DNA from: Serratia inhibens
GTDB taxonomy: Bacteria > Pseudomonadota > Gammaproteobacteria > Enterobacterales > Enterobacteriaceae
Reading direction: 5' to 3'
DNA length: 64,000 nucleotides
Assembly (NCBI RefSeq): GCF_003591175.1
Contig: NZ_QYYG01000005.1
Location: 186,001 to 250,000 of the forward strand
The notes beneath the pieces are model-generated. The model was not told the origin of the DNA. It saw nothing but the letters and a program-made list of their open reading frames with translations, and did not search any database. This document shows, piece after piece, positions 1-64,000 of this stretch. Numbering within the stretch: the stretch's first letter is position 1; every line of letters starts with the position of its first letter. The position numbers and the translations under genes were made by a program.

Positions 1-296
1 TGTGCCACCAGACAGCCAAAGACATGCGGGTACACGATCACGGCAGCATCGTCTGGGACGAGTTTGTCGGCATGTGGATCACGCTGATGGCGCTGCCGGT
101 CAACGACTGGCAGTGGGTGGCCGCAGGCTTTGTGATTTTCCGTGTTCTCGACATGTGGAAACCCTGGCCGATCCGCTGGTTCGATCGTAACGTGCATGGC
201 GGTATGGGCATCATGGTCGACGATATCGTCGCCGGGGTGCTTTCGGCCGGCATCATCTATCTGATTGGTCACCACTGGCCGCTTGGGCTGTTTTGA
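1..296 (+). CDS. pgpA: Phosphatidylglycerophosphatase A, C-terminal part (5' end outside window)
   Basis: This is the last ~97 residues of PgpA, the inner-membrane phosphatase that dephosphorylates phosphatidylglycerophosphate to phosphatidylglycerol. The visible part contains the WDEFVGM motif and two hydrophobic stretches, and it ends at a TGA at 294-296 in the frame starting at base 3. The family is about 170 residues long, so roughly the N-terminal 75 residues lie upstream of the window. The neighbour yajO on the opposite strand is the same as in E. coli, which supports the call. The reading frame is intact as far as visible. Confidence 0.9.
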   Translation, partial: CHQTAKDMRVHDHGSIVWDEFVGMWITLMALPVNDWQWVAAGFVIFRVLDMWKPWPIRWFDRNVHGGMGIMVDDIVAGVLSAGIIYLIGHHWPLGLF

Positions 297-342
297 TTGC
301 AGGGGCGCAGTTCAACACTGCTGCGCCCTTGAACCCTCCACG

Positions 343-1317
343 TTATTCAAACCCTGTCACCTGATGCGGCACATAGGCCGTTTCCAGCTCGGCAATTTCT
401 CCCGGCGTTAATGCCAGATCGACGGCGGCCACGGCATCTTCCAGATGTTCATGGCGCGACGCGCCGATAATGGGAGCACTGACTACCGGTTTGCTCAACA
501 GCCAGGCCAGCGCAATCTGTGCACGTGGTACACCGCGTTCTTGTGCAAGGGTGGCGACGCGTTCGGCGATAATGCCATCGATACCTTCGGTTTCGTCATA
601 CAGATTTTTGCCGACCTGATCGGACACCAGCCGTGCGGTGGTTTCCCCCCAGGGGCGAGTCAGACGGCCGCGTGCCAGCGGGCTCCACGGTAGCACCGCG
701 ATGCCTTCGGCGGCGCACAGCGGATGCATTTCGCGCTCTTCCTCACGCTGAATCAGGTTGTACTGGTCCTGCATGCTGACAAACCGCGGCCAGCCATGCA
801 GATCTGCGGTGTACAGCGCTTTGGCGAACTGCCAGGCATACATCGACGACGCGCCTATATAGCGCGCTTTACCGGCCCTGACCACGTCATGCAGCGCTTC
901 CAGCGTTTCTTCAATGGGCGTTTCATAATCCCAACGGTGGATTTGCAGCAGATCGACATAGTCGGTGCCCAATCGTTTCAGGCTGTCGTCGATAGACTGC
1001 ATGATTTTGGCGCGCGACAACCCGCATTCCAGATTACTCAGGGGGAAATAGACTTTGGTGGCGATCACCACGTCATCACGGCGCGCGTAATCTCGCAGCG
1101 CCCGGCCGACGATCTCCTCGCTGCTGCCGTCTGAGTAGCTGTTGGCGGTGTCAAAGAAATTGATGCCGGCGTCCAGTGCCTGTTTCAACAGTGGGCGGCT
1201 GCTTTCTTCCGGCAGCGTCCAGGCGTGGTTGCCGCGGTTGGGTTCACCGTAGGTCATACAACCCAGGCAGATGCGCGAGACGTTCAGATCGGTGTTACCC
1301 AGTTTCAGATACTTCAT
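343..1317 (-). CDS. yajO: Aldo/keto reductase YajO
   Basis: A 324-residue NADPH-dependent aldo/keto reductase, the full family length. The tetrad is readable: Asp56 and Tyr61 in the FDTANSY segment, Lys88 in ATKVY and His127 in LLQIHRWD. In E. coli YajO has been linked to 1-deoxyxylulose 5-phosphate and thiamin-related metabolism, and here it also sits directly downstream of dxs on the same strand. The 108-bp gap to dxs leaves room for separate transcription. The start gives the typical MKYLKLGNTDL beginning. The physiological substrate cannot be read from the sequence. Confidence 0.92.
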   Translation of the reverse strand: MKYLKLGNTDLNVSRICLGCMTYGEPNRGNHAWTLPEESSRPLLKQALDAGINFFDTANSYSDGSSEEIVGRALRDYARRDDVVIATKVYFPLSNLECGLSRAKIMQSIDDSLKRLGTDYVDLLQIHRWDYETPIEETLEALHDVVRAGKARYIGASSMYAWQFAKALYTADLHGWPRFVSMQDQYNLIQREEEREMHPLCAAEGIAVLPWSPLARGRLTRPWGETTARLVSDQVGKNLYDETEGIDGIIAERVATLAQERGVPRAQIALAWLLSKPVVSAPIIGASRHEHLEDAVAAVDLALTPGEIAELETAYVPHQVTGFE

Positions 1318-1425
1318 GCTTGCCTCCAGGTGTCAGCACAGATCTATAACTGTAGTGGATTATCGGGATGGCCGAGACGAAAACGCCCCCGCAAAGCGGA
1401 GGCGTCGGTCAATCAGGCGCGGGGA

Positions 1426-3291
1426 TTATTGCGCCAGCCAGGCTTCGATTTGTCGCCGTATGCCGGCGGCGTCCAGGCCCAGATCGATGCGGACCTCTTC
1501 CTGGCTGCCTTGCGACACAAAGCTGTCCGGCAGGCCGATATTCAGTACCGGCACTGCCCGGCGTTTGGCCATCAGCAGTTCGTTAACGCCGCTGCCGGCG
1601 CCGCCCATAATGGCATTCTCTTCCAGCGTGACCAGCACCTCGTGGCCGGCAGCCAGCTCCAGCACCAGCTGTTCGTCCAGCGGTTTCACGAAACGCATAT
1701 CCACCAGCGTGGCATTGAGGGCTTCAGCCACCTGAGCCGCTTCCGGCAGCAGGGTACCGAAGTTCAGAATCGCGATCTTTTCACCTTTCCGGCGCACTAC
1801 ACCCTTGCCGATCGGCAACGCGCCGAGCGGTTCCAGCGGCGCACCGGTGCCGTTACCACGCGGATAGCGGACGGCGCTCGGGCCTTCGTTATAGTGATAG
1901 CCGGTGTACAGCATCTGGCGGCACTCGTTTTCGTCGCTTGGCGTCATGATCACCATGGTCGGGATACAGCGCATGAACGACAGATCGAACGCCCCCTGGT
2001 GAGTCTGGCCGTCGGCACCGACTATGCCGCCGCGATCGATGGCAAACATCACCGGCAGTTTTTGGATCGCCACGTCGTGGATCAGCTGATCGTAAGCACG
2101 CTGCAGGAAGGTGGAGTAAATCGCCACCACCGGCTTGTAGCCGCCAATCGCCAGACCGGCGGCAAAGGTGACCGCATGCTGTTCGGCAATGGCAACGTCA
2201 AAATATTGCTGCGGATAGTCGCGGGAGAACTGCACCATGCCGGAGCCTTCGCGCATCGCCGGGGTAATGGCCATCAGCGAGCTGTCTTTGGCGGCGGTTT
2301 CACACAGCCAGTCGCCGAAGATTTTCGAATAGGTCGGCAGACCGCCGGCGCTCTTCGGCAGCGTGCCGCTGGCGGGATCGAACTTCGGCACCGCGTGGAA
2401 GCTGATCGGATCTTTTTCCGCCGGCGCGTAACCACGGCCTTTTTTGGTCATGATGTGCAGCAGCTGCGGGCCTTTCAGATCACGCATGTTTTTCAGCGTG
2501 GCGACCAGGCCCTGGACATCGTGGCCATCAACCGGGCCGATGTAGTTAAAGCCCAGCTCTTCGAACAGCGTGCCCGGGACCACCATGCCTTTCAGGTGTT
2601 CTTCGGTGCGCTTGACCAGCTCTTTGATAGGCGGCAGGCCGGACAGCACTTTTTTGCTGCCTTCGCGCAGGGTGGAATAGAGTTTGCCGGAAAGCAGCTG
2701 CGCCAGATGATTGTTCAGGGCGCCGACGTTTTCGGAGATCGACATTTCGTTATCGTTCAATACCACCAGCATATCCGGGTTGATGTCCCCAGCGTGGTTC
2801 ATGGCTTCAAACGCCATGCCGGCGGTGATCGCGCCATCGCCAATCACGCAGACCGTGCGGCGATTTTTTCCTTCACGCTCCGCCGCGACCGCCATGCCGA
2901 GGCCGGCGCTGATCGAGGTAGACGAGTGGCCAACCGACAGCACGTCATATTCACTCTCGGCGCGCCAGGGAAACGGGTGAAGACCATTTTTTTGACGAAT
3001 GGTGGAAATCTTGTCGCGACGGCCGGTCAGAATTTTATGCGGATAGGCCTGATGACCAACGTCCCATACCAGATGATCGAAGGGTGTGTTGTAAACATAG
3101 TGCAATGCCACCGTCAGTTCGACGGTACCCAGCCCGGACGCAAAGTGGCCGCTGGAGCGGCTGACGCTGTCCAGCAGGTATTGCCGCAGTTCGTCACACA
3201 GCTTCGGCAGGCTCTCTTTTGGCAGCGAGCGGAGTTCATCGGGATCTTCCACTAGCGCCAAGGTCGGGTATTTGGCTATATCAAGACTCAT
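1426..3291 (-). CDS. dxs: 1-deoxy-D-xylulose-5-phosphate synthase
   Basis: A 621-residue thiamin-diphosphate enzyme that condenses pyruvate and glyceraldehyde 3-phosphate to 1-deoxyxylulose 5-phosphate. This is the entry step to the MEP isoprenoid pathway and also feeds thiamin and pyridoxal synthesis. Full family length. His49 and His80 lie in the N-terminal domain, the ThDP/Mg signature starts at GDGAITAG (151-158), and [13 protein letters not shown] carries the catalytic Glu of the pyrimidine-binding domain. It follows ispA by about 34 bp on the same strand, and upstream xseB completes the familiar xseB-ispA-dxs operon. Confidence 0.97.
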
Positions 3292-3325
3292 TCGATACTC
3301 ATATCAGAGGAGTTAACGTCATACG

Positions 3326-4246
3326 TTAATTGTCGCGTTCAATAATGAAGCTGGCTAACGCTCGCAATGGCGCTGTGTTATAAGATTGCGCTGCCAAAGT
3401 GTCTAATGCAGCTAAAGCTTCCTGATAGAGATCCCACGCTTTTGCTTTCGCGCTGTCAAGCCCGAGCAAAGCTGGATAGGTGCTCTTTCCGTGTTGCTGG
3501 TCCGCCCCCTGGCGTTTACCGATTTTCTCGGTTTCGCCGACGACGTCCAAAATGTCATCCTGCACCTGAAACGCCAGGCCGATCGCTGCGGCGTAACGGT
3601 CAAGCTGAGGCAGCGCTGCACGGCCAGGTTCACCGGCGGCCAGAGCCCCAAGGCGAACCGCCGCGCGGATTAACGCGCCGGTTTTGTGGCGGTGGATTTG
3701 CTCCAGCGCAGGCAGATCGATTTGCTGCCCTTCAGCTTCGAGATCCAACGACTGGCCGCCACACATGCCGGCAACGCCGCTGGCGGTCGCCAGTTCGGAC
3801 ACCATCGCCAGCCGATCGCGCAGCGCCACATCGGGCATGTCGGCATCGGCCAGAATGGAAAATGCCAGCGTCTGCAGCGCATCACCCGCCAGGATCGCAC
3901 TGGCTTCACCAAATTTGATATGGCAGGTCGGCTGGCCGCGGCGCAGGTCGTCATCGTCCATTGCCGGTAGATCGTCATGGATCAACGAATAGGCATGAAT
4001 GCATTCTACCGCAGCGGCCGGCACATCCAAATTATTCAGTGAAACGCCAAACATCTGCCCGGTGGTATACACCAGGAACGGGCGCAGGCGTTTACCGCCC
4101 AGCAGCGCGCCATGGCGCATTGCGGCCACCATGTTGCCGTCGTTGAACGGCAGCGGTGCGATAAAATCCAGCAGCGTGCGGTCGGCCCGTTGGCGAAAAA
4201 CCTGTAACTGCTCAGAAAAAGAGGCCTGTTGGGCGATCTCAGACAT
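3326..4246 (-). CDS. ispA: Geranyl/farnesyl diphosphate synthase
   Basis: A 306-residue class I prenyltransferase that extends dimethylallyl diphosphate with isopentenyl diphosphate to farnesyl diphosphate. Both Asp-rich motifs are visible: HDDLPAMDDDD (first) and QVQDDILD (second), as is the GGKRLRP substrate-binding motif. The chosen start gives a protein a few residues longer than the E. coli enzyme; the extra N-terminal residues are not conserved. It starts 5 bp after xseB and runs into dxs, consistent with one transcript. Confidence 0.96.
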   Translation of the reverse strand: MSEIAQQASFSEQLQVFRQRADRTLLDFIAPLPFNDGNMVAAMRHGALLGGKRLRPFLVYTTGQMFGVSLNNLDVPAAAVECIHAYSLIHDDLPAMDDDDLRRGQPTCHIKFGEASAILAGDALQTLAFSILADADMPDVALRDRLAMVSELATASGVAGMCGGQSLDLEAEGQQIDLPALEQIHRHKTGALIRAAVRLGALAAGEPGRAALPQLDRYAAAIGLAFQVQDDILDVVGETEKIGKRQGADQQHGKSTYPALLGLDSAKAKAWDLYQEALAALDTLAAQSYNTAPLRALASFIIERDN

Positions 4247-4251
4247 GACGA

Positions 4252-4515
4252 TTACTCTGCATCCGGGGTGAAAGGCGCCAGCGCGGCGTCATCGGCGCTG
4301 TCGTTAAGTAAAATTTGCACGCGCTGCTCGGCCTGTTGCAGTTTCTGTTGGCCCTGACGCGCCAGCTGTACGCCGCGTTCGAATTCATTCAGCGCATCTT
4401 CCAACGGTAGCTCACCCGATTCCAGACGCGTCACGATGTTTTCCAGTTCGCTGAGGGAACTTTCAAAGCTGATGCTTTGCTCTGTACTGTCTGATTGTGC
4501 AGGTTTTTTCGGCAT
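4252..4515 (-). CDS. xseB: Exodeoxyribonuclease VII small subunit
   Basis: An 87-residue XseB. It contains the family core [20 protein letters not shown], followed by a helical segment rich in Gln, Glu and Arg. With XseA (encoded elsewhere) it forms exonuclease VII, which degrades single-stranded DNA to short oligonucleotides. It is the first gene of the xseB-ispA-dxs operon, transcribed leftward away from thiI. The length is normal (about 80 residues). The tail beyond the core is not conserved and ends in an acidic stretch. Confidence 0.93.
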
Positions 4516-4650
4516 AATTTTCTTTTTACATCATCATGTGAACAGTGGCGCCAGAGCCTATCCTAGCGGATCTCGATTAGCAAATCATGGCGCGCATGTG
4601 TGGTTTTGTGCACCGAGTCCCACCAGATAGTGATATACTCCGCGCCGCAA

Positions 4651-4699
4651 ATGCGATTGATAAAACATTCGGCAGTGCCGTTGGTTTTATCAATCGCAT
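4651..4699. promoter_or_regulatory. Perfect 16-bp inverted repeat upstream of thiI
   Basis: ATGCGATTGATAAAAC at 4651-4666 is the exact reverse complement of 4684-4699, with a 17-nt loop that itself contains the small palindrome CGGCAGTGCCG. It lies in the xseB-thiI intergenic region about 50 bp before the thiI start. There is no T-run on either side, so it is not an ordinary terminator. As RNA it would fold into a long hairpin in the thiI leader. Its function is unknown. Confidence 0.75.
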
Positions 4700-4747
4700 A
4701 TACATTGTAAATCCTTTTCCCTCGTAATTCTGACAATAAAGACCGCC

Positions 4748-6196
4748 ATGAAGTTTATCATTAAATTGTTCCCGGAAATCACCATCAAGAGTCAATCTGT
4801 GCGTTTGCGCTTCATCAAGATTCTCTCGACCAATATCCGCAACGTCCTGAAGCAGTATGATGAAACGCTGGCGGTTGTCCGTCATTGGGATCATATCGAA
4901 GTTCGCGCCAAAGATGAAAACCAGCGGCCGGTGATAGCCGATGCGCTGACGCGCATTCCCGGCATCCACCATATTCTGGAAGTGGAAGACCGCGGCTACA
5001 CCGATATCCACCACATTTTCGAGCAGACGCTTGAAGCTTACCGCGAGCAACTTGAGGGGAAAACCTTCTGCGTGCGCGTCAAACGCCGCGGCAAGCAGGA
5101 CTTCAACTCGCAGGACGTGGAACGTTACGTTGGCGGCGGTTTGAACCAGCACATCGAAAGTGCGCGCGTCAAGCTGTCGCACCCGCAGGTGACGGTCAAT
5201 CTGGAAATCGAAGACGACAAGCTGATGCTGGTAAAAGCGCGCCGCGAAGGCATCGGCGGCTACCCGGTTGGCACCCAGGAAGACGTGTTGTCGCTGATTT
5301 CCGGCGGTTTCGACTCCGGCGTTTCCAGCTATATGCTGATGCGTCGCGGTTGCCGCGTACATTACTGTTTCTTCAATCTGGGTGGTGCGGCGCATGAAAT
5401 TGGCGTCAAGCAGGTGGCATATTATCTGTGGAACCGCTTTGCCAGCTCGCACAAGGTGCGCTTTGTCGCCATCGATTTCGAACCCGTGGTCGGCGAGATC
5501 CTGGAAAAGGTCGACGATGGCCAGATGGGCGTGGTGCTCAAACGCATGATGGTGCGCGCCGCCTCGCAAGTTGCAGAACGTTATGGCGTACAGGCGTTGG
5601 TGACCGGCGAGGCGCTGGGCCAGGTGTCCAGCCAGACGCTGACTAACCTGCGTTTGATCGACAATGCGTCCGATACTCTGATCCTGCGTCCGCTGATTTC
5701 GCACGACAAAGAGCACATCATCAAAGTGGCGCGCGAGATTGGCACCGAAGACTTTGCCAAGACCATGCCGGAATACTGCGGTGTTATCTCGAAAAGCCCG
5801 ACGGTAAAAGCGATCAAGGCAAAAATTGAAGAAGAGGAAAGTCACTTCGATTTTTCCATTCTCGATCGCGTGGTGAGTGAAGCGAAGAATGTCGATATCC
5901 GTACCATCGCCGAACAGGCGCAGGAACAGGTTGCCGAAGTAGAAACCGTGGCGGCCTTTGGCGCTGACGAAGTGATCCTGGATATCCGTTCCAACGACGA
6001 GCAGGAAGAGAAGCCGCTGAAACTGGAGCAGGTTGAGGTGAAACCGCTGCCGTTCTACAAACTCAGCACGCAGTTTGGCTCCCTGGATCAGAGCAAAACC
6101 TACCTGCTGTACTGCGATCGTGGCGTGATGAGCCGTCTGCAGGCGCTGTACCTGCTGGAGCAGGGGTTTACCAACGTCAAAGTCTATCGCCCTTAA
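4748..6196 (+). CDS. thiI: tRNA 4-thiouridine sulfurtransferase / thiamin biosynthesis protein ThiI
   Basis: A 482-residue protein with the full enterobacterial architecture: an N-terminal ferredoxin-like/THUMP RNA-binding region, a PP-loop ATPase ([14 protein letters not shown]) and a C-terminal rhodanese domain with the active-site loop YCDRGVMS. ThiI adenylates uridine 8 of tRNA and transfers persulfide sulfur from IscS to make 4-thiouridine. It also supplies sulfur for the thiamin thiazole. The ATG at 4748 gives the normal [11 protein letters not shown] start. It is transcribed divergently from xseB behind a strong inverted repeat. Confidence 0.96.
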
Positions 6197-6221
6197 ATCC
6201 CCTTTCTGCATGGGGATCCCA

Positions 6222-6268
6222 ATAGATTTCGAGCTGTAGCCAACAAGGCTACAGTTCGAAAGATAAAG
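6222..6268. repeat. Short intergenic palindrome (possible ERIC-derived end arms)
   Basis: Between the convergent thiI and yajL genes, CTGTAGCC and GGCTACAG face each other across AACAA inside near-matching TTCGA/TCGAA arms. The outer sequence resembles the terminal arms of the longer ERIC copies at 28,451 and 32,101, which contain TTGTTGGCTG and AACTCGAA. It may be a minimal, internally deleted ERIC element that also serves as a transcription stop between the two genes. The link to ERIC is an inference. Confidence 0.5.
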
Positions 6269-6272
6269 GGAT

Positions 6273-6863
6273 TTAGTCGCGGAAGTCGTACATCCCCGGT
6301 ATCAGCACCAACTGCGCCGCGATTTCCGCCGCTTTCGCTTTACCCAGCAACAAATCAATCAGCTTCAGCGCAAACTCCATCGACGTTCCCGGCCCCTGGC
6401 TGGTGAGCAGGTTGACGCGTGCGTCGTATACTACGCGCCGCTCCATCCATTTATCTGCCGGGATCTGATCTTTCAAGCCGGGGAAACCGGTCATATTGCC
6501 GATGGGGAACAGATCGTGGTGTTGCAATACCAGGGCCGGCGCCGCACAGATGGCGGCGACGATGTTGCCCTGCAGATGCATCTGACGCACTTTCTCTACC
6601 AATAGCGGGCTGTCGCGGAAACACTCGGCACCCTTCAGGCCACCGGGCAGCACGATGGCATCGAAGGGATCGTCCACAATCGATACCAGCGGCGCATCCG
6701 CCAGCAGCCTTACGCCGCGTGAACAGACGATAGTCAGGTCGCCGTCACCGGCCACGCTGGCGGTAGTGACATTGACACCCGCTCGCACCAGAAGATCGAT
6801 GGTGGTGACGGCTTCGGTTTCTTCGCTACCAGGTGCCAGGCAGACCAGCGCCGATACGCTCAT
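6273..6863 (-). CDS. yajL: DJ-1/PfpI family protein YajL
   Basis: A 196-residue DJ-1-superfamily protein. The nucleophile-elbow Cys is in VAAICAAP, and the conserved Glu is in the early APGSEETE segment. E. coli YajL is described as a chaperone/deglycase-type protein that protects against oxidative and electrophile stress; the precise activity is debated. The Met at 6863 is chosen because it aligns with the E. coli start (M-S-x-S-A-L-V); another Met lies two codons upstream. The gene overlaps the 3' end of panE by about 38 bp, so the two are translationally coupled, as in related genomes. Confidence 0.93.
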
Positions 6864-7737
6864 ATTCATTTTCCTTTCGCTTAATCAATTCAAACAACCG
6901 CGCGTTTTCCGGCAGAATCATGCCGTGGCTGCGCGCGCGGCGCAGCAGGTAGCCGGTAATGTAGTCGATCTCGGTATGCCGCTGGGTGCGGACATCCTGC
7001 AGCATCGAAGAGATGTTATCCGCCGTGCTTTGAATCACCTCCATCACGTACTGCCACAGCCCTTCGCATGAGGTGTGGTAGCCTTCCATTTCCATCACGC
7101 TGGAGACTTCGCGGCACAGGATTTCGATTTGCTCCGGGTAGCGTTGGAGCTCGCCATTACGGCAGTTATACAGCGCCGTCAGTGGGTTAATCACGCAATT
7201 GACGGCCAGCTTGCGCCAGTTCGCTGAAGCAATGTTGTCGTGCCAGGCCACATCGGGCAGCGCCTGATGCAACACTTCCGCCAGATGGCTAAGGTGTATC
7301 GCCGCCGCCGATGTCGGGCCGATATGCGTGGTGCCGCCGGCAACATGGATAATAGTGCTGCCTTCGCGTCGTGCCGCGTGGGTTGTGGTGCCCTGCAGGA
7401 TCGGTTGATGGTTCGGCGGCAGCTCATCCTGGGTACCCATGCCGTTATGCAGCAGCAAAATGGCGCAACGCGGGTTCAACCTGGGCAGCAGCGCGCTGAC
7501 GGCGCCGGAAACCTGCCAGGCTTTCAGCGTGACCAGCAACAGTTCGCTTTGGGCCAGATGTTCGGGATCGTTGGTGGGCAAATTACGGTTGAACGAGACG
7601 CCCTCAGGCTCAATCACGTTCACTGCGCAGAAGGGTTGCGGCACCCGCAGCCATCCCTGTACGTCGTGGCCCTGCTGATAAAGCCTGGAAAGCCACAGTT
7701 GTCCGAGCGCGCCGCAACCAAGAACAGTTATTTTCAT
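6826..7737 (-). CDS. panE: 2-dehydropantoate 2-reductase (ketopantoate reductase)
   Basis: A 303-residue enzyme that reduces ketopantoate to pantoate with NADPH, on the way to pantothenate and CoA. The N-terminal Rossmann motif is [11 protein letters not shown] (residues 5-15). The catalytic Lys/Asn region is [16 protein letters not shown], and the C-terminal helices end in [11 protein letters not shown]. The length matches the E. coli enzyme. It overlaps the start of yajL and is divergent from yajQ. Confidence 0.96.
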
Positions 7738-7919
7738 CCAGTCTCCTTGGGGTAACGGGAATACCGCTCACTTACTGTCGTATAATTATAGACTTTTCTG
7801 CTACCCGGCGAGTTATCTGCCGGCAGGTTCAGCAGATTTTGTCTGGAGCGCTAAAGCGGTTATCATGCTCGGCATCGAAATCGCCTATCGCATTAGGCTC
7901 TAATTCAGGAGGAAGAAGT

Positions 7920-8411
7920 ATGCCATCTTTCGACATTGTTTCCGAAATTGATATGCAGGAAGTGCGTAACGCCGTTGAGAACGCCACGCGCGATCTCGGC
8001 ACCCGTTGGGATTTTCGCAACGTACCGGCCAGTTTTGAGCTGAACGAAAAAGATGAAAGCATCAAAGTCGCCAGCGAATCAGATTTCCAGGTGCAGCAAC
8101 TGCTCGATATTCTGCGTGAGAAACTGAGCAAGCGCAGTATCGATGGCGGCGCGCTGGAGATCCCGGAAGAAATGACCCACAGTGGCAAAACCTACAGCGT
8201 GGAAGCCAAGCTGAAGCAGGGTATTGAAACCACCCAGGCGAAGAAAATCGTCAAGCTGATCAAAGACAGCAAGCTGAAGGTGCAGGCACAAATTCAGGGC
8301 GATGAAGTCCGCGTTACCGGCAAGTCACGCGACGATTTGCAAGGGGTGATGGCGCTGGTGCGCGGCGCCGATCTGGGGCAACCGTTCCAGTTCAAGAACT
8401 TCCGCGATTAA
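7920..8411 (+). CDS. yajQ: Nucleotide-binding protein YajQ
   Basis: A 163-residue protein of the YajQ family, starting [19 protein letters not shown]. The ATG at 7920 is preceded by an AGGAGGAAG ribosome-binding site and gives the standard family length; the upstream in-frame extension is rejected. Family members bind nucleotides and tRNA, and a Xanthomonas homologue binds cyclic di-GMP. The function in Enterobacterales is not settled. It is convergent with yajR across a shared hairpin terminator. Confidence 0.93.
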
Positions 8412-8433
8412 CTTTTCCGCGACGATATTACCG

Positions 8434-8458
8434 AGGGCCAGCAAGCTGGCCCTTTCTA
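8434..8458. terminator. Bidirectional terminator between yajQ and yajR
   Basis: AGGGCCAGC and GCTGGCCCT form a perfect 9-bp stem with an AA loop, followed by TTTCTATT on the plus strand. It lies between the convergent stop codons. Confidence 0.8.
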
Positions 8459-9823
8459 TTACAGCGAATTTACCAGCGCTTCCAACTGGCCGCGATTGGT
8501 CTGTTTGGTATCGACCTTCACGTAGGCACTGCGCTCTTCGGGCACTACAATCGCTTCCGCCACGCCAGGCTGGGCCTTCAGACGACTTTCCAGCGCAGAA
8601 TCCTTCACCGCCAGTTCCGACAACGTAATGCGCAGGCTGCTGACGTACGGGGGTTCTTGCATGGTGCTGCTGACCAGGAACCACACTGCTGCGATAACCG
8701 CTCCGGCGATAAACACTAACCCGGCGCCTTGCAGGCCGTACAACAAGCCACCCAAACTGCCGCCAATCGCCACGCCGATAAACTGGCTGGTGGAGTAAAC
8801 CCCCATGGCGGTACCTTTGTAGCCGGCCGGGGATTCTTTACTGATCAACGAAGGCAGAATCGCTTCCATCACGTTAAAGGCCATGAAGAACAGCTGCACG
8901 CCGGCAATGATGCCCCACAGGTGGGCGCCGGATAGCCACAACAGCACTTCGGCGCAGAACAGAACCGCCACACAGCCCATAAACACCTGCTTCATGCGGC
9001 GTTTCATTTCGGCATAAATGATAAAAGGCACCACGGCGGCGAAAGAGACCAGCATGGTGACCAAATAGACGATCCAATGCTGGCTCGGCGCCAGGCCGGC
9101 TTTTTCCATCGCCAACGGCAGCGCCACGAAGCTGGACATCAGCAGGATATGCAGACACATGATGCCGAAATTCAGCTTCAGCAGACGGGAGTTGCTCAGT
9201 ACCTTGCTGAAGCTGCCGCGCACGATGCTCGATTCACGGTTCAGAACGTGGCTGTCGGCGGAAGGCACGACTGCAAGAGTAATCACGATACCGGCCAGGG
9301 CCAGCACGGCAATCATCCAAAATAGCGCATGCAGGCCGAAAGCGTGGGTGACGATCGGGCCGACGACCATGGCAATGGCAAAGGTGATGCCGAAGCTGAC
9401 GCCGATAAACGCCATCGCTTTGGTGCGGTTCTGCTCGCGGGTCAGGTCCGACAGCAATGCCATCACCGCCGCAGCGATAGCCCCGGAGCCCTGCAATGCC
9501 CGGCCGAGGATAACGCCCCAAATGGAATCGGTGACAGCGGCGATAACGCTGCCCAGCGCAAAGATCAATAGCCCGCCGACGATCAGCGGCTTGCGGCCGA
9601 TGCGGTCGGAAATCAGGCCGAAGGGGATCTGAAACACCGCCTGTGCCAGGCCGTAAATGCCGATGGCGATACCGATCAGCGTTTCGCTGGCGCCGTTTAG
9701 CGCCATACCGTAGGTGGTCAGAACCGGCAGCACCATAAACATGCCAAGCATGCGCAGTGAAAATACCGTCCCTAATCCCCAGGTCGCCCGTCGTTCCTGC
9801 GGGGTCATTGCATTGTCGTTCAT
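8459..9823 (-). CDS. yajR: MFS transporter YajR
   Basis: A 454-residue major-facilitator protein with 12 predicted membrane segments and a C-terminal soluble domain (from about residue 390), the feature that distinguishes YajR in E. coli. The MFS signature SDRIGRKPLIVGG is present between TM2 and TM3. The start is set at MNDNAMTPQERR (9823), matching E. coli MNDYKMTPGERR; an upstream Met would add seven residues. Substrate unknown. The C-terminal domain has a ferredoxin-like fold in the solved E. coli structure. Confidence 0.92.
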   Translation of the reverse strand: MNDNAMTPQERRATWGLGTVFSLRMLGMFMVLPVLTTYGMALNGASETLIGIAIGIYGLAQAVFQIPFGLISDRIGRKPLIVGGLLIFALGSVIAAVTDSIWGVILGRALQGSGAIAAAVMALLSDLTREQNRTKAMAFIGVSFGITFAIAMVVGPIVTHAFGLHALFWMIAVLALAGIVITLAVVPSADSHVLNRESSIVRGSFSKVLSNSRLLKLNFGIMCLHILLMSSFVALPLAMEKAGLAPSQHWIVYLVTMLVSFAAVVPFIIYAEMKRRMKQVFMGCVAVLFCAEVLLWLSGAHLWGIIAGVQLFFMAFNVMEAILPSLISKESPAGYKGTAMGVYSTSQFIGVAIGGSLGGLLYGLQGAGLVFIAGAVIAAVWFLVSSTMQEPPYVSSLRITLSELAVKDSALESRLKAQPGVAEAIVVPEERSAYVKVDTKQTNRGQLEALVNSL

Positions 9824-9979
9824 TAAAACCTCATTAAAAGCCATTCCAGCAGGTTATCGGCGATAACGCCTGGTGGGATAGCTTCTGAAAAGCTGCGTCA
9901 TTTTAGTGTGAAGGGCAGGGGGGGTAAATCGAATGTTGTTTAACAGATATTACAGTTAGGCGGCTTTTCGGCGAGACAA

Positions 9980-10007
9980 ATAAAATGGGCCGCTTAGCGG
10001 CCCATTT
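9980..10007 (-). terminator. Terminator of the cyo operon
   Basis: AAATGGGCCGC and GCGGCCCATTT form an 11-bp perfect stem with a TTA loop just downstream of cyoE. Reading leftward it runs into ATTTTATTTG. Confidence 0.8.
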
Positions 10008-10021
10008 ACAGACGATTTGGC

Positions 10022-10915
10022 TTACCAGACGTAGGTCATCAGCGTTTCTGGCGATGCCGAGGCGCTGAAGTCGATGGACATCATCACGCTCAGCGAAGTG
10101 ATGGCAACAATGGAGAACACGAACAGCTTGCGCGCCCAGATGCTGTCATTTTCGGTTTTGTAACCACGCAACGCCATACCCAGCCACCATACGCTTACCG
10201 CCGCAGCGACGATCAGGTATTTGTAGCCGGCATAGCCGCCCAGGGTCAGCATCAGCGTAGCAATCATAAACGCCAGAATGTAGACCGTGATGTGGTTCTT
10301 CGCCACGGAAATGCCTTTGACCACCGGCAGAACCGGAATGTTGGCCGCCTGGTAATCTTTAAAACGGAAGATGGCAATCGCATAGGAATGCGGCATCTGC
10401 CACAGGCTAAAGATAGCCAGCAGGATCAACGCACCGGCATCAAACTCGTTGGTCACCGCGCAGTAACCGATAACCGGTGGCGCAGCGCCCGACAGGCTGC
10501 CGATCAGCGTGCCGTATACCGAGTGGCGTTTCATGTACAGGCTATAAACGCCGACATAAACCACGAAGCCCATCACCGCCAGCCACATGGCCAGCGGGTT
10601 GGCGCCGATATACAGCAACACAAAGCCCGCAATACCCAGAACGGTAGCATAAACCAGGGTCACACTCGGCGCGATCAGGCCTTTCACCAGCACCCGGTTC
10701 TTCGTTCTCTCCATTTTCTTGTCGATGTCGCGGTCAATGTAGTTGTTAAACACACAGCCCGAAGCGACAACCAACGAGACACCCAGCAGGGTGGCGAGAA
10801 ACAGGGGATAGTCGATGCTTCCTTTGGAAGCGAGCAGGAATCCCCCTACGACAGAAATTAAATTGCCGAAAATAATTCCTGGTTTAGTTACTTGCAGGTA
10901 TTGCTTAATCATCAC
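10022..10915 (-). CDS. cyoE: Protoheme IX farnesyltransferase (heme O synthase)
   Basis: A 297-residue polytopic membrane prenyltransferase that attaches a farnesyl group to heme B to make heme O, the high-spin cofactor of cytochrome bo3. The UbiA-family motifs [18 protein letters not shown] (prenyl diphosphate/Mg binding) and YTDxxxR-like [16 protein letters not shown] are visible. It is the last gene of cyoABCDE, 14 bp after cyoD, and the substrate farnesyl diphosphate comes from ispA in the same window. Confidence 0.96.
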
Positions 10916-10929
10916 GTGCAGCTCGACTC

Positions 10930-11268
10930 TTAACTGACCATCATATTGATGTTGAGGTTGTACATAATCCAGAGTGAACCCACAACAACGATACCGATGA
11001 TCATAGCGGTGAACAGCAATGCCACCAGGTTCCAGCGCTCTTCCGATGAGGTATTCATGTGCAGGAAGTAAATCAGGTGAACAATTACCTGAATTACCGC
11101 CATGCCGACTACAACCGCCAGGATGGTTGAGTGAGAGGCTGTGCCGCTCATCACCATCGCAAATGGAATCACCGTCAGGATGATCGACAGGATAAAGCCG
11201 ATCAGATATGACTTAACGCTACCGTGGCTTGCGCCGCCGTGAGAAGTTTCATGGGATGAATGGCTCAT
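10930..11268 (-). CDS. cyoD: Cytochrome bo3 ubiquinol oxidase subunit IV
   Basis: A 112-residue subunit with a His/Ser-rich cytoplasmic N-terminus and three transmembrane helices. The start at 11,268 ([10 protein letters not shown]) overlaps the cyoC stop by the ATGA tetranucleotide, the usual coupling in this operon. A longer upstream open frame exists but lies within cyoC and is not used. CyoD is needed for assembly and copper-site formation in the oxidase. Confidence 0.96.
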
Positions 11269-11882
11269 GACATAACCCCCAACAGGTAGACAACGGTAAA
11301 TACGCAGATCCAGACCACGTCCAGGAAGTGCCAGAACAGGCTCAGGCACATCAGACGGGTTTTGTTGGTTGAAGTCAGGCCGCGCTTGCTCACCTGAATC
11401 ATCATGATGATGATCCAAACCAGACCGGTAGACACGTGCAGACCGTGAGTAGCAACCAGTGCGAAGAAGCCAGACAGGAACGCGCTGCGATCCGGACCGA
11501 AACCTTCGGCGATCAAATGATGGAATTCATAGATTTCCATCGCTACGAAGCCCAGACCGAACAGGAAGGTCAGGAACAGCCAGGTATTAACGCTGCCAAC
11601 CTTGCCCTTGTTCATGCCGATCATCGCCATACCGTAGGTGATGGAGCTGAACAACAGCAGGAAGGTTTCAACCAGGACAAACTTCAGATCGAAGATGTGT
11701 TTGCCGGAGGGACCGCCAGCGGTCCCGTTCACCAGTACTGCATAAGTCGCGAACAAGCTCGCAAACAAAATACAGTCGCTCATCAGGTAGATCCAGAATC
11801 CGAAGACTTTGGTCTCTCCTGCGTCATGGTGCCCATGCTCTGCATGGGCTGCGTTATGGTTAGTCAGAGTATCAGTTGACAT
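11265..11882 (-). CDS. cyoC: Cytochrome bo3 ubiquinol oxidase subunit III
   Basis: A 205-residue heme-copper oxidase subunit III with five membrane helices and the family pattern FHHLI...[10 protein letters not shown]. It sits between cyoB and cyoD with short overlaps at both ends. It has no cofactor and stabilises the catalytic core. Confidence 0.96.
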
Positions 11883-13863
11883 GTTTCACGCCTGCTTTGC
11901 TGATTTGTTCATAGTGTTGGTTCTCAATGCGCTCGATTTCATCAACCTGCACATAGTAATCAACATCTTCATCGAAGCTCTTGGCAATCCAGGTCACGAT
12001 CATACCTACGAAGGCAGCGATCGCCATCCACCAGATGTCCCAGATCATCGCGAAACCAAATACCAGGCTGAAGCCAGCAATAATCACACCGGCGCCGGTA
12101 TTTTTCGGCATATGAATCGGCTCGTACTTAGCCGGTTTCTTATAAGCTTCGCCTTTTTCTTTCATGTCCCAGAATTCATCACGGTCATGAATCTGTGGCA
12201 CTACGGCAAAGTTATAGAACGGCGGTGGAGACGAAGTAGACCACTCCAGCGTACGAGCGCCCCATGGGTCACCGGTCAGATCGCGGTTCTGCTCGCGGTC
12301 ACGCACGCTGACGAAGATCTGGATCAGTTGGCACAAAATACCGCAGGCAATCAGAGCTGCACCGCTAGCCGCTACCAGCAGCAGTGGGTGGAACTCAGGG
12401 TTGATGTTCTGGCTGATACGACGAGTCATACCCATAAAGCCCAGAGCATACAGCGGCATAAAGGCAACGAAGAAACCGATGATCCAGAACCAGAACGCAC
12501 GGATGCCCCATTTCTCGTTCAGCGTGAAGCCGAAGGATTTAGGGAACCAGTAAGTCAGGCCGGCGAAGCAACCGAACACCACACCACCGATGATAACGTT
12601 ATGGAAGTGAGCGATCAGGAACAGGCTGTTGTGCAGCACGAAGTTCGCGCCCGGAACGGCCAGCAGTACGCCGGTCATCCCACCCACAGAGAAGGTGATG
12701 ATGAAGCCGATGGTCCACAGCATTGCCGAGTTGAGCTGAATGCGGCCCTGGTACATGGTGAACAGCCAGTTGAAGATTTTCACCCCGGTAGGGATGGAAA
12801 TGATCATGGTGGCGATACCGAAGAAGGCGTTAACGTTCGCGCCGGACCCCATGGTAAAGAAGTGGTGCAGCCATACGACGAACGACAGAACGGTAATCGC
12901 GATGGTTGCCCATACCAGAGAGGTATAGCCGAACAGGCGTTTTCTGGAGAAGGTCGCGGTAACTTCGGAGAACACACCGAACACCGGCAGAACCAGAATA
13001 TACACCTCTGGGTGACCCCAGGCCCAAATCAGGTTGATGTACATCATCATGTTGCCGCCCATATCATTGGTAAAGAAATGGGTGCCCAGATAGCGATCCA
13101 GGGTCAGCAACGCGATGGTGACGGTCAGAATTGGGAAAGAAACGATGATCAGGACGTTAGTACACAGCGCCGCCCAGGTGAACACCGGCATCTTCATCAG
13201 AGGCATGCCAGGGGCACGCATCTTCATGATGGTGGCGAAGAAGTTCACACCGGTCAACAGGGTACCCAGACCGGAAATCTGCAGACTCCAGATCCAGTAA
13301 TCGACCCCTACGCCAGGACTGTATTCCTTGCCCGACAGCGGCGGATAAGCCAGCCAACCGGTCTGCGCGAACTCACCAACCCCCAGAGAGATGTTGATCA
13401 GCACTACGCCCACCACGAAGAACCAGAAGCTCAGGGAGTTCAGGAACGGGAAGGCAACGTCACGCGCGCCGATTTGCAACGGAACCACGACGTTCATCAG
13501 ACCTACCACGAAAGGCATCGCCATGAAGAAGATCATGATTACGCCGTGAGCGGTAAAGATTTGGTCGTAGTGGTGCGGTGGCAGGAATCCGGCCTCGCCG
13601 GCGGACGCAAGCGCCTGCTGGCTACGCATCATGATGGCATCGGCGAAACCACGCAGCAGCATAACCATTGCCACGATGATGTACATGATACCAATTTTTT
13701 TATGATCGACCGAAGTCAGCCAATCGCTCCACAGCCATTTCCATTTGCCGAAATAAGTTATCAGAGCCAGCAGAGCCAGGCCCCCAATAACAATCGCAGC
13801 AACGGTGATCATGATGATCGGTTCGTGGTACGGAACCGCATCAAGTGTTAATTTTCCCAACAT
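11872..13863 (-). CDS. cyoB: Cytochrome bo3 ubiquinol oxidase subunit I
   Basis: The 663-residue catalytic subunit, the same length as E. coli CyoB when started at [15 protein letters not shown] (13,863); an in-frame extension of 12 residues into the cyoA end is rejected. It holds heme b, heme o3 and CuB. The signature [15 protein letters not shown] carries the CuB His cross-linked to Tyr, and [13 protein letters not shown] holds later heme and CuB ligands. It oxidises ubiquinol at high oxygen and pumps protons. Second gene of cyoABCDE. Confidence 0.97.
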
Positions 13864-13867
13864 CAGA

Positions 13868-14815
13868 TTATTCCTCGGCTCCGGCGTGAGCATGCTCACT
13901 CATGTCCATACCCTGGCTCATGTCCATGCCTTCATGCGCAGTTGCGCCTTTGTGCATGTTCATGTCGCCCATGAATTTGCCAATAGTTTCTTTGAACAAA
14001 TTCGGTTTGACACTGGAGAAGTACTCGACCGGGTTGTTTTCACTCGGCTCTGCCAGTTTGTTAAAGTCGCTGGTGGCGTTAAGGTTATTAGACGATTCTT
14101 TCACCTTGGCAACCCACTGATCGAAGTCGCCTTCGGTTGGGGTGACAATAGCGGTGAATTTCATGCCGGAGAACCCGCGACCGCTGAAGCTACTGGAAAT
14201 ACCGTCGTATTTGCCCGCTTCATTGCCGATCAGGTGCAGTTTGGTCTGCATCCCGGCCATCGCATAAATCTGCCCACCTAACTGAGGAATAAAGAACGAG
14301 TTCATTACCGAGTTAGAGGTGATCTTGAATTCGACTGGAACATCTTTCGGGAAAGCCAGCTCATTAACCGTCGCGATACCTTGTTCCGGGTAGATAAACA
14401 GCCATTTCCAGTCGAGCGACACCACTTCGATCGTCATCGGCTTCTTGTCGGTGACAATCGGCTTGAACGGATCAAGTTCGTGGGTAGTCTTCCAGGTAAT
14501 GGTGCCAAGGATGGCGATGATGATGATAGGAATGGTCCAGACGACCGCTTCGATCTTGTTGGAATGTGACCAGTTCGGACTGTATTTGGCGTCTTTGTTG
14601 GAAGCACGGTACTTCCAGGCAAAGGCGAACGCCATAAAGATAACCGGTATCACCACGATCAACATCAGCGCGATTGCAGTGATAATCAGTGTCCGTTGCT
14701 CAACACCAATTGCTCCTTTGGGGTTCATCAATACCATATTGCAACCACTGAGCATTACAGTGGACGCAATTAATGACAACATCCCAATACTTTTATTGTA
14801 TTTCTTAAGTCTCAT
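13868..14815 (-). CDS. cyoA: Cytochrome bo3 ubiquinol oxidase subunit II (lipoprotein)
   Basis: A 315-residue subunit II. The N-terminal signal peptide ends in the lipobox LSGC with Cys25 as the lipidation site. Two transmembrane helices follow, then a periplasmic cupredoxin domain. As in other quinol oxidases the CuA ligands of cytochrome c oxidases are missing ([20 protein letters not shown]). The C-terminal tail is Met/His-rich with repeats of MDMS and MNMH, more extended than in E. coli, possibly weak copper binding. First gene of the operon. Confidence 0.96.
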
Positions 14816-14864
14816 CTAACGACCTCAATTACAAAGGCTCTATTGTCGTTTCATGTGTGCGGGC

Positions 14865-14893
14865 ATTTTACGGGAAGGTTGCAGTACTGTAAA
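14865..14893 (-). promoter_or_regulatory. Probable sigma-70 promoter of cyoABCDE
   Basis: Reading leftward, TTTACA (14,893-14,888) is followed after a 17-bp spacer by TAAAAT (14,870-14,865), about 50 bp before the cyoA start. Both hexamers are close to consensus. Regulation of cyo by ArcA, Fnr and Fur is known in E. coli, but I did not identify those sites with confidence. Confidence 0.55.
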
Positions 14894-15256
14894 CATGCTT
14901 AAGGGAGTGTCAGCGCCTTGTTGACACTTTCTGTTAAGGGGGTCACAGATGTAACCTTGCGTGACAATTTACCAATGGCAACAACGCGTTGGCGAGCTGA
15001 ATCGTGCCGGGCAGGCTCTATGTTAAGGAAAACTAACGGTATGCTGATTTTGGCCGATTAACCTGCCGTATTTTAAATACGAAGGAAAGGTTTATATAAT
15101 GTAAAATAATTGTGTATTTAAAGTGACGGTAATTTTATTTCCGCGTGTCTTGCTCGGATAAAAAAATAATTTTAACGGCAATTATGTTTTTTTAGAAAAA
15201 TAAACGCATCACGTTGATGCTTTTTTGCCGACCGGTGCTATGACCGGCCGGCGATA
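14894..15256. other. Intergenic region between cyoA and ampG
   Basis: About 360 bp of mostly AT-rich DNA upstream of cyoA and downstream of ampG. It contains a hairpin, GCATCA/TGATGC at about 15,206-15,220, flanked by T-rich tracts on both sides (15,181-15,227), probably the ampG terminator. Immediately next to ampG there is a GC-rich palindrome of CCGGCCGG/ACCGGTCGG type. No coding frame is supported. Confidence 0.6.
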
Positions 15257-16735
15257 TCAGGCCAGACGGGTGCGGCGCAGCGCGAGATAGTCAAGCAGGC
15301 TGCCCATCGCGATACCCACCAGGCTCAGTGCGGCGCCTGCCTGCAGCAAGAGATTGGCCAGGTTCGGCAAGGCACTCCAGCCGAGCGCGTTGGTAATCAG
15401 CAAAATCAGCCAGACCGCCAACAGTGAGCAGCCGAGGGTCAGCAGACGCAGCGCCCAGCGGTAAAGTTGGCGGAACTCGGTACGCGGCATGAAATTGTCT
15501 GTGCGCTGAGTATATTCCAGCGTTTGACGACACACGCGCAACAGCAGCAGGCCTGGCAGGGCGGCTGCTATCGAGAATAAATAGAACAGCGGCCAGCCGT
15601 GGGCTTCAACGAACCAACCGGCAATCGGGCCAACGTAGACGCGGCCGACGGCGGACAGCGCCGACAGCAGGGCGAACTGGGTGGCGGAAAACGACTTGTT
15701 GCACAACGTCATCAGCAACGCGACGAAAGCCGCGGTGCCCATACCGCCGCACAGATTTTCCAGAAAAATGGCGCTGCCCATGGTCATGATACTCTTGTCG
15801 GTGATCGCCAGGATCCAGTAACCGAGATTGGACACCGCCTGGAGGATGCCGAACAGCATCAGGGCGCGGAACAGGCTAAGGCGCTGCATCAGCACGCCGC
15901 CAAACAGGGCACCGACGATGGTGGCGAACAGGCCGAGAGTCTTGTTGACCAGCCCGACTTCTCCGGCGTCGAAGCCCACGCCGCGGATCAGGAACGTGGT
16001 GCTCAGGCTGCCGGCAAAGGCGTCGCCCATCTTGTACATGACTATCAGCAGCAAAATCAGCCAGGCATTGTTACGCGCAAAGAAATCACGCAGCGGAGCG
16101 ACTACCGCCTGTTCCATCGAGCGCGGTGCCGGAATGCCGTCGTCCGGCTCCGGCGCCAGCAGGGTGGCGACGATACCAATCAGCATCAGCCCTGCCATCA
16201 GCCAATAGGTTGATTGCCAACCGAAGTAACGATCCGCCAGCCACAGCGCCAAGCCGCCGGAGACCAGCATCGCCAGGCGGTAGCCGAGAACGGAGATCGC
16301 CGCCCCGGTACCGCGTTCTTCGGCGCTCAGCAGGTCGGTTTTATACGCATCAAAAACAATATCCTGCGAGGCAGAACAGAATGCTACCAGCACCGCCAGC
16401 GCCGCCAGCCACCACAGATGCTCTGCCGGCTGCATAAAGCCCATGGCCACAATCGACACGACCAGCAGCAACTGACTGATCAATAACCAGCCACGACGTC
16501 GCCCCAGGAATGGCGGGGTGTAGCGGTCCATAAAGGGAGACCACAGGAATTTGAACACATAGGCCTGACCGACCAGTGAGAAAATACCGATGGTTTTCAG
16601 ATCGATGTTTTCGACGGTCATCCAGGCTTGCAGCGTGCCGGAGGTCAGCGCCAGCGGCAAGCCCGAGGCAAAGCCCAGCAGCAGGAGAATGGCGGAGTTA
16701 CGCTGGGTGAAAATATTCAGATACTGTTTCGACAT
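15257..16735 (-). CDS. ampG: Muropeptide MFS permease AmpG
   Basis: A 492-residue MFS permease that imports N-acetylglucosaminyl-1,6-anhydromuramyl peptides from the periplasm for cell-wall recycling. It controls AmpC beta-lactamase induction where ampR-ampC is present. The sequence follows E. coli AmpG closely from MSKQYLNIFTQRNSAILLLL to the C-terminal LDYLALRRTRLA, with the extra membrane segments typical of this 14-TM subfamily. The start at 16,735 is preferred over one 13 codons upstream. It is followed upstream by yajG on the same strand, as in E. coli. Confidence 0.95.
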   Translation of the reverse strand: MSKQYLNIFTQRNSAILLLLGFASGLPLALTSGTLQAWMTVENIDLKTIGIFSLVGQAYVFKFLWSPFMDRYTPPFLGRRRGWLLISQLLLVVSIVAMGFMQPAEHLWWLAALAVLVAFCSASQDIVFDAYKTDLLSAEERGTGAAISVLGYRLAMLVSGGLALWLADRYFGWQSTYWLMAGLMLIGIVATLLAPEPDDGIPAPRSMEQAVVAPLRDFFARNNAWLILLLIVMYKMGDAFAGSLSTTFLIRGVGFDAGEVGLVNKTLGLFATIVGALFGGVLMQRLSLFRALMLFGILQAVSNLGYWILAITDKSIMTMGSAIFLENLCGGMGTAAFVALLMTLCNKSFSATQFALLSALSAVGRVYVGPIAGWFVEAHGWPLFYLFSIAAALPGLLLLRVCRQTLEYTQRTDNFMPRTEFRQLYRWALRLLTLGCSLLAVWLILLITNALGWSALPNLANLLLQAGAALSLVGIAMGSLLDYLALRRTRLA

Positions 16736-16788
16736 GAGTTCCCTGTCTGTGCCGCCCGATTGCTCTGGCGGCACAAAGTATTCGCGGA

Positions 16789-17367
16789 TTAACGCGCGTT
16801 CTGCTTGATAAAGTCGTTGACGCTGGTGTCTTGCGCCATATCGGCAATAACGTCGCCCAATACGGTGTTAACCGCGTTGGTGATTTTCTCGTTGGTCGCA
16901 GTGAATGCGCCTTGCACGTTATAGGTGGAGCGGTAGTTTTTCACCTGCTTGTTGCCGTTCTTCGCCTGAGCGGTGATCGAAATATCGGCCTTGGTGGTGA
17001 TGTTATAGCGCAGGTTGCCTTCGGAGACGTCCGCATACAGGTTGTTCACCACGATTTGCAGATCAACCGCGCCATCGGCGCCGATCATGTAACCGCGCGC
17101 GCCCATTTGTTTCTCCAGCACTTCTTGCAGCAGGAAGCGCAGGTCGCGTGATGGCGTAAGCGTAACCAGCTGGCCGTCGCGATTTACTTTCGCCAACGCC
17201 TGATCCTGGCGCTGATCTGCACCGTTAATGCTGATAGTTACGCCCTGCAGGGTCGGATCCTGCTGCGGCAGTACGATCTTTGGCGTTACGTTCAGGGTGT
17301 TGCTGCTGGTAGCACAGCCGGCCAGCATCAGAGCGGCCAACAGTGGAAGGCAAAGTTTTTTTAACAT
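16789..17367 (-). CDS. yajG: Lipoprotein YajG
   Basis: A 192-residue lipoprotein with signal peptide and lipobox LAGC (Cys18). The rest is a YajG/DUF-type beta-rich domain of unknown function with the segments TPSRDLRFLLQEVLEKQMGA and VDLQIVVNNLYADV. It lies upstream of ampG with a 53-bp gap and is probably co-transcribed with it. Family members are outer-membrane lipoproteins; no molecular role is established. Confidence 0.92.
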   Translation of the reverse strand: MLKKLCLPLLAALMLAGCATSSNTLNVTPKIVLPQQDPTLQGVTISINGADQRQDQALAKVNRDGQLVTLTPSRDLRFLLQEVLEKQMGARGYMIGADGAVDLQIVVNNLYADVSEGNLRYNITTKADISITAQAKNGNKQVKNYRSTYNVQGAFTATNEKITNAVNTVLGDVIADMAQDTSVNDFIKQNAR

Positions 17368-17732
17368 AGTTACTGTCTCATTCTCGATGGATTTTAAGCC
17401 GACTCAAACTGCTGATGATAGAGAGGCCGATTTGAGTAAACTTTCTGTAATAATCAGAGCGGGATAGCCAACAACGAATTGTCGACATCATAGCATCGCC
17501 GCCGGCCGGGGGAAGCGCAGAACGCACCGGAGTGACAAATTTTTACCTGCCGTTGATAAAAACATGCTTTTTTGGCCGTCTCAATCAGATAAAGCTCAAG
17601 CGATAGCGGATGTCGGCCATTTTTTGCGCGTGACGAAGAGAAATTTACGTGATGAATAGTCTAAAAGGGGCGAAACCGGCTAATATTGAAATAGATGGGC
17701 ACGGTCCTCTGCCGGTGTAGTAAGGAGATCCT
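17368..17732. other. Divergent yajG-bolA control region
   Basis: 365 bp with no supported gene. CGGCTAATA at about 17,677-17,685 resembles the gearbox -10 element (CGGCnAGTA) known for the stationary-phase bolA promoter in E. coli; this is a loose match. A TAAGGAG ribosome-binding site precedes the bolA ATG. The other half must hold the yajG promoter. Confidence 0.4.
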
Positions 17733-18047
17733 ATGATTCGCGAGCAAATAGAAGCAAAGTTGAGGGCGGCATTTGAGCCCGCGTATCTGGAAGTCGTTGA
17801 TGAAAGCTATCGTCATAACGTTCCGGCGGGTTCAGAAAGCCATTTCAAGGTGGTGTTGGTCAGCGATCGCTTTGTCGGAGAACGTTTCCTGACGCGTCAT
17901 CGCTCGATCTACGGCGTGTTGTCGGATGAGTTGGCCGATGGCGTACACGCTCTGGCGTTACATACTTATACCCTGAAAGAGTGGGAAGGGCTGCAGGATA
18001 CCGTGCCTGCTTCTCCACCCTGTCGCGGGGCCGGCACGTTGGCCTGA
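17733..18047 (+). CDS. bolA: BolA family protein
   Basis: A 104-residue BolA, with the conserved core [20 protein letters not shown] and HRSIYGVL. BolA binds monothiol glutaredoxins and [2Fe-2S] clusters. In E. coli it also acts as a DNA-binding morphogene induced in stationary phase and stress. The conserved His in the LHTYTLKEW segment is a cluster ligand in the family. It starts after a TAAGGAGAT ribosome-binding site and is followed by its own terminator. Confidence 0.95.
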
Positions 18048-18114
18048 CGGCTAAATTTGCGGTATCAGTGGAACTTTAACCACGATTTAGGGTATTACTA
18101 CTGACGAATTTTGG

Positions 18115-18141
18115 AACGGCCTGCGGGCCGTTTCTGTTTTT
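18115..18141 (+). terminator. Terminator after bolA
   Basis: AACGGCC and GGCCGTT form a 7-bp stem with a TGCG loop, followed by TCTGTTTTTG. Confidence 0.8.
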
Positions 18142-18413
18142 GACGACGACATAGCCGATGCGCAATGCAGCTAAGGCCAGGTCGGCTTCGGCGGTCTTTT
18201 GGCGATCAAATCGGCAAAAGTGTGAGTTTTAGCGCGCCGCTGCCGCCTTGCTTTCCTCGACTCGCTCCGCTTGCGCCGCTATAATGTCGCGTCTTATTTT
18301 TCCGGAATGGTTTCGGGACGCTTCAGTCATCAGGGAATTCGGTTCTGTAATGTAGCCGTCCTGGTTCTTGGAACGGAGTTGACCGAGCACTGTGATTTTT
18401 TTGAGGTAACAAG
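18142..18413 (+). promoter_or_regulatory. Upstream region of tig
   Basis: About 270 bp between the bolA terminator and tig. A consensus -10 hexamer TATAAT is at 18,280-18,285, giving a leader of about 125 nt; no good -35 box sits at 16-18 bp. TTGAGGT (18,399-18,405) serves as ribosome-binding site before the ATG. No coding frame is supported here. Confidence 0.4.
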
Positions 18414-19718
18414 ATGCAAGTTTCTGTAGAAACCACTCAAGGCCTTGGGCGCCGTCTCTCTATTACTGTACCCGCTGATACTATTAATCAGGCTGTTAAA
18501 AAAGAGCTGATCAACGCAGCAAAAAGCGTGCGTATCGATGGCTTCCGTAAAGGCAAAGTGCCGATGAACATCGTTGAGCAGCGTTATGGCGCCTCCGTTC
18601 GTCAGGACGTGCTGGGCGACGCGATGCAGCGCAGCTTTGTTGACGCGATCATCAAAGAAAAGATTAACCCGGCTGGCGCACCAAACTACGTGCCGGGCGA
18701 GTATAAAGAAGGTGAAGACTTCACTTTCGCGGTTGAATTCGAAGTGTATCCGGAAGTTGAGCTGAAAGGCCTGGATGCCATCGAAGTTGAGAAGCCAGTG
18801 GTTGAAGTTAACGACGCTGACGTTGACACCATGCTGGACACTCTGCGTAAGCAGCAGGCGACCTGGAAAGACAGCGATCGTGCAGCGCAGGCTGAAGACC
18901 GCGTGACCCTTGACTTCACTGGTTCTATCGACGGTGAAGTGTTCGAAGGCGGCAAAGCCTCTGACTTCGTACTGGCCATGGGCCAGGGCCGCATGATCCC
19001 AGGCTTCGAAGAAGGTCTGGTTGGTCATAAAGCCGGTGAAGAATTCGTCATCGACGTGAACTTCCCGGACGATTACCACGCTGAAAACCTGAAGGGCAAA
19101 GCGGCTAAATTCGCTATCGTTCTGAAGAAAGTGGAAGAGCGTGAGCTGCCAGAGCTGACTGAAGAATTCATCAAGCGTTTCGGCGTGGCTGATGGTTCTA
19201 TCGAAGGTCTGCGTGCCGAAGTGCGTAAAAACATGGAGCGCGAGCTGAAAGGCGCAGTGCGTAACCGTATCAAGACCCAGGCAATCGACGGCCTGGTCAG
19301 CGCTAACGACATCGACGTTCCTGCTGCGCTGATCGACGGCGAAGTTGACGTTCTGCGCCGTCAGGCTGCACAACGTTTCGGCGGCAACGAGAAGCAAGCG
19401 CTGGAACTGCCACGTGAACTGTTCGAAGAGCAGGCAAAACGTCGCGTTGTTGTTGGCCTGCTGCTGGGCGAAGTGATCAGCACTCACGATCTGAAAGCTG
19501 ACGAAGATCGCGTTAAGACTCTGATCGAAGAAATGGCCTCCGCTTACGAAGATCCAAGTGAAGTTGTTGAGTTCTACAGCAAAAACAAAGAGCTGATGAA
19601 CAATATGCGCAACGTTGCTCTGGAAGAACAAGCGGTTGAAGCCCTGCTGGCGAAAGCGAAAGTGACTGAGAAAGCCACTACCTTCAGCGAGCTGATGAAC
19701 CAGACTCAACAGGCGTAA
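18414..19718 (+). CDS. tig: Trigger factor
   Basis: A 434-residue ribosome-associated chaperone and peptidyl-prolyl isomerase. The N-terminal domain holds the ribosome-docking signature GFRKGKVP (residues 43-50). The FKBP-like domain occupies roughly residues 150-245 ([17 protein letters not shown]...[11 protein letters not shown]), and the helical C-terminal chaperone arms follow. Full length. It precedes clpP-clpX-lon as in all close relatives, grouping co-translational folding with proteolysis. Confidence 0.97.
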
Positions 19719-19782
19719 TGTCTGTACGCAGAGGCGCAACCCGTTGCGCCTTCGGGGCCGGCATGCCGGCCCTTGCGTAATA

Positions 19783-19820
19783 AAAAGCCCGTAACCTTCG
19801 GTTGCGGGCTTTTCTTTTTG
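19783..19820 (+). terminator. Terminator after tig
   Basis: AAAAGCCCGTAACC and GGTTGCGGGCTTTT pair almost perfectly around a TTCG loop, followed by CTTTTTG. A second GC-rich palindrome (GGGGCCGGCATGCCGGCCC) precedes it. Confidence 0.88.
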
Positions 19821-19957
19821 CCACGTTGCTGATTAATCTCAGGTTAAGCGTGCCAATATGCACTATATTTACCCTGTTGCGCTTGGGGCAGTCTGGCATG
19901 ATGGTCATCACTGTTGCTTTGGCGCACCAGCCAGGCCGGTAAAAATACTGTGCCGGG

Positions 19958-19985
19958 CTTGAAATTCCGTCAGTGGCCCCAATCT
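19958..19985 (+). promoter_or_regulatory. Sigma-32 (heat-shock) type promoter before clpP
   Basis: CTTGAAA (19,958-19,964), a 12-bp spacer, then CCCCAATCT (19,977-19,985) match the sigma-32 consensus CTTGAAA-N11-14-CCCCATnT with one change. It lies about 170 bp before clpP, whose heat-shock control is established in E. coli. The rest of the tig-clpP gap (19,821-20,157) shows nothing else I can assign. Confidence 0.7.
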
Positions 19986-20157
19986 GTAAAATGTATATAT
20001 ATGTGCTGTTTGCCAGAGTGCGCGGGATGATTATAACCGTCGGGTACGTGTGGCGCGGTCGAATGCTTGAGCATAGTCATCATGACCGTTCTCAAGTAGA
20101 ATCGGTGTAATAGGGTGTAACCCTGGCCGCCAAGGCAATTTCTATTAGGAGACGGTA

Positions 20158-20781
20158 ATGTCATACAGTGGCGAACGAGATCAATTTGCACCTAACATGG
20201 CCCTGGTGCCTATGGTGGTAGAGCAGACTTCACGCGGGGAGCGTTCTTACGACATCTACTCCCGCCTGCTGAAAGAGCGCATTATTTTCCTGACCGGCCA
20301 GGTAGAAGACCACATGGCCAATCTGATCGTGGCGCAGATGCTGTTCCTGGAAGCGGAAAGCCCGGAAAAAGACATTTTCCTCTACATCAACTCTCCGGGT
20401 GGCGTGATCACCGCAGGCATGTCAATCTATGACACCATGAAGTTCATCAAGCCGGACGTCAGCACCATTTGTATGGGCCAGGCGTGCTCGATGGGCTCTT
20501 TCCTGCTGACCGCCGGTGCCAAGGGCAAACGTTTCTGCCTGCCAAACTCGCGCGTGATGATTCACCAGCCGCTGGGCGGTTATCAGGGCCAGGCGACGGA
20601 CATCGAAATCCATGCGCGTGAAATCCTGAAGGTGAAGGCGCGCATGAACGAGTTGATGGCGGAACATACCGGCCAGACGCTGGAGCAGATCGAACGCGAT
20701 ACCGAGCGCGATCGCTTTATGACCGCGGAAGAAGCAGTAGAATACGGTCTGGTTGACGGCATTCTGACGCACCGCAGCTAG
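20158..20781 (+). CDS. clpP: ATP-dependent Clp protease proteolytic subunit
   Basis: A 207-residue serine peptidase that forms a tetradecameric chamber with ClpX or ClpA. The catalytic Ser111 (GQACSMGS) and His136 (MIHQPLGG) are in place, with the Asp of the triad in the C-terminal TERDRFM region. The N-terminal 14 residues correspond to the propeptide removed by self-cleavage. An AGGAGACGGTA ribosome-binding site precedes the ATG. clpX follows 162 bp downstream with no obvious terminator between them. Confidence 0.97.
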
Positions 20782-20943
20782 AACCACGCGGCTGGCGAGG
20801 TATATGTGCGAGCCGATAGACTATAGTAATCAGAGTGGGCGCGGCTCGCTCTGGTGAGCATTATCGGCGTTCCCGGTATGAGTTTTGGGCGCACTGCCGC
20901 CGTGATTTTCCTGCGGGACAAAGACTAAAGAAGAGGTTTACTG

Positions 20944-22215
20944 ATGACAGATAAGCGCAAAGACGGTTCAGGAAAGCTGCTGTATTGCTCTTTCTGCGGC
21001 AAAAGCCAGCATGAAGTGCGTAAGCTGATTGCCGGTCCGTCAGTGTATATCTGCGATGAATGTGTTGACCTGTGTAACGACATTATTCGCGAAGAGATTA
21101 AAGAAGTTTCCCCGCATCGTGAGCGTAGCGCGCTGCCGACGCCGCATGAGATCCGTCACCACCTGGATGACTATGTCATCGGTCAGGAGCAGGCGAAGAA
21201 AGTGCTGGCGGTAGCGGTATACAACCACTACAAACGCCTGCGCAATGGCGACAGCAGCAACGGCATCGAGTTGGGGAAAAGCAACATTCTGCTGATTGGC
21301 CCGACCGGTAGCGGTAAAACCTTGCTGGCGGAAACGTTGGCGCGTTTCCTGGATGTGCCTTTCACCATGGCCGATGCCACCACGCTGACCGAAGCCGGTT
21401 ATGTGGGTGAGGACGTGGAGAATATTATCCAGAAGCTGTTGCAGAAGTGTGACTACGACGTGCAAAAAGCGCAGCGCGGCATCGTCTACATCGATGAAAT
21501 CGATAAGATTTCCCGTAAGTCAGACAACCCGTCGATTACTCGTGACGTGTCGGGCGAGGGCGTGCAGCAGGCGCTGTTGAAACTGATCGAAGGCACCATT
21601 GCCGCCGTTCCGCCGCAGGGTGGCCGTAAGCATCCGCAGCAGGAATTCTTGCAGGTCGATACCTCGAAAATCCTGTTTATCTGTGGCGGCGCCTTTGCCG
21701 GTCTGGATAAAGTGATCGGTCAGCGCGTCAATACCGGTTCCGGTATCGGCTTCGGTGCGACCGTGAAGGGCGAGTCCGAGAAAGCGACCGAAGGTGAGCT
21801 GCTGCTGCAGGCCGAACCGGAAGATCTGATCAAGTTTGGCCTGATCCCTGAGTTCATCGGTCGTCTGCCTGTGGTCGCGACGCTGAGCGAACTGAGCGAA
21901 GATGCATTGATTCAGATCCTGAAAGAGCCGAAAAATGCCCTGACCAAGCAGTATCAGGCATTGTTCAATCTGGAAGGCGTGGAGCTGGAGTTCCGTGATG
22001 AAGCGCTGAACGCTATCGCCAAGAAGGCCATGGCGCGTAAAACCGGCGCACGCGGCCTGCGTTCTATCGTTGAAGGCGCGTTGCTGGACACCATGTATGA
22101 TCTGCCGTCAATGGACAGCGTAGATAAAGTGGTGATCGACGAATCGGTCATCGCCGGTCAGTCCAAGCCTCTGTTGATTTACGGCAAACCGGAAGCGCAA
22201 GCTTCAGGCGAATAA
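20944..22215 (+). CDS. clpX: ATP-dependent Clp protease ATP-binding subunit ClpX
   Basis: A 423-residue AAA+ unfoldase for ClpXP. The N-terminal zinc-binding domain has its four Cys in CSFCGKS and ICDECVDLC. Walker A is GPTGSGKT, Walker B is IVYIDEIDK, and the IGF loop that docks onto ClpP is in the [11 protein letters not shown] region. It recognises SsrA-tagged and other substrates. Same strand as clpP and probably co-transcribed from the heat-shock promoter. Confidence 0.97.
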
Positions 22216-22245
22216 TTAGCCAATCAAACCAGAAAGTTAATATCA

Positions 22246-22277
22246 AAATGGGGGATTTTATCCCCCATTTCTTTTTC
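22246..22277 (+). terminator. Terminator after clpX
   Basis: AAATGGGGGA and TCCCCCATTT form a 10-bp perfect stem with a TTTTA loop, followed by CTTTTTCC. Confidence 0.88.
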
Positions 22278-22290
22278 CTGCGTTCTGGCC

Positions 22291-22319
22291 GTTGAATGTC
22301 AGAGATTCATCCCCATATA
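22291..22319 (+). promoter_or_regulatory. Sigma-32 type promoter of lon
   Basis: GTTGAA (22,291-22,296), a 14-bp spacer and CCCCATATA (22,311-22,319) closely resemble the E. coli lon heat-shock promoter, including the CCCCATATAC stretch. It lies 90 bp before the lon ATG. Confidence 0.75.
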
Positions 22320-22408
22320 CTCATTAACCAGATTTTATGAAACGTTTGATGCTTGCGTCTCATGAGATTCCCCTCAACCTGGCGGAAACTAAACTAAGAG
22401 AGAGCTCT

Positions 22409-24763
22409 ATGAACCCTGAGCGTTCCGAACGCATTGAAATCCCCGTCTTGCCTTTGCGCGACGTGGTGGTTTATCCGCACATGGTGATCCCGTTATTTGT
22501 TGGCCGGGAAAAATCAATTCGGTGCCTCGAAGCAGCAATGGATCATGATAAAAAGATCATGCTGGTGGCACAGAAAGAGGCCTCAACGGATGAACCTGGC
22601 ATTAACGATTTGTTCTCTGTCGGCACAGTCGCGTCTATCTTGCAGATGTTGAAACTGCCAGACGGCACGGTAAAAGTGCTGGTGGAAGGCCTGCAGCGGG
22701 CACGTATTACTACGCTTTCCGATAGCGGAGAGCATTTTGCCGCCCAGGCAGAATACCTTGAGTCACCGGCGATCGACGAGCGTGAACAAGAAGTCCTGGT
22801 GCGCACGGCAATCAATCAGTTTGAAGGCTACATCAAACTGAACAAGAAAATTCCACCGGAGGTGCTGACGTCATTGAACAGCATCGACGATGCTGCACGC
22901 CTGGCGGATACCATCGCTGCGCACATGCCGCTGAAACTCAGCGACAAGCAGTCGGTACTCGAGATGTTCGACATCACCGAGCGTCTGGAATACCTGATGG
23001 CGATGATGGAATCGGAAATCGACCTGCTGCAGGTCGAGAAGCGTATCCGTAACCGCGTCAAGAAACAGATGGAAAAAAGCCAGCGCGAGTACTATCTGAA
23101 TGAGCAAATGAAAGCGATTCAGAAAGAACTGGGCGAGATGGATGACGCGCCGGACGAGCATGAAGCGCTGAAACGCAAGATCGAAGCGGCGAAAATGCCG
23201 AAAGACGCGCGTGAAAAAACCGAAGCGGAACTGCAAAAGCTGAAAATGATGTCACCGATGTCTGCGGAAGCGACGGTGGTGCGCGGTTACATCGACTGGA
23301 TGCTACAGGTGCCGTGGAATGCGCGCAGCAAGGTGAAAAAAGACTTGGTCAAGGCGCAGGAAGTGCTCGATATCGATCACTACGGCCTGGAGCGCGTCAA
23401 AGATCGCATCCTTGAGTATCTCGCAGTACAGAGCCGCGTGAGCAAAATCAAAGGGCCTATCCTGTGTCTGGTAGGGCCTCCTGGCGTGGGTAAAACCTCG
23501 CTTGGGCAGTCGATCGCCAAAGCGACCGGTCGCCAGTATGTGCGTATGGCGCTGGGCGGCGTGCGTGATGAAGCGGAAATTCGCGGTCACCGTCGTACCT
23601 ATATCGGTTCGATGCCGGGCAAGCTGATCCAGAAAATGGCCAAGGTCGGGGTGAAAAACCCGCTGTTCCTGCTGGACGAGATCGACAAGATGTCTTCCGA
23701 CATGCGCGGCGATCCGGCCTCTGCACTGCTTGAAGTGCTGGATCCGGAACAGAACGTGGCGTTTAACGATCATTACCTGGAAGTGGATTACGATCTGTCC
23801 GACGTGATGTTCGTCGCCACCTCCAACTCGATGAACATTCCTGCGCCGTTGCTGGACCGTATGGAAGTGATTCGTTTGTCCGGTTATACCGAGGACGAGA
23901 AGCTCAACATCGCCAAGCAGCACCTGTTGCCGAAGCAACTTGAGCGTAACGCCCTGAAGAAAGGTGAGCTGACGGTCGACGACAGCGCCATCACCGGCAT
24001 TATCCGCTACTACACCCGTGAAGCCGGGGTGCGTAGCCTGGAGCGTGAAATCTCCAAGCTGTGCCGTAAAGCGGTGAAAGCGCTGCTGATGGACAAGAAG
24101 ATCAAGCATATCGAGATCAACGGCGACAACCTGAAAGACTACTTGGGCGTGCAGCGCGTTGACTACGGTCGTGCGGACACCGAAAACCGCGTGGGCCAGG
24201 TTACCGGTCTGGCGTGGACGGAAGTGGGCGGTGACCTGCTGACCATCGAAACCGCCTGCGTGCCGGGCAAAGGCAAGCTGACCTACACCGGTTCTCTGGG
24301 CGAAGTGATGCAGGAATCGATTCAGGCGGCGCTGACTGTGGTGCGCGCGCGCGCAGACAAACTGGGCATCAACGCTGATTTTTACGAGAAGCGTGACATC
24401 CACGTGCACGTGCCGGAAGGTGCGACGCCGAAAGATGGCCCAAGCGCCGGTATTGCAATGTGCACGGCGTTGGTTTCCTGCCTGACGGGCAACCCGGTTC
24501 GCGCCGATGTGGCGATGACCGGTGAGATCACGCTGCGCGGTCAGGTGCTACCTATTGGTGGTCTGAAAGAAAAACTGTTGGCGGCGCATCGCGGCGGCAT
24601 CAAAACCGTGCTGATCCCGTATGAGAACAAGCGCGATCTGGAAGAGATCCCGGATAATGTCATCGCCGATCTGGAGATTCATCCGGTGCAGCGAATTGAT
24701 GAAGTTTTGAACCTTGCGTTGCAAAACCCGGCCTTCGGCGCACTGCCGGTAGCGGCAAAATAG
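22409..24763 (+). CDS. lon: ATP-dependent protease Lon
   Basis: A 784-residue Lon protease, identical in length to the E. coli enzyme when started at [16 protein letters not shown] (22,409) after an AAGAGAGAG ribosome-binding site. An in-frame extension of 24 codons is rejected because it covers the promoter leader. Domains: N-terminal substrate-binding region, a long helical arm, AAA+ module ([18 protein letters not shown]) and the C-terminal serine peptidase with the catalytic Ser in [11 protein letters not shown] and the Lys in [12 protein letters not shown]. It degrades misfolded and regulatory proteins. Confidence 0.97.
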
Positions 24764-24797
24764 TGACGAATAGCAAAATCCATTGATAAAACTTATG

Positions 24798-24833
24798 CTG
24801 GCAAGTCATTTCGGACTTGCCAGTCTTTTTTTG
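24798..24833 (+). terminator. Terminator after lon
   Basis: CTGGCAAGTC and GACTTGCCAG form a perfect 10-bp stem followed by TCTTTTTTTG. Confidence 0.9.
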
Positions 24834-24979
24834 TACCGCTAAGTTAGAAAGCTGTCGGCCCGCGTTTTGCCACGCTTTCGGTGGCTTGCCAAGGCTCGAT
24901 GGGATTGATATAACAGCTGCGCTGTCGCCACCGTAGGGATTTTTCGGTGCGACGATTGAATTCTAGAGGGGATGATAGA

Positions 24980-25252
24980 GTGAATAAGTCACAACTGATC
25001 GACAAAATTGCCGCAGGTGCTGATATTTCCAAAGCGGCAGCTGGACGTGCTTTAGATGCAGTAATTGCTTCTGTTACCGAGTCCTTGAAGGAAGGGGATG
25101 ACGTGGCCCTGGTTGGTTTCGGTTCTTTTACAGTGCGTGAGCGTTCGGCCCGTACTGGCCGTAACCCGCAAACAGGTAAAGAGATCAAAATCGCGGCAGC
25201 CAAAGTTCCGGCCTTCCGTGCAGGGAAAGCGCTGAAAGACGCAGTAAATTGA
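24980..25252 (+). CDS. hupB: DNA-binding protein HU-beta
   Basis: A 90-residue nucleoid protein of the HU/IHF family. It begins at a GTG codon (24,980) with the standard N-terminus (f)[11 protein letters not shown]; a longer ATG frame upstream is not used. The DNA-binding beta-arm carries the RNPQTGKEI motif with the intercalating Pro. HU-beta forms dimers with HU-alpha and bends DNA. The gene sits between lon and ppiD with its own terminator. Confidence 0.96.
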
Positions 25253-25337
25253 TTGTTTGCGTCTAACCGATTAGCGTTACAGGGTTTTGTAATAAACAAT
25301 CACCTGACGCAACGGTGCTGGTAAGGTAAGATATAAG

Positions 25338-25370
25338 GCGCATCAGAATGATGCGCTTTTTTTATTTTTG
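25338..25370 (+). terminator. Terminator after hupB
   Basis: GCGCATCA and TGATGCGC pair around a GAA loop and are followed by TTTTTTTATTTTTG. Confidence 0.88.
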
Positions 25371-25434
25371 TCGCAGGGAACGCGCCTGCACAAGGGTGTT
25401 TTTAATCCACATCACAGCGGAGTGTTGTCACACT

Positions 25435-27318
25435 ATGATGGACAATTTACGCGCGGCAGCTAATCACGTCGTGCTCAAAATCATCCTGGGCCTGATCATT
25501 TTGTCATTTCTTTTGACTGGGGTGGTCAGCTATCAGGGGAGTGCCGGTGATTATGCAGCGAAGGTCAATGGCCAGGTGATCGAGCGCGCTCAGCTGGAGC
25601 AGGCTTTCCAAAGCGAACGCAGCCGCATGCAGCAACAGTTGGGTGACCAGTTCTCCGCACTGGCGGGCAACGAAGGCTATATGCAGCAGATGCGCCATCA
25701 GGCACTGTCACAGTTGATCGACAACATGCTGCTGGACCAATACGCCAAAAAATTAGGCCTGAGCGTCAGCGACGATCAGGTGAAAGAAGCCATCCGCAAG
25801 GCACCTTATTTCCAGACTAACGGCCAGTTCGATAACGCCAAGTATCTCGATTTGATTAGCCGCATGGGATACACCGCCGACAACTTCGCGCAGTCAATGC
25901 GCCAACAGTTGGTTAACCAGCAGGTGATCCAGGCCTTCGGCCAATCAGGCTTCGTGTTGCCTTCCGAATCCCAGGGCATGGCTGCTTTGGTGCTGCAGGA
26001 GCGCAATGTCCGTCTGGCGACCCTGGATCTGAAAGCGCTGCAGGCTAAACAGACCGTGACCGACGACGAACTGAAAGACTATTACAGCCAAAACAAGAAC
26101 AGCTTTATTGCGCCGGAACAGGTCAAAGTGAGCTACATCCCGATGGACGCCGCCTCGATGCAAGACAAGGTGACGGTGGCAGATGCGGATATCAGCGCCT
26201 ACTACGACCAGCACAAAAGCAGCTACGGCCAGCCTGAACGCAAAAATTACAGCGTGATCCAGCTGAAAACCGAGGCGGAAGCCAATGCGGTGTTGGATGA
26301 GTTGAAAAAAGGTGGTGATTTCGCCACCCTGGCGAAAGAAAAATCCACTGACATCATCTCACGCCGTACCGGCGGTGAGCTGGGTTGGCTGGAGCCGGAA
26401 ACTACCGCAGATGAGCTAAAGCAGGCTAACCTGACCGAGAAAGGCCAGCTTTCCGGCGTAGTGAAATCCTCCGTAGGTTATCTGGTAGTGCGTCTGAACG
26501 ACATCGCACCGGAGAAAGTGAAGCCGTTGAGCGAAGTGCGCGACGCCATCGCCAAGCAGGTTAAGCAAGAGAAAGCGGTAGACGCTTATTACGCGCTGCA
26601 GCAGAAGGTGAGCGAAGCCGCTACCAGCGATAACGAGTCTCTGGCGTCAGCTGAAGAGGCCGCCGGCGTGAAAGCGGCACAAACCGAATGGTTCACCCGC
26701 GACAACGTTCCGGCAGCGCTGAACTTTAAACCTGTCATCCAGTCGATTTTCGACGGTTCACTGATTGGCGAGGGTGGGTCACCGGGCAGCAACTCCGACG
26801 TGATCACCGTTGATGGCGATCGCGCCTTCGTGATCCGCGTCTCTGGCCACAAGCCGGAAGGTATTGAGCCGTTCGACCAGGTCAAAGATCGCGTCGCCGA
26901 GCTGGTTAAGCGCAACAAGGCTGAACAGGAAGCGAAACTGCAGGGCGAGAAGCTGCTGGTTGAGCTGAAACAAGGCAAGGGCGATGAAGCGATGAAAGCG
27001 GCCGGCCTGAGCTTTGGCGGCGTGCAGAAGATGGCGCGTGCGCCGGAAGACAGCCAGCTGGTGCAGAGCGTGTTTGCGCTGCCGCATCCGCAGGAAGGCA
27101 AACCGGTTTACGGCATGTCGCAAGATCGCCAGGACAACGTGGTGTTGATTGCGCTTGATGCCGTTAACCCAGGCACCTTGCCGGCGGAAGAAATGAAAAC
27201 CTTCGTCGGCAAGATGGAAGAAGGGGCGACCGGTGTGTCCTTCGACTCTCTGCTGGCCAGCCTGCGTAAAGAAGCCAAGATCAAGATGGGCGCCGCTGAG
27301 CAGCAACAGCCTCAGTAA
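25435..27318 (+). CDS. ppiD: Periplasmic peptidyl-prolyl isomerase/chaperone PpiD
   Basis: A 627-residue inner-membrane-anchored chaperone that projects into the periplasm near the Sec translocon. The start at 25,435 (MMDNLRAAANHVVLKII) matches E. coli; a 29-residue upstream extension overlaps the hupB terminator and is rejected. One N-terminal membrane anchor spans about residues 14-34. SurA-like N-terminal helices follow, and the parvulin domain lies around residues 265-360 (ADIISRR-type core with GGELGWLEPE). The C-terminal region is helical. Confidence 0.96.
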   Translation: MMDNLRAAANHVVLKIILGLIILSFLLTGVVSYQGSAGDYAAKVNGQVIERAQLEQAFQSERSRMQQQLGDQFSALAGNEGYMQQMRHQALSQLIDNMLLDQYAKKLGLSVSDDQVKEAIRKAPYFQTNGQFDNAKYLDLISRMGYTADNFAQSMRQQLVNQQVIQAFGQSGFVLPSESQGMAALVLQERNVRLATLDLKALQAKQTVTDDELKDYYSQNKNSFIAPEQVKVSYIPMDAASMQDKVTVADADISAYYDQHKSSYGQPERKNYSVIQLKTEAEANAVLDELKKGGDFATLAKEKSTDIISRRTGGELGWLEPETTADELKQANLTEKGQLSGVVKSSVGYLVVRLNDIAPEKVKPLSEVRDAIAKQVKQEKAVDAYYALQQKVSEAATSDNESLASAEEAAGVKAAQTEWFTRDNVPAALNFKPVIQSIFDGSLIGEGGSPGSNSDVITVDGDRAFVIRVSGHKPEGIEPFDQVKDRVAELVKRNKAEQEAKLQGEKLLVELKQGKGDEAMKAAGLSFGGVQKMARAPEDSQLVQSVFALPHPQEGKPVYGMSQDRQDNVVLIALDAVNPGTLPAEEMKTFVGKMEEGATGVSFDSLLASLRKEAKIKMGAAEQQQPQ

Positions 27319-27352
27319 GCCCCGCATTTTTGTGCAACGCAATGTAATAACC

Positions 27353-27376
27353 AAAGGCCGCTTTCGCGGCCTTTTC
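27353..27376 (+). terminator. Terminator after ppiD
   Basis: AAAGGCCGC and GCGGCCTTT pair around a TTTC loop, followed by TCC. The T-tract is part of the stem. Confidence 0.75.
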
Positions 27377-27456
27377 CATATCTGAAATCCGCCAATTGTC
27401 GATCGTCACCGGCTGCGGCAAGGTAGCCATGCTGTTAAACACAAGGAGGATACAGC

Positions 27457-27840
27457 ATGCAACTTACAGAAATAAAAGCGGTTAATGGTTATGGTTTCAG
27501 CGTCAAAGCGCTGTTGACGGCTGCCCTGATTTGCCTGACGGGGCCGTCTATGGCCGCCGTGGAAAAAGCGGGGGCTGCGCCGCCGGTATTATCTGCGCCG
27601 GCGGTTAACACAGGGCAAGGCAGTGAGGTTGCCGTCGATGATGAAGCGTCAGTCAGCATCAATCAGGCCGACGCCGAGCAACTGGCCAGTGTGTTGAAGG
27701 GGGTAGGGTTGAAGAAAGCGGAGAGCATTGTGCGCTATCGCGAGCAGAATGGTCCGTTTACACAGATAGAACAACTTCAGGAAGTGCCGGGCATTGGGTC
27801 TGCGCTGTTTGAAAGGAATCGCGCACGACTCAAAATGTGA
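27457..27840 (+). CDS. ybaV: ComEA-like helix-hairpin-helix protein YbaV
   Basis: A 127-residue exported protein: a hydrophobic signal/anchor at about residues 16-34, an Ala/Pro-rich linker, then a C-terminal helix-hairpin-helix domain (SINQADAEQLASVLKGVGLK...QLQEVPGIGSALFERNR). This is the ComEA DNA-binding fold used in DNA uptake. E. coli YbaV has been tied to natural-transformation-like genes, but its role is unproven. The ribosome-binding site is AAGGAGGATA. It lies between ppiD and fadM as in E. coli. Confidence 0.9.
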   Translation: MQLTEIKAVNGYGFSVKALLTAALICLTGPSMAAVEKAGAAPPVLSAPAVNTGQGSEVAVDDEASVSINQADAEQLASVLKGVGLKKAESIVRYREQNGPFTQIEQLQEVPGIGSALFERNRARLKM

Positions 27841-27998
27841 TGCTGTTCACGGCTGCGTGGCAAAGTGCCATGGCAGCCTTCTCCCTCTGCTACATTTTAC
27901 AGGTCTTACCAGTTTGGCGCATTGACCAAACGGGTGCGGGGGCAGAATATCGTCCCCGCTTTATTCTGTAATCACCAGGCTGGAGCGGCCGTTCACCT

Positions 27999-28412
27999 AT
28001 GCATCATACCTTTATCAAAGTCCGTGGTTATCATCTTGATGTTTATCAACATGTTAATAATGCCCGCTATCTGGAGTTTCTGGAGGAGGCGCGCTGGGAT
28101 TGGCTGGAGAATCATGAAGGCTTCCGTTGGATGACGAAAAACAACATCGCCTTTATCGTGGTGAACATCAATATCAACTACCGCACTCCGGCGGTGCTGG
28201 GGGACAAGCTGCGCATCGACAGCCAGATGGTGCAGCTTAACGGCAAAAGCGGTGTGCTAAGCCAGAAGGTGACGCAGGATGCAACGGGTACGCAGGTTGC
28301 GGATGCGCTACTGACCTTTGTCTGTGTCGATCTGAAAACCCAACGGGCGTTGCCGATTGAGGGGCAGCTGCGCGAACACCTGCAGGTGCTCACGCCGCCA
28401 GAAAATCAGTAA
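27999..28412 (+). CDS. fadM: Long-chain acyl-CoA thioesterase FadM (YbaW)
   Basis: A 137-residue hotdog-fold thioesterase. The 4-hydroxybenzoyl-CoA thioesterase-like signature is clear: GYHLDVYQHVNNARYLEFLE with the catalytic Asp in the YHLDVYQHVNN loop. E. coli FadM hydrolyses unusual enoyl-CoA intermediates of oleate breakdown and is repressed by FadR. The neighbour order ybaV-fadM-queC is conserved. Followed by a degenerate ERIC element. Confidence 0.93.
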   Translation: MHHTFIKVRGYHLDVYQHVNNARYLEFLEEARWDWLENHEGFRWMTKNNIAFIVVNININYRTPAVLGDKLRIDSQMVQLNGKSGVLSQKVTQDATGTQVADALLTFVCVDLKTQRALPIEGQLREHLQVLTPPENQ

Positions 28413-28450
28413 AGCGACGAGCGGCAATCGTTGCCGCCGTTATACCTGCC

Positions 28451-28560
28451 ATATTTCAAGCGGCATCTTTGTTGGCTGCCGCGCTTACCCGAACCACTTA
28501 CTCGAGTAAGTTCATCGGGATGCGTTTGTTTGCCGCCGCGATGCCACTCGAATTATTTAG
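28451..28560. repeat. Degenerate ERIC element
   Basis: An imperfect palindrome between fadM and queC with the ERIC layout: outer arms TTTCAAGCGGCATCTTTGTT and CCACTCGAATTATTTAGG, and the central ACTTACTCGAGTAAG palindrome. It is more diverged from consensus than the copy at 32,101-32,215 but has the same orientation and length. Confidence 0.75.
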
Positions 28561-28571
28561 GGGATGTACAC

Positions 28572-29270
28572 TCAGGCCAGGCCGGTTTTCTGTTTCAGGC
28601 TTGCCATCACTTCGGCTTTGTTGATTTGATATTGCTGCAGGCCGTTGGCGCGCAGATGGCAGGCAGCGCATTCGCCGCAGCCATCGCCCTGGATACCGTT
28701 GTAGCAGGTCAGGGTATCCTGGCGCACTAGCTCCAACTGCCGATAGTAATCCGCCAGCGCCCAGGTCTCTGCCTTGTTCAGCCACATCAGCGGCGTTTCG
28801 AAGCGAATATCGCGGGCGATGCCGAGTACCACGGCGTGATTCAGCGCTTTGACAAATTCGTCGCGGCAATCCGGGTAACCGGAAAAGTCGGTTTCACAAA
28901 CGCCGGTGATCACCGCTTCGGCTTCCACCTGGTAGGCATAGATAGCGGCCAGCGTCAGGAACAGGATATTGCGGCCCGGTACAAAAGTGCTTGGCAGCCC
29001 GCCTTCCTGCTCGCTGTCATAAACAGGTACCGGAATGTTGTCACGGGTCAGGCTGCTGATAGCCAGCTCGTTGAGCAAGCCCACGTCCAGTACCTTATGC
29101 GCTTTGGCGCCAAGCGCCACCGACAGCGCCTGAGCGACTTCGATTTCGGCGCGGTGACGCTGACCGTAATCGAACGTGATGCAATGCACTTCATCGTACT
29201 GCTGCAATGCCTGAATCAAGCAGGTCGTGGAGTCTTGTCCACCGCTGAAAACGACAACCGCGCGTTTCAT
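28572..29270 (-). CDS. queC: 7-cyano-7-deazaguanine synthase QueC
   Basis: A 232-residue ATP-dependent enzyme that converts 7-carboxy-7-deazaguanine to preQ0, a precursor of queuosine in tRNA. The N-terminal PP-loop is [15 protein letters not shown]-terminal zinc site has Cys in the spacing C-x8-C-x2-C-x2-C ([18 protein letters not shown]). The start at [11 protein letters not shown] (29,270) matches the family; a 25-residue upstream extension is rejected. Same strand and position as E. coli queC. Confidence 0.96.
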
Positions 29271-29392
29271 AAAATCACCTTGTTTTATGGCTGAAGCCAG
29301 ACCCGATACATGCCCGGGCGGCCGAATAAAAAATGTGTGCGGCAACTAGGGTAGCAGAAATGGCTGCATGTCGTAGCCGCCGCTTCTATTTA

Positions 29393-31117
29393 TCACTGAG
29401 GAGGTTGTGGTTGATTCTCCACCGGCGGCGGTAGCCAGGCCTGGCAGAAATCAAACCAGCCGTAGGCGGTCAGGGTGACGCCATGAATGCGCGGTGGTGC
29501 GCTGATTTGATATTGGTAGTGAAACAGCGGGGTGATGATCGCCGCGGCCATCAACTGCTGATAGTAAGTTTTCAATTGCTCAAAACGCGGTTGCTGCGCG
29601 GGAAGTTGCTGGATCCGTTGTAACCTTTGTTGCTGATCTCGCCAGCGTGAGTCAGGCAAAATGCCACGCCACAGCGTATCTTGCCGCAACCAGCTTTCCA
29701 GCGTGGCCTCTGGCGACTCGCCAATCAGGTTATCCGCCAGCAGGAGATCGGCTTGCTCGATTTGCTCTGCGCTTTGCCAGCGTTTTCCCGCGTAGTAACG
29801 CACTTCCAGTTCACAGCCATGGTGCGCCAGCAACTGCTGCAGCGCCACTGTGACTGTCTCCAGTTCTACCGGCGGCCGGTACAGCAGGGTCAGCCTGGCG
29901 GGCAGGGCAATATCCTCGTTGGCCTGATGCAGCGGGATCGCCCAGCCAGGCAGCATCTCGTGGCTGGGAGTGATGACGCTGTTGGGTACCGGCAGATTGG
30001 CCAGCAGGCCAGATTGCTGGATTAGCATCAGCAGTTTTTGCCCCTGCGCTTCACTGAGCACGCCATGCCTCAGATTAACCGCCAGATAGCACCAGCCCAG
30101 GCTCATGCTGCGTTGTACCGGCCGGGCCAGCGCCAGCTCTTCCTGCGGGCCGATGGTAATACGCACCGGGTGTTGGCAACTGGTGTAAGCACTGCCGGCA
30201 TGCAGCTCCGGGGTGATCCAATACTCAATACTTTCCAGATAAGGATGCTGCAAATGGTAAAAAGAATGCTGTTCCAGGCGCACCAGATGAGGCTCATTTA
30301 ACGTCAGTTTAAAAGGGCCGGCGCCAATGCCTGGCGAGTCTGGGTGGGTCAGCAGACAAGGCAACTCTGCCAGCCGGTGTGCCAGCCAGTAGTCCGGGCG
30401 CTGCAGATCAAACTGGATGCACAGCGCATGCGGCAGGCTGATGGCGGCAACGCTGGCCAGGCTTGGCTGGCTGCGGGGATGCTGGAGCAATTTCCCCAGC
30501 GTTTGCAGCAGTTGCTGCCCGGTCAGCGGTTCGCCGTTATGCCAACGCAACTGGCTGCGCAGGAAAAACTGCCAGCGCAGGCCGTCCTCGCTGATTTGCC
30601 AGTGATGAGCCAGATCCGGTTGAGGCTCAGGGTTGCCGGTCATAAAGCGGGTCAATCCGGCGTGCAGAGTGGCGACCAGATGCTGCTCGGCGCGGCCGGT
30701 GAGGGTCAGCGGATCCAGGGCTTCCAGCGTGCGGTAGTAGGGGATACGCAGCGTCGGGCTGCCCGCCTGCCATTGGCCGCCGAGGTGCGGGCTGAGCAAC
30801 TCTTGCAGATGCTGTGGGTCCAACTGCGCCATTTCCAGCGCCCCCCGATGATCGCCATTATGCAACAGCCGTTGCAGATGAGCGGCACGCAGTTCATCCG
30901 GGGTTTTCAGGCAGTGCAGGCGGGCACGTTTGCCGCGTCCGGCCTGCGAATGCCAGCTCAGCCAGCCCTGATCCTGCAACTGCTGCACCAGCGTGCGGGC
31001 ATGGCGTTCACTGCAATAGAACAGCGCCGCCAGTTCGCCGATGGTGATCGCCACCGGTGCACCGCCGAGTTGCTGGTACAGACGTTGATATTGGCTGAGG
31101 CGATGGGTCAGGCGCAT
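29393..31117 (-). CDS. ybaE: SgrR-family transcriptional regulator YbaE
   Basis: A 574-residue two-domain regulator. Residues 1-110 form a winged-helix DNA-binding domain ([20 protein letters not shown]). The rest is a solute-binding-protein (family 5) domain, the arrangement of SgrR, with [20 protein letters not shown] and a typical SBP core. The start at 31,117 ([16 protein letters not shown]) matches E. coli YbaE. The ligand and target genes are unknown. It lies upstream of and divergent from cof, so it could control cof. Confidence 0.9.
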
Positions 31118-31220
31118 GATAGAAATCCGGAACAGTTTTGCGGAATTGTTCACTATTACTTCCGCAAATACCATCCCATACTGCAGTGATTGTAATCGCG
31201 TTCACATTCACGAGGTCTTT

Positions 31221-32045
31221 ATGTATCGTCTGGCGGCTTTTGATATGGATGGCACTTTGCTGACGCCGGATCACCGGGTCGGACCGGAAACCCTGCAGGT
31301 ACTGAAGCAACTGGTTGAACGAGACATGATCGTGACCTTCGCCACCGGACGACACTACCTTGATGCGCAGCCGATCATGGCGCAACTCGGCCTGCAGGGC
31401 TATCTGATTACCGGCAACGGCACCCGGGTTTATGACAATCAGGGGCGGCAATTGCACGCTACCGATTTGCCTGCCGATATTGCCGAAGAGGTGCTGCATA
31501 CCCACTGGCGCACCGAGGCCAGCATGCACGTTTTTCGTGATGAAGGCTGGATGACGGAATTTGCGGTGTCGGACGAGATGCTGCGGGCGCATCACCTGAG
31601 CGGTTTCCGTTTCCAACTGGCGGAACTGCGCAGGTTACCGGCATTCGGCAACAGCAAAGTGTGTTTTATCGCACCGCATGAGGCGTTACTGGAGCTGCAA
31701 CTGCAACTTCAGACGCATCTGGGCGGAGCGGCAGATCTCTGTTTTTCCGCCTTTGAGTGCCTGGAAGTGCTGCCGCCAGGCTGCAACAAGGGCACGGCGT
31801 TAGATACGCTGAGCCGGCACCTGGGTATAACGATGGCGGACTGCATGGCGTTTGGCGATGCGATGAACGACAAGGAGATGCTGGCGACGGTGGGGCACGG
31901 CGTGGTGATGGGCAATGCCTTGCCGCAGTTGAAGTCGCTGTTGCCCCAGCTACCGGTGATCGGCCACTGCGAACAGCAGGCGGTGGCTCACTATTTGCAA
32001 CATTGGCTGCGTTCACCTTACCTCACCTATTCCCCCGAATTATGA
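31221..32045 (+). CDS. cof: HMP-PP phosphatase / HAD hydrolase Cof
   Basis: A 274-residue HAD-superfamily phosphatase of the Cof type. Motif I is [11 protein letters not shown] (residues 6-16), and motif IV with its metal-binding Asp pair is [14 protein letters not shown]. coli Cof hydrolyses 4-amino-2-methyl-5-hydroxymethylpyrimidine diphosphate and pyridoxal phosphate, giving resistance to a thiamin analogue. The ATG at 31,221 gives the family length; an ATG 35 codons upstream overlaps the divergent ybaE start. Confidence 0.92.
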
Positions 32046-32100
32046 GGTTTTACTTTTACAGCCGGCCGGGTATGACTTACCCGGCTTTTTTTATCCCCTG

Positions 32101-32215
32101 CATCTTTCAAGCCGCAGCGTTGTTGGCTGTATGCGTTCAACCCAGTCACTTACTTGAGTAAGCTCCTGGGTATTCTCGCTCTTGCCGCCTGGCTGCAACT
32201 CGAAATCCATTGGGG
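32101..32215. repeat. ERIC element
   Basis: A well-conserved enterobacterial repetitive intergenic consensus copy between cof and the downstream convergent cysteine desulfidase gene. The central core AGTCACTTACTTGAGTAAGC and CTCCTGGG match ERIC, and the outer arms CATCTTTCAAGCCGCAGCG and GGCTGCAACTCGAAATC are present. Confidence 0.88.
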
Positions 32216-32226
32216 ATTGTTGCTGA

Positions 32227-33267
32227 TTATAAATCTTCCAGTTGCGCCAGCCAGGGCGTCAGGTCACCGATATTGTTGCTTACCCACTCGGGGTTGTAAT
32301 AGGTATCCAGATAGCGTTCGCCACTGTCGCACAGCAGGGTGACGATCGACCCCTGCTCGCCATTTTCACGCATTTGTTTCGCCAATTGCAGCGCGCCCCA
32401 CACGTTGGTGCCGGTGGATGCGCCTACTTTGCGGCCCAACACTTTTTCCAACCAGTGGATGGTGGCTACGCTGGCGGCATCCGGTACGCGCAGCATAGCG
32501 TCGACCACCGACGGAATAAACGAAGGCTCGGCGCGTGGGCGGCCAATGCCTTCGATCCTGCTGCCGCAACTGCCGATAATGGTGCGGTCACGCTGGTGGA
32601 AACAATCGTAAAACACCGAGTTTTCCGGATCGACCACCGTCAGGCGCGTGTCGTGCCCTTGATAGCGAATATAGCGTCCCAGGGTTGCAGAGGTGCCGCC
32701 GGTACCGGCACTCATCACAATATGTTTGGGGATCGGGAAGGGCTCGCGCGCCATCTGGCGGAAGATACTGTCGGCGATGTTGTTGTTCCCGCGCCAGTCG
32801 GTTGCACGCTCTGCGTAGGTGAACTGATCCATATAGTGGCCGTTTAGCTCTTTCGCCAACTGTTCGGAGACGGCGTAAATTTGCGCGGCATGGTCGACAA
32901 AGTGGCAGCGGCCGCCGTAGAAGGCGATTTGCTCAACCTTGCGGCGTGCGGTGCAGGACGGCATCACGGCGATAAACGGCAGACCGATCAACCGCGCGAA
33001 GTAGGCTTCGGATACCGCCGTACTGCCGGAAGAGGCTTCGATAATCGGGGTGTTTTCGGTGATCCAGCCGTTGCACAAACCGTACAGGAACAGCGAACGG
33101 GCCAACCGGTGTTTCAGGCTGCCGGTCGGGTGAGTGCTTTCATCTTTCAGGTACAGGCAGATACCGGGAAATTCAGGCAGGTTCAGGCGGATCAGGTGCG
33201 TGTCGGCGGAGCGTTGGAAATCCGCTTCTATTTCACCGATCGCATATTTTACCCAAGAATTTGTCAT
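32227..33267 (-). CDS. PLP-dependent cysteine synthase-family protein, probable L-cysteine desulfidase
   Basis: A 346-residue fold-type II PLP enzyme. The Schiff-base Lys is in [12 protein letters not shown], the substrate loop is [13 protein letters not shown], and the phosphate-binding loop is [14 protein letters not shown]. It resembles cysteine synthase/cystathionine beta-synthase homologues that act as cysteine-degrading desulfidases in other enterobacteria (CcdA-type in Pantoea). The adjacent, divergently transcribed Lrp-type regulator supports a cysteine-inducible detoxification role. E. coli has no such gene at this locus. The exact activity is inferred from family and context, not proven. 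Confidence 0.75.
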
Positions 33268-33389
33268 CGTCTGGCCTCAGAATAGGGGGCTTGTTTACCG
33301 CGTAGCATAGCCTGTCGCCGGGAAAAAAGGATTGCCATTTTCCCTGTTTAATCGCCTAATAGGAGAAAATTTTTCTCCTGGTTGGCGAT

Positions 33390-33851
33390 ATGTTAGATAA
33401 AACAGACCGTAAATTACTGTGCATGCTGCAACAGGACTGCACGCAGTCGCTGCAGGCGCTGGCCGACGCGGTCAATCTGACGTCGACACCCTGCTGGAAA
33501 AGGCTGAAGCGGCTGGAAGATGAAGGCTACATCCGTGGGCGTGTCGCGCTGCTGGATAACGAAAAACTGGGCCTGGGGCTAACGGCGTTTGTGCTGATCA
33601 AAACCCAGCAGCACAGCAGCGAGTGGTATCAGAAGTTCGTGCAACTGACCCAACAGATGCCAGAGGTGCTGGCGTTCTATCGCATGGCGGGAGAGTACGA
33701 TTACCTGATGCAGGTGGAAGTGGCGGACATGAAGAGTTACGACAGCTTTTACAAGCGCCTGGTGAACGGCGTGCCGGGGCTGATCGACGTCACCTCCAGC
33801 TTCGCGATGGAAAAAATCAAATACACCACTGCGCTGCCGGTTCCCGAGTGA
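33390..33851 (+). CDS. decR: Lrp/AsnC-family regulator DecR (YbaO)
   Basis: A 153-residue Lrp/AsnC regulator with an N-terminal winged-helix HTH ([20 protein letters not shown]...[16 protein letters not shown]) and a C-terminal RAM ligand-binding domain. E. coli DecR activates a cysteine desulfidase operon in response to cysteine. Here it is divergent from a cysteine desulfidase-like gene across a 122-bp shared control region, the arrangement expected of a local regulator. It lies upstream of mdlA as in E. coli. Confidence 0.9.
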
Positions 33852-33945
33852 AATGTTCACCAAACTGGCAAAGTAACGGTGGTATTCTACTCTGCTGAGT
33901 CAGAGCGAGAGTAAAATCGACTACATTATTCTGGAATAAAACTGC

Positions 33946-35721
33946 GTGAGATTATTTGCTCAAATCGGCTGGTATTTCCGCCGCGAGTGGCGCCGCTACC
34001 TGGGGGCGGTGGTGCTGCTGATCGTCATCGCCATACTGCAACTGTTGCCGCCCAAGCTGGTGGGCATCATTGTCGACGGCGTCACCGAAAAACAGATGTC
34101 CGCCGGCGTGTTGATGGCCTGGCTGGGGCTGATGCTCGGCACTGCCGCGATTGTCTACCTGCTGCGCTACGTGTGGCGGGTGCTGCTGTTTGGTGCCTCT
34201 TATCAACTTGCCGTCGAACTGCGCGAGAACTTCTATCGCCAGCTCAGCCGGCAGAACCCGGCCTTTTATCTGCGTCACCGCACCGGTGATCTGATGGCAC
34301 GCGCCACCAATGATGTGGATCGGGTGGTTTTCGCCGCCGGTGAAGGGGTGCTGACGCTGGTGGATTCACTGGTGATGGGGTTGGCGGTGCTGGTGGTGAT
34401 GAGCACCCAAATCAGCTGGCAACTGACCCTGCTGTCGCTGATCCCGATGCCGATCATGGCGATCGTGATTAAGTACTACGGCGATCAGTTGCATCAGCGC
34501 TTTAAATCGGCGCAGGCGGCGTTCTCCAGCCTGAACGATCAGGCTCAGGAAAGCATGACCAGCATCCGCATGATCAAGGCATTCGGCCTGGAAGATCATC
34601 AGTCCAACCAGTTTGCGGAAGTCGCCGCCCAAACCGGTGCCAAAAACATGCATGTGGCGCGGATAGACGCCCGTTTTGATCCGACGATTTATATCGCCAT
34701 CGGCGCTTCCAATCTGCTGGCGATCGGCGGCGGCAGCTGGATGGTGGTAAACGGTTCGCTGACGCTCGGCCAATTGACCAGCTTCGTGATGTACCTCGGC
34801 CTGATGATTTGGCCGATGCTGGCGCTGGCCTGGATGTTCAACATCGTGGAACGCGGCAGTGCAGCCTATGGTCGTATTCGCAGCCTGCTGGAGGAAGCGC
34901 CGGCGGTGACGGACGGTGAGAACATGTTGCCGGCCGGGCGCGGTAGCCTGGAGGTCGACATCCAGGCATTCCATTATCCGGGAAATTCACACGCGGCACT
35001 GCACAACGTGGCGCTGAAACTGGATCCGGGGCAGATGCTCGGCCTGTGTGGGCCAACCGGTGCCGGGAAGTCGACGCTGCTGTCGTTGATCCAGCGTCAG
35101 TTTGATATTGATGATGGCCAGATTAGTTATCAGGGGATGCCTCTGACCCAGGTGAAGCTTGACGATTGGCGCTCCAGGCTGTCCGTGGTCAGCCAGACGC
35201 CGTTCCTGTTCTCGGATAGCGTTGCCAACAATATCGCGCTGGGCAAGCCGGGAGCGACGCAGGAGCAGATTGAGCGCGCGGCTCGCCTGGCCAGCGTGCA
35301 CGAAGATATCTTGCGGCTGCCGCAGGGCTATGAAACCGAAGTGGGCGAGCGCGGCGTAATGCTCTCCGGCGGACAGAAGCAACGTATTTCCATTGCGCGC
35401 GCCCTGTTGCTGGATGCGGAAATCCTGATCCTCGACGACGCGCTCTCTGCAGTGGATGGCCGCACTGAACACCAGATCCTGCACAATTTACGCAGTTGGG
35501 GGCAGAACCGGACGGTGATTATCAGCGCGCACCGGCTTTCGGCATTGACTGAAGCCAGCGAGATCCTGGTGATACAACACGGCAGCGTAGCGCAACGCGG
35601 CCAGCATACCGCACTGGCGGATCAGCCCGGCTGGTATCGCGATATGTATCGCTATCAGCAACTGGAGGCGGCGCTGGATGAAGCACCGCAAGCCGGCGAG
35701 GAGATAGTAGCCAATGAATAA
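33946..35721 (+). CDS. mdlA: Multidrug ABC transporter half-subunit MdlA
   Basis: A 591-residue ABC half-transporter: six N-terminal membrane helices (residues ~20-300) and a nucleotide-binding domain with Walker [10 protein letters not shown], signature LSGGQKQR and Walker [13 protein letters not shown]. It starts at a GTG (33,946), matching E. coli MdlA MRLFAQ. The D-loop and signature are intact, though Asp replaces the usual catalytic Glu after Walker B (LILDDALS), as in E. coli MdlA. It therefore probably relies on MdlB for the active ATP site. It overlaps mdlB by 8 bp. Confidence 0.94.
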
Positions 35722-37492
35722 AATGCAAAAGCTGTGGCCGACGTTGAAACGGCTGCTGGCTTATGGTTCGCCTTACCGCAAACCGCTGGGGCTGGCGGTG
35801 TTGATGCTGTGGGTAGCCGCGGCGGCGGAAGTCGCCGGGCCGATACTGGTCAGTTACTTTATCGATAATTATGTCGCCAGGGGCCAATTGCCGTTAATGA
35901 TCGTCTGCGGGCTGGCGGCGGCCTACATTTTGCTGGAGCTGTTGGCGGCGGCGCTGCACTATTTTCAGGCGTTGTTGTTCAATCAGGCGGCGGTGGGGGT
36001 GGTTCAGCGTCTGCGCACTGACGTGATGGACGCTGCACTGCGCCAGCCGCTAAGCGCCTTCGATACGCAACCGGTCGGGCAGTTAATCTCCCGGGTGACC
36101 AATGACACCGAAGTGATTAAAGATCTGTACGTGATGGTGGTTTCCACCGTGCTGAAAAGCGCCGCGTTGATTGGCGCCATGCTGGTGGCGATGTTTAGCC
36201 TCGACTGGCGCATGGCGCTGGTGGCGATCTGCATCTTCCCGGCGGTCATTGTGGTGATGGGCATTTATCAGTACTACAGCACGCCGGTCGTACGCCGAAT
36301 GCGCGGCTATCTGGCGGATATCAACGACGGTTTTAACGAAGTGATCAACGGCATGGGCGTGATCCAGCAGTTCCGTCAGCAGATCCGCTTTGGCGAGCGC
36401 ATGAGCGCTGCCAGCCGTTCACACTATTCCGCACGTATGCAGACGCTGCGCCTGGACGGTTTTCTGCTGCGGCCGCTGCTCAGTCTGTTTTCGGCGCTGG
36501 TGCTGTGCGGCCTGCTGATGCTGTTCGGTTTCAGCGGCGAAGGGTCGATAGGCGTCGGCGTGCTGTATGCCTTTATTAATTACCTGGGGCGTCTGAATGA
36601 ACCCTTGATTGAACTGACGTCGCAGCAGTCGATTCTGCAACAGGCGGTGGTGGCCGGTGAGCGTATTTTCGAGCTGATGGACCGCAGCCAGCAGAGCTAC
36701 GGTGCAGACGATCGCCCATTGGAAAGCGGGCGTATCGAGATCGACAACCTGAGCTTCGCCTACCGTGAAGATAAAAAGGTGCTGCAACATATTTCGCTGT
36801 CGGTGCCTTCGCGCGGTTTCGTGGCACTGGTCGGCCATACCGGCAGCGGCAAGAGCACGCTGGCTAACCTGCTGATGGGCTATTACCCGGTCAACGAAGG
36901 CGAAGTGCGTCTTGATGGGCGCCCCTTGTCCAGTCTGTCACACCGTACGCTGCGCCAGGGCGTGGCGATGGTGCAGCAGGATCCGGTGGTGATCGCCGAG
37001 TCGGTGCTGGCCAACGTCACTTTGGGGCGTAACATCAGCGAAGAGGCGGTCTGGCAGGCGCTGGAAACGGTGCAGTTGGCTGAGCTGGTACGTGCCTTCC
37101 CGCAGGGCATCCACACCCGCCTGGGCGAGCAGGGCAACAACCTGTCGGTGGGCCAGAAACAGCTGCTGGCAATGGCCAGGGTATTGGTGCAGGCGCCGCA
37201 GATCCTGATCCTCGACGAGGCGACCGCCAACATTGATTCCGGAACCGAGCAGGCGATCCAGCGCGCTTTGCGTTTGATCCGTGAGCACACCACGTTGGTG
37301 GTGATCGCTCACCGCTTGTCGACCATTGTCGATGCCGACTCGATTCTGGTGTTGCACCGCGGTCAGGCAGTGGAACAGGGCAATCATCAGCAACTGTTGG
37401 CGCAGCAGGGGCGTTACTACCAGATGTATCAACTGCAACTGGTAGGCGAGGAACTGGCCGCCGCCACCCGCGAAGAAACGCAAACCGCATAA
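35714..37492 (+). CDS. mdlB: Multidrug ABC transporter half-subunit MdlB
   Basis: A 592-residue partner of MdlA with the same domain order. Its nucleotide-binding domain has Walker [10 protein letters not shown], signature [10 protein letters not shown] and Walker [13 protein letters not shown] with the catalytic Glu present. The two half-transporters are expected to form a heterodimer with one degenerate and one consensus ATP site. Export substrates are not known. A hairpin terminator follows directly. Confidence 0.94.
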
Positions 37493-37497
37493 TCCCA

Positions 37498-37528
37498 GGG
37501 GCCGGTCATCAAAACCGGCCCTTTCTTT
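37498..37528 (+). terminator. Terminator after mdlB
   Basis: GGGCCGGT and ACCGGCCC pair around CATCAAA, followed by TTTCTTTATT. Confidence 0.85.
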
Positions 37529-37600
37529 ATTCCTGCCACGCACCACAAACAGGCATCCATCCTTTTCAAATCCCTTTCCCTGCACTTTCTCGACGCGTAA

Positions 37601-37618
37601 CGCACCAAAATAGTGCGC
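37601..37618. promoter_or_regulatory. Probable NtrC binding site upstream of glnK
   Basis: CGCACCAAAATAGTGCGC is a near-palindrome that matches the NtrC enhancer pattern GCACC-N5-(T)GGTGC/AGTGC. It lies about 107 bp upstream of the sigma-54 promoter, a normal enhancer distance. Confidence 0.6.
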
Positions 37619-37724
37619 AATATTTAATCAGCGCTATGCGTGAGAGCAGGTTACCGGGTTAGCGCTACACATCGCATCGCCGCCCCGCCGGTTAATTTGC
37701 TGAATTCGCGTACAAAACCATTTG

Positions 37725-37740
37725 TGGCATAGCCTTTGCT
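37725..37740 (+). promoter_or_regulatory. Sigma-54 promoter of glnK-amtB
   Basis: TGGCAT, 5 bp, TTGCT is a strong match to the -24/-12 consensus TGGCAC-N5-TTGCW. It ends 52 bp before the glnK ATG. Together with the NtrC-like site it indicates nitrogen-limitation control, as is known for E. coli glnK. Confidence 0.85.
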
Positions 37741-37792
37741 TTATAAGACTCGTACCAAGGGGGAGTTTGGGCTTAATTCGTGGAGGGGCAAT

Positions 37793-38131
37793 ATGAAGCT
37801 GGTTACCGTGGTGATTAAACCATTCAAGCTGGAGGACGTGCGTGAAGCCCTATCCTCTGTAGGTATTCAGGGGCTGACCGTGACCGAAGTGAAAGGGTTT
37901 GGTCGCCAGAAGGGACATGCTGAGCTCTATCGCGGAGCGGAATACAGCGTCAACTTCTTACCTAAAGTCAAAATTGACATTGCTATCGCCGACGATCAGT
38001 TAGACGAAGTGGTTGATGTCATTAGTAAAGCGGCCTACACCGGCAAAATCGGTGACGGCAAAATTTTCGTTGCCGAATTGCAACGTGTCATTCGCATTCG
38101 CACCGGCGAAACAGACGAAGCAGCACTGTAA
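37793..38131 (+). CDS. glnK: Nitrogen regulatory PII protein GlnK
   Basis: A 112-residue PII protein. Tyr51 in the T-loop (YRGAEYSVNF), the uridylylation site, is present, as are the ATP-binding and B-loop residues (YTGKIGDGKIFV). The start at 37,793 follows a GGAGGGGC ribosome-binding site; a 19-codon upstream extension reaches into the sigma-54 promoter and is rejected. GlnK binds and blocks AmtB when nitrogen is plentiful, and amtB lies 36 bp downstream. Confidence 0.97.
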   Translation: MKLVTVVIKPFKLEDVREALSSVGIQGLTVTEVKGFGRQKGHAELYRGAEYSVNFLPKVKIDIAIADDQLDEVVDVISKAAYTGKIGDGKIFVAELQRVIRIRTGETDEAAL

Positions 38132-38167
38132 TCACAGGCTCAGTAAAGTAATGGGGATGGATTGATA

Positions 38168-39454
38168 ATGAAAAAACTTTTATCCATGTTGGGCCTGAGT
38201 ACGGTAACCATGGTTCCTTCTTTGGCCCTGGCCGCTCCGGCGGTCGCAGACAAGGCTGACAACGCGTTCATGATGATTTGCACCGCTTTGGTGCTGTTCA
38301 TGACCTTGCCGGGCGTAGCTCTGTTTTACGGTGGTTTGTTGCGTTCCAAAAACGTGCTCTCCATGTTGACTCAGGTCACTGTCACCTTCGCAATGGTATG
38401 CGTGCTGTGGGTACTTTATGGCTACAGCCTGGCTTTCAGCGAGGGCAATGCGTTCTTCGGCGGGTTCCAGACGGCGATGCTGAAAGGCATTGGCATTGAT
38501 AGCGTCACCGGCACCTTTAATCAGATGATCCACGTGGCGTTCCAGTGCTCCTTCGCGTGCATCACCGTGGCGCTGGTAGTAGGCGGTTTTGCCGAGCGTA
38601 TCCGCTTCTCTGCCGTCGTGATCTTTGCGGCTATCTGGTTCACCATTTCCTATCTGCCGATTGCACATATGGTATGGGGCGGCGGTTTCCTGGCTGCTGA
38701 CGGCGCGCTGGACTTTGCCGGCGGTACCGTGGTGCACATCAACGCGGCAAGCGCCGGGCTGATTGGTGCTTACCTGTTGGGCAAACGAGCCGGTTTCGGC
38801 AAAGAAGCGTTCAAACCGCATAACCTGCCAATGGTGTTTACCGGCGCGGCTATCCTGTATGTCGGCTGGTTTGGCTTCAACGCCGGTTCTGCCAGCGCGG
38901 CTAACGGCATTGCGGCACTGGCATTCCTGAACACCGTGATTGCTACTGCCGGCGCGATCCTCTCCTGGACCTTTGCCGAGTGGATTGTGCGCGGTAAGCC
39001 TTCGCTGCTGGGCGCTTGCTCCGGGTGTATCGCCGGGTTGGTCGCCATCACGCCGGCGGCGGGCACCGTGGGTGTCGGCGGGGCGTTGATTATCGGCCTG
39101 ATTGGCGGTATTGCCGGCCTGTGGGGTGTGGTCACGCTGAAGAAATGGCTGAAAGTGGACGATACCTGTGACGTGTTCGGCGTCCATGGCGTGTGCGGTA
39201 TTGTCGGCTGTCTGTTGACCGGCGTGTTCACCTCTTCCTCACTGGGCGGTACCGGTTACGCAGAAGGCGTCACCATGGGCCATCAAGTGTGGGTCCAGTT
39301 GCTGAGCGTGGTGATCACCCTGGTCTGGTCCGGTGTGGCGGCCTTTATCGCCTTTAAAGTGGCGGGTGCCATCGTCGGTCTGCGCGTACCGGAAGAGCAG
39401 GAACGCGAAGGTCTGGACGTCAACAGCCATGGCGAGAGTGCCTATAACCAATAA
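38168..39454 (+). CDS. amtB: Ammonium transporter AmtB
   Basis: A 428-residue ammonium channel with a cleavable signal peptide (cleavage near LALAAPAVADKAD) and eleven membrane helices. The twin-His pore region (VHINAASAGLIGAYLLG and FGVHGVCGIVG) and the Phe gate segments are visible. It forms a trimer in the inner membrane and is gated by GlnK. The ATG at 38,168 is preferred over the in-frame TTG six bases upstream. Shared operon with glnK. Confidence 0.96.
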   Translation: MKKLLSMLGLSTVTMVPSLALAAPAVADKADNAFMMICTALVLFMTLPGVALFYGGLLRSKNVLSMLTQVTVTFAMVCVLWVLYGYSLAFSEGNAFFGGFQTAMLKGIGIDSVTGTFNQMIHVAFQCSFACITVALVVGGFAERIRFSAVVIFAAIWFTISYLPIAHMVWGGGFLAADGALDFAGGTVVHINAASAGLIGAYLLGKRAGFGKEAFKPHNLPMVFTGAAILYVGWFGFNAGSASAANGIAALAFLNTVIATAGAILSWTFAEWIVRGKPSLLGACSGCIAGLVAITPAAGTVGVGGALIIGLIGGIAGLWGVVTLKKWLKVDDTCDVFGVHGVCGIVGCLLTGVFTSSSLGGTGYAEGVTMGHQVWVQLLSVVITLVWSGVAAFIAFKVAGAIVGLRVPEEQEREGLDVNSHGESAYNQ

Positions 39455-39504
39455 GCCTTGAAGAAGGGCAGTGCGCTAAATAACTCGAAAAATAATGATG
39501 ATGC

Positions 39505-39540
39505 GAAAAGGGCGATGGCGACATCGCCCTTTTTTTTTGC
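39505..39540. terminator. Terminator after amtB (also facing tesB)
   Basis: AAAGGGCGATG and CATCGCCCTTT form an 11-bp perfect stem with a GCGA loop, and TTTTTT follows on the plus strand. It separates the convergent amtB and tesB genes. Confidence 0.9.
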
Positions 39541-39541
39541 T

Positions 39542-40405
39542 TTAGGCTTCGCGTTGGCGAATTACGCCTTCTTGCACCGTAGTGGCGACCAGCACGCCGT
39601 CTCGGGTGTAGAACTGGCCGCGCACAAAGCCGCGTGCCCCAGAGGCGGAGGAGCTTTCCACTGCGTACAGCAACCAGTCATCCATGCGGAACGGCCGGTG
39701 GAACCACATCGAATGATCGATGGTCGCCACCTGCATGCCCGGCTCAAGGAAGCCGACGCCGTGCGGTTGCAGTGCCGTCGGCAGGAAGTTGAAATCTGAC
39801 GCATAGCCCAACAGATATTGATGGATACGCTGATCGTCCGGCATGGTGCCGTTGGCGCGGAACCACACGTAGCGATGCGGTTCTTCCACCGTGCCTTTCA
39901 GCGGGTTATGGAATTTGACCGGGCGCATTTCGATCGGCTTCTGGCCGATAAACTTTTCACGAACCTTATCCGGCAACATATGCGCCAGTTTCTGGGCAAT
40001 GTCGGATTCGGACATCAACCCCTCTGGCGGCGGCACGTCCGGCATGGTGTTTTGGTGTTCAAACCCCGCTTCCGGGGTTTGGAAAGAGGCGGTCATGTAG
40101 AAGATCGGTTTACCGTGCTGAATGGCGCTGACGCGACGGGCACTGAAGCTATTGCCATCTCGCAGGATTTCTACGTCATAAATAATCGGCTTGCTGCTGT
40201 CGCCAGGCCGCAAGAAGTAGCTGTGGAACGAGTGCACACTGCGTTCTGCCGGCACCGTTTGTTTGGCGGCATACAGCGCCTGGCCGACCACCTGACCGCC
40301 GAATACCTGACGCAGACCCAGATCTTCACTTTGCCCGCGGAATAACCCTTCTTCGATTTTCTCCAGATCCAGCAGATCGAGGAGGTTTTGCAGTGCCTGG
40401 CTCAT
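39542..40405 (-). CDS. tesB: Acyl-CoA thioesterase II
   Basis: A 287-residue double-hotdog thioesterase. The N-terminal repeat has [23 protein letters not shown] with a catalytic-site Gln/Asp region, and the C-terminal repeat has [21 protein letters not shown] with the catalytic Asp. Full family length. It hydrolyses a broad range of acyl-CoA esters. The position between amtB and ybaY matches E. coli. Confidence 0.95.
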
Positions 40406-40635
40406 AAAGTTACTACCCTTTTAATAATCATTTTGCGCAGTGTGCGGAATATCACGGCAAGACGTCAATATGTTGCGTTAAAGCACAGGGAAAATTGCCT
40501 GAATATTGAGCGTTATTAGAAGCCTAAGTGATTAATAGGCAGTGCTAAATGGATTTTTCAGTATTTTGTGCTAAGTTTAATGAGTGGGGTGGTGAAAGCC
40601 ACCAAGGTATTGATAATAAAAAAGGAGACCGATCC

Positions 40636-41127
40636 ATGAAACTCTGGCAAATCGTAGGTGGAGCAGCAGCATTGACGATCACCCTGGCGGGTTGTGCTCA
40701 AAAGAGCGCCAATGTGCCTGTGCCGGCAGCGGAAAACCCAGCGATTGCGCAAACGCAGATTCAGGGCCCGGCGGTAACTGGTTCGGTTAACATTCGCCAG
40801 CGTATTGCGCTGCCACCGGATGCCGTACTGACGGTTACGCTCTCTGATGCCTCATTGGCGGATGCGCCGTCGAAAGTGATTGCCCAGCGCGCGGTGCGCA
40901 CTGAAGGCAAGCAGGCGCCGTTTAATTTTGTACTGCCTTACAACCCGGCAGATATTCAGCCCAACGCGCGTATCATTCTGAGCGCGGCCATTACGGTAAA
41001 CGGTCGGATGACCTTTATTACCGACACTATCCAGGAAGTAGTGAACCGCAACGGCACCCGAGCCGACCTGCAGTTGGTTCCGGTGCAGGGCATTGCGGTT
41101 CAGGCGACGCCAACGGCCATGCCGTAA
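40636..41127 (+). CDS. ybaY: YbaY family lipoprotein
   Basis: A 163-residue outer-membrane-type lipoprotein: signal peptide with lipobox LAGC, a short linker, then a YbaY/YscW-like beta domain (GSVNIRQRIALPPDAVLTVTL...) that resembles type III secretion pilot proteins. The start at 40,636 follows an AAAAAAGGAGACC ribosome-binding site; an upstream in-frame extension of 29 codons is rejected. Function unknown in E. coli. Confidence 0.92.
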   Translation: MKLWQIVGGAAALTITLAGCAQKSANVPVPAAENPAIAQTQIQGPAVTGSVNIRQRIALPPDAVLTVTLSDASLADAPSKVIAQRAVRTEGKQAPFNFVLPYNPADIQPNARIILSAAITVNGRMTFITDTIQEVVNRNGTRADLQLVPVQGIAVQATPTAMP

Positions 41128-41157
41128 ACCGGCAATCCTGAAGCAGTAAGAGATCAA

Positions 41158-41190
41158 CAGCCTTTGCGCTCCGGCCAAAGGCTGTTTTGT
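41158..41190. terminator. Terminator between ybaY and atl
   Basis: CAGCCTTTG and CAAAGGCTG form a perfect 9-bp stem, followed by TTTTGTTGC on the plus strand. Confidence 0.82.
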
Positions 41191-41192
41191 TG

Positions 41193-41507
41193 CTACCAGC
41201 GCCAGCCGTAAATCAGCAGATCGACCGTACTGTGCGCGCCAAAGATGATCCCCTCACCCAGCAGTGCCTGGCGCTGACGTTGAAAGTCCTCCCCCTGCTG
41301 CGAAATCTGGCCATGGCGGTTAATCACCCGGTGCCAGGGCAGGCTGCTGCCTTCCGGCAAGCGCCTCAATACGCCACCGACCTGACGTGCGGCGCGCGGT
41401 GAGCCGGCCAGCCGAGCTACCTCGCCATAGGTCGTGACCTTGCCATAGGGAATGGCGGCTACCACGTGGAACACGCGCTGGCTGAATGTGGCGTCTTCTG
41501 GTTCCAT
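41193..41507 (-). CDS. atl: Alkyltransferase-like protein Atl (YbaZ)
   Basis: A 104-residue alkyltransferase-like protein. It keeps the O6-alkylguanine transferase DNA-binding fold, but the active-site Cys of the PCHRV motif is Trp (LPWHRVINRHG), so it cannot accept alkyl groups. Atl proteins bind O6-alkylguanine and hand it to nucleotide excision repair. Located next to ffs as in E. coli. Confidence 0.94.
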   Translation of the reverse strand: MEPEDATFSQRVFHVVAAIPYGKVTTYGEVARLAGSPRAARQVGGVLRRLPEGSSLPWHRVINRHGQISQQGEDFQRQRQALLGEGIIFGAHSTVDLLIYGWRW

Positions 41508-41595
41508 TTATGTTTTCCTGCTGCGGCAAAAAACCAAGGATGGAAGTGTGCCACAGCCGAGGTGGGTAAGAAAACAGCGGTTGGTCCCGGTTGGC

Positions 41596-41624
41596 TTGCT
41601 ATTTGGCTGGCCATCACCGATAAT
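41596..41624 (+). promoter_or_regulatory. Sigma-70 promoter of ffs
   Basis: TTGCTA (41,596-41,601), a 17-bp spacer and GATAAT (41,619-41,624) lie upstream of the 4.5S RNA. A start 7-9 nt after the -10 would leave a leader of about 25 nt before the mature 5' end, the length of the RNase P-cleaved leader known for E. coli pre-4.5S RNA. Confidence 0.65.
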
Positions 41625-41657
41625 GCCCACCGCTTCGCAGTCTTGGAAGCCGTCAAT

Positions 41658-41770
41658 GGGGGCCCTGTTGGTTCTCCCGCAACACTAACTTGTGAACTCG
41701 GTCAGATCCGGAAGGAAGCAGCCGCAGCAGGTGACGTGTGTGCCGGGATGTAGCTGGCAGGGCCTCCACC
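41658..41770 (+). ncRNA. ffs: 4.5S RNA of the signal recognition particle
   Basis: A 113-nt hairpin RNA with terminal arms GGGGGCCCTG and CAGGGCCTCC that pair. The conserved SRP domain IV is present, including CAGATCCGGAAGGAAGCAGC (the GGAA tetraloop), as is the asymmetric AGCAGGTGACG internal loop that binds Ffh. It is close to E. coli ffs base for base. Its 3' end is repeated about 6.9 kb downstream, marking it as an island insertion site. Confidence 0.96.
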
Positions 41771-41776
41771 AATTTC
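41752..41776 (+). repeat. Left island boundary: 25-bp ffs 3'-end direct repeat (attL-like)
   Basis: This 25-bp stretch ends 6 bp past the mature ffs gene and recurs in the same orientation at 48,620-48,644 with one mismatch (T/G at the 14th base). Direct repeats of an RNA gene's 3' end are the classic trace of site-specific integration. No integrase gene is present between the repeats. Confidence 0.7.
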
Positions 41777-42024
41777 AGTGACTGATTGATTTATCGGTTA
41801 TTAATTGAAATTTAGCGCATTGAATTCGTAGGTGTCACACTTTTTGTGTATCACTCAGGATGCTAACTCCGTCTCATCCCCGTCTCACCCGTCTCACCCG
41901 TCTCACCCGTCACGGCGTTTGGAATTACCGAAGAGTCAACCTCACAGCTCCAAAACGTCGGGAAATCCACGTATTGACCTGCTCCCCATTGATTAACACA
42001 CCACGACGTCAGTAATGTCTTCAT
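41777..42024. other. AT-rich DNA with short tandem repeat beside ffs
   Basis: The start of the island. It contains four and a half tandem copies of the 9-bp unit CCGTCTCAC at 41,869-41,917, the first with one change. No coding frame is convincing; the one open frame across the repeats translates them to a GET/TGE run and is taken as chance. Confidence 0.6.
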
Positions 42025-42592
42025 TGATCCTGCCCCGAACAATACCGGCCTAAGCGATATTCTGATTTTCAAATTGTTCCAGGCTAAAACTGCGGCCGCC
42101 ACTGTGACGACGCCAACGATTGTAATCACACTCGATATAATTAAACACCGCAGCTCGCATTATTTCCAGGTTGGCAAAATGCTCACGTGGATGCATTCCA
42201 CCTTCAGTGCGAGGAAAAAGCTTTCTACGCAGGTATTATTGTAACAGTTACCTTTCGCGTTCATGCTGCCAGGCAGAACTATGTCACGGTCACCCTTTAT
42301 TCCGCTCAGGCAATTGCCGTTTGGGTCGGGCATTTTTACGGCAAGTTCGCTTTCACGCTCTGATGATGTCAGTTGCTGCTGTTGTTTGCTGTGCCGGGTA
42401 TAGCGTTGCGATTTATACATGCAGGTTGAGTTGGCGTGCGGCTGCCGCAACACTGATATGCTCGGAGACGAAATTCCTGCGTATATTATTTCCGCGTTTT
42501 CTTACTGTTTGATGTTGGTTTTATCATCTGAATCATCTCCGGTTGAGTGTTTACTCATTTAGCTGCGAGTTTGCTATTTCTGGATAAAGTCA
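42025..42592 (-). mobile_element. Internally deleted IS3-type insertion sequence remnant
   Basis: Read leftward, the right end is TGACTTTATCCAGAAATAGC, resembling the IS3 inverted repeat TGATCTTACCCAGCAATAG. The left end (plus strand TGATCCTGCCCCGAACAATA) is its counterpart. Between them lie the start of OrfA ([13 protein letters not shown], then a stop and frameshift, later [13 protein letters not shown] and QLTSSERE) and the end of OrfB ([19 protein letters not shown], frameshift, then [14 protein letters not shown]). About 690 bp of the middle, including most of the DDE domain, is missing against a ~1.26-kb IS3. No matching target duplication is visible. Not functional. Confidence 0.85.
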
Positions 42593-42883
42593 TTATTTAT
42601 GCAGATATAAAGTTACATTATGAAAAGCTTTATTTGTTGACATATTTAAAGTTAAAAAAATATATACCAAATGGTATAAATTAATCAAGCGTTATATTCC
42701 TCTGATATTTAACATTTCAATAGATTGTTTAACCATTTTAATGCATTGTTTTTCGATTAATGCGTAAATTATGGCTTTTTAGCAGAATATGTTTCTTAAA
42801 TATTAGCACTGCTTATTTATTGTTGTAATGGTGTCAGATTTACCCTATGCTTTTTAACACTTGATTTACACAGGGTAGTGGTT
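42593..42883. other. AT-rich leader of the AfsA-type operon
   Basis: 290 bp of very AT-rich DNA between the IS remnant and the first gene of the biosynthetic operon. It presumably holds the operon promoter, but AT-rich hexamers are too frequent here to choose one. No coding frame is supported. Confidence 0.5.
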
Positions 42884-43495
42884 ATGAAAAAAACGATGTT
42901 AATACTGGCACATCCAAAATTTGATGAGTCAGTGGTCAATAAGATTCTTATCGAAAAAGTAATGTCAAATAATGATGTTTATATCAATAATCTATCCGAG
43001 AGATATAAAGACGAAAAATTCGATATCGAAGATGAGCAGAGGTTATTGATCCAGCATGAGCGCATTATTTTTCAATTCCCACTCTATTGGTATTCATATC
43101 CTGCCATCTTAAAAAAATGGATGGACGATGTTTTTACTCCAGGATTCGCATACGGAAGAAAAGGAGAATTATTGGGAACCCATTTGGTAGGTAAACAATT
43201 CAGCATCGTCTCTACCATCGGCGGCGTCGAACAAATGTATACGCCTGGAGGCATTGTTGGATCGTCAGTCAACGAGTTGCTCAGGCACTTACAGGCCACA
43301 ATAGAGTATGTTGGGGGTGTTTATACTTATCCTCATTTTGTATATGGATCGGCTTTTGTAAAAAATGAAGAGCATTTAAATCAGGGCGTCGAGTCATATC
43401 TTGAGTATATTTCAAGTGAATATTACCCGAAAGATAAACAGTATGAAAAATTGGCCAAGCTAGCCTATGAATATCAAGCGAAAGGTTATTACTGA
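42884..43495 (+). CDS. Flavodoxin-fold NAD(P)H oxidoreductase (KefF/MdaB-like)
   Basis: A 203-residue protein of the flavodoxin_2 family. Visible hallmarks are the N-terminal ILAHPKFDES, the FQFPLYWYSYPAILKKWMDD loop and TPGFAYGRKG, followed by STIGG. These match FMN-dependent quinone reductases such as KefF and MdaB. The ATG at 42,884 has an AGGG ribosome-binding site; a GTG two codons earlier is possible. It is the first gene of the AT-rich operon and overlaps the next gene by 29 bp, so it is probably a redox step in the pathway, reducing a quinone-like or enone intermediate (inference). Confidence 0.8.
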   Translation: MKKTMLILAHPKFDESVVNKILIEKVMSNNDVYINNLSERYKDEKFDIEDEQRLLIQHERIIFQFPLYWYSYPAILKKWMDDVFTPGFAYGRKGELLGTHLVGKQFSIVSTIGGVEQMYTPGGIVGSSVNELLRHLQATIEYVGGVYTYPHFVYGSAFVKNEEHLNQGVESYLEYISSEYYPKDKQYEKLAKLAYEYQAKGYY

Positions 43496-43985
43496 TAAGG
43501 TTGTCGAGTTACCAGATAATATTACGCTAGTAGACAAGCACGTTGACTATCTAAGCTGCCAATGTCACGAAATACCGAAAGGTATTACGGCTCAAGAAGC
43601 CTACATAACCATGACGTCCTCTCAGCCAAAATGGTTAAGCATGTTATTCTCAATAAGAGATATTCTTGGCAAGGTTGGTGGTGTTAAGGCGGTAAAAGGT
43701 TTCAATAAGTTAGAAAAAAAAGATTTTGAAATATACGATAAAATTCATTTTTTTAATATTGTTGAAAAATCTGATGATAAATTAACCTTGATGCTAAGAG
43801 ACTCTCATCTTGATGTGTGCCTTTGCTTGGTTATAGTCAACAGCAAGTTAAACTCGCATACAAACGAATTATATTTGGCGACATCTGTAAAAAACAAAAA
43901 CTTCTTTGGCAAGCTTTATATGGTGCCGGTTTCTTTTATGCACCCGTTTATTGCAAAAAAACTTATTTTTAATATCAATGCATAG
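43467..43985 (+). CDS. DUF2867-like protein
   Basis: A 172-residue protein that resembles the DUF2867 family (SRPBCC-like), with the conserved beginning of a Leu-Asp/His-rich strand (HVDYLSCQCHEIPKG) and the central segment SMLFSIRDILGKVGGVK. DUF2867 domains are often fused to NAD(P)-binding epimerase domains, which fits an oxidoreductive operon. The start overlaps the preceding gene by 29 bp, implying coupled translation. The protein has no signal peptide. A precise function cannot be given. Confidence 0.65.
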   Translation: MNIKRKVITDKVVELPDNITLVDKHVDYLSCQCHEIPKGITAQEAYITMTSSQPKWLSMLFSIRDILGKVGGVKAVKGFNKLEKKDFEIYDKIHFFNIVEKSDDKLTLMLRDSHLDVCLCLVIVNSKLNSHTNELYLATSVKNKNFFGKLYMVPVSFMHPFIAKKLIFNINA

Positions 43986-43998
43986 TGAGAGATGAATT

Positions 43999-45141
43999 AT
44001 GAATTCCAATAAAGATCTTGTTGAATGCAGTTTGGTGCATAAAACAGATGCTAACGATGTTTTGGTTTACAAGCCTGAAATAGTTTTAAAGAGCGTAATA
44101 ACTCAATCTGAATATAAAGATTTAGTTCACCTTTTACCGGGTGAGCAACAAAAAATCGATTCAGTGTACTATGCAAGCGAAGATATCTATATATTAAGGA
44201 CATTGCCTCACTGCATCCCCCAGTCGGTTGGTGCGAGTATGCTTTCAGAAATTAATTTAGAAGGATTTTACGTTAGTGACGGAAATGGAATGCTGAAAAT
44301 AGTTCCACAGTATGTCCCGCTTCATGTAGAGGAAGCAATAAGACGTAAGCTGTCCCCCCATACGCTTCCAATTCAACAGGCCGAGAAGGAAATCATCGCA
44401 TCTCTAAGTAATGATGCTGTTGTTAATTCCTATATGCTTTTGAATAATACCAGAGATTTATATTTTTATAAAAAAAATCATGAGCATATTCCTGGCATGA
44501 TGTTAATTGAGGCTGCAAGGCAGGCGGCTTACGATTATGTTTATAAATACACCGGTTATGCATTCAAAAGCGTGTCAATTTCAATGTCAAAAATAGACGT
44601 TGATTTTTTTGATTATTCAATATCTTCCTATCCTGTCGAGATCTTATTCTCTCACAGGGATAAGGTACGTCGTCACAAACCCAAAAAGATCGAAAAACAA
44701 GCTTGGTTTTATCAAAGGGGTAGACTTACAGGGACGTTTTATTTAGAGGGTGGCATTATTCCAATGACTATTTTTCCTCAAATGAGAAATGAAAAATACC
44801 CTAAAGAGCATTTGTTTTTTCCTTTCAAAGACAATAGGTATGTAGAGATCCTTGACAGCAATCTTGATGCACTGACAATGAAAGTGATTTCATTATCACT
44901 ATGCAGTATTACGGTAGAGAATGACTATAACAGTCAGACTATGAACATTACCGATTTAAGGATTGGTGGCGTTACATTTCCAATGGAGGGTTATTCGTTA
45001 AACCCTAACAATAGAAATGAACTTAACATTGCACTTGGGGGGCTCTCAAAATCGCAAAAGCTACTTTTAAATAATATCATCAATACCCATTATTACCACA
45101 AAGACACCTTCGAACTAGTGGGTTTACCTTTACCTAACTAA
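43999..45141 (+). CDS. AfsA-type gamma-butyrolactone synthase homologue
   Basis: A 380-residue protein with the AfsA hotdog signature HEHIPGMMLIEAARQAA at 161-177, which lines up with NDHVPGMLLLEAARQAA of Streptomyces AfsA. The N-terminal LVHKT (12-16) also lines up with the AfsA start region. AfsA condenses a beta-ketoacyl-ACP with dihydroxyacetone phosphate to begin A-factor-type butyrolactones. Compared with Streptomyces AfsA, the first hotdog repeat is reduced and about 110 extra C-terminal residues (270-380) are present. It is the third gene of the operon, 13 bp after the DUF2867-like gene and 13 bp before the flavin oxidoreductase gene. The chemistry is inferred from the family. Confidence 0.82.
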   Translation: MNSNKDLVECSLVHKTDANDVLVYKPEIVLKSVITQSEYKDLVHLLPGEQQKIDSVYYASEDIYILRTLPHCIPQSVGASMLSEINLEGFYVSDGNGMLKIVPQYVPLHVEEAIRRKLSPHTLPIQQAEKEIIASLSNDAVVNSYMLLNNTRDLYFYKKNHEHIPGMMLIEAARQAAYDYVYKYTGYAFKSVSISMSKIDVDFFDYSISSYPVEILFSHRDKVRRHKPKKIEKQAWFYQRGRLTGTFYLEGGIIPMTIFPQMRNEKYPKEHLFFPFKDNRYVEILDSNLDALTMKVISLSLCSITVENDYNSQTMNITDLRIGGVTFPMEGYSLNPNNRNELNIALGGLSKSQKLLLNNIINTHYYHKDTFELVGLPLPN

Positions 45142-45154
45142 AAGAGGGAGAGGA

Positions 45155-46315
45155 ATGAAGCATAATGACATGAAGTTATTTGATGGGTTGCATATTAATA
45201 AAAACATCACATTGAAAAACAGGCTTTTTTTTTCTTCTGTAGGGCTTGATCTGGCAACCGAAGACGGACTCTTCTCTGATGCCCTTTATTCTTTTTACAA
45301 GGATATGATTGATGGGGAAATGGGGATGGTGAAAATAGGAAATTCGACTGTCTCACCGACCTCCAGACTTCATGCTACAGGCCTTGCGCTATACAACAGC
45401 AAGCATGCTAAAGCACTTGAACCCATTATTAACTATGCAGCGGAAAAAGATGTTCTACTGGTCATTCAGTTACAACATTATGGTTCCCAAGGTTCGACCA
45501 AACATACTGGTGTACCACTTTTATCGCCTAGTGGTCAGTATTGTAAAAAAATGACCCGTAAATTTCCTGATGACACAATTATGGCGATGTCACTGGAAAG
45601 TGTAAGACAAGTAATAAATGAATTCGCCATTGCGGCCTCGTTAGTCAAACAGGCAGGTGGCAAGGCGATTCAAATTCAGGCTGGCAATGGTTATTTAATT
45701 AGCAGTTTCTTGTCCCCTTATACCAACCACAGGTGCGACGATTATGGAGGTAACGATAGAAATAGGGGGAGAATATTAATAGAGATAATTCAAGAGATTC
45801 AATTACGCACAAATAACGAATTAGCTATTTTTGTCAGGCTAGGCATCGATGATTGTTTTGATGAAGATATCGGACAAAAACCTGAGTTTATGAGGTGTAT
45901 TGTCGAAGAGATGGAAAAATTGGGCGTTGCGGGTATTGAATGTTCAATCTGTATAGGTGAAACATTTGGTCGCTTCCTGAACGGCTACGATCAATCCATA
46001 AAGAACAGGCTCTTTGAAGGGGCTATGTTAATAAAATCTTTTACGTCTACAATACCTGTAGGTTGTACCGGATTAGTAAGATCAATTGATGATGCGGAGT
46101 CATTATTACAGCAATATAAATTAGATTACATTGGTATGGCAAGAGGGTTACTGGCGGACCCTAAACTGTTCCTTAAATACAATGCTAACGTACCGGGTAA
46201 TGTATGCCGCTTTGATGGTTATTGTTTTCGTGATAAAAGCAATCCAGAGTTAGACAGAGTCTATTGCTGTGTAAACCCTGATTATTTGAGAAATCCACTT
46301 ATTAAATACGAGTAA
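45155..46315 (+). CDS. Old-yellow-enzyme family NADH:flavin oxidoreductase
   Basis: A 386-residue TIM-barrel flavoenzyme of the OYE / 2,4-dienoyl-CoA reductase family. QLQHYGSQG (105-113) and the signature SSFLSPYTNHRCDDYGG (183-199) are clear. The usual substrate-binding pair (His-x-x-Asn/His before GYL) is Gln175 and Asn178 in IQAGNGYL, so the first His is missing. Four Cys (351, 357, 371, 372) sit where iron-sulfur members have their cluster motif, but the spacing is not canonical. In this operon it could reduce the butenolide double bond (inference). The ATG follows GGGAGAGG. Confidence 0.85.
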   Translation: MKHNDMKLFDGLHINKNITLKNRLFFSSVGLDLATEDGLFSDALYSFYKDMIDGEMGMVKIGNSTVSPTSRLHATGLALYNSKHAKALEPIINYAAEKDVLLVIQLQHYGSQGSTKHTGVPLLSPSGQYCKKMTRKFPDDTIMAMSLESVRQVINEFAIAASLVKQAGGKAIQIQAGNGYLISSFLSPYTNHRCDDYGGNDRNRGRILIEIIQEIQLRTNNELAIFVRLGIDDCFDEDIGQKPEFMRCIVEEMEKLGVAGIECSICIGETFGRFLNGYDQSIKNRLFEGAMLIKSFTSTIPVGCTGLVRSIDDAESLLQQYKLDYIGMARGLLADPKLFLKYNANVPGNVCRFDGYCFRDKSNPELDRVYCCVNPDYLRNPLIKYE

Positions 46316-46320
46316 ACATT

Positions 46321-47094
46321 ATGTACACTGAATTTTCTAATAAGAATGTGGTTGTCGTCGGCGGTACTAATGGAATGGGCCTGGATTTGGTATCCAGATT
46401 GATTTCGCTCAATGCGAACGTAATTGTCCTTGGCAGGAATATTGACAAGCCAGAGTTGGAAGAATTCAAGCCAAGATGTGAATTTATCAAGTGTGATATC
46501 TCAAATCAGGATGATGTCGAAAAAGCCTTTGATTCCATTGCCAGTAATTACGACGTTATCCATTATGCCGTAAATAATGCGGGTGTCACTGCTCCTTACA
46601 CAGAAGTCGCGAATCTGGATATGGGAAAATGGAAATCCATCATTGATACTAATTTGACTGGGACAGCTCATTGTTTGCAAAGACAAATCAAGCTTATTTC
46701 AAAAAATAAAAATGGTGCTATTGTTAACGTATCTTCGTGTGCTGGACTGCAAGCCTTAAAATTACAAGCTGCTTATTCCGTGAGCAAGGCCGCGGTCAAC
46801 ATGCTGACTCAGGTTGCATCCATCGAATGCGCTGAAGATGGCGTGGATTCTTATGCCGTGCGTATTAATGCTGTTGCACCGGGCCCAATACTAGGAGGGA
46901 TGAATACCGAAGAAAATCTGTTACAAAATCCAGAGCGAACTAAAAGAAAAGTCTCTGTGACGGCCATGAAAAGGTTTGGAACTGCGACAGAAGTTGTCAA
47001 TAGTATCCTCTGGTTGCTAGGTCATCAATCATCTTATATTACGGGCATAGTATTACCGGTAGACGGCGGGTTTAGTTCTGGGAAATTTAACTGA
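46321..47094 (+). CDS. Short-chain dehydrogenase/reductase
   Basis: A 257-residue classical SDR. GGTNGMG (14-20) binds the cofactor, NNAG is at 85-88, and the catalytic Ser139, Tyr152 and Lys156 are in place. NAVAPGPILGGMN and the C-terminal GIVLPVDGG complete the family pattern. Gene spacing of 5 bp to the OYE gene and 1 bp to the next SDR indicates one operon. Likely a keto- or butenolide-reducing step; in Streptomyces an SDR (BprA, BarS1 type) finishes butyrolactone synthesis. Substrate unknown. Confidence 0.88.
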   Translation: MYTEFSNKNVVVVGGTNGMGLDLVSRLISLNANVIVLGRNIDKPELEEFKPRCEFIKCDISNQDDVEKAFDSIASNYDVIHYAVNNAGVTAPYTEVANLDMGKWKSIIDTNLTGTAHCLQRQIKLISKNKNGAIVNVSSCAGLQALKLQAAYSVSKAAVNMLTQVASIECAEDGVDSYAVRINAVAPGPILGGMNTEENLLQNPERTKRKVSVTAMKRFGTATEVVNSILWLLGHQSSYITGIVLPVDGGFSSGKFN

Positions 47095-47095
47095 G

Positions 47096-47848
47096 ATGAC
47101 TGCGACTGGAAGACGAATTTTTATAACGGGTGTCAGTCGAGGGATTGGTAAAGAACTCGCTCTTTACCACCTCGAGAACGGCGACCACGTTTATGGTGTG
47201 TCACGCTTTTTAGGTGATGACTTCTCCACCTATACCAATTTCCATCATCTTGGATTAGATCTCTCTGAAACTGATTTAATACCAAAATATTTAAATAATT
47301 TCTTCGAGAGCAACCCATGCACTGAATTCTCTCGTGTATATTTGAATGCGGGCCTTATAGATGATATCTATTTTTTAAATGAATTAAATATCGAGAAGTT
47401 TAACTATATACTGTCTGTGAATCTAGCAGCCTATAAACAGGTTTTGGATTTTTTCATTAATCATAAAGTGATTGATATCAGCGAAGTTGTCGTGTCCAGT
47501 TCGATTGCTGGGGTGAGGGCACGGGCTGGCATGTCAGCTTATGCAGTTTCCAAAGCTGCATTAAATATGTTAATGAAAATATATGCATTAGAAAACCCTT
47601 CGATTTTTATCGTTGTGGCAGGGTTATGTATTTTTGATTCGGCGGTATCGCAAGTTGTCACGCCGGGAAATACTAACTTAAAACGTTTTAAGGAACTACA
47701 AAATCTGGCAAATCGATTGAATACCCCGAAGTACATGGTAAGTGCAAAGGAACGTTCTATGGATTTGATTTTTGTTTTGGATCATCTCGTTGAGTTGGGT
47801 GTGTCCTCCGGGGATTTTTTTGAGATCCGTGAAATTTTGAAAATATAA
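47096..47848 (+). CDS. Short-chain dehydrogenase/reductase
   Basis: A 250-residue SDR more divergent than its neighbour. ITGVSRGIG (10-18) is the nucleotide-binding motif, NAG is at 84-86, and Ser135/136, Tyr149 and Lys153 form the catalytic set. The PG motif after strand 6 is replaced (VVAGLCIFDSA), so the substrate loop differs from that of the upstream SDR. It starts 1 bp after the upstream stop and is the last gene of the AT-rich operon. Its stop codon lies just 5 bp before the start of homology to a prepilin peptidase relic. Confidence 0.85.
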   Translation: MTATGRRIFITGVSRGIGKELALYHLENGDHVYGVSRFLGDDFSTYTNFHHLGLDLSETDLIPKYLNNFFESNPCTEFSRVYLNAGLIDDIYFLNELNIEKFNYILSVNLAAYKQVLDFFINHKVIDISEVVVSSSIAGVRARAGMSAYAVSKAALNMLMKIYALENPSIFIVVAGLCIFDSAVSQVVTPGNTNLKRFKELQNLANRLNTPKYMVSAKERSMDLIFVLDHLVELGVSSGDFFEIREILKI

Positions 47849-47853
47849 GTTAT

Positions 47854-48085
47854 CATGCTGGCCGTAATATAGATGGCCTGTTTTATCGATGCCGGTATCG
47901 ACGGGTTTTTATGTTGGCGTTATTTTCGCCATTGTCAGCAATGTCGGTTATCGATACGGAACGGTAACCGTTGCCTTATTGTTCGACGCCGTCATTGCTG
48001 TAGAGCAGATTGTTGTGGCATAGCATCGCGCAGCTGCAATTTTTACCTGCCGTGGGTGATGGGGGCTGTCTTTGTAATTATCGCA
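47854..48085 (+). pseudogene. Relic of a prepilin peptidase gene (gspO fragment)
   Basis: This segment aligns along its length with codons ~107-184 of the intact gspO at 61,246-61,476 on the same strand. Shared stretches include GCCTGTTTTA, TGGCGTTATTTTCG, GTCGGTTATCGATA, TTGTTGTGGCATAGCAT and GCAATTTTTACC. Identity is about 75% by eye, with small indels that break the frame. Neither the N-terminal nor the C-terminal part of the peptidase is present. It is a decayed duplicate or the remains of a second secretion locus. Confidence 0.82.
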
Positions 48086-48619
48086 TAACTGTAAGAACAA
48101 TCACTCTCAGGTTAATAGTGTCATTTTTATTGAGTATTAGGAAAGAGCATTCCGGGACGCCTCATCAAGAGGATAAAAACGCCACGCCCCGGGAATGCTT
48201 AGGGGATGATAAAGCATGTGTAAATGGGGTTAAGCTCCCTTTCCTGGATCGTCTTAGTGTTCTTTGACTGATTGAGTGAAAACAGAAGGCCGCGAGCTCC
48301 TTAGTTTCTTCACTGTATTTAGAACTTCTGAGAACCCCAGAAGCAGTATCTTCCATCTCACCTCCTGTTATGATGAGTCATACTTCTTTGAGATAGCGCA
48401 GGGCCTACTAATCTTTTTTGGATATCGGGTGTATTGGTATCTGCCAGATTTTTATGGGTAAAGCGCTGTGAAATTTTTCCCCTTCTCCGTTGGCCACGTG
48501 ATTTCACAGATTTGTCGCAGTGTTGCCAACGTTGATTTCCCTCCCCGCAGGTGTCACAATAATGGTGCATCATCTACTTGTAGTGCATTGAATAAAAAGG
48601 TTTTTTATCTTTCAGCGTG
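48086..48619. other. Unassigned right part of the island
   Basis: About 530 bp with no recognisable gene. It contains an inverted repeat AGCATTCC...GGAATGCT at 48,146-48,199 (arms 8-11 bp, loop of about 30 nt). On the minus strand two short frames are joined by TGAGATG (48,573-48,358, 71 codons with a CxxC start; 48,356-48,165, 63 codons) behind an AGGAGGT ribosome-binding site. I recognise neither product, and they may be debris of a mobile element. Confidence 0.45.
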
Positions 48620-48644
48620 AGCTGGCAGGGCCGCCACCAATTTC
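48620..48644 (+). repeat. Right island boundary: ffs 3'-end direct repeat (attR-like)
   Basis: AGCTGGCAGGGCC-G-CCACCAATTTC, 24 of 25 bases identical to 41,752-41,776 at the end of ffs and in the same orientation. The sequence before it is not ffs-like, so only the 3' tail was duplicated, as expected for an attachment site. Confidence 0.7.
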
Positions 48645-48987
48645 TGCCTTGGCCGTTTTCTCGTCGCCGCTCTTATGCACTTTTTCAGCCTGTAACTCAG
48701 TCTGTTCATTCGATAACTGTATGTTTTAATAAGTCATCCGAGCAGATTTTTACCGAAATAATAATATGATGTATCAGTAATGTTGGTATCAATGTTTTTT
48801 CTTATTGCGAGACACCGGAATAGTATAATAACCATCTTAATGTTACGGAGTGTTGGTGCAATAGTTAAGGTATTGTTTCAATAATGTCATTGATGCCTGA
48901 AGTTGTCTGACGATAACTTTGATATTGACTATATATAGGTTGGTACGGGCTTTTGGACAATAATCAGGCATCAAATTAGGCTGTAAC
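48645..48987. other. Upstream region of the secretion-locus regulators
   Basis: About 340 bp of AT-rich DNA between the island boundary and the first regulator gene. No coding frame or clear operator is seen. It must hold the promoter of the 48,988 regulator. Confidence 0.4.
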
Positions 48988-49785
48988 ATGATTTATATCA
49001 TTAATAATAACGTTACCTTTAATACCGGAAATGGCTCGTTAAAGAGCATGAAAAATGGTAAGGAAGTATTTTTATCAAGCCTGAATATCAGAGTGTTCAA
49101 ATGCTTGCTTGAGTATGGCGTGAAGCCTGTCAGCCGAGAAGATATTTTTAAGCAGGTTTGGGGTGAACAAAGTCTGAACGTATCCTCCGCGACGCTAAAC
49201 CAATATATTAGCCTGACACGCCGGGCATTGCTTTCTGTAGGATTTAACGATCGCCTGATAATCACGGTGGCGAAAACCGGTTATAAAATTAACAAAGCAA
49301 TATCAATAAGCGAGTTGGACGCTGAAAATCCCAAATCGCCAGTTGGCGAAGCGACCGCAGTGATGCTTTCTGACAGCAGAGTCAAAACGGGACAAACCCG
49401 TTATCATCTGGCGATTTTTCTTCGCACTTTATCTATTGTCTTGCCTCTTGCCCTCCTGTTTTTTTTGTTTTTTTACTATCAGCATCACCGCGAGAATGAA
49501 AAACGGAATTTCCTTTCTTATCTTGGTATGGTAAATGGTTGCCCGGTTTATTACTCTGGGAAATACCTCGATAAAAAAGTTGGCAGTTATTTGCAGTTTT
49601 TGACTAAAAATAATCTTTATGGAAATCGGTGTGGCAAGGATGAATTCATTATTTCACGAGTTAATCATTCTATTAATGCCACGGAAGATAGTGGCAGGCA
49701 GTTCATCGCAAAGTGTGTAATGGACAGCAATTCCTTGTATCACATTTGTGAGAGTGAGTATATCCGCGCATGGAAAAAAAATTAA
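48988..49785 (+). CDS. ToxR/CadC-type membrane-anchored winged-helix regulator
   Basis: A 265-residue protein. The N-terminal OmpR/PhoB-type winged helix spans about residues 20-105, with recognition region QVWGEQSLNVSSATLNQYISLTRRAL and wing VAKTGYKIN. A linker and one transmembrane helix (141-164) follow, then a ~95-residue periplasmic domain with four Cys that could form disulfides. This is the ToxR/CadC layout: it senses in the periplasm and acts on DNA at the membrane. The stop overlaps the next gene by 16 bp. Its position upstream of the T2SS genes suggests control of secretion. Confidence 0.82.
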   Translation: MIYIINNNVTFNTGNGSLKSMKNGKEVFLSSLNIRVFKCLLEYGVKPVSREDIFKQVWGEQSLNVSSATLNQYISLTRRALLSVGFNDRLIITVAKTGYKINKAISISELDAENPKSPVGEATAVMLSDSRVKTGQTRYHLAIFLRTLSIVLPLALLFFLFFYYQHHRENEKRNFLSYLGMVNGCPVYYSGKYLDKKVGSYLQFLTKNNLYGNRCGKDEFIISRVNHSINATEDSGRQFIAKCVMDSNSLYHICESEYIRAWKKN

Positions 49786-50264
49786 CTTTATTGTCGGCAG
49801 TATTGATTTCCCTTTGTATCATTATGGGAGGGAGTGTGTATTACTTTACCCATTCTCGCAATGACCTGAAAGGCATCAACTGTGAGGCAAATGCTAAATT
49901 TACTTATATCAATAATCTGGAAAATAGCAGTACACCGAAGGATATTCGGCTTGTTCTAAAAATGAACTATGTTTTTCTTCCAAAAAGTAAAGGTGTTCTG
50001 ACTCTTACCGGAGTAGCAAGCAATGGTGATAAGCGATACTTTGTTAACCGTGATATGAGTTTCTCCTATGTAGCTCAGGATAATTTTTATCGGTTCCAGT
50101 ATGCCGGTGAGCGGCGATCTGCCAGAGATACTTTACCTGCCGATGTTTACTCTTATTTTTTCAATAGTGAAACTAGTTTTTATCACATTGATTATCTTGA
50201 TAAAGTCACCCTGATGTTTAGTAATGTTTACTCTCCGATGTTCCTTTGTAATATCAACATATAA
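49770..50264 (+). CDS. FidL-like/ToxS-like small membrane protein
   Basis: A 164-residue protein with one N-terminal membrane helix (residues ~5-26) and a periplasmic beta-rich domain. Cys38 and the C-terminal CNINI carry single Cys residues. It overlaps the upstream ToxR-type regulator gene by 16 bp. The layout is that of ToxS or FidL-type partners, which stabilise or modulate an adjacent ToxR-like protein in the periplasm. I infer the partnership from the overlap and topology; the family assignment is tentative. Confidence 0.65.
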   Translation: MEKKLTLLSAVLISLCIIMGGSVYYFTHSRNDLKGINCEANAKFTYINNLENSSTPKDIRLVLKMNYVFLPKSKGVLTLTGVASNGDKRYFVNRDMSFSYVAQDNFYRFQYAGERRSARDTLPADVYSYFFNSETSFYHIDYLDKVTLMFSNVYSPMFLCNINI

Positions 50265-50667
50265 CGCCACCTAATAAAAAGTAGCCAGAAGTATTGTCCA
50301 TAGGTTGTTTTTTTCTCATCAATAACCTTCTTTATTCTGGGGCTGTGGTTTGCCTTACCATCTACGTTATACTCTTATAATTAATATATAAGGTAAGTTA
50401 CCCTTATTGTTTCGTATTTTTGTTATTTTATATTTTAACGTAACTCATTGTTTTTTATGTATTATATTTAATTAATTTTGATTTTAAAATGTTATAAATT
50501 TTATGTTTTATGTTTGGTTTTTAATCTGTTGCCATTGGGTTTTTGTCATGTTTTATTAGATGGCTCATCCGGTTTTACTCTGTCCCAGTTTCAGTTATGG
50601 CAGGTTTTGTGGTGTTGGAATAGAAGTGACACCAAGCTTTTGGTTTATTTTTATCAATAGGTGATAG
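50265..50667. other. AT-rich gap between the two regulator units
   Basis: About 400 bp of very AT-rich DNA. It contains a 60-codon frame at 50,478-50,660 with no clear ribosome-binding site and no recognisable motif, which I do not call as a gene. Probably the promoter of the 50,668 regulator and possibly of the whole gsp operon. TAATATATAAGG at about 50,380 is a candidate -10 area only. Confidence 0.4.
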
Positions 50668-51189
50668 ATGGACGCACATAGCATTGCTCTGAACAACACT
50701 CAAATGGAAAATGAAGAGGTTGTTTTAAATAACAACGATAAAACATTGTTGTTTAAAAAAGAGAATGTCATCATTGAAATGACCGAGTTGCAACGCCGGT
50801 TTATGCTTTGTCTGCTTAGCGGTATAAATAAAAAAAATGATATCATTCGAGTGGTGTGGTTTTACAATCATGAAACTATCAGCGATAACAACTATCACCA
50901 AATGATATTTCAATGCCGTTCACTGTTGTCACGACATGGCATCCCTGCTCAGGTGATTAAGACCATCCCTCGATTTGGCGTTATGTTGAGTTTTCAGACC
51001 CGTACGCAGAAAACTACCGCCAGTATAGAGCCTGAAAATGATACTTCATCGAGAACTGGTCAGGGAAATAAGTTTTCAGAGAACGTTAATTATAGAGTTG
51101 TACTGACAATCACTCTGCTTTTTTCGGCGGTTGTGCTTATGGGGGCATCGGTCTGGCATTTCATTGGGGAATACCACCAATTTATATGA
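50668..51189 (+). CDS. Second ToxR-type winged-helix protein with C-terminal membrane anchor
   Basis: A 173-residue protein. Residues ~25-110 look like a compact, diverged winged-helix domain (TELQRRFMLCLLSGINKKNDIIRVVW...NNYHQMIFQCRSLLSRHG...VIKTIPRFGVML). The ending resembles the ToxR/CadC wing 'I-T-V-P-R-x-G-Y'. A Ser/Thr-rich linker and one transmembrane helix (143-165) follow, with only a few residues outside. It lacks a periplasmic sensor domain, so it may depend on a partner. It lies 16 bp before gspC and is probably part of the operon. Confidence 0.7.
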   Translation: MDAHSIALNNTQMENEEVVLNNNDKTLLFKKENVIIEMTELQRRFMLCLLSGINKKNDIIRVVWFYNHETISDNNYHQMIFQCRSLLSRHGIPAQVIKTIPRFGVMLSFQTRTQKTTASIEPENDTSSRTGQGNKFSENVNYRVVLTITLLFSAVVLMGASVWHFIGEYHQFI

Positions 51190-51205
51190 TTACCTGGAGG
51201 CTTAA

Positions 51206-51709
51206 ATGAGTAAGCAGTTTGTTTTTTTTATTTCATTTTTCTTTCTGGTGAATGTGGTTTTTATTATATCTCAACTTTTTAATATTTACCGTGTCGTTCA
51301 GGTCGATGCTTCGTTGCGGCATAATATTGTGCCTGAAAATGGGCGTTATGTCGGTTTTCCTGCGAAAGATGATATAGAAAAAATCAATGCTGTTGGTTTT
51401 TTTGGCCACCATGAGGAAATACGAGGAGGTGGAAATAACGGCATGAGCTATAAAGTTAACTCACAGGGGGTAAATGACGATGTTATCAATAATGCCCCTG
51501 AAACGCGTCTGGCAGGAAAAATTACCGGCTTGCTATTGAGCGATAACCATAAATACAGCCTGGTAGTAATAGAGCGCGCCGGTAAGCAGGCCAGCTATGG
51601 TATGGGCGATCGCATCGCTGACAGCAACGTTGTTATATTAAGAATACTGCAAGATAAAATATTGCTTGATGAGAATGGTTACTACGTCTCGATGATTTTA
51701 AAAGACTAG
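51206..51709 (+). CDS. gspC: Type II secretion inner-membrane protein GspC (short form)
   Basis: A 167-residue GspC. One N-terminal membrane helix (about 8-30) is followed by the HR domain, which has the typical LAGKITGLLLSDNHKYSLVVIE core and GDRI...VVILRILQDKILLDENG. Normal GspC proteins are ~270-300 residues with a C-terminal PDZ or coiled coil; this one stops after the HR domain. HR domains bind the GspD N0 domain, so the essential contact is kept. The gene is the first of the gsp operon, 16 bp downstream of a regulator gene. Confidence 0.85.
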   Translation: MSKQFVFFISFFFLVNVVFIISQLFNIYRVVQVDASLRHNIVPENGRYVGFPAKDDIEKINAVGFFGHHEEIRGGGNNGMSYKVNSQGVNDDVINNAPETRLAGKITGLLLSDNHKYSLVVIERAGKQASYGMGDRIADSNVVILRILQDKILLDENGYYVSMILKD

Positions 51710-51759
51710 GTATATTTTATTTTTAGGATGAAAAATTATTAAGGTCATAAGGCTACATC

Positions 51760-53727
51760 GTGATTACGCATCTTTTTTACCCTTTTAACCATCAACGGAT
51801 TCGCCTTCCCTGGCGGGAATTGGTGGTGGTATTCATGTTGGCTGTTACTCCCGGGATAACGTATGCAACGTCATTCTCTGCCAATTTCAAAGGTACGGAT
51901 ATTCAGGAATTTATCAACACGGTCAGTAAAAATCTGGGCAAAACGATCATTATTGATCCGGCGGTGAAAGGAAAGGTCACCGTACGTAGCTATGAGCAGC
52001 TTAGCGATAAACAATATTATCAATTCTTCCTGAATGTGCTGGACGTGTACGGATATACCGTCATTGGTATGCCAAATAACGTACTTAAAGTCATTGTGGC
52101 GAAAGACGGGAAAAGAGCCGCTTTGTCGCAGGCCGGCAGTGAGCTGATTGCGGAAGGCGATGAGGTTGTAATGCGCATTGTCCCTCTGCGCAATATGGCG
52201 GCCAAGGATATCTCCCCATTGTTGCGTCAGTTGAATGACAGCGTGGGCATTGGCAGCGTGGCACATTATGAACAGGGTAACGCGCTGTTGATCACCGGCA
52301 GAGCCGCTGTAGTGAATGGGTTGATCGATATTGTTCGGGAGATGGATCAAGACGACAGCAATCAGATAGAAACGCTTGCGCTGAAGCATGCTGCGGCGGC
52401 AGAGATTGTGCGGATGGTCAATGCGCTGTTCCGCGAAGAGGGCAAGCAGCGGATGGCGGGTGCCGCGACGCTGCGACTGGTCGCGGATGACAGAACCAAT
52501 ACTGTGATGCTGACCGGCGACGATCGGATCCGCCAATTTGTTAAGGACATGATTTATCAGTTGGATAACAAGAGCGTCAATCAGGGCAATACCAAAGTCA
52601 TTCAACTGAAATATGCCAAGGCGCAGAGCCTGGTCGAGGTACTGACCGGGATTAGCTCGGGCTTGCAGAATGAAAAAGAAGGCGCAGCGGCCAATGTAGC
52701 GCTGTTGAAAAATGTGGTGATCAAAGCCGATGAACAAACCAATGCGCTGATCATCACCGCTGCGCCGGATGTGATGCGCGATCTGGAAGAGGTGGTTACC
52801 AGGTTGGATGTCCGCCGCGCTCAGGTGCTGGTTGAGGCGGTGATTGTCGAGGTACAGGACGGTCAGGGCCTGAATATCGGCGTTCAGTGGGCCAATAAGT
52901 ACGGCGGCGGCACGCAGTTTGCCGGCAATGTACCCGGTGTTTCATCGGGTTTTGACGGCGGAATGCTTGAAGCCTTCAACAAGGCCAGCGGCTTGATGAC
53001 TGGCTTTTACAGCGGAAACTGGGGGGTATTGTTATCCGCTATCGCCAGCAACAATCAAAATAATATCCTGGCTACGCCGAGTATTGTCACTCTGGATAAC
53101 GCCGAAGCGGAATTCAGCGTAGGTCAGGATGTGCCTATTCTGACCGGCTCGCAAACCACCAACAGCGATAACGTTTTCAATACCGTCTCGCGTAAAACGG
53201 TGGGAATAAAACTCAAGGTCAAACCGCAGATTAACAAAGGGCAATCGGTCCTGATGCAGATTGAGCAGGAAGTCTCCAGCGTGGCCGACAATACGCAGGT
53301 CTCCTCCGATTCCCTCGGCGCCACTTTTAATATCCGTACGGTAAATAACACCGTGCTGGTCGACAGCGGCGAAACGGTGGTGGTTGGCGGTCTGCTGGAT
53401 AAAACCAATTCAGAGGTGGAAAGCAGCGTTCCGCTGTTGGGGAAAATCCCGGTGTTGGGCGCGCTGTTCCGTTCTACGTCGGTGAAAGAGAGCAAGCGCA
53501 ATTTAATGCTGTTCATCCGCCCGACCATCATCCGCACGACTGAAGGATTCTCTCGGCAAAGCCAACGTAAAGTCGGCAAATTCGATGCCGAGCAGCGGGA
53601 AGATATCGAGCTGAAAACGGCGTTGCGCGAGGAAATCTCTTCTGGACCAACTGCGGGTGACAATCAAGCGTTTCTCAGCGTCATTTCGCAGGTAAATGCG
53701 TTTTATGACCAAGAGGGAAAATCATGA
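51760..53727 (+). CDS. gspD: Type II secretion outer-membrane secretin GspD
   Basis: A 655-residue secretin that forms the outer-membrane exit channel. The signal peptide is followed by N0 ([20 protein letters not shown]), N1-N3 repeats (such as [20 protein letters not shown] and [17 protein letters not shown]) and the C-terminal secretin domain ([52 protein letters not shown]). The GTG at 51,760 is the start used; the real start could be slightly downstream. It ends in a short tail likely to bind the pilotin encoded at 61,753. It overlaps gspE by 4 bp. Confidence 0.95.
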
Positions 53728-55220
53728 CGCTGAGCCCCTCCGGCCATCTGTTGCCTTTTGCCTGGGCACGCCAGCACGGCGTGCTCGCCGTCGCTGAGCC
53801 GAGCGGCACACAGTTATATTGCCATCAGCAAACGACTTATGCCGCGCTGATAGAAGCATACCGCTGTTTGCCGGGCGAGCCGATGTTGGTGCGGTTGGAA
53901 CCTGAAATCTTTGAGCAGAAGCTGGTGGTGTATTACCAGCAGGAGGCCGGTCATGCGCAGAAGATGATCGACGATCTGGGTGGCGAACTGGACTTTTATA
54001 CGCTGGCGGAAGAGCTGCCGGAGCAACAGGACCTGCTGGATGAGCAGAACGATGCGCCAATCATCCGCCTGATCAACGCCATGCTGAGTGAGGCAATCAA
54101 AGCCCGTGCTTCCGATATCCATATCGAAACCTACGAAAGCGAATTGGTGATCCGTTTTCGCATTGACGGTGCGCTGCAACGCATTTTGGCGCCACAGCGC
54201 AAATTGGCCGCGCTGTTGGTGTCGCGCATCAAGGTGATGTCGAAATTGGACATCGCTGAAAAACGGGTGCCGCAGGATGGACGCATGACGTTGAAGGTCG
54301 GTGGACGGGCGATTGATGTGCGCGTATCGGTGATGCCGGCCAGCCACGGTGAACGGGTGGTTATGCGTCTGTTGGACAAAAATAGCGTCAGGCTGGATCT
54401 GCCCAGTTTGGGTATGACGCAGGAACGTCAACAGGCGCTCCTGCGTCTGATTAAGCAGCCGCACGGCATCATCCTGGTTACCGGGCCGACCGGCTCCGGC
54501 AAGAGCACCACGCTCTATACCTTGCTGAACCAGATTAATGACGAAAACCGCAACATCATGACCATTGAAGATCCCGTCGAATACGAGTTGAGCGGCATTG
54601 CGCAGACTCAGGTGAATCCGAAGGTGGACATGACCTTCGCCCGCGGGCTGCGTGCGCTGCTGCGCCAGGATCCCGATGTGGTGCTGATTGGTGAGATCCG
54701 CGACGGCGAAACGGCGCAGATTGCGGTTCAGGCTTCGCTGACCGGGCATCTGGTGCTGTCCACGCTGCATACCAATACGGCTATCGGCGCGATTGCCCGG
54801 TTACGAGATATGGGCGTTGAGCCATTCTTGCTGTCCAGCTCGCTCAGCGGCGTGTTGGCGCAGCGCCTGGTGCGGCGGCTCTGTCCGCAATGCCGCGAAC
54901 CTTACACTCTGTCTGATAGGCAACGGCGGGTGTTTGATCTGCCTGCGGATCGGGGCGTCACTTGCTGGCGACCGATGGGCTGCAACGCCTGCAATGGGCA
55001 AGGCTACCTTGGGCGCATCGGTTTGCATGAGTTGCTGGTGCTGGATGAACCCATGCGCCTGGCTATCCACCGTGGAGACAGCGAGATCGACATCATGCGT
55101 CTGGCTGCCTCAGGTTATCAGTCTTTACGCCAGGATGGGATCGCAAAAATGAACGCCGGCGAGACCAGCCTGGAAGAGGTTCTGAGAGTGACCCGCGAAG
55201 GGGATGGCGATGAGATTTGA
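53724..55220 (+). CDS. gspE: Type II secretion ATPase GspE
   Basis: A 498-residue cytoplasmic hexameric ATPase that powers pseudopilus assembly. Visible: the N2E domain, Walker [10 protein letters not shown] (254-262), the Asp box with [11 protein letters not shown], Walker B-like [19 protein letters not shown], and a zinc site with Cys pairs in LCPQCREPY and [11 protein letters not shown]1E is shorter than in some relatives. It ends inside the start of gspF (overlap of about 17 bp). Confidence 0.96.
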
Positions 55221-56421
55221 TTATCATGCCTGCGACAGGCAAGGGCGTACCCGACGCGGGGGGCTCGAGGCGGATTCCTTGCGGCATGCCCGTGATCTGT
55301 TGCGTGAAAAAGGGTGGCAGGTGTTGGCGGTTAAGGCCAAAAAAACGCGGGGTTTCAATAGTCTGACTGGCTTGCGGCTTACCTCCGGCGTTACGAGCAG
55401 CGACCTGGCGTTGTTGACCCGTCAGTTGGCGACCTTGATGTCCGCAGCATTGCCGCTAGAAGAAGCGCTGATGGCGGTGGCGCGGCAAACGGAAAAGAAA
55501 GGTTTGCAGACGGTGCTGACGCAGGTACGTCTGCGGATCCTGGAAGGTTTTTCCCTGGCGCATGCGTTGGGGCAATACCCGCCTGTTTTTGATCGTCTGT
55601 ACTGCGCCATGGTGACCGCCGGCGAAATCTCCGGCCATCTGGCACCGGTGCTGGAGCGTCTGGCCGACTATGTCGAACAGCGCCAGCAAATGAAAAACAA
55701 GATCACTCAGGCATTGGTGTACCCGATGGTACTGACGGTGGTGGCGATCGGGGTAGTGGCCATCTTGCTTACTGCGGTGGTGCCCAAAGTCATAGAGCAA
55801 TTTATTCATATGAAACAGGCCTTGCCGTTGTCTACCCGGCTGCTGATCGGTGCCAGTGATGCCATCCGGCAATGGGGGTTGGCAGCGCTGATGCTGATGC
55901 TGGCGGGCGTCGGTTGGTTTCGCTATCGCCTGAAAGAGCAGGCCAGGCGTACCCGGTGGCATGCTTTTATCCTGCGGATGCCGGTTATCGGCAAGTTGAC
56001 CCTGGGTGTGAATACGGCGCGCTACGCCAAAACGTTGAGCATTTTGAACGCCAGCGCGGTGCCGTTGCTGGAGGCGATGCGCATCAGCGCCAGTGTGCTG
56101 GGCAATGATCATGCCCGGCAGCGGTTGCAGGCGGCGATGGAACGGGTGCGTGAAGGCGAAGGGTTGTCGCCGTCTTTGGAGGGGACTGCGCTTTTTTCGC
56201 CGATGATGCGGCACATGATCATGTCCGGTGAGCGCAGCGGTGAATTGGAAATGATGCTCGAGCGGGCGGCGAATATGCAACAGGATGCCTTTAATCGGCA
56301 AATAACCTTGGCTCTGGGGTTGTTTGAACCTTTATTGGTGATAGTGATGGCCAGCTCGGTGCTGTTTATTATTTTGGCTATCCTGCAGCCAATATTGCAG
56401 CTCAATAATATGATTGGATGA
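55204..56421 (+). CDS. gspF: Type II secretion inner-membrane platform protein GspF
   Basis: A 405-residue platform protein with two homologous T2SSF domains ([19 protein letters not shown] and [17 protein letters not shown]), three membrane helices and large cytoplasmic regions that contact GspE and GspL. Two start codons are close together (55,204 and 55,210); the first lies within the gspE end. It overlaps gspG by ATGA. Confidence 0.95.
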
Positions 56422-56903
56422 TGAAGATGCTAACGGAAAGTAAAGTGAGAAATATTAGTGAGGTACGCAGTTTTAAACAAAAAGGTTTTACACTTTTGGA
56501 AATTATGGTGGTGATTGTAATTCTGGGGTTATTGGCCAGTTTGACTATTCCCAGCCTGATGGGAAATAAGGAAAAAGCCGATAAGCAAAAGGCGACCAGC
56601 GATATTGTCGCCCTGGAGAATGCACTGGATATGTACAAGTTGGACAACGGGCGTTATCCAAATTCGGAGCAAGGGTTGGCGGCGCTGTCGGCCAAGCCTG
56701 AAGTGGCGCCGATTCCGCGCAATTATCCTGAAGACGGTTATATCCGCCGGCTGCCGCAGGATCCCTGGGGCAATGAGTATCAACTTCGCAACCCCGGCAA
56801 GCACGGCAGGCTGGATGTGTTTTCAATCGGCCCGGACGGCCTTGCCGACAGTGATGACGACATCGGCAACTGGGTCGCGAGCACTGCGGATAAAGCGGAG
56901 TAG
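56418..56903 (+). CDS. gspG: Major pseudopilin GspG
   Basis: A 161-residue major pseudopilin. The prepilin cleavage site is QKG^FTLLEIMVV after a long 23-residue leader, with Glu5 of the mature protein present. The Ca-binding C-terminal loop (PDGLADSDDDIGNW) and the assembly motif PWGNEYQLRNPG are intact. It forms the pseudopilus after processing by GspO. The leader is longer than the usual 6-8 residues; a Met at codon 4 gives a shorter option, but no Met lies close to the cleavage site. Confidence 0.96.
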   Translation: MMKMLTESKVRNISEVRSFKQKGFTLLEIMVVIVILGLLASLTIPSLMGNKEKADKQKATSDIVALENALDMYKLDNGRYPNSEQGLAALSAKPEVAPIPRNYPEDGYIRRLPQDPWGNEYQLRNPGKHGRLDVFSIGPDGLADSDDDIGNWVASTADKAE

Positions 56904-56905
56904 CA

Positions 56906-57394
56906 ATGGGCCGCGAATGCGGGTTCACTCTGCTGGAAATCATGCTGGTGCTGCTGTTGTTAGGCATTACCAGCAGCCTGGTGATGTTGCGTTCTCCCGC
57001 CGCTGAAAGCCAACTGGCGCGACAGGGTGAGCAACTGGCCTGGCAGTTGAATGAGGTTGCGGAACGGGCTGAGCGTGAAGGCACAACCTATGGTGTGGCG
57101 TTCAGCCGTAGCGGTTGGCGCATTGTCGCCGCTGGCCAGTATCGGGATAAAGGTGCAGTGACGACAGACACGCCTTTGCCGGCCGGGGTTGAACTGCTGT
57201 TGGCCCTGGAGCGGCAGGCGATCGCGTTGGATGATGCATGGCCGCCGGGGGAGGAACCGCAGGTTTGGTTGTATCCGGGCGGTGAAACCACCGTGTTTTC
57301 CGTCACATTACAGCAAGGGAAATGCCGATGGCAGCTTAATGCGACCGGATTTTTCAGGTTTGAGACGACAGAAGCCCACTGTGATGAAAGATAA
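56906..57394 (+). CDS. gspH: Minor pseudopilin GspH
   Basis: A 162-residue minor pseudopilin. The leader is short (MGRECG) with cleavage before FTLLEIMLVLLLLG. The rest is a GspH/FimT-type beta domain (VAFSRSGWRIVAAGQY). It starts 2 bp after gspG and overlaps gspI by 11 bp. Confidence 0.92.
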   Translation: MGRECGFTLLEIMLVLLLLGITSSLVMLRSPAAESQLARQGEQLAWQLNEVAERAEREGTTYGVAFSRSGWRIVAAGQYRDKGAVTTDTPLPAGVELLLALERQAIALDDAWPPGEEPQVWLYPGGETTVFSVTLQQGKCRWQLNATGFFRFETTEAHCDER

Positions 57395-57761
57395 ACATAA
57401 ACGGCAGAGCGGGATGACCCTGCTGGAGGTGATGGTTGCGCTGATGATTTTCGCCATTGGTTGCATGGCGCTAATCAAAACCACCGGGCGGCAGGTACAA
57501 AGCCTGGGCGTGATCGAAGCGAAGAATGTCGCGCTGTGGGTGGCGGATAACCAATTGACCTTATTGCAGCTTGATGTATCCCCGCTCGCGCAGACATGGC
57601 GTCAGGGGACGACGGAAATGGCGGATGAAACCTGGTATTGGCGTTACCGCGGCAGAGACACCACGGATGTCGGGATGCGGGCGATAGAAATGGAAGTGCG
57701 GCGTAACCCGCAGGCGCAAAATGCATTGGTCAGGTTGCTGGCCTATAGAGAATCGCCATGA
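57384..57761 (+). CDS. gspI: Minor pseudopilin GspI
   Basis: A 125-residue minor pseudopilin with the cleavage motif QSG^MTLLEVMVALMIFA and a short C-terminal domain beginning ADNQLTLLQLD. The start at 57,384 lies inside the gspH end; a long in-frame extension further upstream is a shadow within gspH. GspI nucleates the GspH-I-J-K tip complex of the pseudopilus. Confidence 0.93.
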   Translation: MKDKHKRQSGMTLLEVMVALMIFAIGCMALIKTTGRQVQSLGVIEAKNVALWVADNQLTLLQLDVSPLAQTWRQGTTEMADETWYWRYRGRDTTDVGMRAIEMEVRRNPQAQNALVRLLAYRESP

Positions 57762-58369
57762 AACGGGAGTGGGCTCGCGGCTTTACGCTGGTGGAAATGA
57801 TGCTGGCCATCGTTATTTTTTCATTGCTGTTGATCTCGGCGCTGATGATTTTCAAAGGCGTCTTGAGAAACAGTGAGATCACCCAACGAAAATCGACGCA
57901 AATGGTTCAACTGCAGCGGACGCTGAGCGTCATTGAACGGGACTTTACCCATGCACTCACCCGCACGCCGGCCGGCTTGGCCGGTCAGCCCGGAATACCG
58001 GAGTTTGTGGCGCGCGGTGCGGCAGAGGGCGTTGGCGACTATCGGGTCATGATGATCAGAAATTACTGGCATAACCCCGGAGCCAGGTTGCCGCGTTCGA
58101 CGCTGGAGCGGGTGGAATACCGGTTTCAGAAGGGGGTGTTGGAGCGCCTGAGTTTCCCCACCCTGAACAGCCCGGCGTCTGCCGTGCGCAGTGTGACGTT
58201 GTTGTCGGACGTATTGCAGTTCCAATTGCGTTTTTATTATCAAGGTGAATGGTTAACGGCGTGGCATGCCAGCACCTGGCTGCCTCAGACGATCGAGATC
58301 ACCGTTGAAACACGCTCTTTCGGCGTGGTACGACGCATTGTTCAACTGTCGCCCGAGGAAAAATCATGA
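57758..58369 (+). CDS. gspJ: Minor pseudopilin GspJ
   Basis: A 203-residue minor pseudopilin with cleavage at ARG^FTLVEMMLAIVIFS and the GspJ core QLQRTLSVIERDFTHALTRTP. It overlaps gspI by ATGA and gspK by ATGA. Confidence 0.93.
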   Translation: MKREWARGFTLVEMMLAIVIFSLLLISALMIFKGVLRNSEITQRKSTQMVQLQRTLSVIERDFTHALTRTPAGLAGQPGIPEFVARGAAEGVGDYRVMMIRNYWHNPGARLPRSTLERVEYRFQKGVLERLSFPTLNSPASAVRSVTLLSDVLQFQLRFYYQGEWLTAWHASTWLPQTIEITVETRSFGVVRRIVQLSPEEKS

Positions 58370-59298
58370 ATAAACAGCGGGGAATGGCGTTGTTGATGGT
58401 TTTGTTAATGATGTCGGTGATGACGATTATTGCGGTGAATATCAATAACTACTGGCAACGCTCGTTAACGCGTACACAGACTCAGCAGGATCAATTAACG
58501 GCCAAGTGGTTGCTGTTGGGCGGAGAAATCTATGCCAAAAGGCAGTTGCAACAGGCGTTGGATAAGCAGGTATCGGTGAGCTTGGGGCAGGCATGGGCGC
58601 GTGAAGATATAGTCATGCGCACGGAAGAGAGGGAGGTTTCCGTGCGTATTGTCAGCGCCGATGTCTGTTTTAATTTGAATGCGCTTGCAACGTCACCCCC
58701 GGTGGATGATGCCGGGGCCGAAAACCCGAAAGTAGCGAGAGAGAAGCAGATGTTCATGCTGTTACTCACCAATCTGGGTGTTGGCGAGCCGCAGGCCGGC
58801 GCTATCGCCGATGCCGTTATCATGAAAGTAAACCGGCGACGCGATCAGGCTGAAACTAGTTATCTGATTGAGGATGTCAGTGAACTGCGGGAACTGAGTG
58901 TCATAAGCCGCGAACTGTATCTGCGCATGGCACCACTGGTCTGCGCCTTACCGGATAATAGGTTGCGCATTAACCTTAATACCGCCACGGCGCAGCAATT
59001 GCCGCTGATCAGGGCGATGTTGCTGAATGCGTTGGGCGGCGATCAAGTCCTGGCGCTCATCGCTGCACGGCCGCAACACGGCTGGCGTTCACTGGACTTT
59101 TTAACTGCGGAAAACTACCCCGAACTGCACAAGCTGAAAGATGAGGATCTGGCCGACAGACTGGTCACTACCGGCAGCCGATTTACTGCGGAATTGCGGC
59201 TGAAGCTGGAGGACGGCCAGTATCGGCTAGTCAGTGCTTTGCAACGTAACAAAGCCGGTGTGAAGGTGATGAGCCGCCAGTTTGGGTGGGGAGAATAG
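58366..59298 (+). CDS. gspK: Minor pseudopilin GspK
   Basis: A 310-residue tip pseudopilin. The leader is MNKQRG^MALLMVLLMM; like other GspK proteins it lacks Glu5 of the mature pilin. A large globular domain with two SAM-like subdomains follows (VCFNLNALATSP and RLRINLNTATAQQLPLI). It caps the pseudopilus and starts inside gspJ. Confidence 0.93.
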   Translation: MNKQRGMALLMVLLMMSVMTIIAVNINNYWQRSLTRTQTQQDQLTAKWLLLGGEIYAKRQLQQALDKQVSVSLGQAWAREDIVMRTEEREVSVRIVSADVCFNLNALATSPPVDDAGAENPKVAREKQMFMLLLTNLGVGEPQAGAIADAVIMKVNRRRDQAETSYLIEDVSELRELSVISRELYLRMAPLVCALPDNRLRINLNTATAQQLPLIRAMLLNALGGDQVLALIAARPQHGWRSLDFLTAENYPELHKLKDEDLADRLVTTGSRFTAELRLKLEDGQYRLVSALQRNKAGVKVMSRQFGWGE

Positions 59299-59301
59299 AG
59301 T

Positions 59302-60432
59302 ATGGCGGACAATATACTGCTTATCGCCCTGGGGCACGACGCGGTGGCCGACGTGCGCTGGGGCAAGATTGGGGAAGTGCAAAGCACCTTTGCCGCCAGC
59401 CTTGATCTGACTAACGCCGGTACCGAACTGGCGGTGATGGCACGAAACAGCATGGTGGTGGTGCTGGTTCCGGCACGTCATGTGGTGCTGCGGTATGTGG
59501 AGTTTCAGGGAAAATCCAGACTGGCGACGCCGATGGCGTTGGCGTTCCAGCATGAAAGCGAACTGTTGACCGACGTGGAGCAGATGCATTGGGTGATATT
59601 GGGCAAAGAGCAGATGAATTTCGGCATTGCCGGGATAGCGTTGGCGCAAATGCAGGCCTGGTGCGAACGCTTGAATGCTTGCGGTCTTCATGTCGATAAA
59701 ATGATCCCGGATGTGTTGACAGTACCTTTACCCGGGCAGTGCAGCGCGGCGCTTTTGCCTGAACGGTGGTTGATAAGAACGGGAAAATGGCAGGGTATGC
59801 AGTTGCCCGGTGCATGGAAAGATACTGAACTTCCGGTAACGCCGGATCTTTGCATTCATGCCGGCGTCAGCGTGCCGTCTGCCTGGGAGGGCGTATCTTC
59901 CGCAGGGGATCCGTTATGGCAATTGGCGAATGAAGCCGGGCGCAGCAAGAGCAACCTGTTGCAGGGGAAATTTAAACCCGCCCTCGGATGGCCGCGCTTT
60001 ATGCCGGGAAAGACCGCTTGCGCGTTGATATTGGTCAGTTGCTCGTTGCTGGTTTGCGGTCTGTACCATCAACTGAAGGCCGGACAAGCCGAAAGGCAGA
60101 TGGCCGCTTTATATCAGCAACTGTCGCCGGGGCAGCCGCTGACGGCTTCACCCGTTGAGGAGGCCAGAAAAAAAGTCAGACAGATGCAAAATATATTGAA
60201 GGAGCCTCAGTTGTTTAAGCTGTTGCCTTATGCCACTGAAGCGTTGTCTTTGTGGAAGCAGCCGCAACTGCAGTCGTTAATTTTCGATGGCGCTAAAAAT
60301 GAACTGGTTATCACTCTGTTAAAAGAAGATACGCAACTGCCGTTGCCAACTGAAGACAATGGCATCAACGTCGCCATAACGGAAGGGCCTGCGGTTAATC
60401 TGGCGACCCTCAGAGTCGGAGAGGTTCAATGA
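59302..60432 (+). CDS. gspL: Type II secretion protein GspL
   Basis: A 376-residue GspL. An N-terminal actin-like cytoplasmic domain (about 1-230, ending before KFKPALGWPR) recruits GspE. One transmembrane helix (about 236-254, TACALILVSCSLLVCGLYH) and a periplasmic ferredoxin-like domain follow. Sequence conservation is low, as is usual in this family; the position and topology are decisive. It overlaps gspM by 4 bp. Confidence 0.9.
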   Translation: MADNILLIALGHDAVADVRWGKIGEVQSTFAASLDLTNAGTELAVMARNSMVVVLVPARHVVLRYVEFQGKSRLATPMALAFQHESELLTDVEQMHWVILGKEQMNFGIAGIALAQMQAWCERLNACGLHVDKMIPDVLTVPLPGQCSAALLPERWLIRTGKWQGMQLPGAWKDTELPVTPDLCIHAGVSVPSAWEGVSSAGDPLWQLANEAGRSKSNLLQGKFKPALGWPRFMPGKTACALILVSCSLLVCGLYHQLKAGQAERQMAALYQQLSPGQPLTASPVEEARKKVRQMQNILKEPQLFKLLPYATEALSLWKQPQLQSLIFDGAKNELVITLLKEDTQLPLPTEDNGINVAITEGPAVNLATLRVGEVQ

Positions 60433-60893
60433 TGAAAATGCGTATCGCCGGTTTTAAAGCCGATAAAAGCCTGCAGGCAGCGGTGGCATTGAGCCTGCTG
60501 TTGCTGGCGGCGTTCAGTTATTGCCTGTATCAGTTTTATCAGATGAAAGAAAGTTTGCAGCGGTTAGAGGCGTTTAACGGACAGATCAACAATGTCGTCT
60601 TGCTGCAATCTCGATTGCCGCCTGGCGCTGCGCCACGCGCTCTATTGCAGCAACGCCTGCGACAGAGCGCCCAGGAACAGCAAATTCCCGTCACGGTTTG
60701 GGACGAGCGGGAAGACGGCGTTCGGATGACGCTAGCTTCTATCCCATTCGCGCATTTAATGCTCTGGCTGGCCGAATTACAGCGCGAACAAGGGATTCGG
60801 GTGGTACAACTTGCCGTCGAACGTAGCGAACAGGATCAGGGAGTAGTGAAGGTCAGCCAACTGTTGGTGGCGGCGCAGCAAAGCATTTTATAA
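60429..60893 (+). CDS. gspM: Type II secretion protein GspM
   Basis: A 154-residue GspM with one membrane helix (about 17-38) and a periplasmic circular-permuted ferredoxin-like domain that ends with the typical MLWLAELQREQGIRVVQLAVERS segment. It partners GspL in the inner-membrane platform. The overlap with gspL is ATGA. No gspN follows; the next gene is gspO after 32 bp. Confidence 0.9.
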   Translation: MMKMRIAGFKADKSLQAAVALSLLLLAAFSYCLYQFYQMKESLQRLEAFNGQINNVVLLQSRLPPGAAPRALLQQRLRQSAQEQQIPVTVWDEREDGVRMTLASIPFAHLMLWLAELQREQGIRVVQLAVERSEQDQGVVKVSQLLVAAQQSIL

Positions 60894-60925
60894 ACGATCT
60901 CGATTTTATTCATTCAGAGGGAAAT

Positions 60926-61756
60926 ATGTTATTCGCCATTAAAAATATGGCCAGCGACTACTGGTTATTATTCAGCGCAGTGCTGAGTCTTTGCTTGGGC
61001 AGTTTTATTAATGTGGTTATTTACCGATTGCCCAAGATGCTTGAACGCGAAGAGTTCTGGGTGAGTAATGGAAATAATCCTGAGGTATTTAATTTTTTTC
61101 TTCCCGGTTCGACGTGTCCGCACTGTTTAGAGAAAATAAGGCCCTATGATAATATTCCGCTACTGAGCTGGTTGATATTACGCGGGCGTTGCCGCCACTG
61201 TCGGGTGGCTATTTCCTCGCGTTATCCTCTGGTTGAATGGGTTACCATGTTGGCCGGAATATCGATAGCCTGTTTTACCGGTATCGGTATCGACTGGTTT
61301 TTTATGCTGGCGTTATTTTCGTTATTGTTAGCACTGTCGGTTATCGATATGGACCGGCAGTTGTTGCCCGATTGTTTGACTCTGTCATTGTTGTGGACCG
61401 GGTTGTTGTGGCATAGCATTGCGCAGCCGCAATTTTTACCCGCCGCAGTAATGGGCGCTGTCGCGGGTTATCTCATCCTTTGGCTGCTTTACTGGGGGTT
61501 CCGGTTATCGACCGGCCGCGAAGGTTTGGGGTATGGCGACTTTAAATTACTGGCGGCGCTGGGGGCCTGGGGGGGATATGAATCTCTGCCGCAGATCTTG
61601 TTGTTTGGGTCGTCCTGCAGCCTGCTCTGGCTACTGCTGCTGCGTGTGATGCGTTCTCGCAGCTGGTCGCAGCCCTTGCCGTTCGGGCCTGGGCTGGCGA
61701 TAGCCGGATGGTCGTGGGTGGTTTACCGCGAGATTATCCAACCGTTTGTTGGCTAG
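60926..61756 (+). CDS. gspO: Prepilin peptidase GspO
   Basis: A 276-residue bifunctional prepilin peptidase and N-methyltransferase that processes the pseudopilins of this operon. The cytoplasmic zinc-binding domain has Cys64, Cys67, Cys89 and Cys92 (CPHC and CRHC). The catalytic Asp pair is in SVIDMDRQLLPD (Asp141/143 region) and GYGDFKLLAALGAWGG. It has eight membrane segments. An AGAGGGAAAT ribosome-binding site precedes it. A decayed partial copy of this gene lies at 47,854-48,085. Confidence 0.95.
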   Translation: MLFAIKNMASDYWLLFSAVLSLCLGSFINVVIYRLPKMLEREEFWVSNGNNPEVFNFFLPGSTCPHCLEKIRPYDNIPLLSWLILRGRCRHCRVAISSRYPLVEWVTMLAGISIACFTGIGIDWFFMLALFSLLLALSVIDMDRQLLPDCLTLSLLWTGLLWHSIAQPQFLPAAVMGAVAGYLILWLLYWGFRLSTGREGLGYGDFKLLAALGAWGGYESLPQILLFGSSCSLLWLLLLRVMRSRSWSQPLPFGPGLAIAGWSWVVYREIIQPFVG

Positions 61757-62127
61757 CGTGCATGCTCGAGAAAACGCACCAGCGTCCGGTTGAAGCTGCT
61801 GCATTTCTGCGCCAGAGGCGTAGCGTCGGCATTCAGCCGATCAAATACTCCTTTGGCCGCATCGAGTAATTGGGTTTGATTTACGTCTTGGCTTGGCCAA
61901 CCTTTTTTATTTGCTTCGTTCATTGCTGCGGCGGCCAATTTATCATTGTCCGGGATGTCGGCACGGCTGCATTTTTCCCGAAGAAACTGGCTGGCCCCGA
62001 CCAGCGAGGACAGTTGTTCCAGCCGACTCTCGGCCGTTGGCAGCGTGGTTTTATGTTCTGCAGAATGCTGACAGCCGGACAGCAGCGCAACGGATATCGT
62101 TAACGCGGCAATATTTCTGATAAACAT
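61753..62127 (-). CDS. gspS: GspS-type pilotin lipoprotein of the type II secretion system
   Basis: A 124-residue lipoprotein: signal peptide with lipobox LLSGC (Cys19), then a small helical domain with two Cys (LREKCSRADIP and LAQKCSSFNRT) as in the OutS/PulS/EtpO pilotin family. Pilotins guide the secretin GspD to the outer membrane by binding its C-terminal tail. It is convergent with gspO, and the two genes share 4 bp at their 3' ends. It has its own promoter upstream, in the gap toward the LPMO gene. Confidence 0.85.
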   Translation of the reverse strand: MFIRNIAALTISVALLSGCQHSAEHKTTLPTAESRLEQLSSLVGASQFLREKCSRADIPDNDKLAAAAMNEANKKGWPSQDVNQTQLLDAAKGVFDRLNADATPLAQKCSSFNRTLVRFLEHAR

Positions 62128-62406
62128 ATTATTCTCATCGTAGGCTTGGGTAAGGGGTGATTATTTTATCTTCGGCTAATTATAGTTTCAATGCTCCAGG
62201 TTTTTTTTAAGTATTATTCATGTTTACTAATGACTTTTATCCATTAATGCACATTAAATTAAGGCAATCTAAGTATCTCAGGCTTATTTGTTCGTTTTAT
62301 TCTGTTGGGGCGGGAAGTTACCGCGTTTATTAGAACAGTAAATGATTCGACTGGAGATTATTTGAATTTTCTCAGTTGAAAGCCGAACAATTTAACTGGA
62401 GTAGTA
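62128..62406. other. Divergent control region between gspS and the LPMO gene
   Basis: About 280 bp of AT-rich DNA with divergent promoters presumably at either side. An ACTGGAGT ribosome-binding site lies before the ATG at 62,407. I see no specific operator. Confidence 0.4.
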
Positions 62407-63828
62407 ATGAAATTATCAAAAATTGCCTTGATGATGGCAACGCTTACCGTCTCTTCCGCAGCCTGGGCTCATGGTTATATTGAAGTACCCGAGAGCCGTG
62501 CCTATAAATGCAAGCTGGGTTCAAACACCGATTGCGGCCGTGCTCAGTGGGAACCACAAAGTGTTGAGCAAATTTCCGGCTTCCCGGGTAACGATACGCC
62601 ACTGGACGGTGAACTGGCTAGCGGCAGCGTAGGGGGATTTGAACCTCTGGATCGCCAAGGCACCAACCAGTGGGCGCTGAATACCATCCAGGCAGGTCCG
62701 CAAAGCTTTACCTGGTTCAATAAAGCCCGCCATAAAACCACTAACTGGCGCTATTACATCACCAAACAGGGCTGGGACGTCAACAAGCCGTTGTCGCGCG
62801 AATCCTTAGAAAAAGAACCGTTCTGCGTGATTGACGGCCACGGTCTTCTGCCTGATGAACGTGTGGTTCACCAGTGTGTAGTTCCGGAAAGAACCGGTTA
62901 TCAGGTGATTTATGGCGTGTGGGAAATTGCCGATACGGTAAATAGCTTCTATCAGGCCGTCGACGTTAACTTTGAAGATGGCGGTATTATTTCCGAGTGG
63001 AGCAAACAGCTGCAAGGGCACATCAACGGTAAGAACCTGCAGGTTGGGGATAAGGCGATCGCCCGCTTCTTCAGCGATGCCGGTGAAGTTACCGCCATGC
63101 AAATCGAGATCGATATCGACAGCGAAGCGCTGACCGATAAAAATCTCTGGAGCCAGGCCCTGGCGCAAAAAATTAATGCTACCCACGCTGACGTACGTGC
63201 CGGTGTTAAAGACAAGGACGGCAACGTTAATCCAATCGCCGGCAACAACTATGTCTTCGCGAAGAAAGGTAGCGCGCTGAAGGGTGTGGTGATTTCCTAT
63301 GAGGAAGAGGCGCCTGCCGTTACCGAGGAAATCCGCATTGGTGGGCTGTCGAGCAGCAAGATCAAAGACGGTAAATCCCGGTTGACCTTTAACGCTGAGG
63401 TGAAAGGCAAACTGACCGTTGAAGCACGCGTGTTCGATCACCACCAGATCGAGAAGGGGTATCTGAAAACCACGTTGGAAGATGCCAGCCAGCCATTGAG
63501 CATGGATCTGAACAACGTCAGCGAAGGTCACCACATGCTGAAAGTGATTGCGACTAACGAGCAAGGTCACAGCATTCAGCCTGACGTTGAAGATTTCAAC
63601 CTCGAAGCTGAGTCTACTGGCGGCACCGGCGAGTATAACTTCGTCTTCCCGAACGACCTGAGCAAATACGCAGCCGGCACCACCGTGTTACAGCCGAAAG
63701 ATGGCAAGGTATACGAATGCAAGCCATTCCCATACAGCGGTTATTGCATGCAATGGAACAGCGCAGCAAACCATTATGAGCCTGGTGTAGGGGCAAACTG
63801 GAAAGACGCCTGGGTAGTGAAACAGTAA
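62407..63828 (+). CDS. Chitin-binding lytic polysaccharide monooxygenase, GbpA-like
   Basis: A 473-residue secreted protein. The signal peptide ends at WA^H, making His22 the mature N-terminus. With His109 (NKARHKTTNWRYYITK) it forms the copper histidine brace of AA10 LPMOs, as in Serratia CBP21. Residues 22-200 are the AA10 domain. They are followed by GbpA-type middle domains and a C-terminal chitin-binding module (KYAAGTTVLQPKDGKVYEC...YCMQWNSAANHYEPG...W). The architecture matches Vibrio GbpA. It likely cleaves and binds chitin, and it lies next to the T2SS operon, which likely exports it (inference). Start after ACTGGAGT. Confidence 0.92.
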   Translation: MKLSKIALMMATLTVSSAAWAHGYIEVPESRAYKCKLGSNTDCGRAQWEPQSVEQISGFPGNDTPLDGELASGSVGGFEPLDRQGTNQWALNTIQAGPQSFTWFNKARHKTTNWRYYITKQGWDVNKPLSRESLEKEPFCVIDGHGLLPDERVVHQCVVPERTGYQVIYGVWEIADTVNSFYQAVDVNFEDGGIISEWSKQLQGHINGKNLQVGDKAIARFFSDAGEVTAMQIEIDIDSEALTDKNLWSQALAQKINATHADVRAGVKDKDGNVNPIAGNNYVFAKKGSALKGVVISYEEEAPAVTEEIRIGGLSSSKIKDGKSRLTFNAEVKGKLTVEARVFDHHQIEKGYLKTTLEDASQPLSMDLNNVSEGHHMLKVIATNEQGHSIQPDVEDFNLEAESTGGTGEYNFVFPNDLSKYAAGTTVLQPKDGKVYECKPFPYSGYCMQWNSAANHYEPGVGANWKDAWVVKQ

Positions 63829-63852
63829 TTATTTGGTGATAGACAGGATATT

Positions 63853-63879
63853 CAGCGGCCAGCAATGGCCGCTTTTAAG
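63853..63879 (+). terminator. Terminator after the LPMO gene
   Basis: AGCGGCC and GGCCGCT pair around AGCAAT, followed by TTTAAG. Confidence 0.7.
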
Positions 63880-63887
63880 AGGGTTTT

Positions 63888-64000
63888 ATGCAACATCAAA
63901 CCGAGAGGATTGGCATCCGCACTCGTTATGATCTCTTCAGCCGCCTATTGCATTGGGTCATTGCCGCCGCGATGTTTTACATCATGATTGTCGGATATTC
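63888..64000 (+). CDS. Cytochrome b561-type protein, N-terminal part (3' end outside window)
   Basis: The first ~37 codons of a gene that begins MQHQTERIGIRTRYDLFSRL and continues LHWVIAAAMFYIMIVGY. The pattern R-Y-D-x-x-x-R-x-L-H-W-V-x-A is the N-terminus of bacterial cytochrome b561 (CybB type); the His is a heme ligand in the family. It starts after TTAAGAGGG. The rest cannot be seen. Confidence 0.8.
   Translation, partial: MQHQTERIGIRTRYDLFSRLLHWVIAAAMFYIMIVGY

Follow-up and report, generated by a model that had tools for sequence, protein, structure and literature searches.

AfsA-family enzymes outside Actinobacteria are, to our knowledge, little studied. In the Streptomyces hormone synthases ScbA and BarX, the Pfam AfsA domain occurs in two stretches (one protein scanned), and a ScbR/ArpA-type gene lies near three of the four loci that we examined. 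Among Gram-negative bacteria, the excerpted report on gladiostatin describes a tested Burkholderia AfsA-family PBS domain that leads to butenolides; this AfsA-like domain, from Burkholderia gladioli, condensed 3-ketothioesters with DHAP in vitro (PMC7756379). In the gladiostatin and gladiofungin polyketide synthases (PKSs), the excerpted sources assign PBS the role of a chain-release domain (PMC7756379, PMC7756420). A putative gamma-butyrolactone (GBL) cluster of Ruegeria pomeroyi DSS-3 is stated, in the excerpt of its source, to be required for killing competitors (PMC7426152). For Gilliamella, the excerpted text of a further study has antiSMASH reporting a cluster type termed “butyrolactone” (PMC9598484).

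Here, we describe an operon with an AfsA-superfamily gene in Serratia inhibens, within a 64,000-nt stretch of DNA that was analyzed as a whole (the window). In the ORF list of the window, six ORFs lie at 42884-47848, all on the plus strand, just where the initial annotation had placed them. Pfam likewise bears out its family labels (Flavodoxin_2, DUF2867, AfsA, Oxidored_FMN, and two SDRs). The features of the region are as follows.

41666-41762, plus strand: ffs, the 4.5S (bacterial small SRP) RNA; extent as in the Rfam match (RF00169, 72 bits, E 7.4e-15)
41752-41776, plus strand: left 25-bp direct repeat, attL-like, at the ffs 3' end; 96% identical to 48620-48644; empty site in G015
41777-48644, no strand: inserted island, 6868 bp (repeat end to repeat end); empty site in G015
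42024-42587, minus strand: degenerate IS remnant, a transposase-like fragment, with a minus-strand ORF at 42160-42453
42884-43495, plus strand: gene A, flavodoxin-fold NAD(P)H oxidoreductase, KefF/KefG-like (Pfam Flavodoxin_2, 2.5e-39)
43467-43985, plus strand: gene B, stand-alone DUF2867 (Pfam DUF2867, 6.9e-23); 29-nt overlap with gene A
43999-45141, plus strand: gene C, AfsA-superfamily protein (Pfam AfsA, 33.9 bits, cut-off 24)
45155-46315, plus strand: gene D, single-domain old-yellow-enzyme (OYE)-type reductase (Pfam Oxidored_FMN, 5.3e-43)
46321-47094, plus strand: gene E, SDR 1, FabG-like (Pfam adh_short_C2, 7.1e-46)
47096-47848, plus strand: gene F, SDR 2, distantly benzil-reductase-like (Pfam adh_short, 4.7e-15)
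47849-48070, plus strand: degenerate gspO (prepilin peptidase) fragment; 82% identity over 223 columns to 61240-61461 of the window
48620-48644, plus strand: right 25-bp direct repeat, attR-like, from the repeat search and the G015 empty-site junction

The genes are tightly packed, with spacings from A to F of -29, +13, +13, +5, and +1 nt. For gene A, we keep the ATG at 42884 chosen in the initial annotation; the ORF list starts at GTG 42878. The compact operon has no carrier protein, transporter, or regulator gene. It also has no phosphatase gene; a HAD hydrolase is found in or beside the other AfsA-type clusters examined. No TetR/ArpA-type protein was detected by Pfam among the six operon proteins, two proteins downstream, and five other window neighbors, or by eye among the other listed ORFs. 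Promoter and terminator scans gave nothing above shuffled sequences. No description of this six-gene set was found in open-license PMC literature (titles and abstract starts).

The operon lies on an island of ~6.9 kb inserted at the 3' end of ffs. In a relative (G015), the sequence passes from ffs straight into sequence matching 48620 onward, and the two alignments at this junction overlap by the 25-nt repeat plus 2 nt. The operon has a GC content of 38.1%, versus 55.2% for the window outside 41777-51700. The AT-rich character noted in the initial annotation is thus real, but the AT-rich region has two parts: the inserted 41777-48644 and the stretch 48645-51700 (37.6% GC), which is native because the relative has the same sequence directly adjoining ffs. 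The island carries no integrase; listed ORFs of 41777-48644 other than the six genes are 113 aa or shorter. Another Serratia (G013) has a different insert at ffs, with an integrase present. The operon suggests that ffs is a place where islands insert in Serratia. The IS remnant, labeled IS3-type by eye from its motifs, has 72 to 74% DNA identity (five records listed) to a sequence that 4454 plasmid records carry, frequently in several copies; its ORF at 42160-42453 has no Pfam match.

We find the same operon in a genus of bee-gut symbionts. Serratia and all four loci found in Gilliamella (Orbaceae) share one order of genes A, C, D, E, and F. Gene B is intact in four of these five loci and partial in the fifth (G430), where residues 1-102 align at 35% to a Gilliamella query, with no ORF of 80 aa or more; the Serratia gene B query alone gave no match there. 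The initial annotation would have been refuted by the genes being rarely found together; instead, every locus with a gene C protein (5/5) carries the flavodoxin-fold, OYE, SDR, and SDR genes in order. Identity to the Gilliamella proteins is 62 to 65% for gene A (three aligned), 68 to 72% for gene E, and 51 to 52% for gene F (four each), and the 29-nt overlap of genes A and B is identical in all four loci measured. From these sequence comparisons, we judge that the gene order is beyond chance, recurring as it does in four other genomes at 45 to 72% protein identity. Furthermore, dN is below dS in all 27 intra-Gilliamella pairs for genes A to F, with a ratio of at most about 0.32 (e.g., 0.192/1.11 for gene C and 0.107/1.56 for gene E). 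Genes A to F are under purifying selection within Gilliamella.

The Gilliamella loci have a seventh gene, encoding YciI, that is absent from the Serratia operon. At its position, directly after the gene F stop, Serratia has the gspO fragment; a search of window 41700-50000 found no YciI remnant. Some Gilliamella copies have regulators of families other than TetR/ArpA nearby (Rrf2 in L013; LysR and DeoR in L017). The AfsA-like gene is split in Gilliamella App4-10.

The gene C protein is rare. It occurs in one of 30 Serratia species, with no match in 29 other Serratia genomes, and in four of 44 Orbaceae genomes. Broader samples, which overlap and were searched with alignments that were not identical throughout, gave 2/392 matches for the family and 5/394 for the order (including G216); in the class (1/369) and phylum (1/398) samples, the one match was the genome itself. 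The G216 match was rejected as spurious (E 7e-4, a 58-aa frame with stops). One of 14 genomes matched in the genus sample of G1274 and six of 286 among G1274 relatives, where five weak, hotdog-only matches were set aside as other AfsA types. A scan of genome contigs yielded two loci out of 43 pattern matches. There was no match to the gene C protein in 72,556 plasmid records, and a search of megablast sensitivity found none of the operon DNA in 20,395 E. coli records. Gene B had two weak plasmid matches (Vibrio and Methylobacterium, 27 to 31%), and the neighborhood of the Vibrio match contains no AfsA-type gene.

A more distant version of the core occurs in another Enterobacteriaceae genome (L096), where AfsA, OYE, SDR, and SDR genes follow in the same order with 24, 35, 44, and 34% identity. 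The L096 AfsA protein reaches 42.4 bits against Pfam AfsA; it has no match in the plasmid records, nor does the cluster DNA in the E. coli records. Upstream lie genes for LysR, an MFS exporter, KAS III, and AsnB; downstream lie a phosphopantetheinyl transferase and an F420_oxidored-type protein. Because KAS III, AsnB, the phosphopantetheinyl transferase, and the exporter stand beside this core, a specialized-metabolite role is favored; by their sequence families, these neighbors are of the kind expected around a metabolite pathway based on thioesters.

Gene C matches Pfam AfsA (PF03756) above its cut-off (E 3.6e-8). Its core, HEHIPGMMLIEAARQ (residues 161-175), is conserved in all five proteins from Serratia and Gilliamella. 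The initial annotation linked gene C with AfsA, which makes the committed step of GBL hormones in Streptomyces. That gene C is this A-factor or GBL enzyme is not supported: it scores 33.6 bits against the ScbA/BarX equivalog model NCBIfam NF041195 (curated cut-off 200), has one AfsA stretch, lacks the first-repeat motif, and has extra C-terminal residues. It aligns to Streptomyces ScbA/BarX profiles in the area of the second-repeat motif only. The first-repeat motif D(P/S)xLLxExxRQ is found in none of the five gene C proteins, versus four of four Streptomyces ScbA/BarX proteins; gene C may have a degenerate first repeat. An N-terminal strand pattern, VH(K/R)x4(D/E)V, is present in all five gene C proteins and three of four Streptomyces ScbA/BarX proteins, in none of three Ruegeria-like AfsA proteins, and in 12 of 10,000 shuffled proteins; its spacing was fixed after an earlier version, one residue longer, matched none of nine proteins. 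Because the first-repeat motif is missing, the DHAP reaction may not be that of gene C.

The AlphaFold model of gene C has a mean pLDDT of 50.9, with residues 143-253 mostly under 50. Residues 120-270, for which a hotdog fold had been proposed, are thus poorly modeled, and at 143-253 the order of elements (E-E-H-E-E-E-E) is compatible with a hotdog. No PDB entry related in sequence to the full-length protein was found (best E 0.59). In this one model of low overall confidence, residues 269-375 resemble PilZ, and every Foldseek match has an E-value above 0.001. Pfam PilZ (PF07238) gave no match for the five C-terminal segments at E up to 10, and hhalign of the C-terminal part against YcgR-like and BcsA-like proteins of the host gave nothing. 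PilZ domains bind c-di-GMP through RxxxR and (D/N)xSxxG motifs; both are absent from the C-terminal parts of all five proteins. The PilZ-like resemblance is not explained by a purely enzymatic role.

Gene A scores 135 bits against NCBIfam KefF (cut-off 210 not reached), and the best NCBIfam model for gene F gives 68 bits (cut-off 258). Gene B is START/SRPBCC-like in a low-confidence model. Gene D has the Pfam score and barrel length of an old yellow enzyme (PF00724, 148 bits, residues 7-347). Old yellow enzymes usually have a His/Asn or His/His pair in the active site. In gene D, Gln replaces the usual His (IQIQAGNGYL), and the resulting Gln/Asn (IQIQAxNGYL) occurs in all five aligned proteins; the distant L096 OYE keeps His at that position.

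The locus comprises one AfsA-superfamily protein together with four redox enzymes, as the initial annotation had it, in a single operon that is conserved and was acquired horizontally. Of its candidate butyrolactone/butenolide pathway, the conserved AfsA-family redox operon stands, and the GBL synthase identity (33.6 versus 200 bits) is not supported. We lean toward a compact biosynthetic operon that moves horizontally and makes a small metabolite derived from an acyl precursor. The product is possibly butenolide-like; we infer its chemistry and role along with its identity. By analogy with AfsA and PBS, gene C would draw a thioester, beta-ketoacyl or a related acyl one, from the fatty-acid synthesis of the host; condensing this with DHAP or a different small carbonyl compound would yield a ring precursor. 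Gene D, of OYE type, would then reduce a C=C bond, the two SDRs (genes E and F) would reduce or oxidize keto/hydroxyl positions, the START-like DUF2867 protein (gene B) might bind or cyclize an intermediate, and the flavodoxin-fold enzyme (gene A) might supply reducing power. In Gilliamella, the YciI-like protein would join the pathway. Counting against this explanation are the lack of a phosphatase, carrier, transporter, or regulator in the operon, the missing first-repeat motif, and the PilZ-like resemblance, as well as the rarity of the operon and the split AfsA gene and incomplete gene B in two Gilliamella genomes.

These same redox families could instead serve reductive detoxification or catabolism, with the quinone reductase, OYE, and SDRs reducing enones or quinones from plants or the insect gut and the hotdog protein acting as a thioesterase- or dehydratase-like helper. 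In its favor, four of the six genes belong to general redox families; gene A is best matched by KefF/KefG models and gene D by mycofactocin OYE/NamA, with no score reaching its cut-off. Gilliamella is also a genus of insect guts, and the distribution is accessory and patchy. We nevertheless regard this as unlikely, since the distant homologous core has KAS III, AsnB, a phosphopantetheinyl transferase, and an exporter as neighbors, the gene order is strict and includes an AfsA-family protein, and the OYE active-site residue is altered yet conserved, which fits a dedicated substrate. A degree less probable still is decay to a nonfunctional acquired fragment in this Serratia strain, of which we think there is very little chance. 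The missing integrase, the IS remnant on the left, the gspO fragment that occupies the YciI position on the right, the presence of the operon in just one of 30 Serratia species, and the damage in Gilliamella (gene C split in App4-10, gene B incomplete in G430) would fit it; all six Serratia ORFs, however, are full length relative to Gilliamella and keep the examined motifs and the tight spacing.

A true GBL pathway of A-factor type would start from beta-ketoacyl-ACP and DHAP, with OYE and SDR reducing the butenolide and the side-chain ketone, and its product would be a signal. The Pfam AfsA match above cut-off, a conserved core motif similar to the one in the second repeat of ScbA, the presence of reductases of the required kinds, and the butyrolactone cluster type that the excerpted Gilliamella study attributes to antiSMASH (PMC9598484) are in keeping with this. 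The 33.6 bits versus 200 for the equivalog, the single AfsA stretch with its first-repeat motif missing in all five proteins, and the absence of a ScbR/ArpA-type gene from the neighbors examined, where three of four Streptomyces loci have one, make it improbable. Since the central enzyme has diverged from the Streptomyces hormone synthase to which it is related, the hormone label is insecure. More speculatively, and with similarly slim prospects, the operon might represent a new AfsA-type synthase family whose hotdog core has been joined to a domain derived from PilZ that no longer binds c-di-GMP canonically. Together with an altered-site OYE and two SDRs, it would make an undescribed class of small molecules and be exchanged horizontally among insect-gut enterobacteria; the PilZ-like part might gate the synthase by binding a nucleotide or a partner, or it might pass on the acyl substrate. 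The operon, short and self-contained, could be deleted or expressed straight away, which would allow a quick search for its product.

The locus can be set against four described systems. The Gilliamella “butyrolactone” type is reported from the same genus as the four homologous loci and may include some of them, judged by genus (PMC9598484). In view of that report, the initial annotation's placement of the pathway in an enterobacterium holds for Serratia and is too narrow. Another AfsA protein, in Gilliamella G115, has two AfsA stretches, so the Gilliamella label may cover more than one cluster. By domain content and neighbors, three or more kinds of AfsA locus in Enterobacterales can fall under a “butyrolactone” label based on domain hits.

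The Serratia genome also has a second AfsA locus, which resembles the Ruegeria pomeroyi killing cluster. As far as the excerpted source describes it, the DSS-3 cluster shares with the operon an AfsA-domain gene, compactness, horizontal acquisition, and a Gram-negative host (PMC7426152). The AfsA type and neighbors of the operon differ, and the counterpart of the Ruegeria cluster here is the other AfsA locus. Unlike the PBS domains of gladiostatin and gladiofungin, gene C is a stand-alone protein with no PKS; the likeness, drawn from descriptions rather than PBS sequences, is that of an AfsA-family domain in a Gram-negative bacterium, and the excerpted reports make one of those Burkholderia producers a beetle symbiont. 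Unlike ScbA, BarX, and AfsA of Streptomyces, gene C has one AfsA stretch, no first-repeat motif, and a modeled C-terminal PilZ-like domain, and the Serratia operon has different accessory enzymes and no ScbR partner seen nearby. Gene C shares with these proteins the AfsA Pfam domain, the N-terminal strand pattern, and the second-repeat core DHxPGMxxxEAxRQ (here HEHIPGMMLIEAARQ).

The six open reading frames (ORFs) that the initial annotation placed at 42884-47848 are all present at those positions, and Pfam bears out the families it named: Flavodoxin_2, DUF2867, AfsA, Oxidored_FMN (OYE), SDR, and SDR, here genes A to F. Their intergenic spacings are, in order, -29, 13, 13, 5, and 1 nt. The low GC content, earlier judged by eye, is confirmed by calculation (38.1% in the operon vs 55.2% in the window outside 41777-51700). 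Third-position GC is 35-40% in the operon, against 15-27% in the homologous operons of Gilliamella (bee-gut Orbaceae) and 61-71% for four host genes in the window. Since it differs from both, the direct donor was probably neither one of the sampled Gilliamella nor any Serratia.

The operon lies beside the 4.5S RNA gene, in the following context:

41666-41762: ffs, the 4.5S RNA gene (Rfam RF00169), directly upstream of the island
41752-41776 and 48620-48644: 25-bp repeat of the ffs 3' end, copies 96% identical
Left part of the insert: degenerate insertion-sequence remnant, its DNA resembling sequence common on enterobacterial plasmids
Just behind gene F: gspO piece (sequence match, 223 columns, 82% identical)
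48988-51189: three proteins encoded between ffs and the gsp type II secretion genes, one Trans_reg_C (CadC-like), one FidL-like, and a short one that Pfam does not match

An empty site is seen in another Serratia genome, G015, which aligns with window 41000-41778 (95%) and with the window from 48620 onward (77%); these alignments overlap by the 25-bp repeat and 2 more bases. Because G015 joins the ffs 3' end directly to the post-repeat sequence, 41777-48644 is an insert of about 6868 bp, with the crossover somewhere within the repeat. This insert contains no integrase. The AT-rich DNA after 48644, which reaches up to gspC, is ruled out as part of the island: G015 carries it over almost its whole length, and parts also occur in at least six other Serratia genomes. 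At the ffs of a third Serratia genome, G013, sits another, unlike insert, nearly 10 kb long (L078:1445-11027), in which a tyrosine recombinase comes immediately after ffs; a copy of the ffs 3'-end sequence with 3 mismatches occurs at 11010, and an exact one at 2790 on the opposite strand. Thus, ffs looks like an island site in the genus Serratia and may be an integration hotspot there.

Four Gilliamella loci carry a homologous operon, two from a scan of GTDB genomes with the AfsA-like protein and two from genome searches, in further genomes assigned to this genus. The flavodoxin, OYE, SDR1, and SDR2 genes flank the AfsA-like gene in window order in all four. DUF2867 is intact in three; in the fourth, G430, what is left is a partial match covering residues 1-102 (35%, E 6e-14), and the region has no ORF of at least 80 aa. 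A YciI gene follows the operon in 4/4 loci (Pfam YCII in the two scanned, the others 77-87% identical to the first). Protein identities between Serratia and alignable Gilliamella members are 62-65% (A, 3/4), 52-54% (B, 3/4), 45-48% (C, 3/4), 64-65% (D, 4/4), 68-72% (E, 4/4), and 51-52% (F, 4/4). The A/B overlap is 29 nt in all four loci measured (the window, L001, L002, and L013). Comparisons between Gilliamella copies give dN below dS for 27/27 gene pairs, with a ratio no higher than about 0.32; synonymous sites are saturated or nearly so in comparisons with Serratia. In strain App4-10 (L002), the AfsA-like gene is two separate ORFs, and transposase-like ORFs, recognized by eye, lie directly downstream of the operon (L002:12334-14251).

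The AfsA-like protein is rare. Matches were found in 1/30 Serratia species and 4/44 Orbaceae, and in wider samples of the order (5/394, one spurious), class (1/369), phylum (1/398), and family (2/392); these samples, which overlap, contain a single genome for each species, so the counts are species-level. The second family match, G1274, has AfsA, OYE, SDR, and SDR in window order (24, 35, 44, and 34% identity), a core found in 1 of 14 genomes of its genus. Before this core come LysR, an MFS exporter, KAS III, and an asparagine-synthase homologue; after it stand a 4'-phosphopantetheinyl transferase and an F420_oxidored-type protein. Genes A and B have no match at this locus (E up to 0.01), nor is there a YciI-like ORF among those of at least 110 aa, a size cut-off too high to include a 93-aa protein. 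No other evidence points as strongly as this neighbourhood to a role of the core in thioester-based metabolite synthesis.

We lean towards a specialised-metabolite operon. Its product may or may not be a butyrolactone or butenolide: the AfsA-like enzyme is not a canonical gamma-butyrolactone (GBL) synthase, no phosphatase adjoins the operon, and, as the initial annotation had noted, no TetR-type receptor occurs among the neighbours scanned, but AfsA-like domains make butenolides in Burkholderia (PMC7756379, PMC7756420). A canonical hormone pathway is improbable. That the operon serves reductive detoxification is somewhat less unlikely. That it is a dead remnant is very doubtful. A "butyrolactone" cluster type in Gilliamella is on record from antiSMASH (PMC9598484). 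Searches of open PMC papers turned up neither the gene set nor its occurrence in Serratia, and likewise nothing on the island at ffs, the lack of the first AfsA repeat, or the PilZ-like end.

AfsA genes also occur at other loci. G115, assigned to the genus of Gilliamella, encodes another AfsA protein of a more canonical type (L105:5770-6801; two AfsA stretches, 106.7 bits), adjoining an MFS transporter. The bee-gut genus Snodgrassella has a 330-aa AfsA gene specific to a honeybee group, according to Table 2 of PMC9239279. Among Enterobacteriaceae, the AfsA gene of L106 (G1177) is accompanied by a HAD hydrolase, a P450, and an MFS transporter; that of L107 (G1144) by TrpA-like, PRA-isomerase-like, and amine-oxidase proteins; that of L108 (G1256) by ORFs sized like the L106 neighbours, MFS confirmed; and that of L109 (G1257) by HAD and thiolase. 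The window's own genome has a second AfsA gene, in a cluster (G000:C2, about 155500-163100; L016:5524-13110) where genes resembling thiolase, EamA, and SDR are also present. This second cluster is homologous to the killing/GBL cluster of Ruegeria pomeroyi DSS-3 (identities: LysR 52%, 205-aa protein 46%, AfsA 39.5%, 287-aa protein 57%, and HAD hydrolase 37%).
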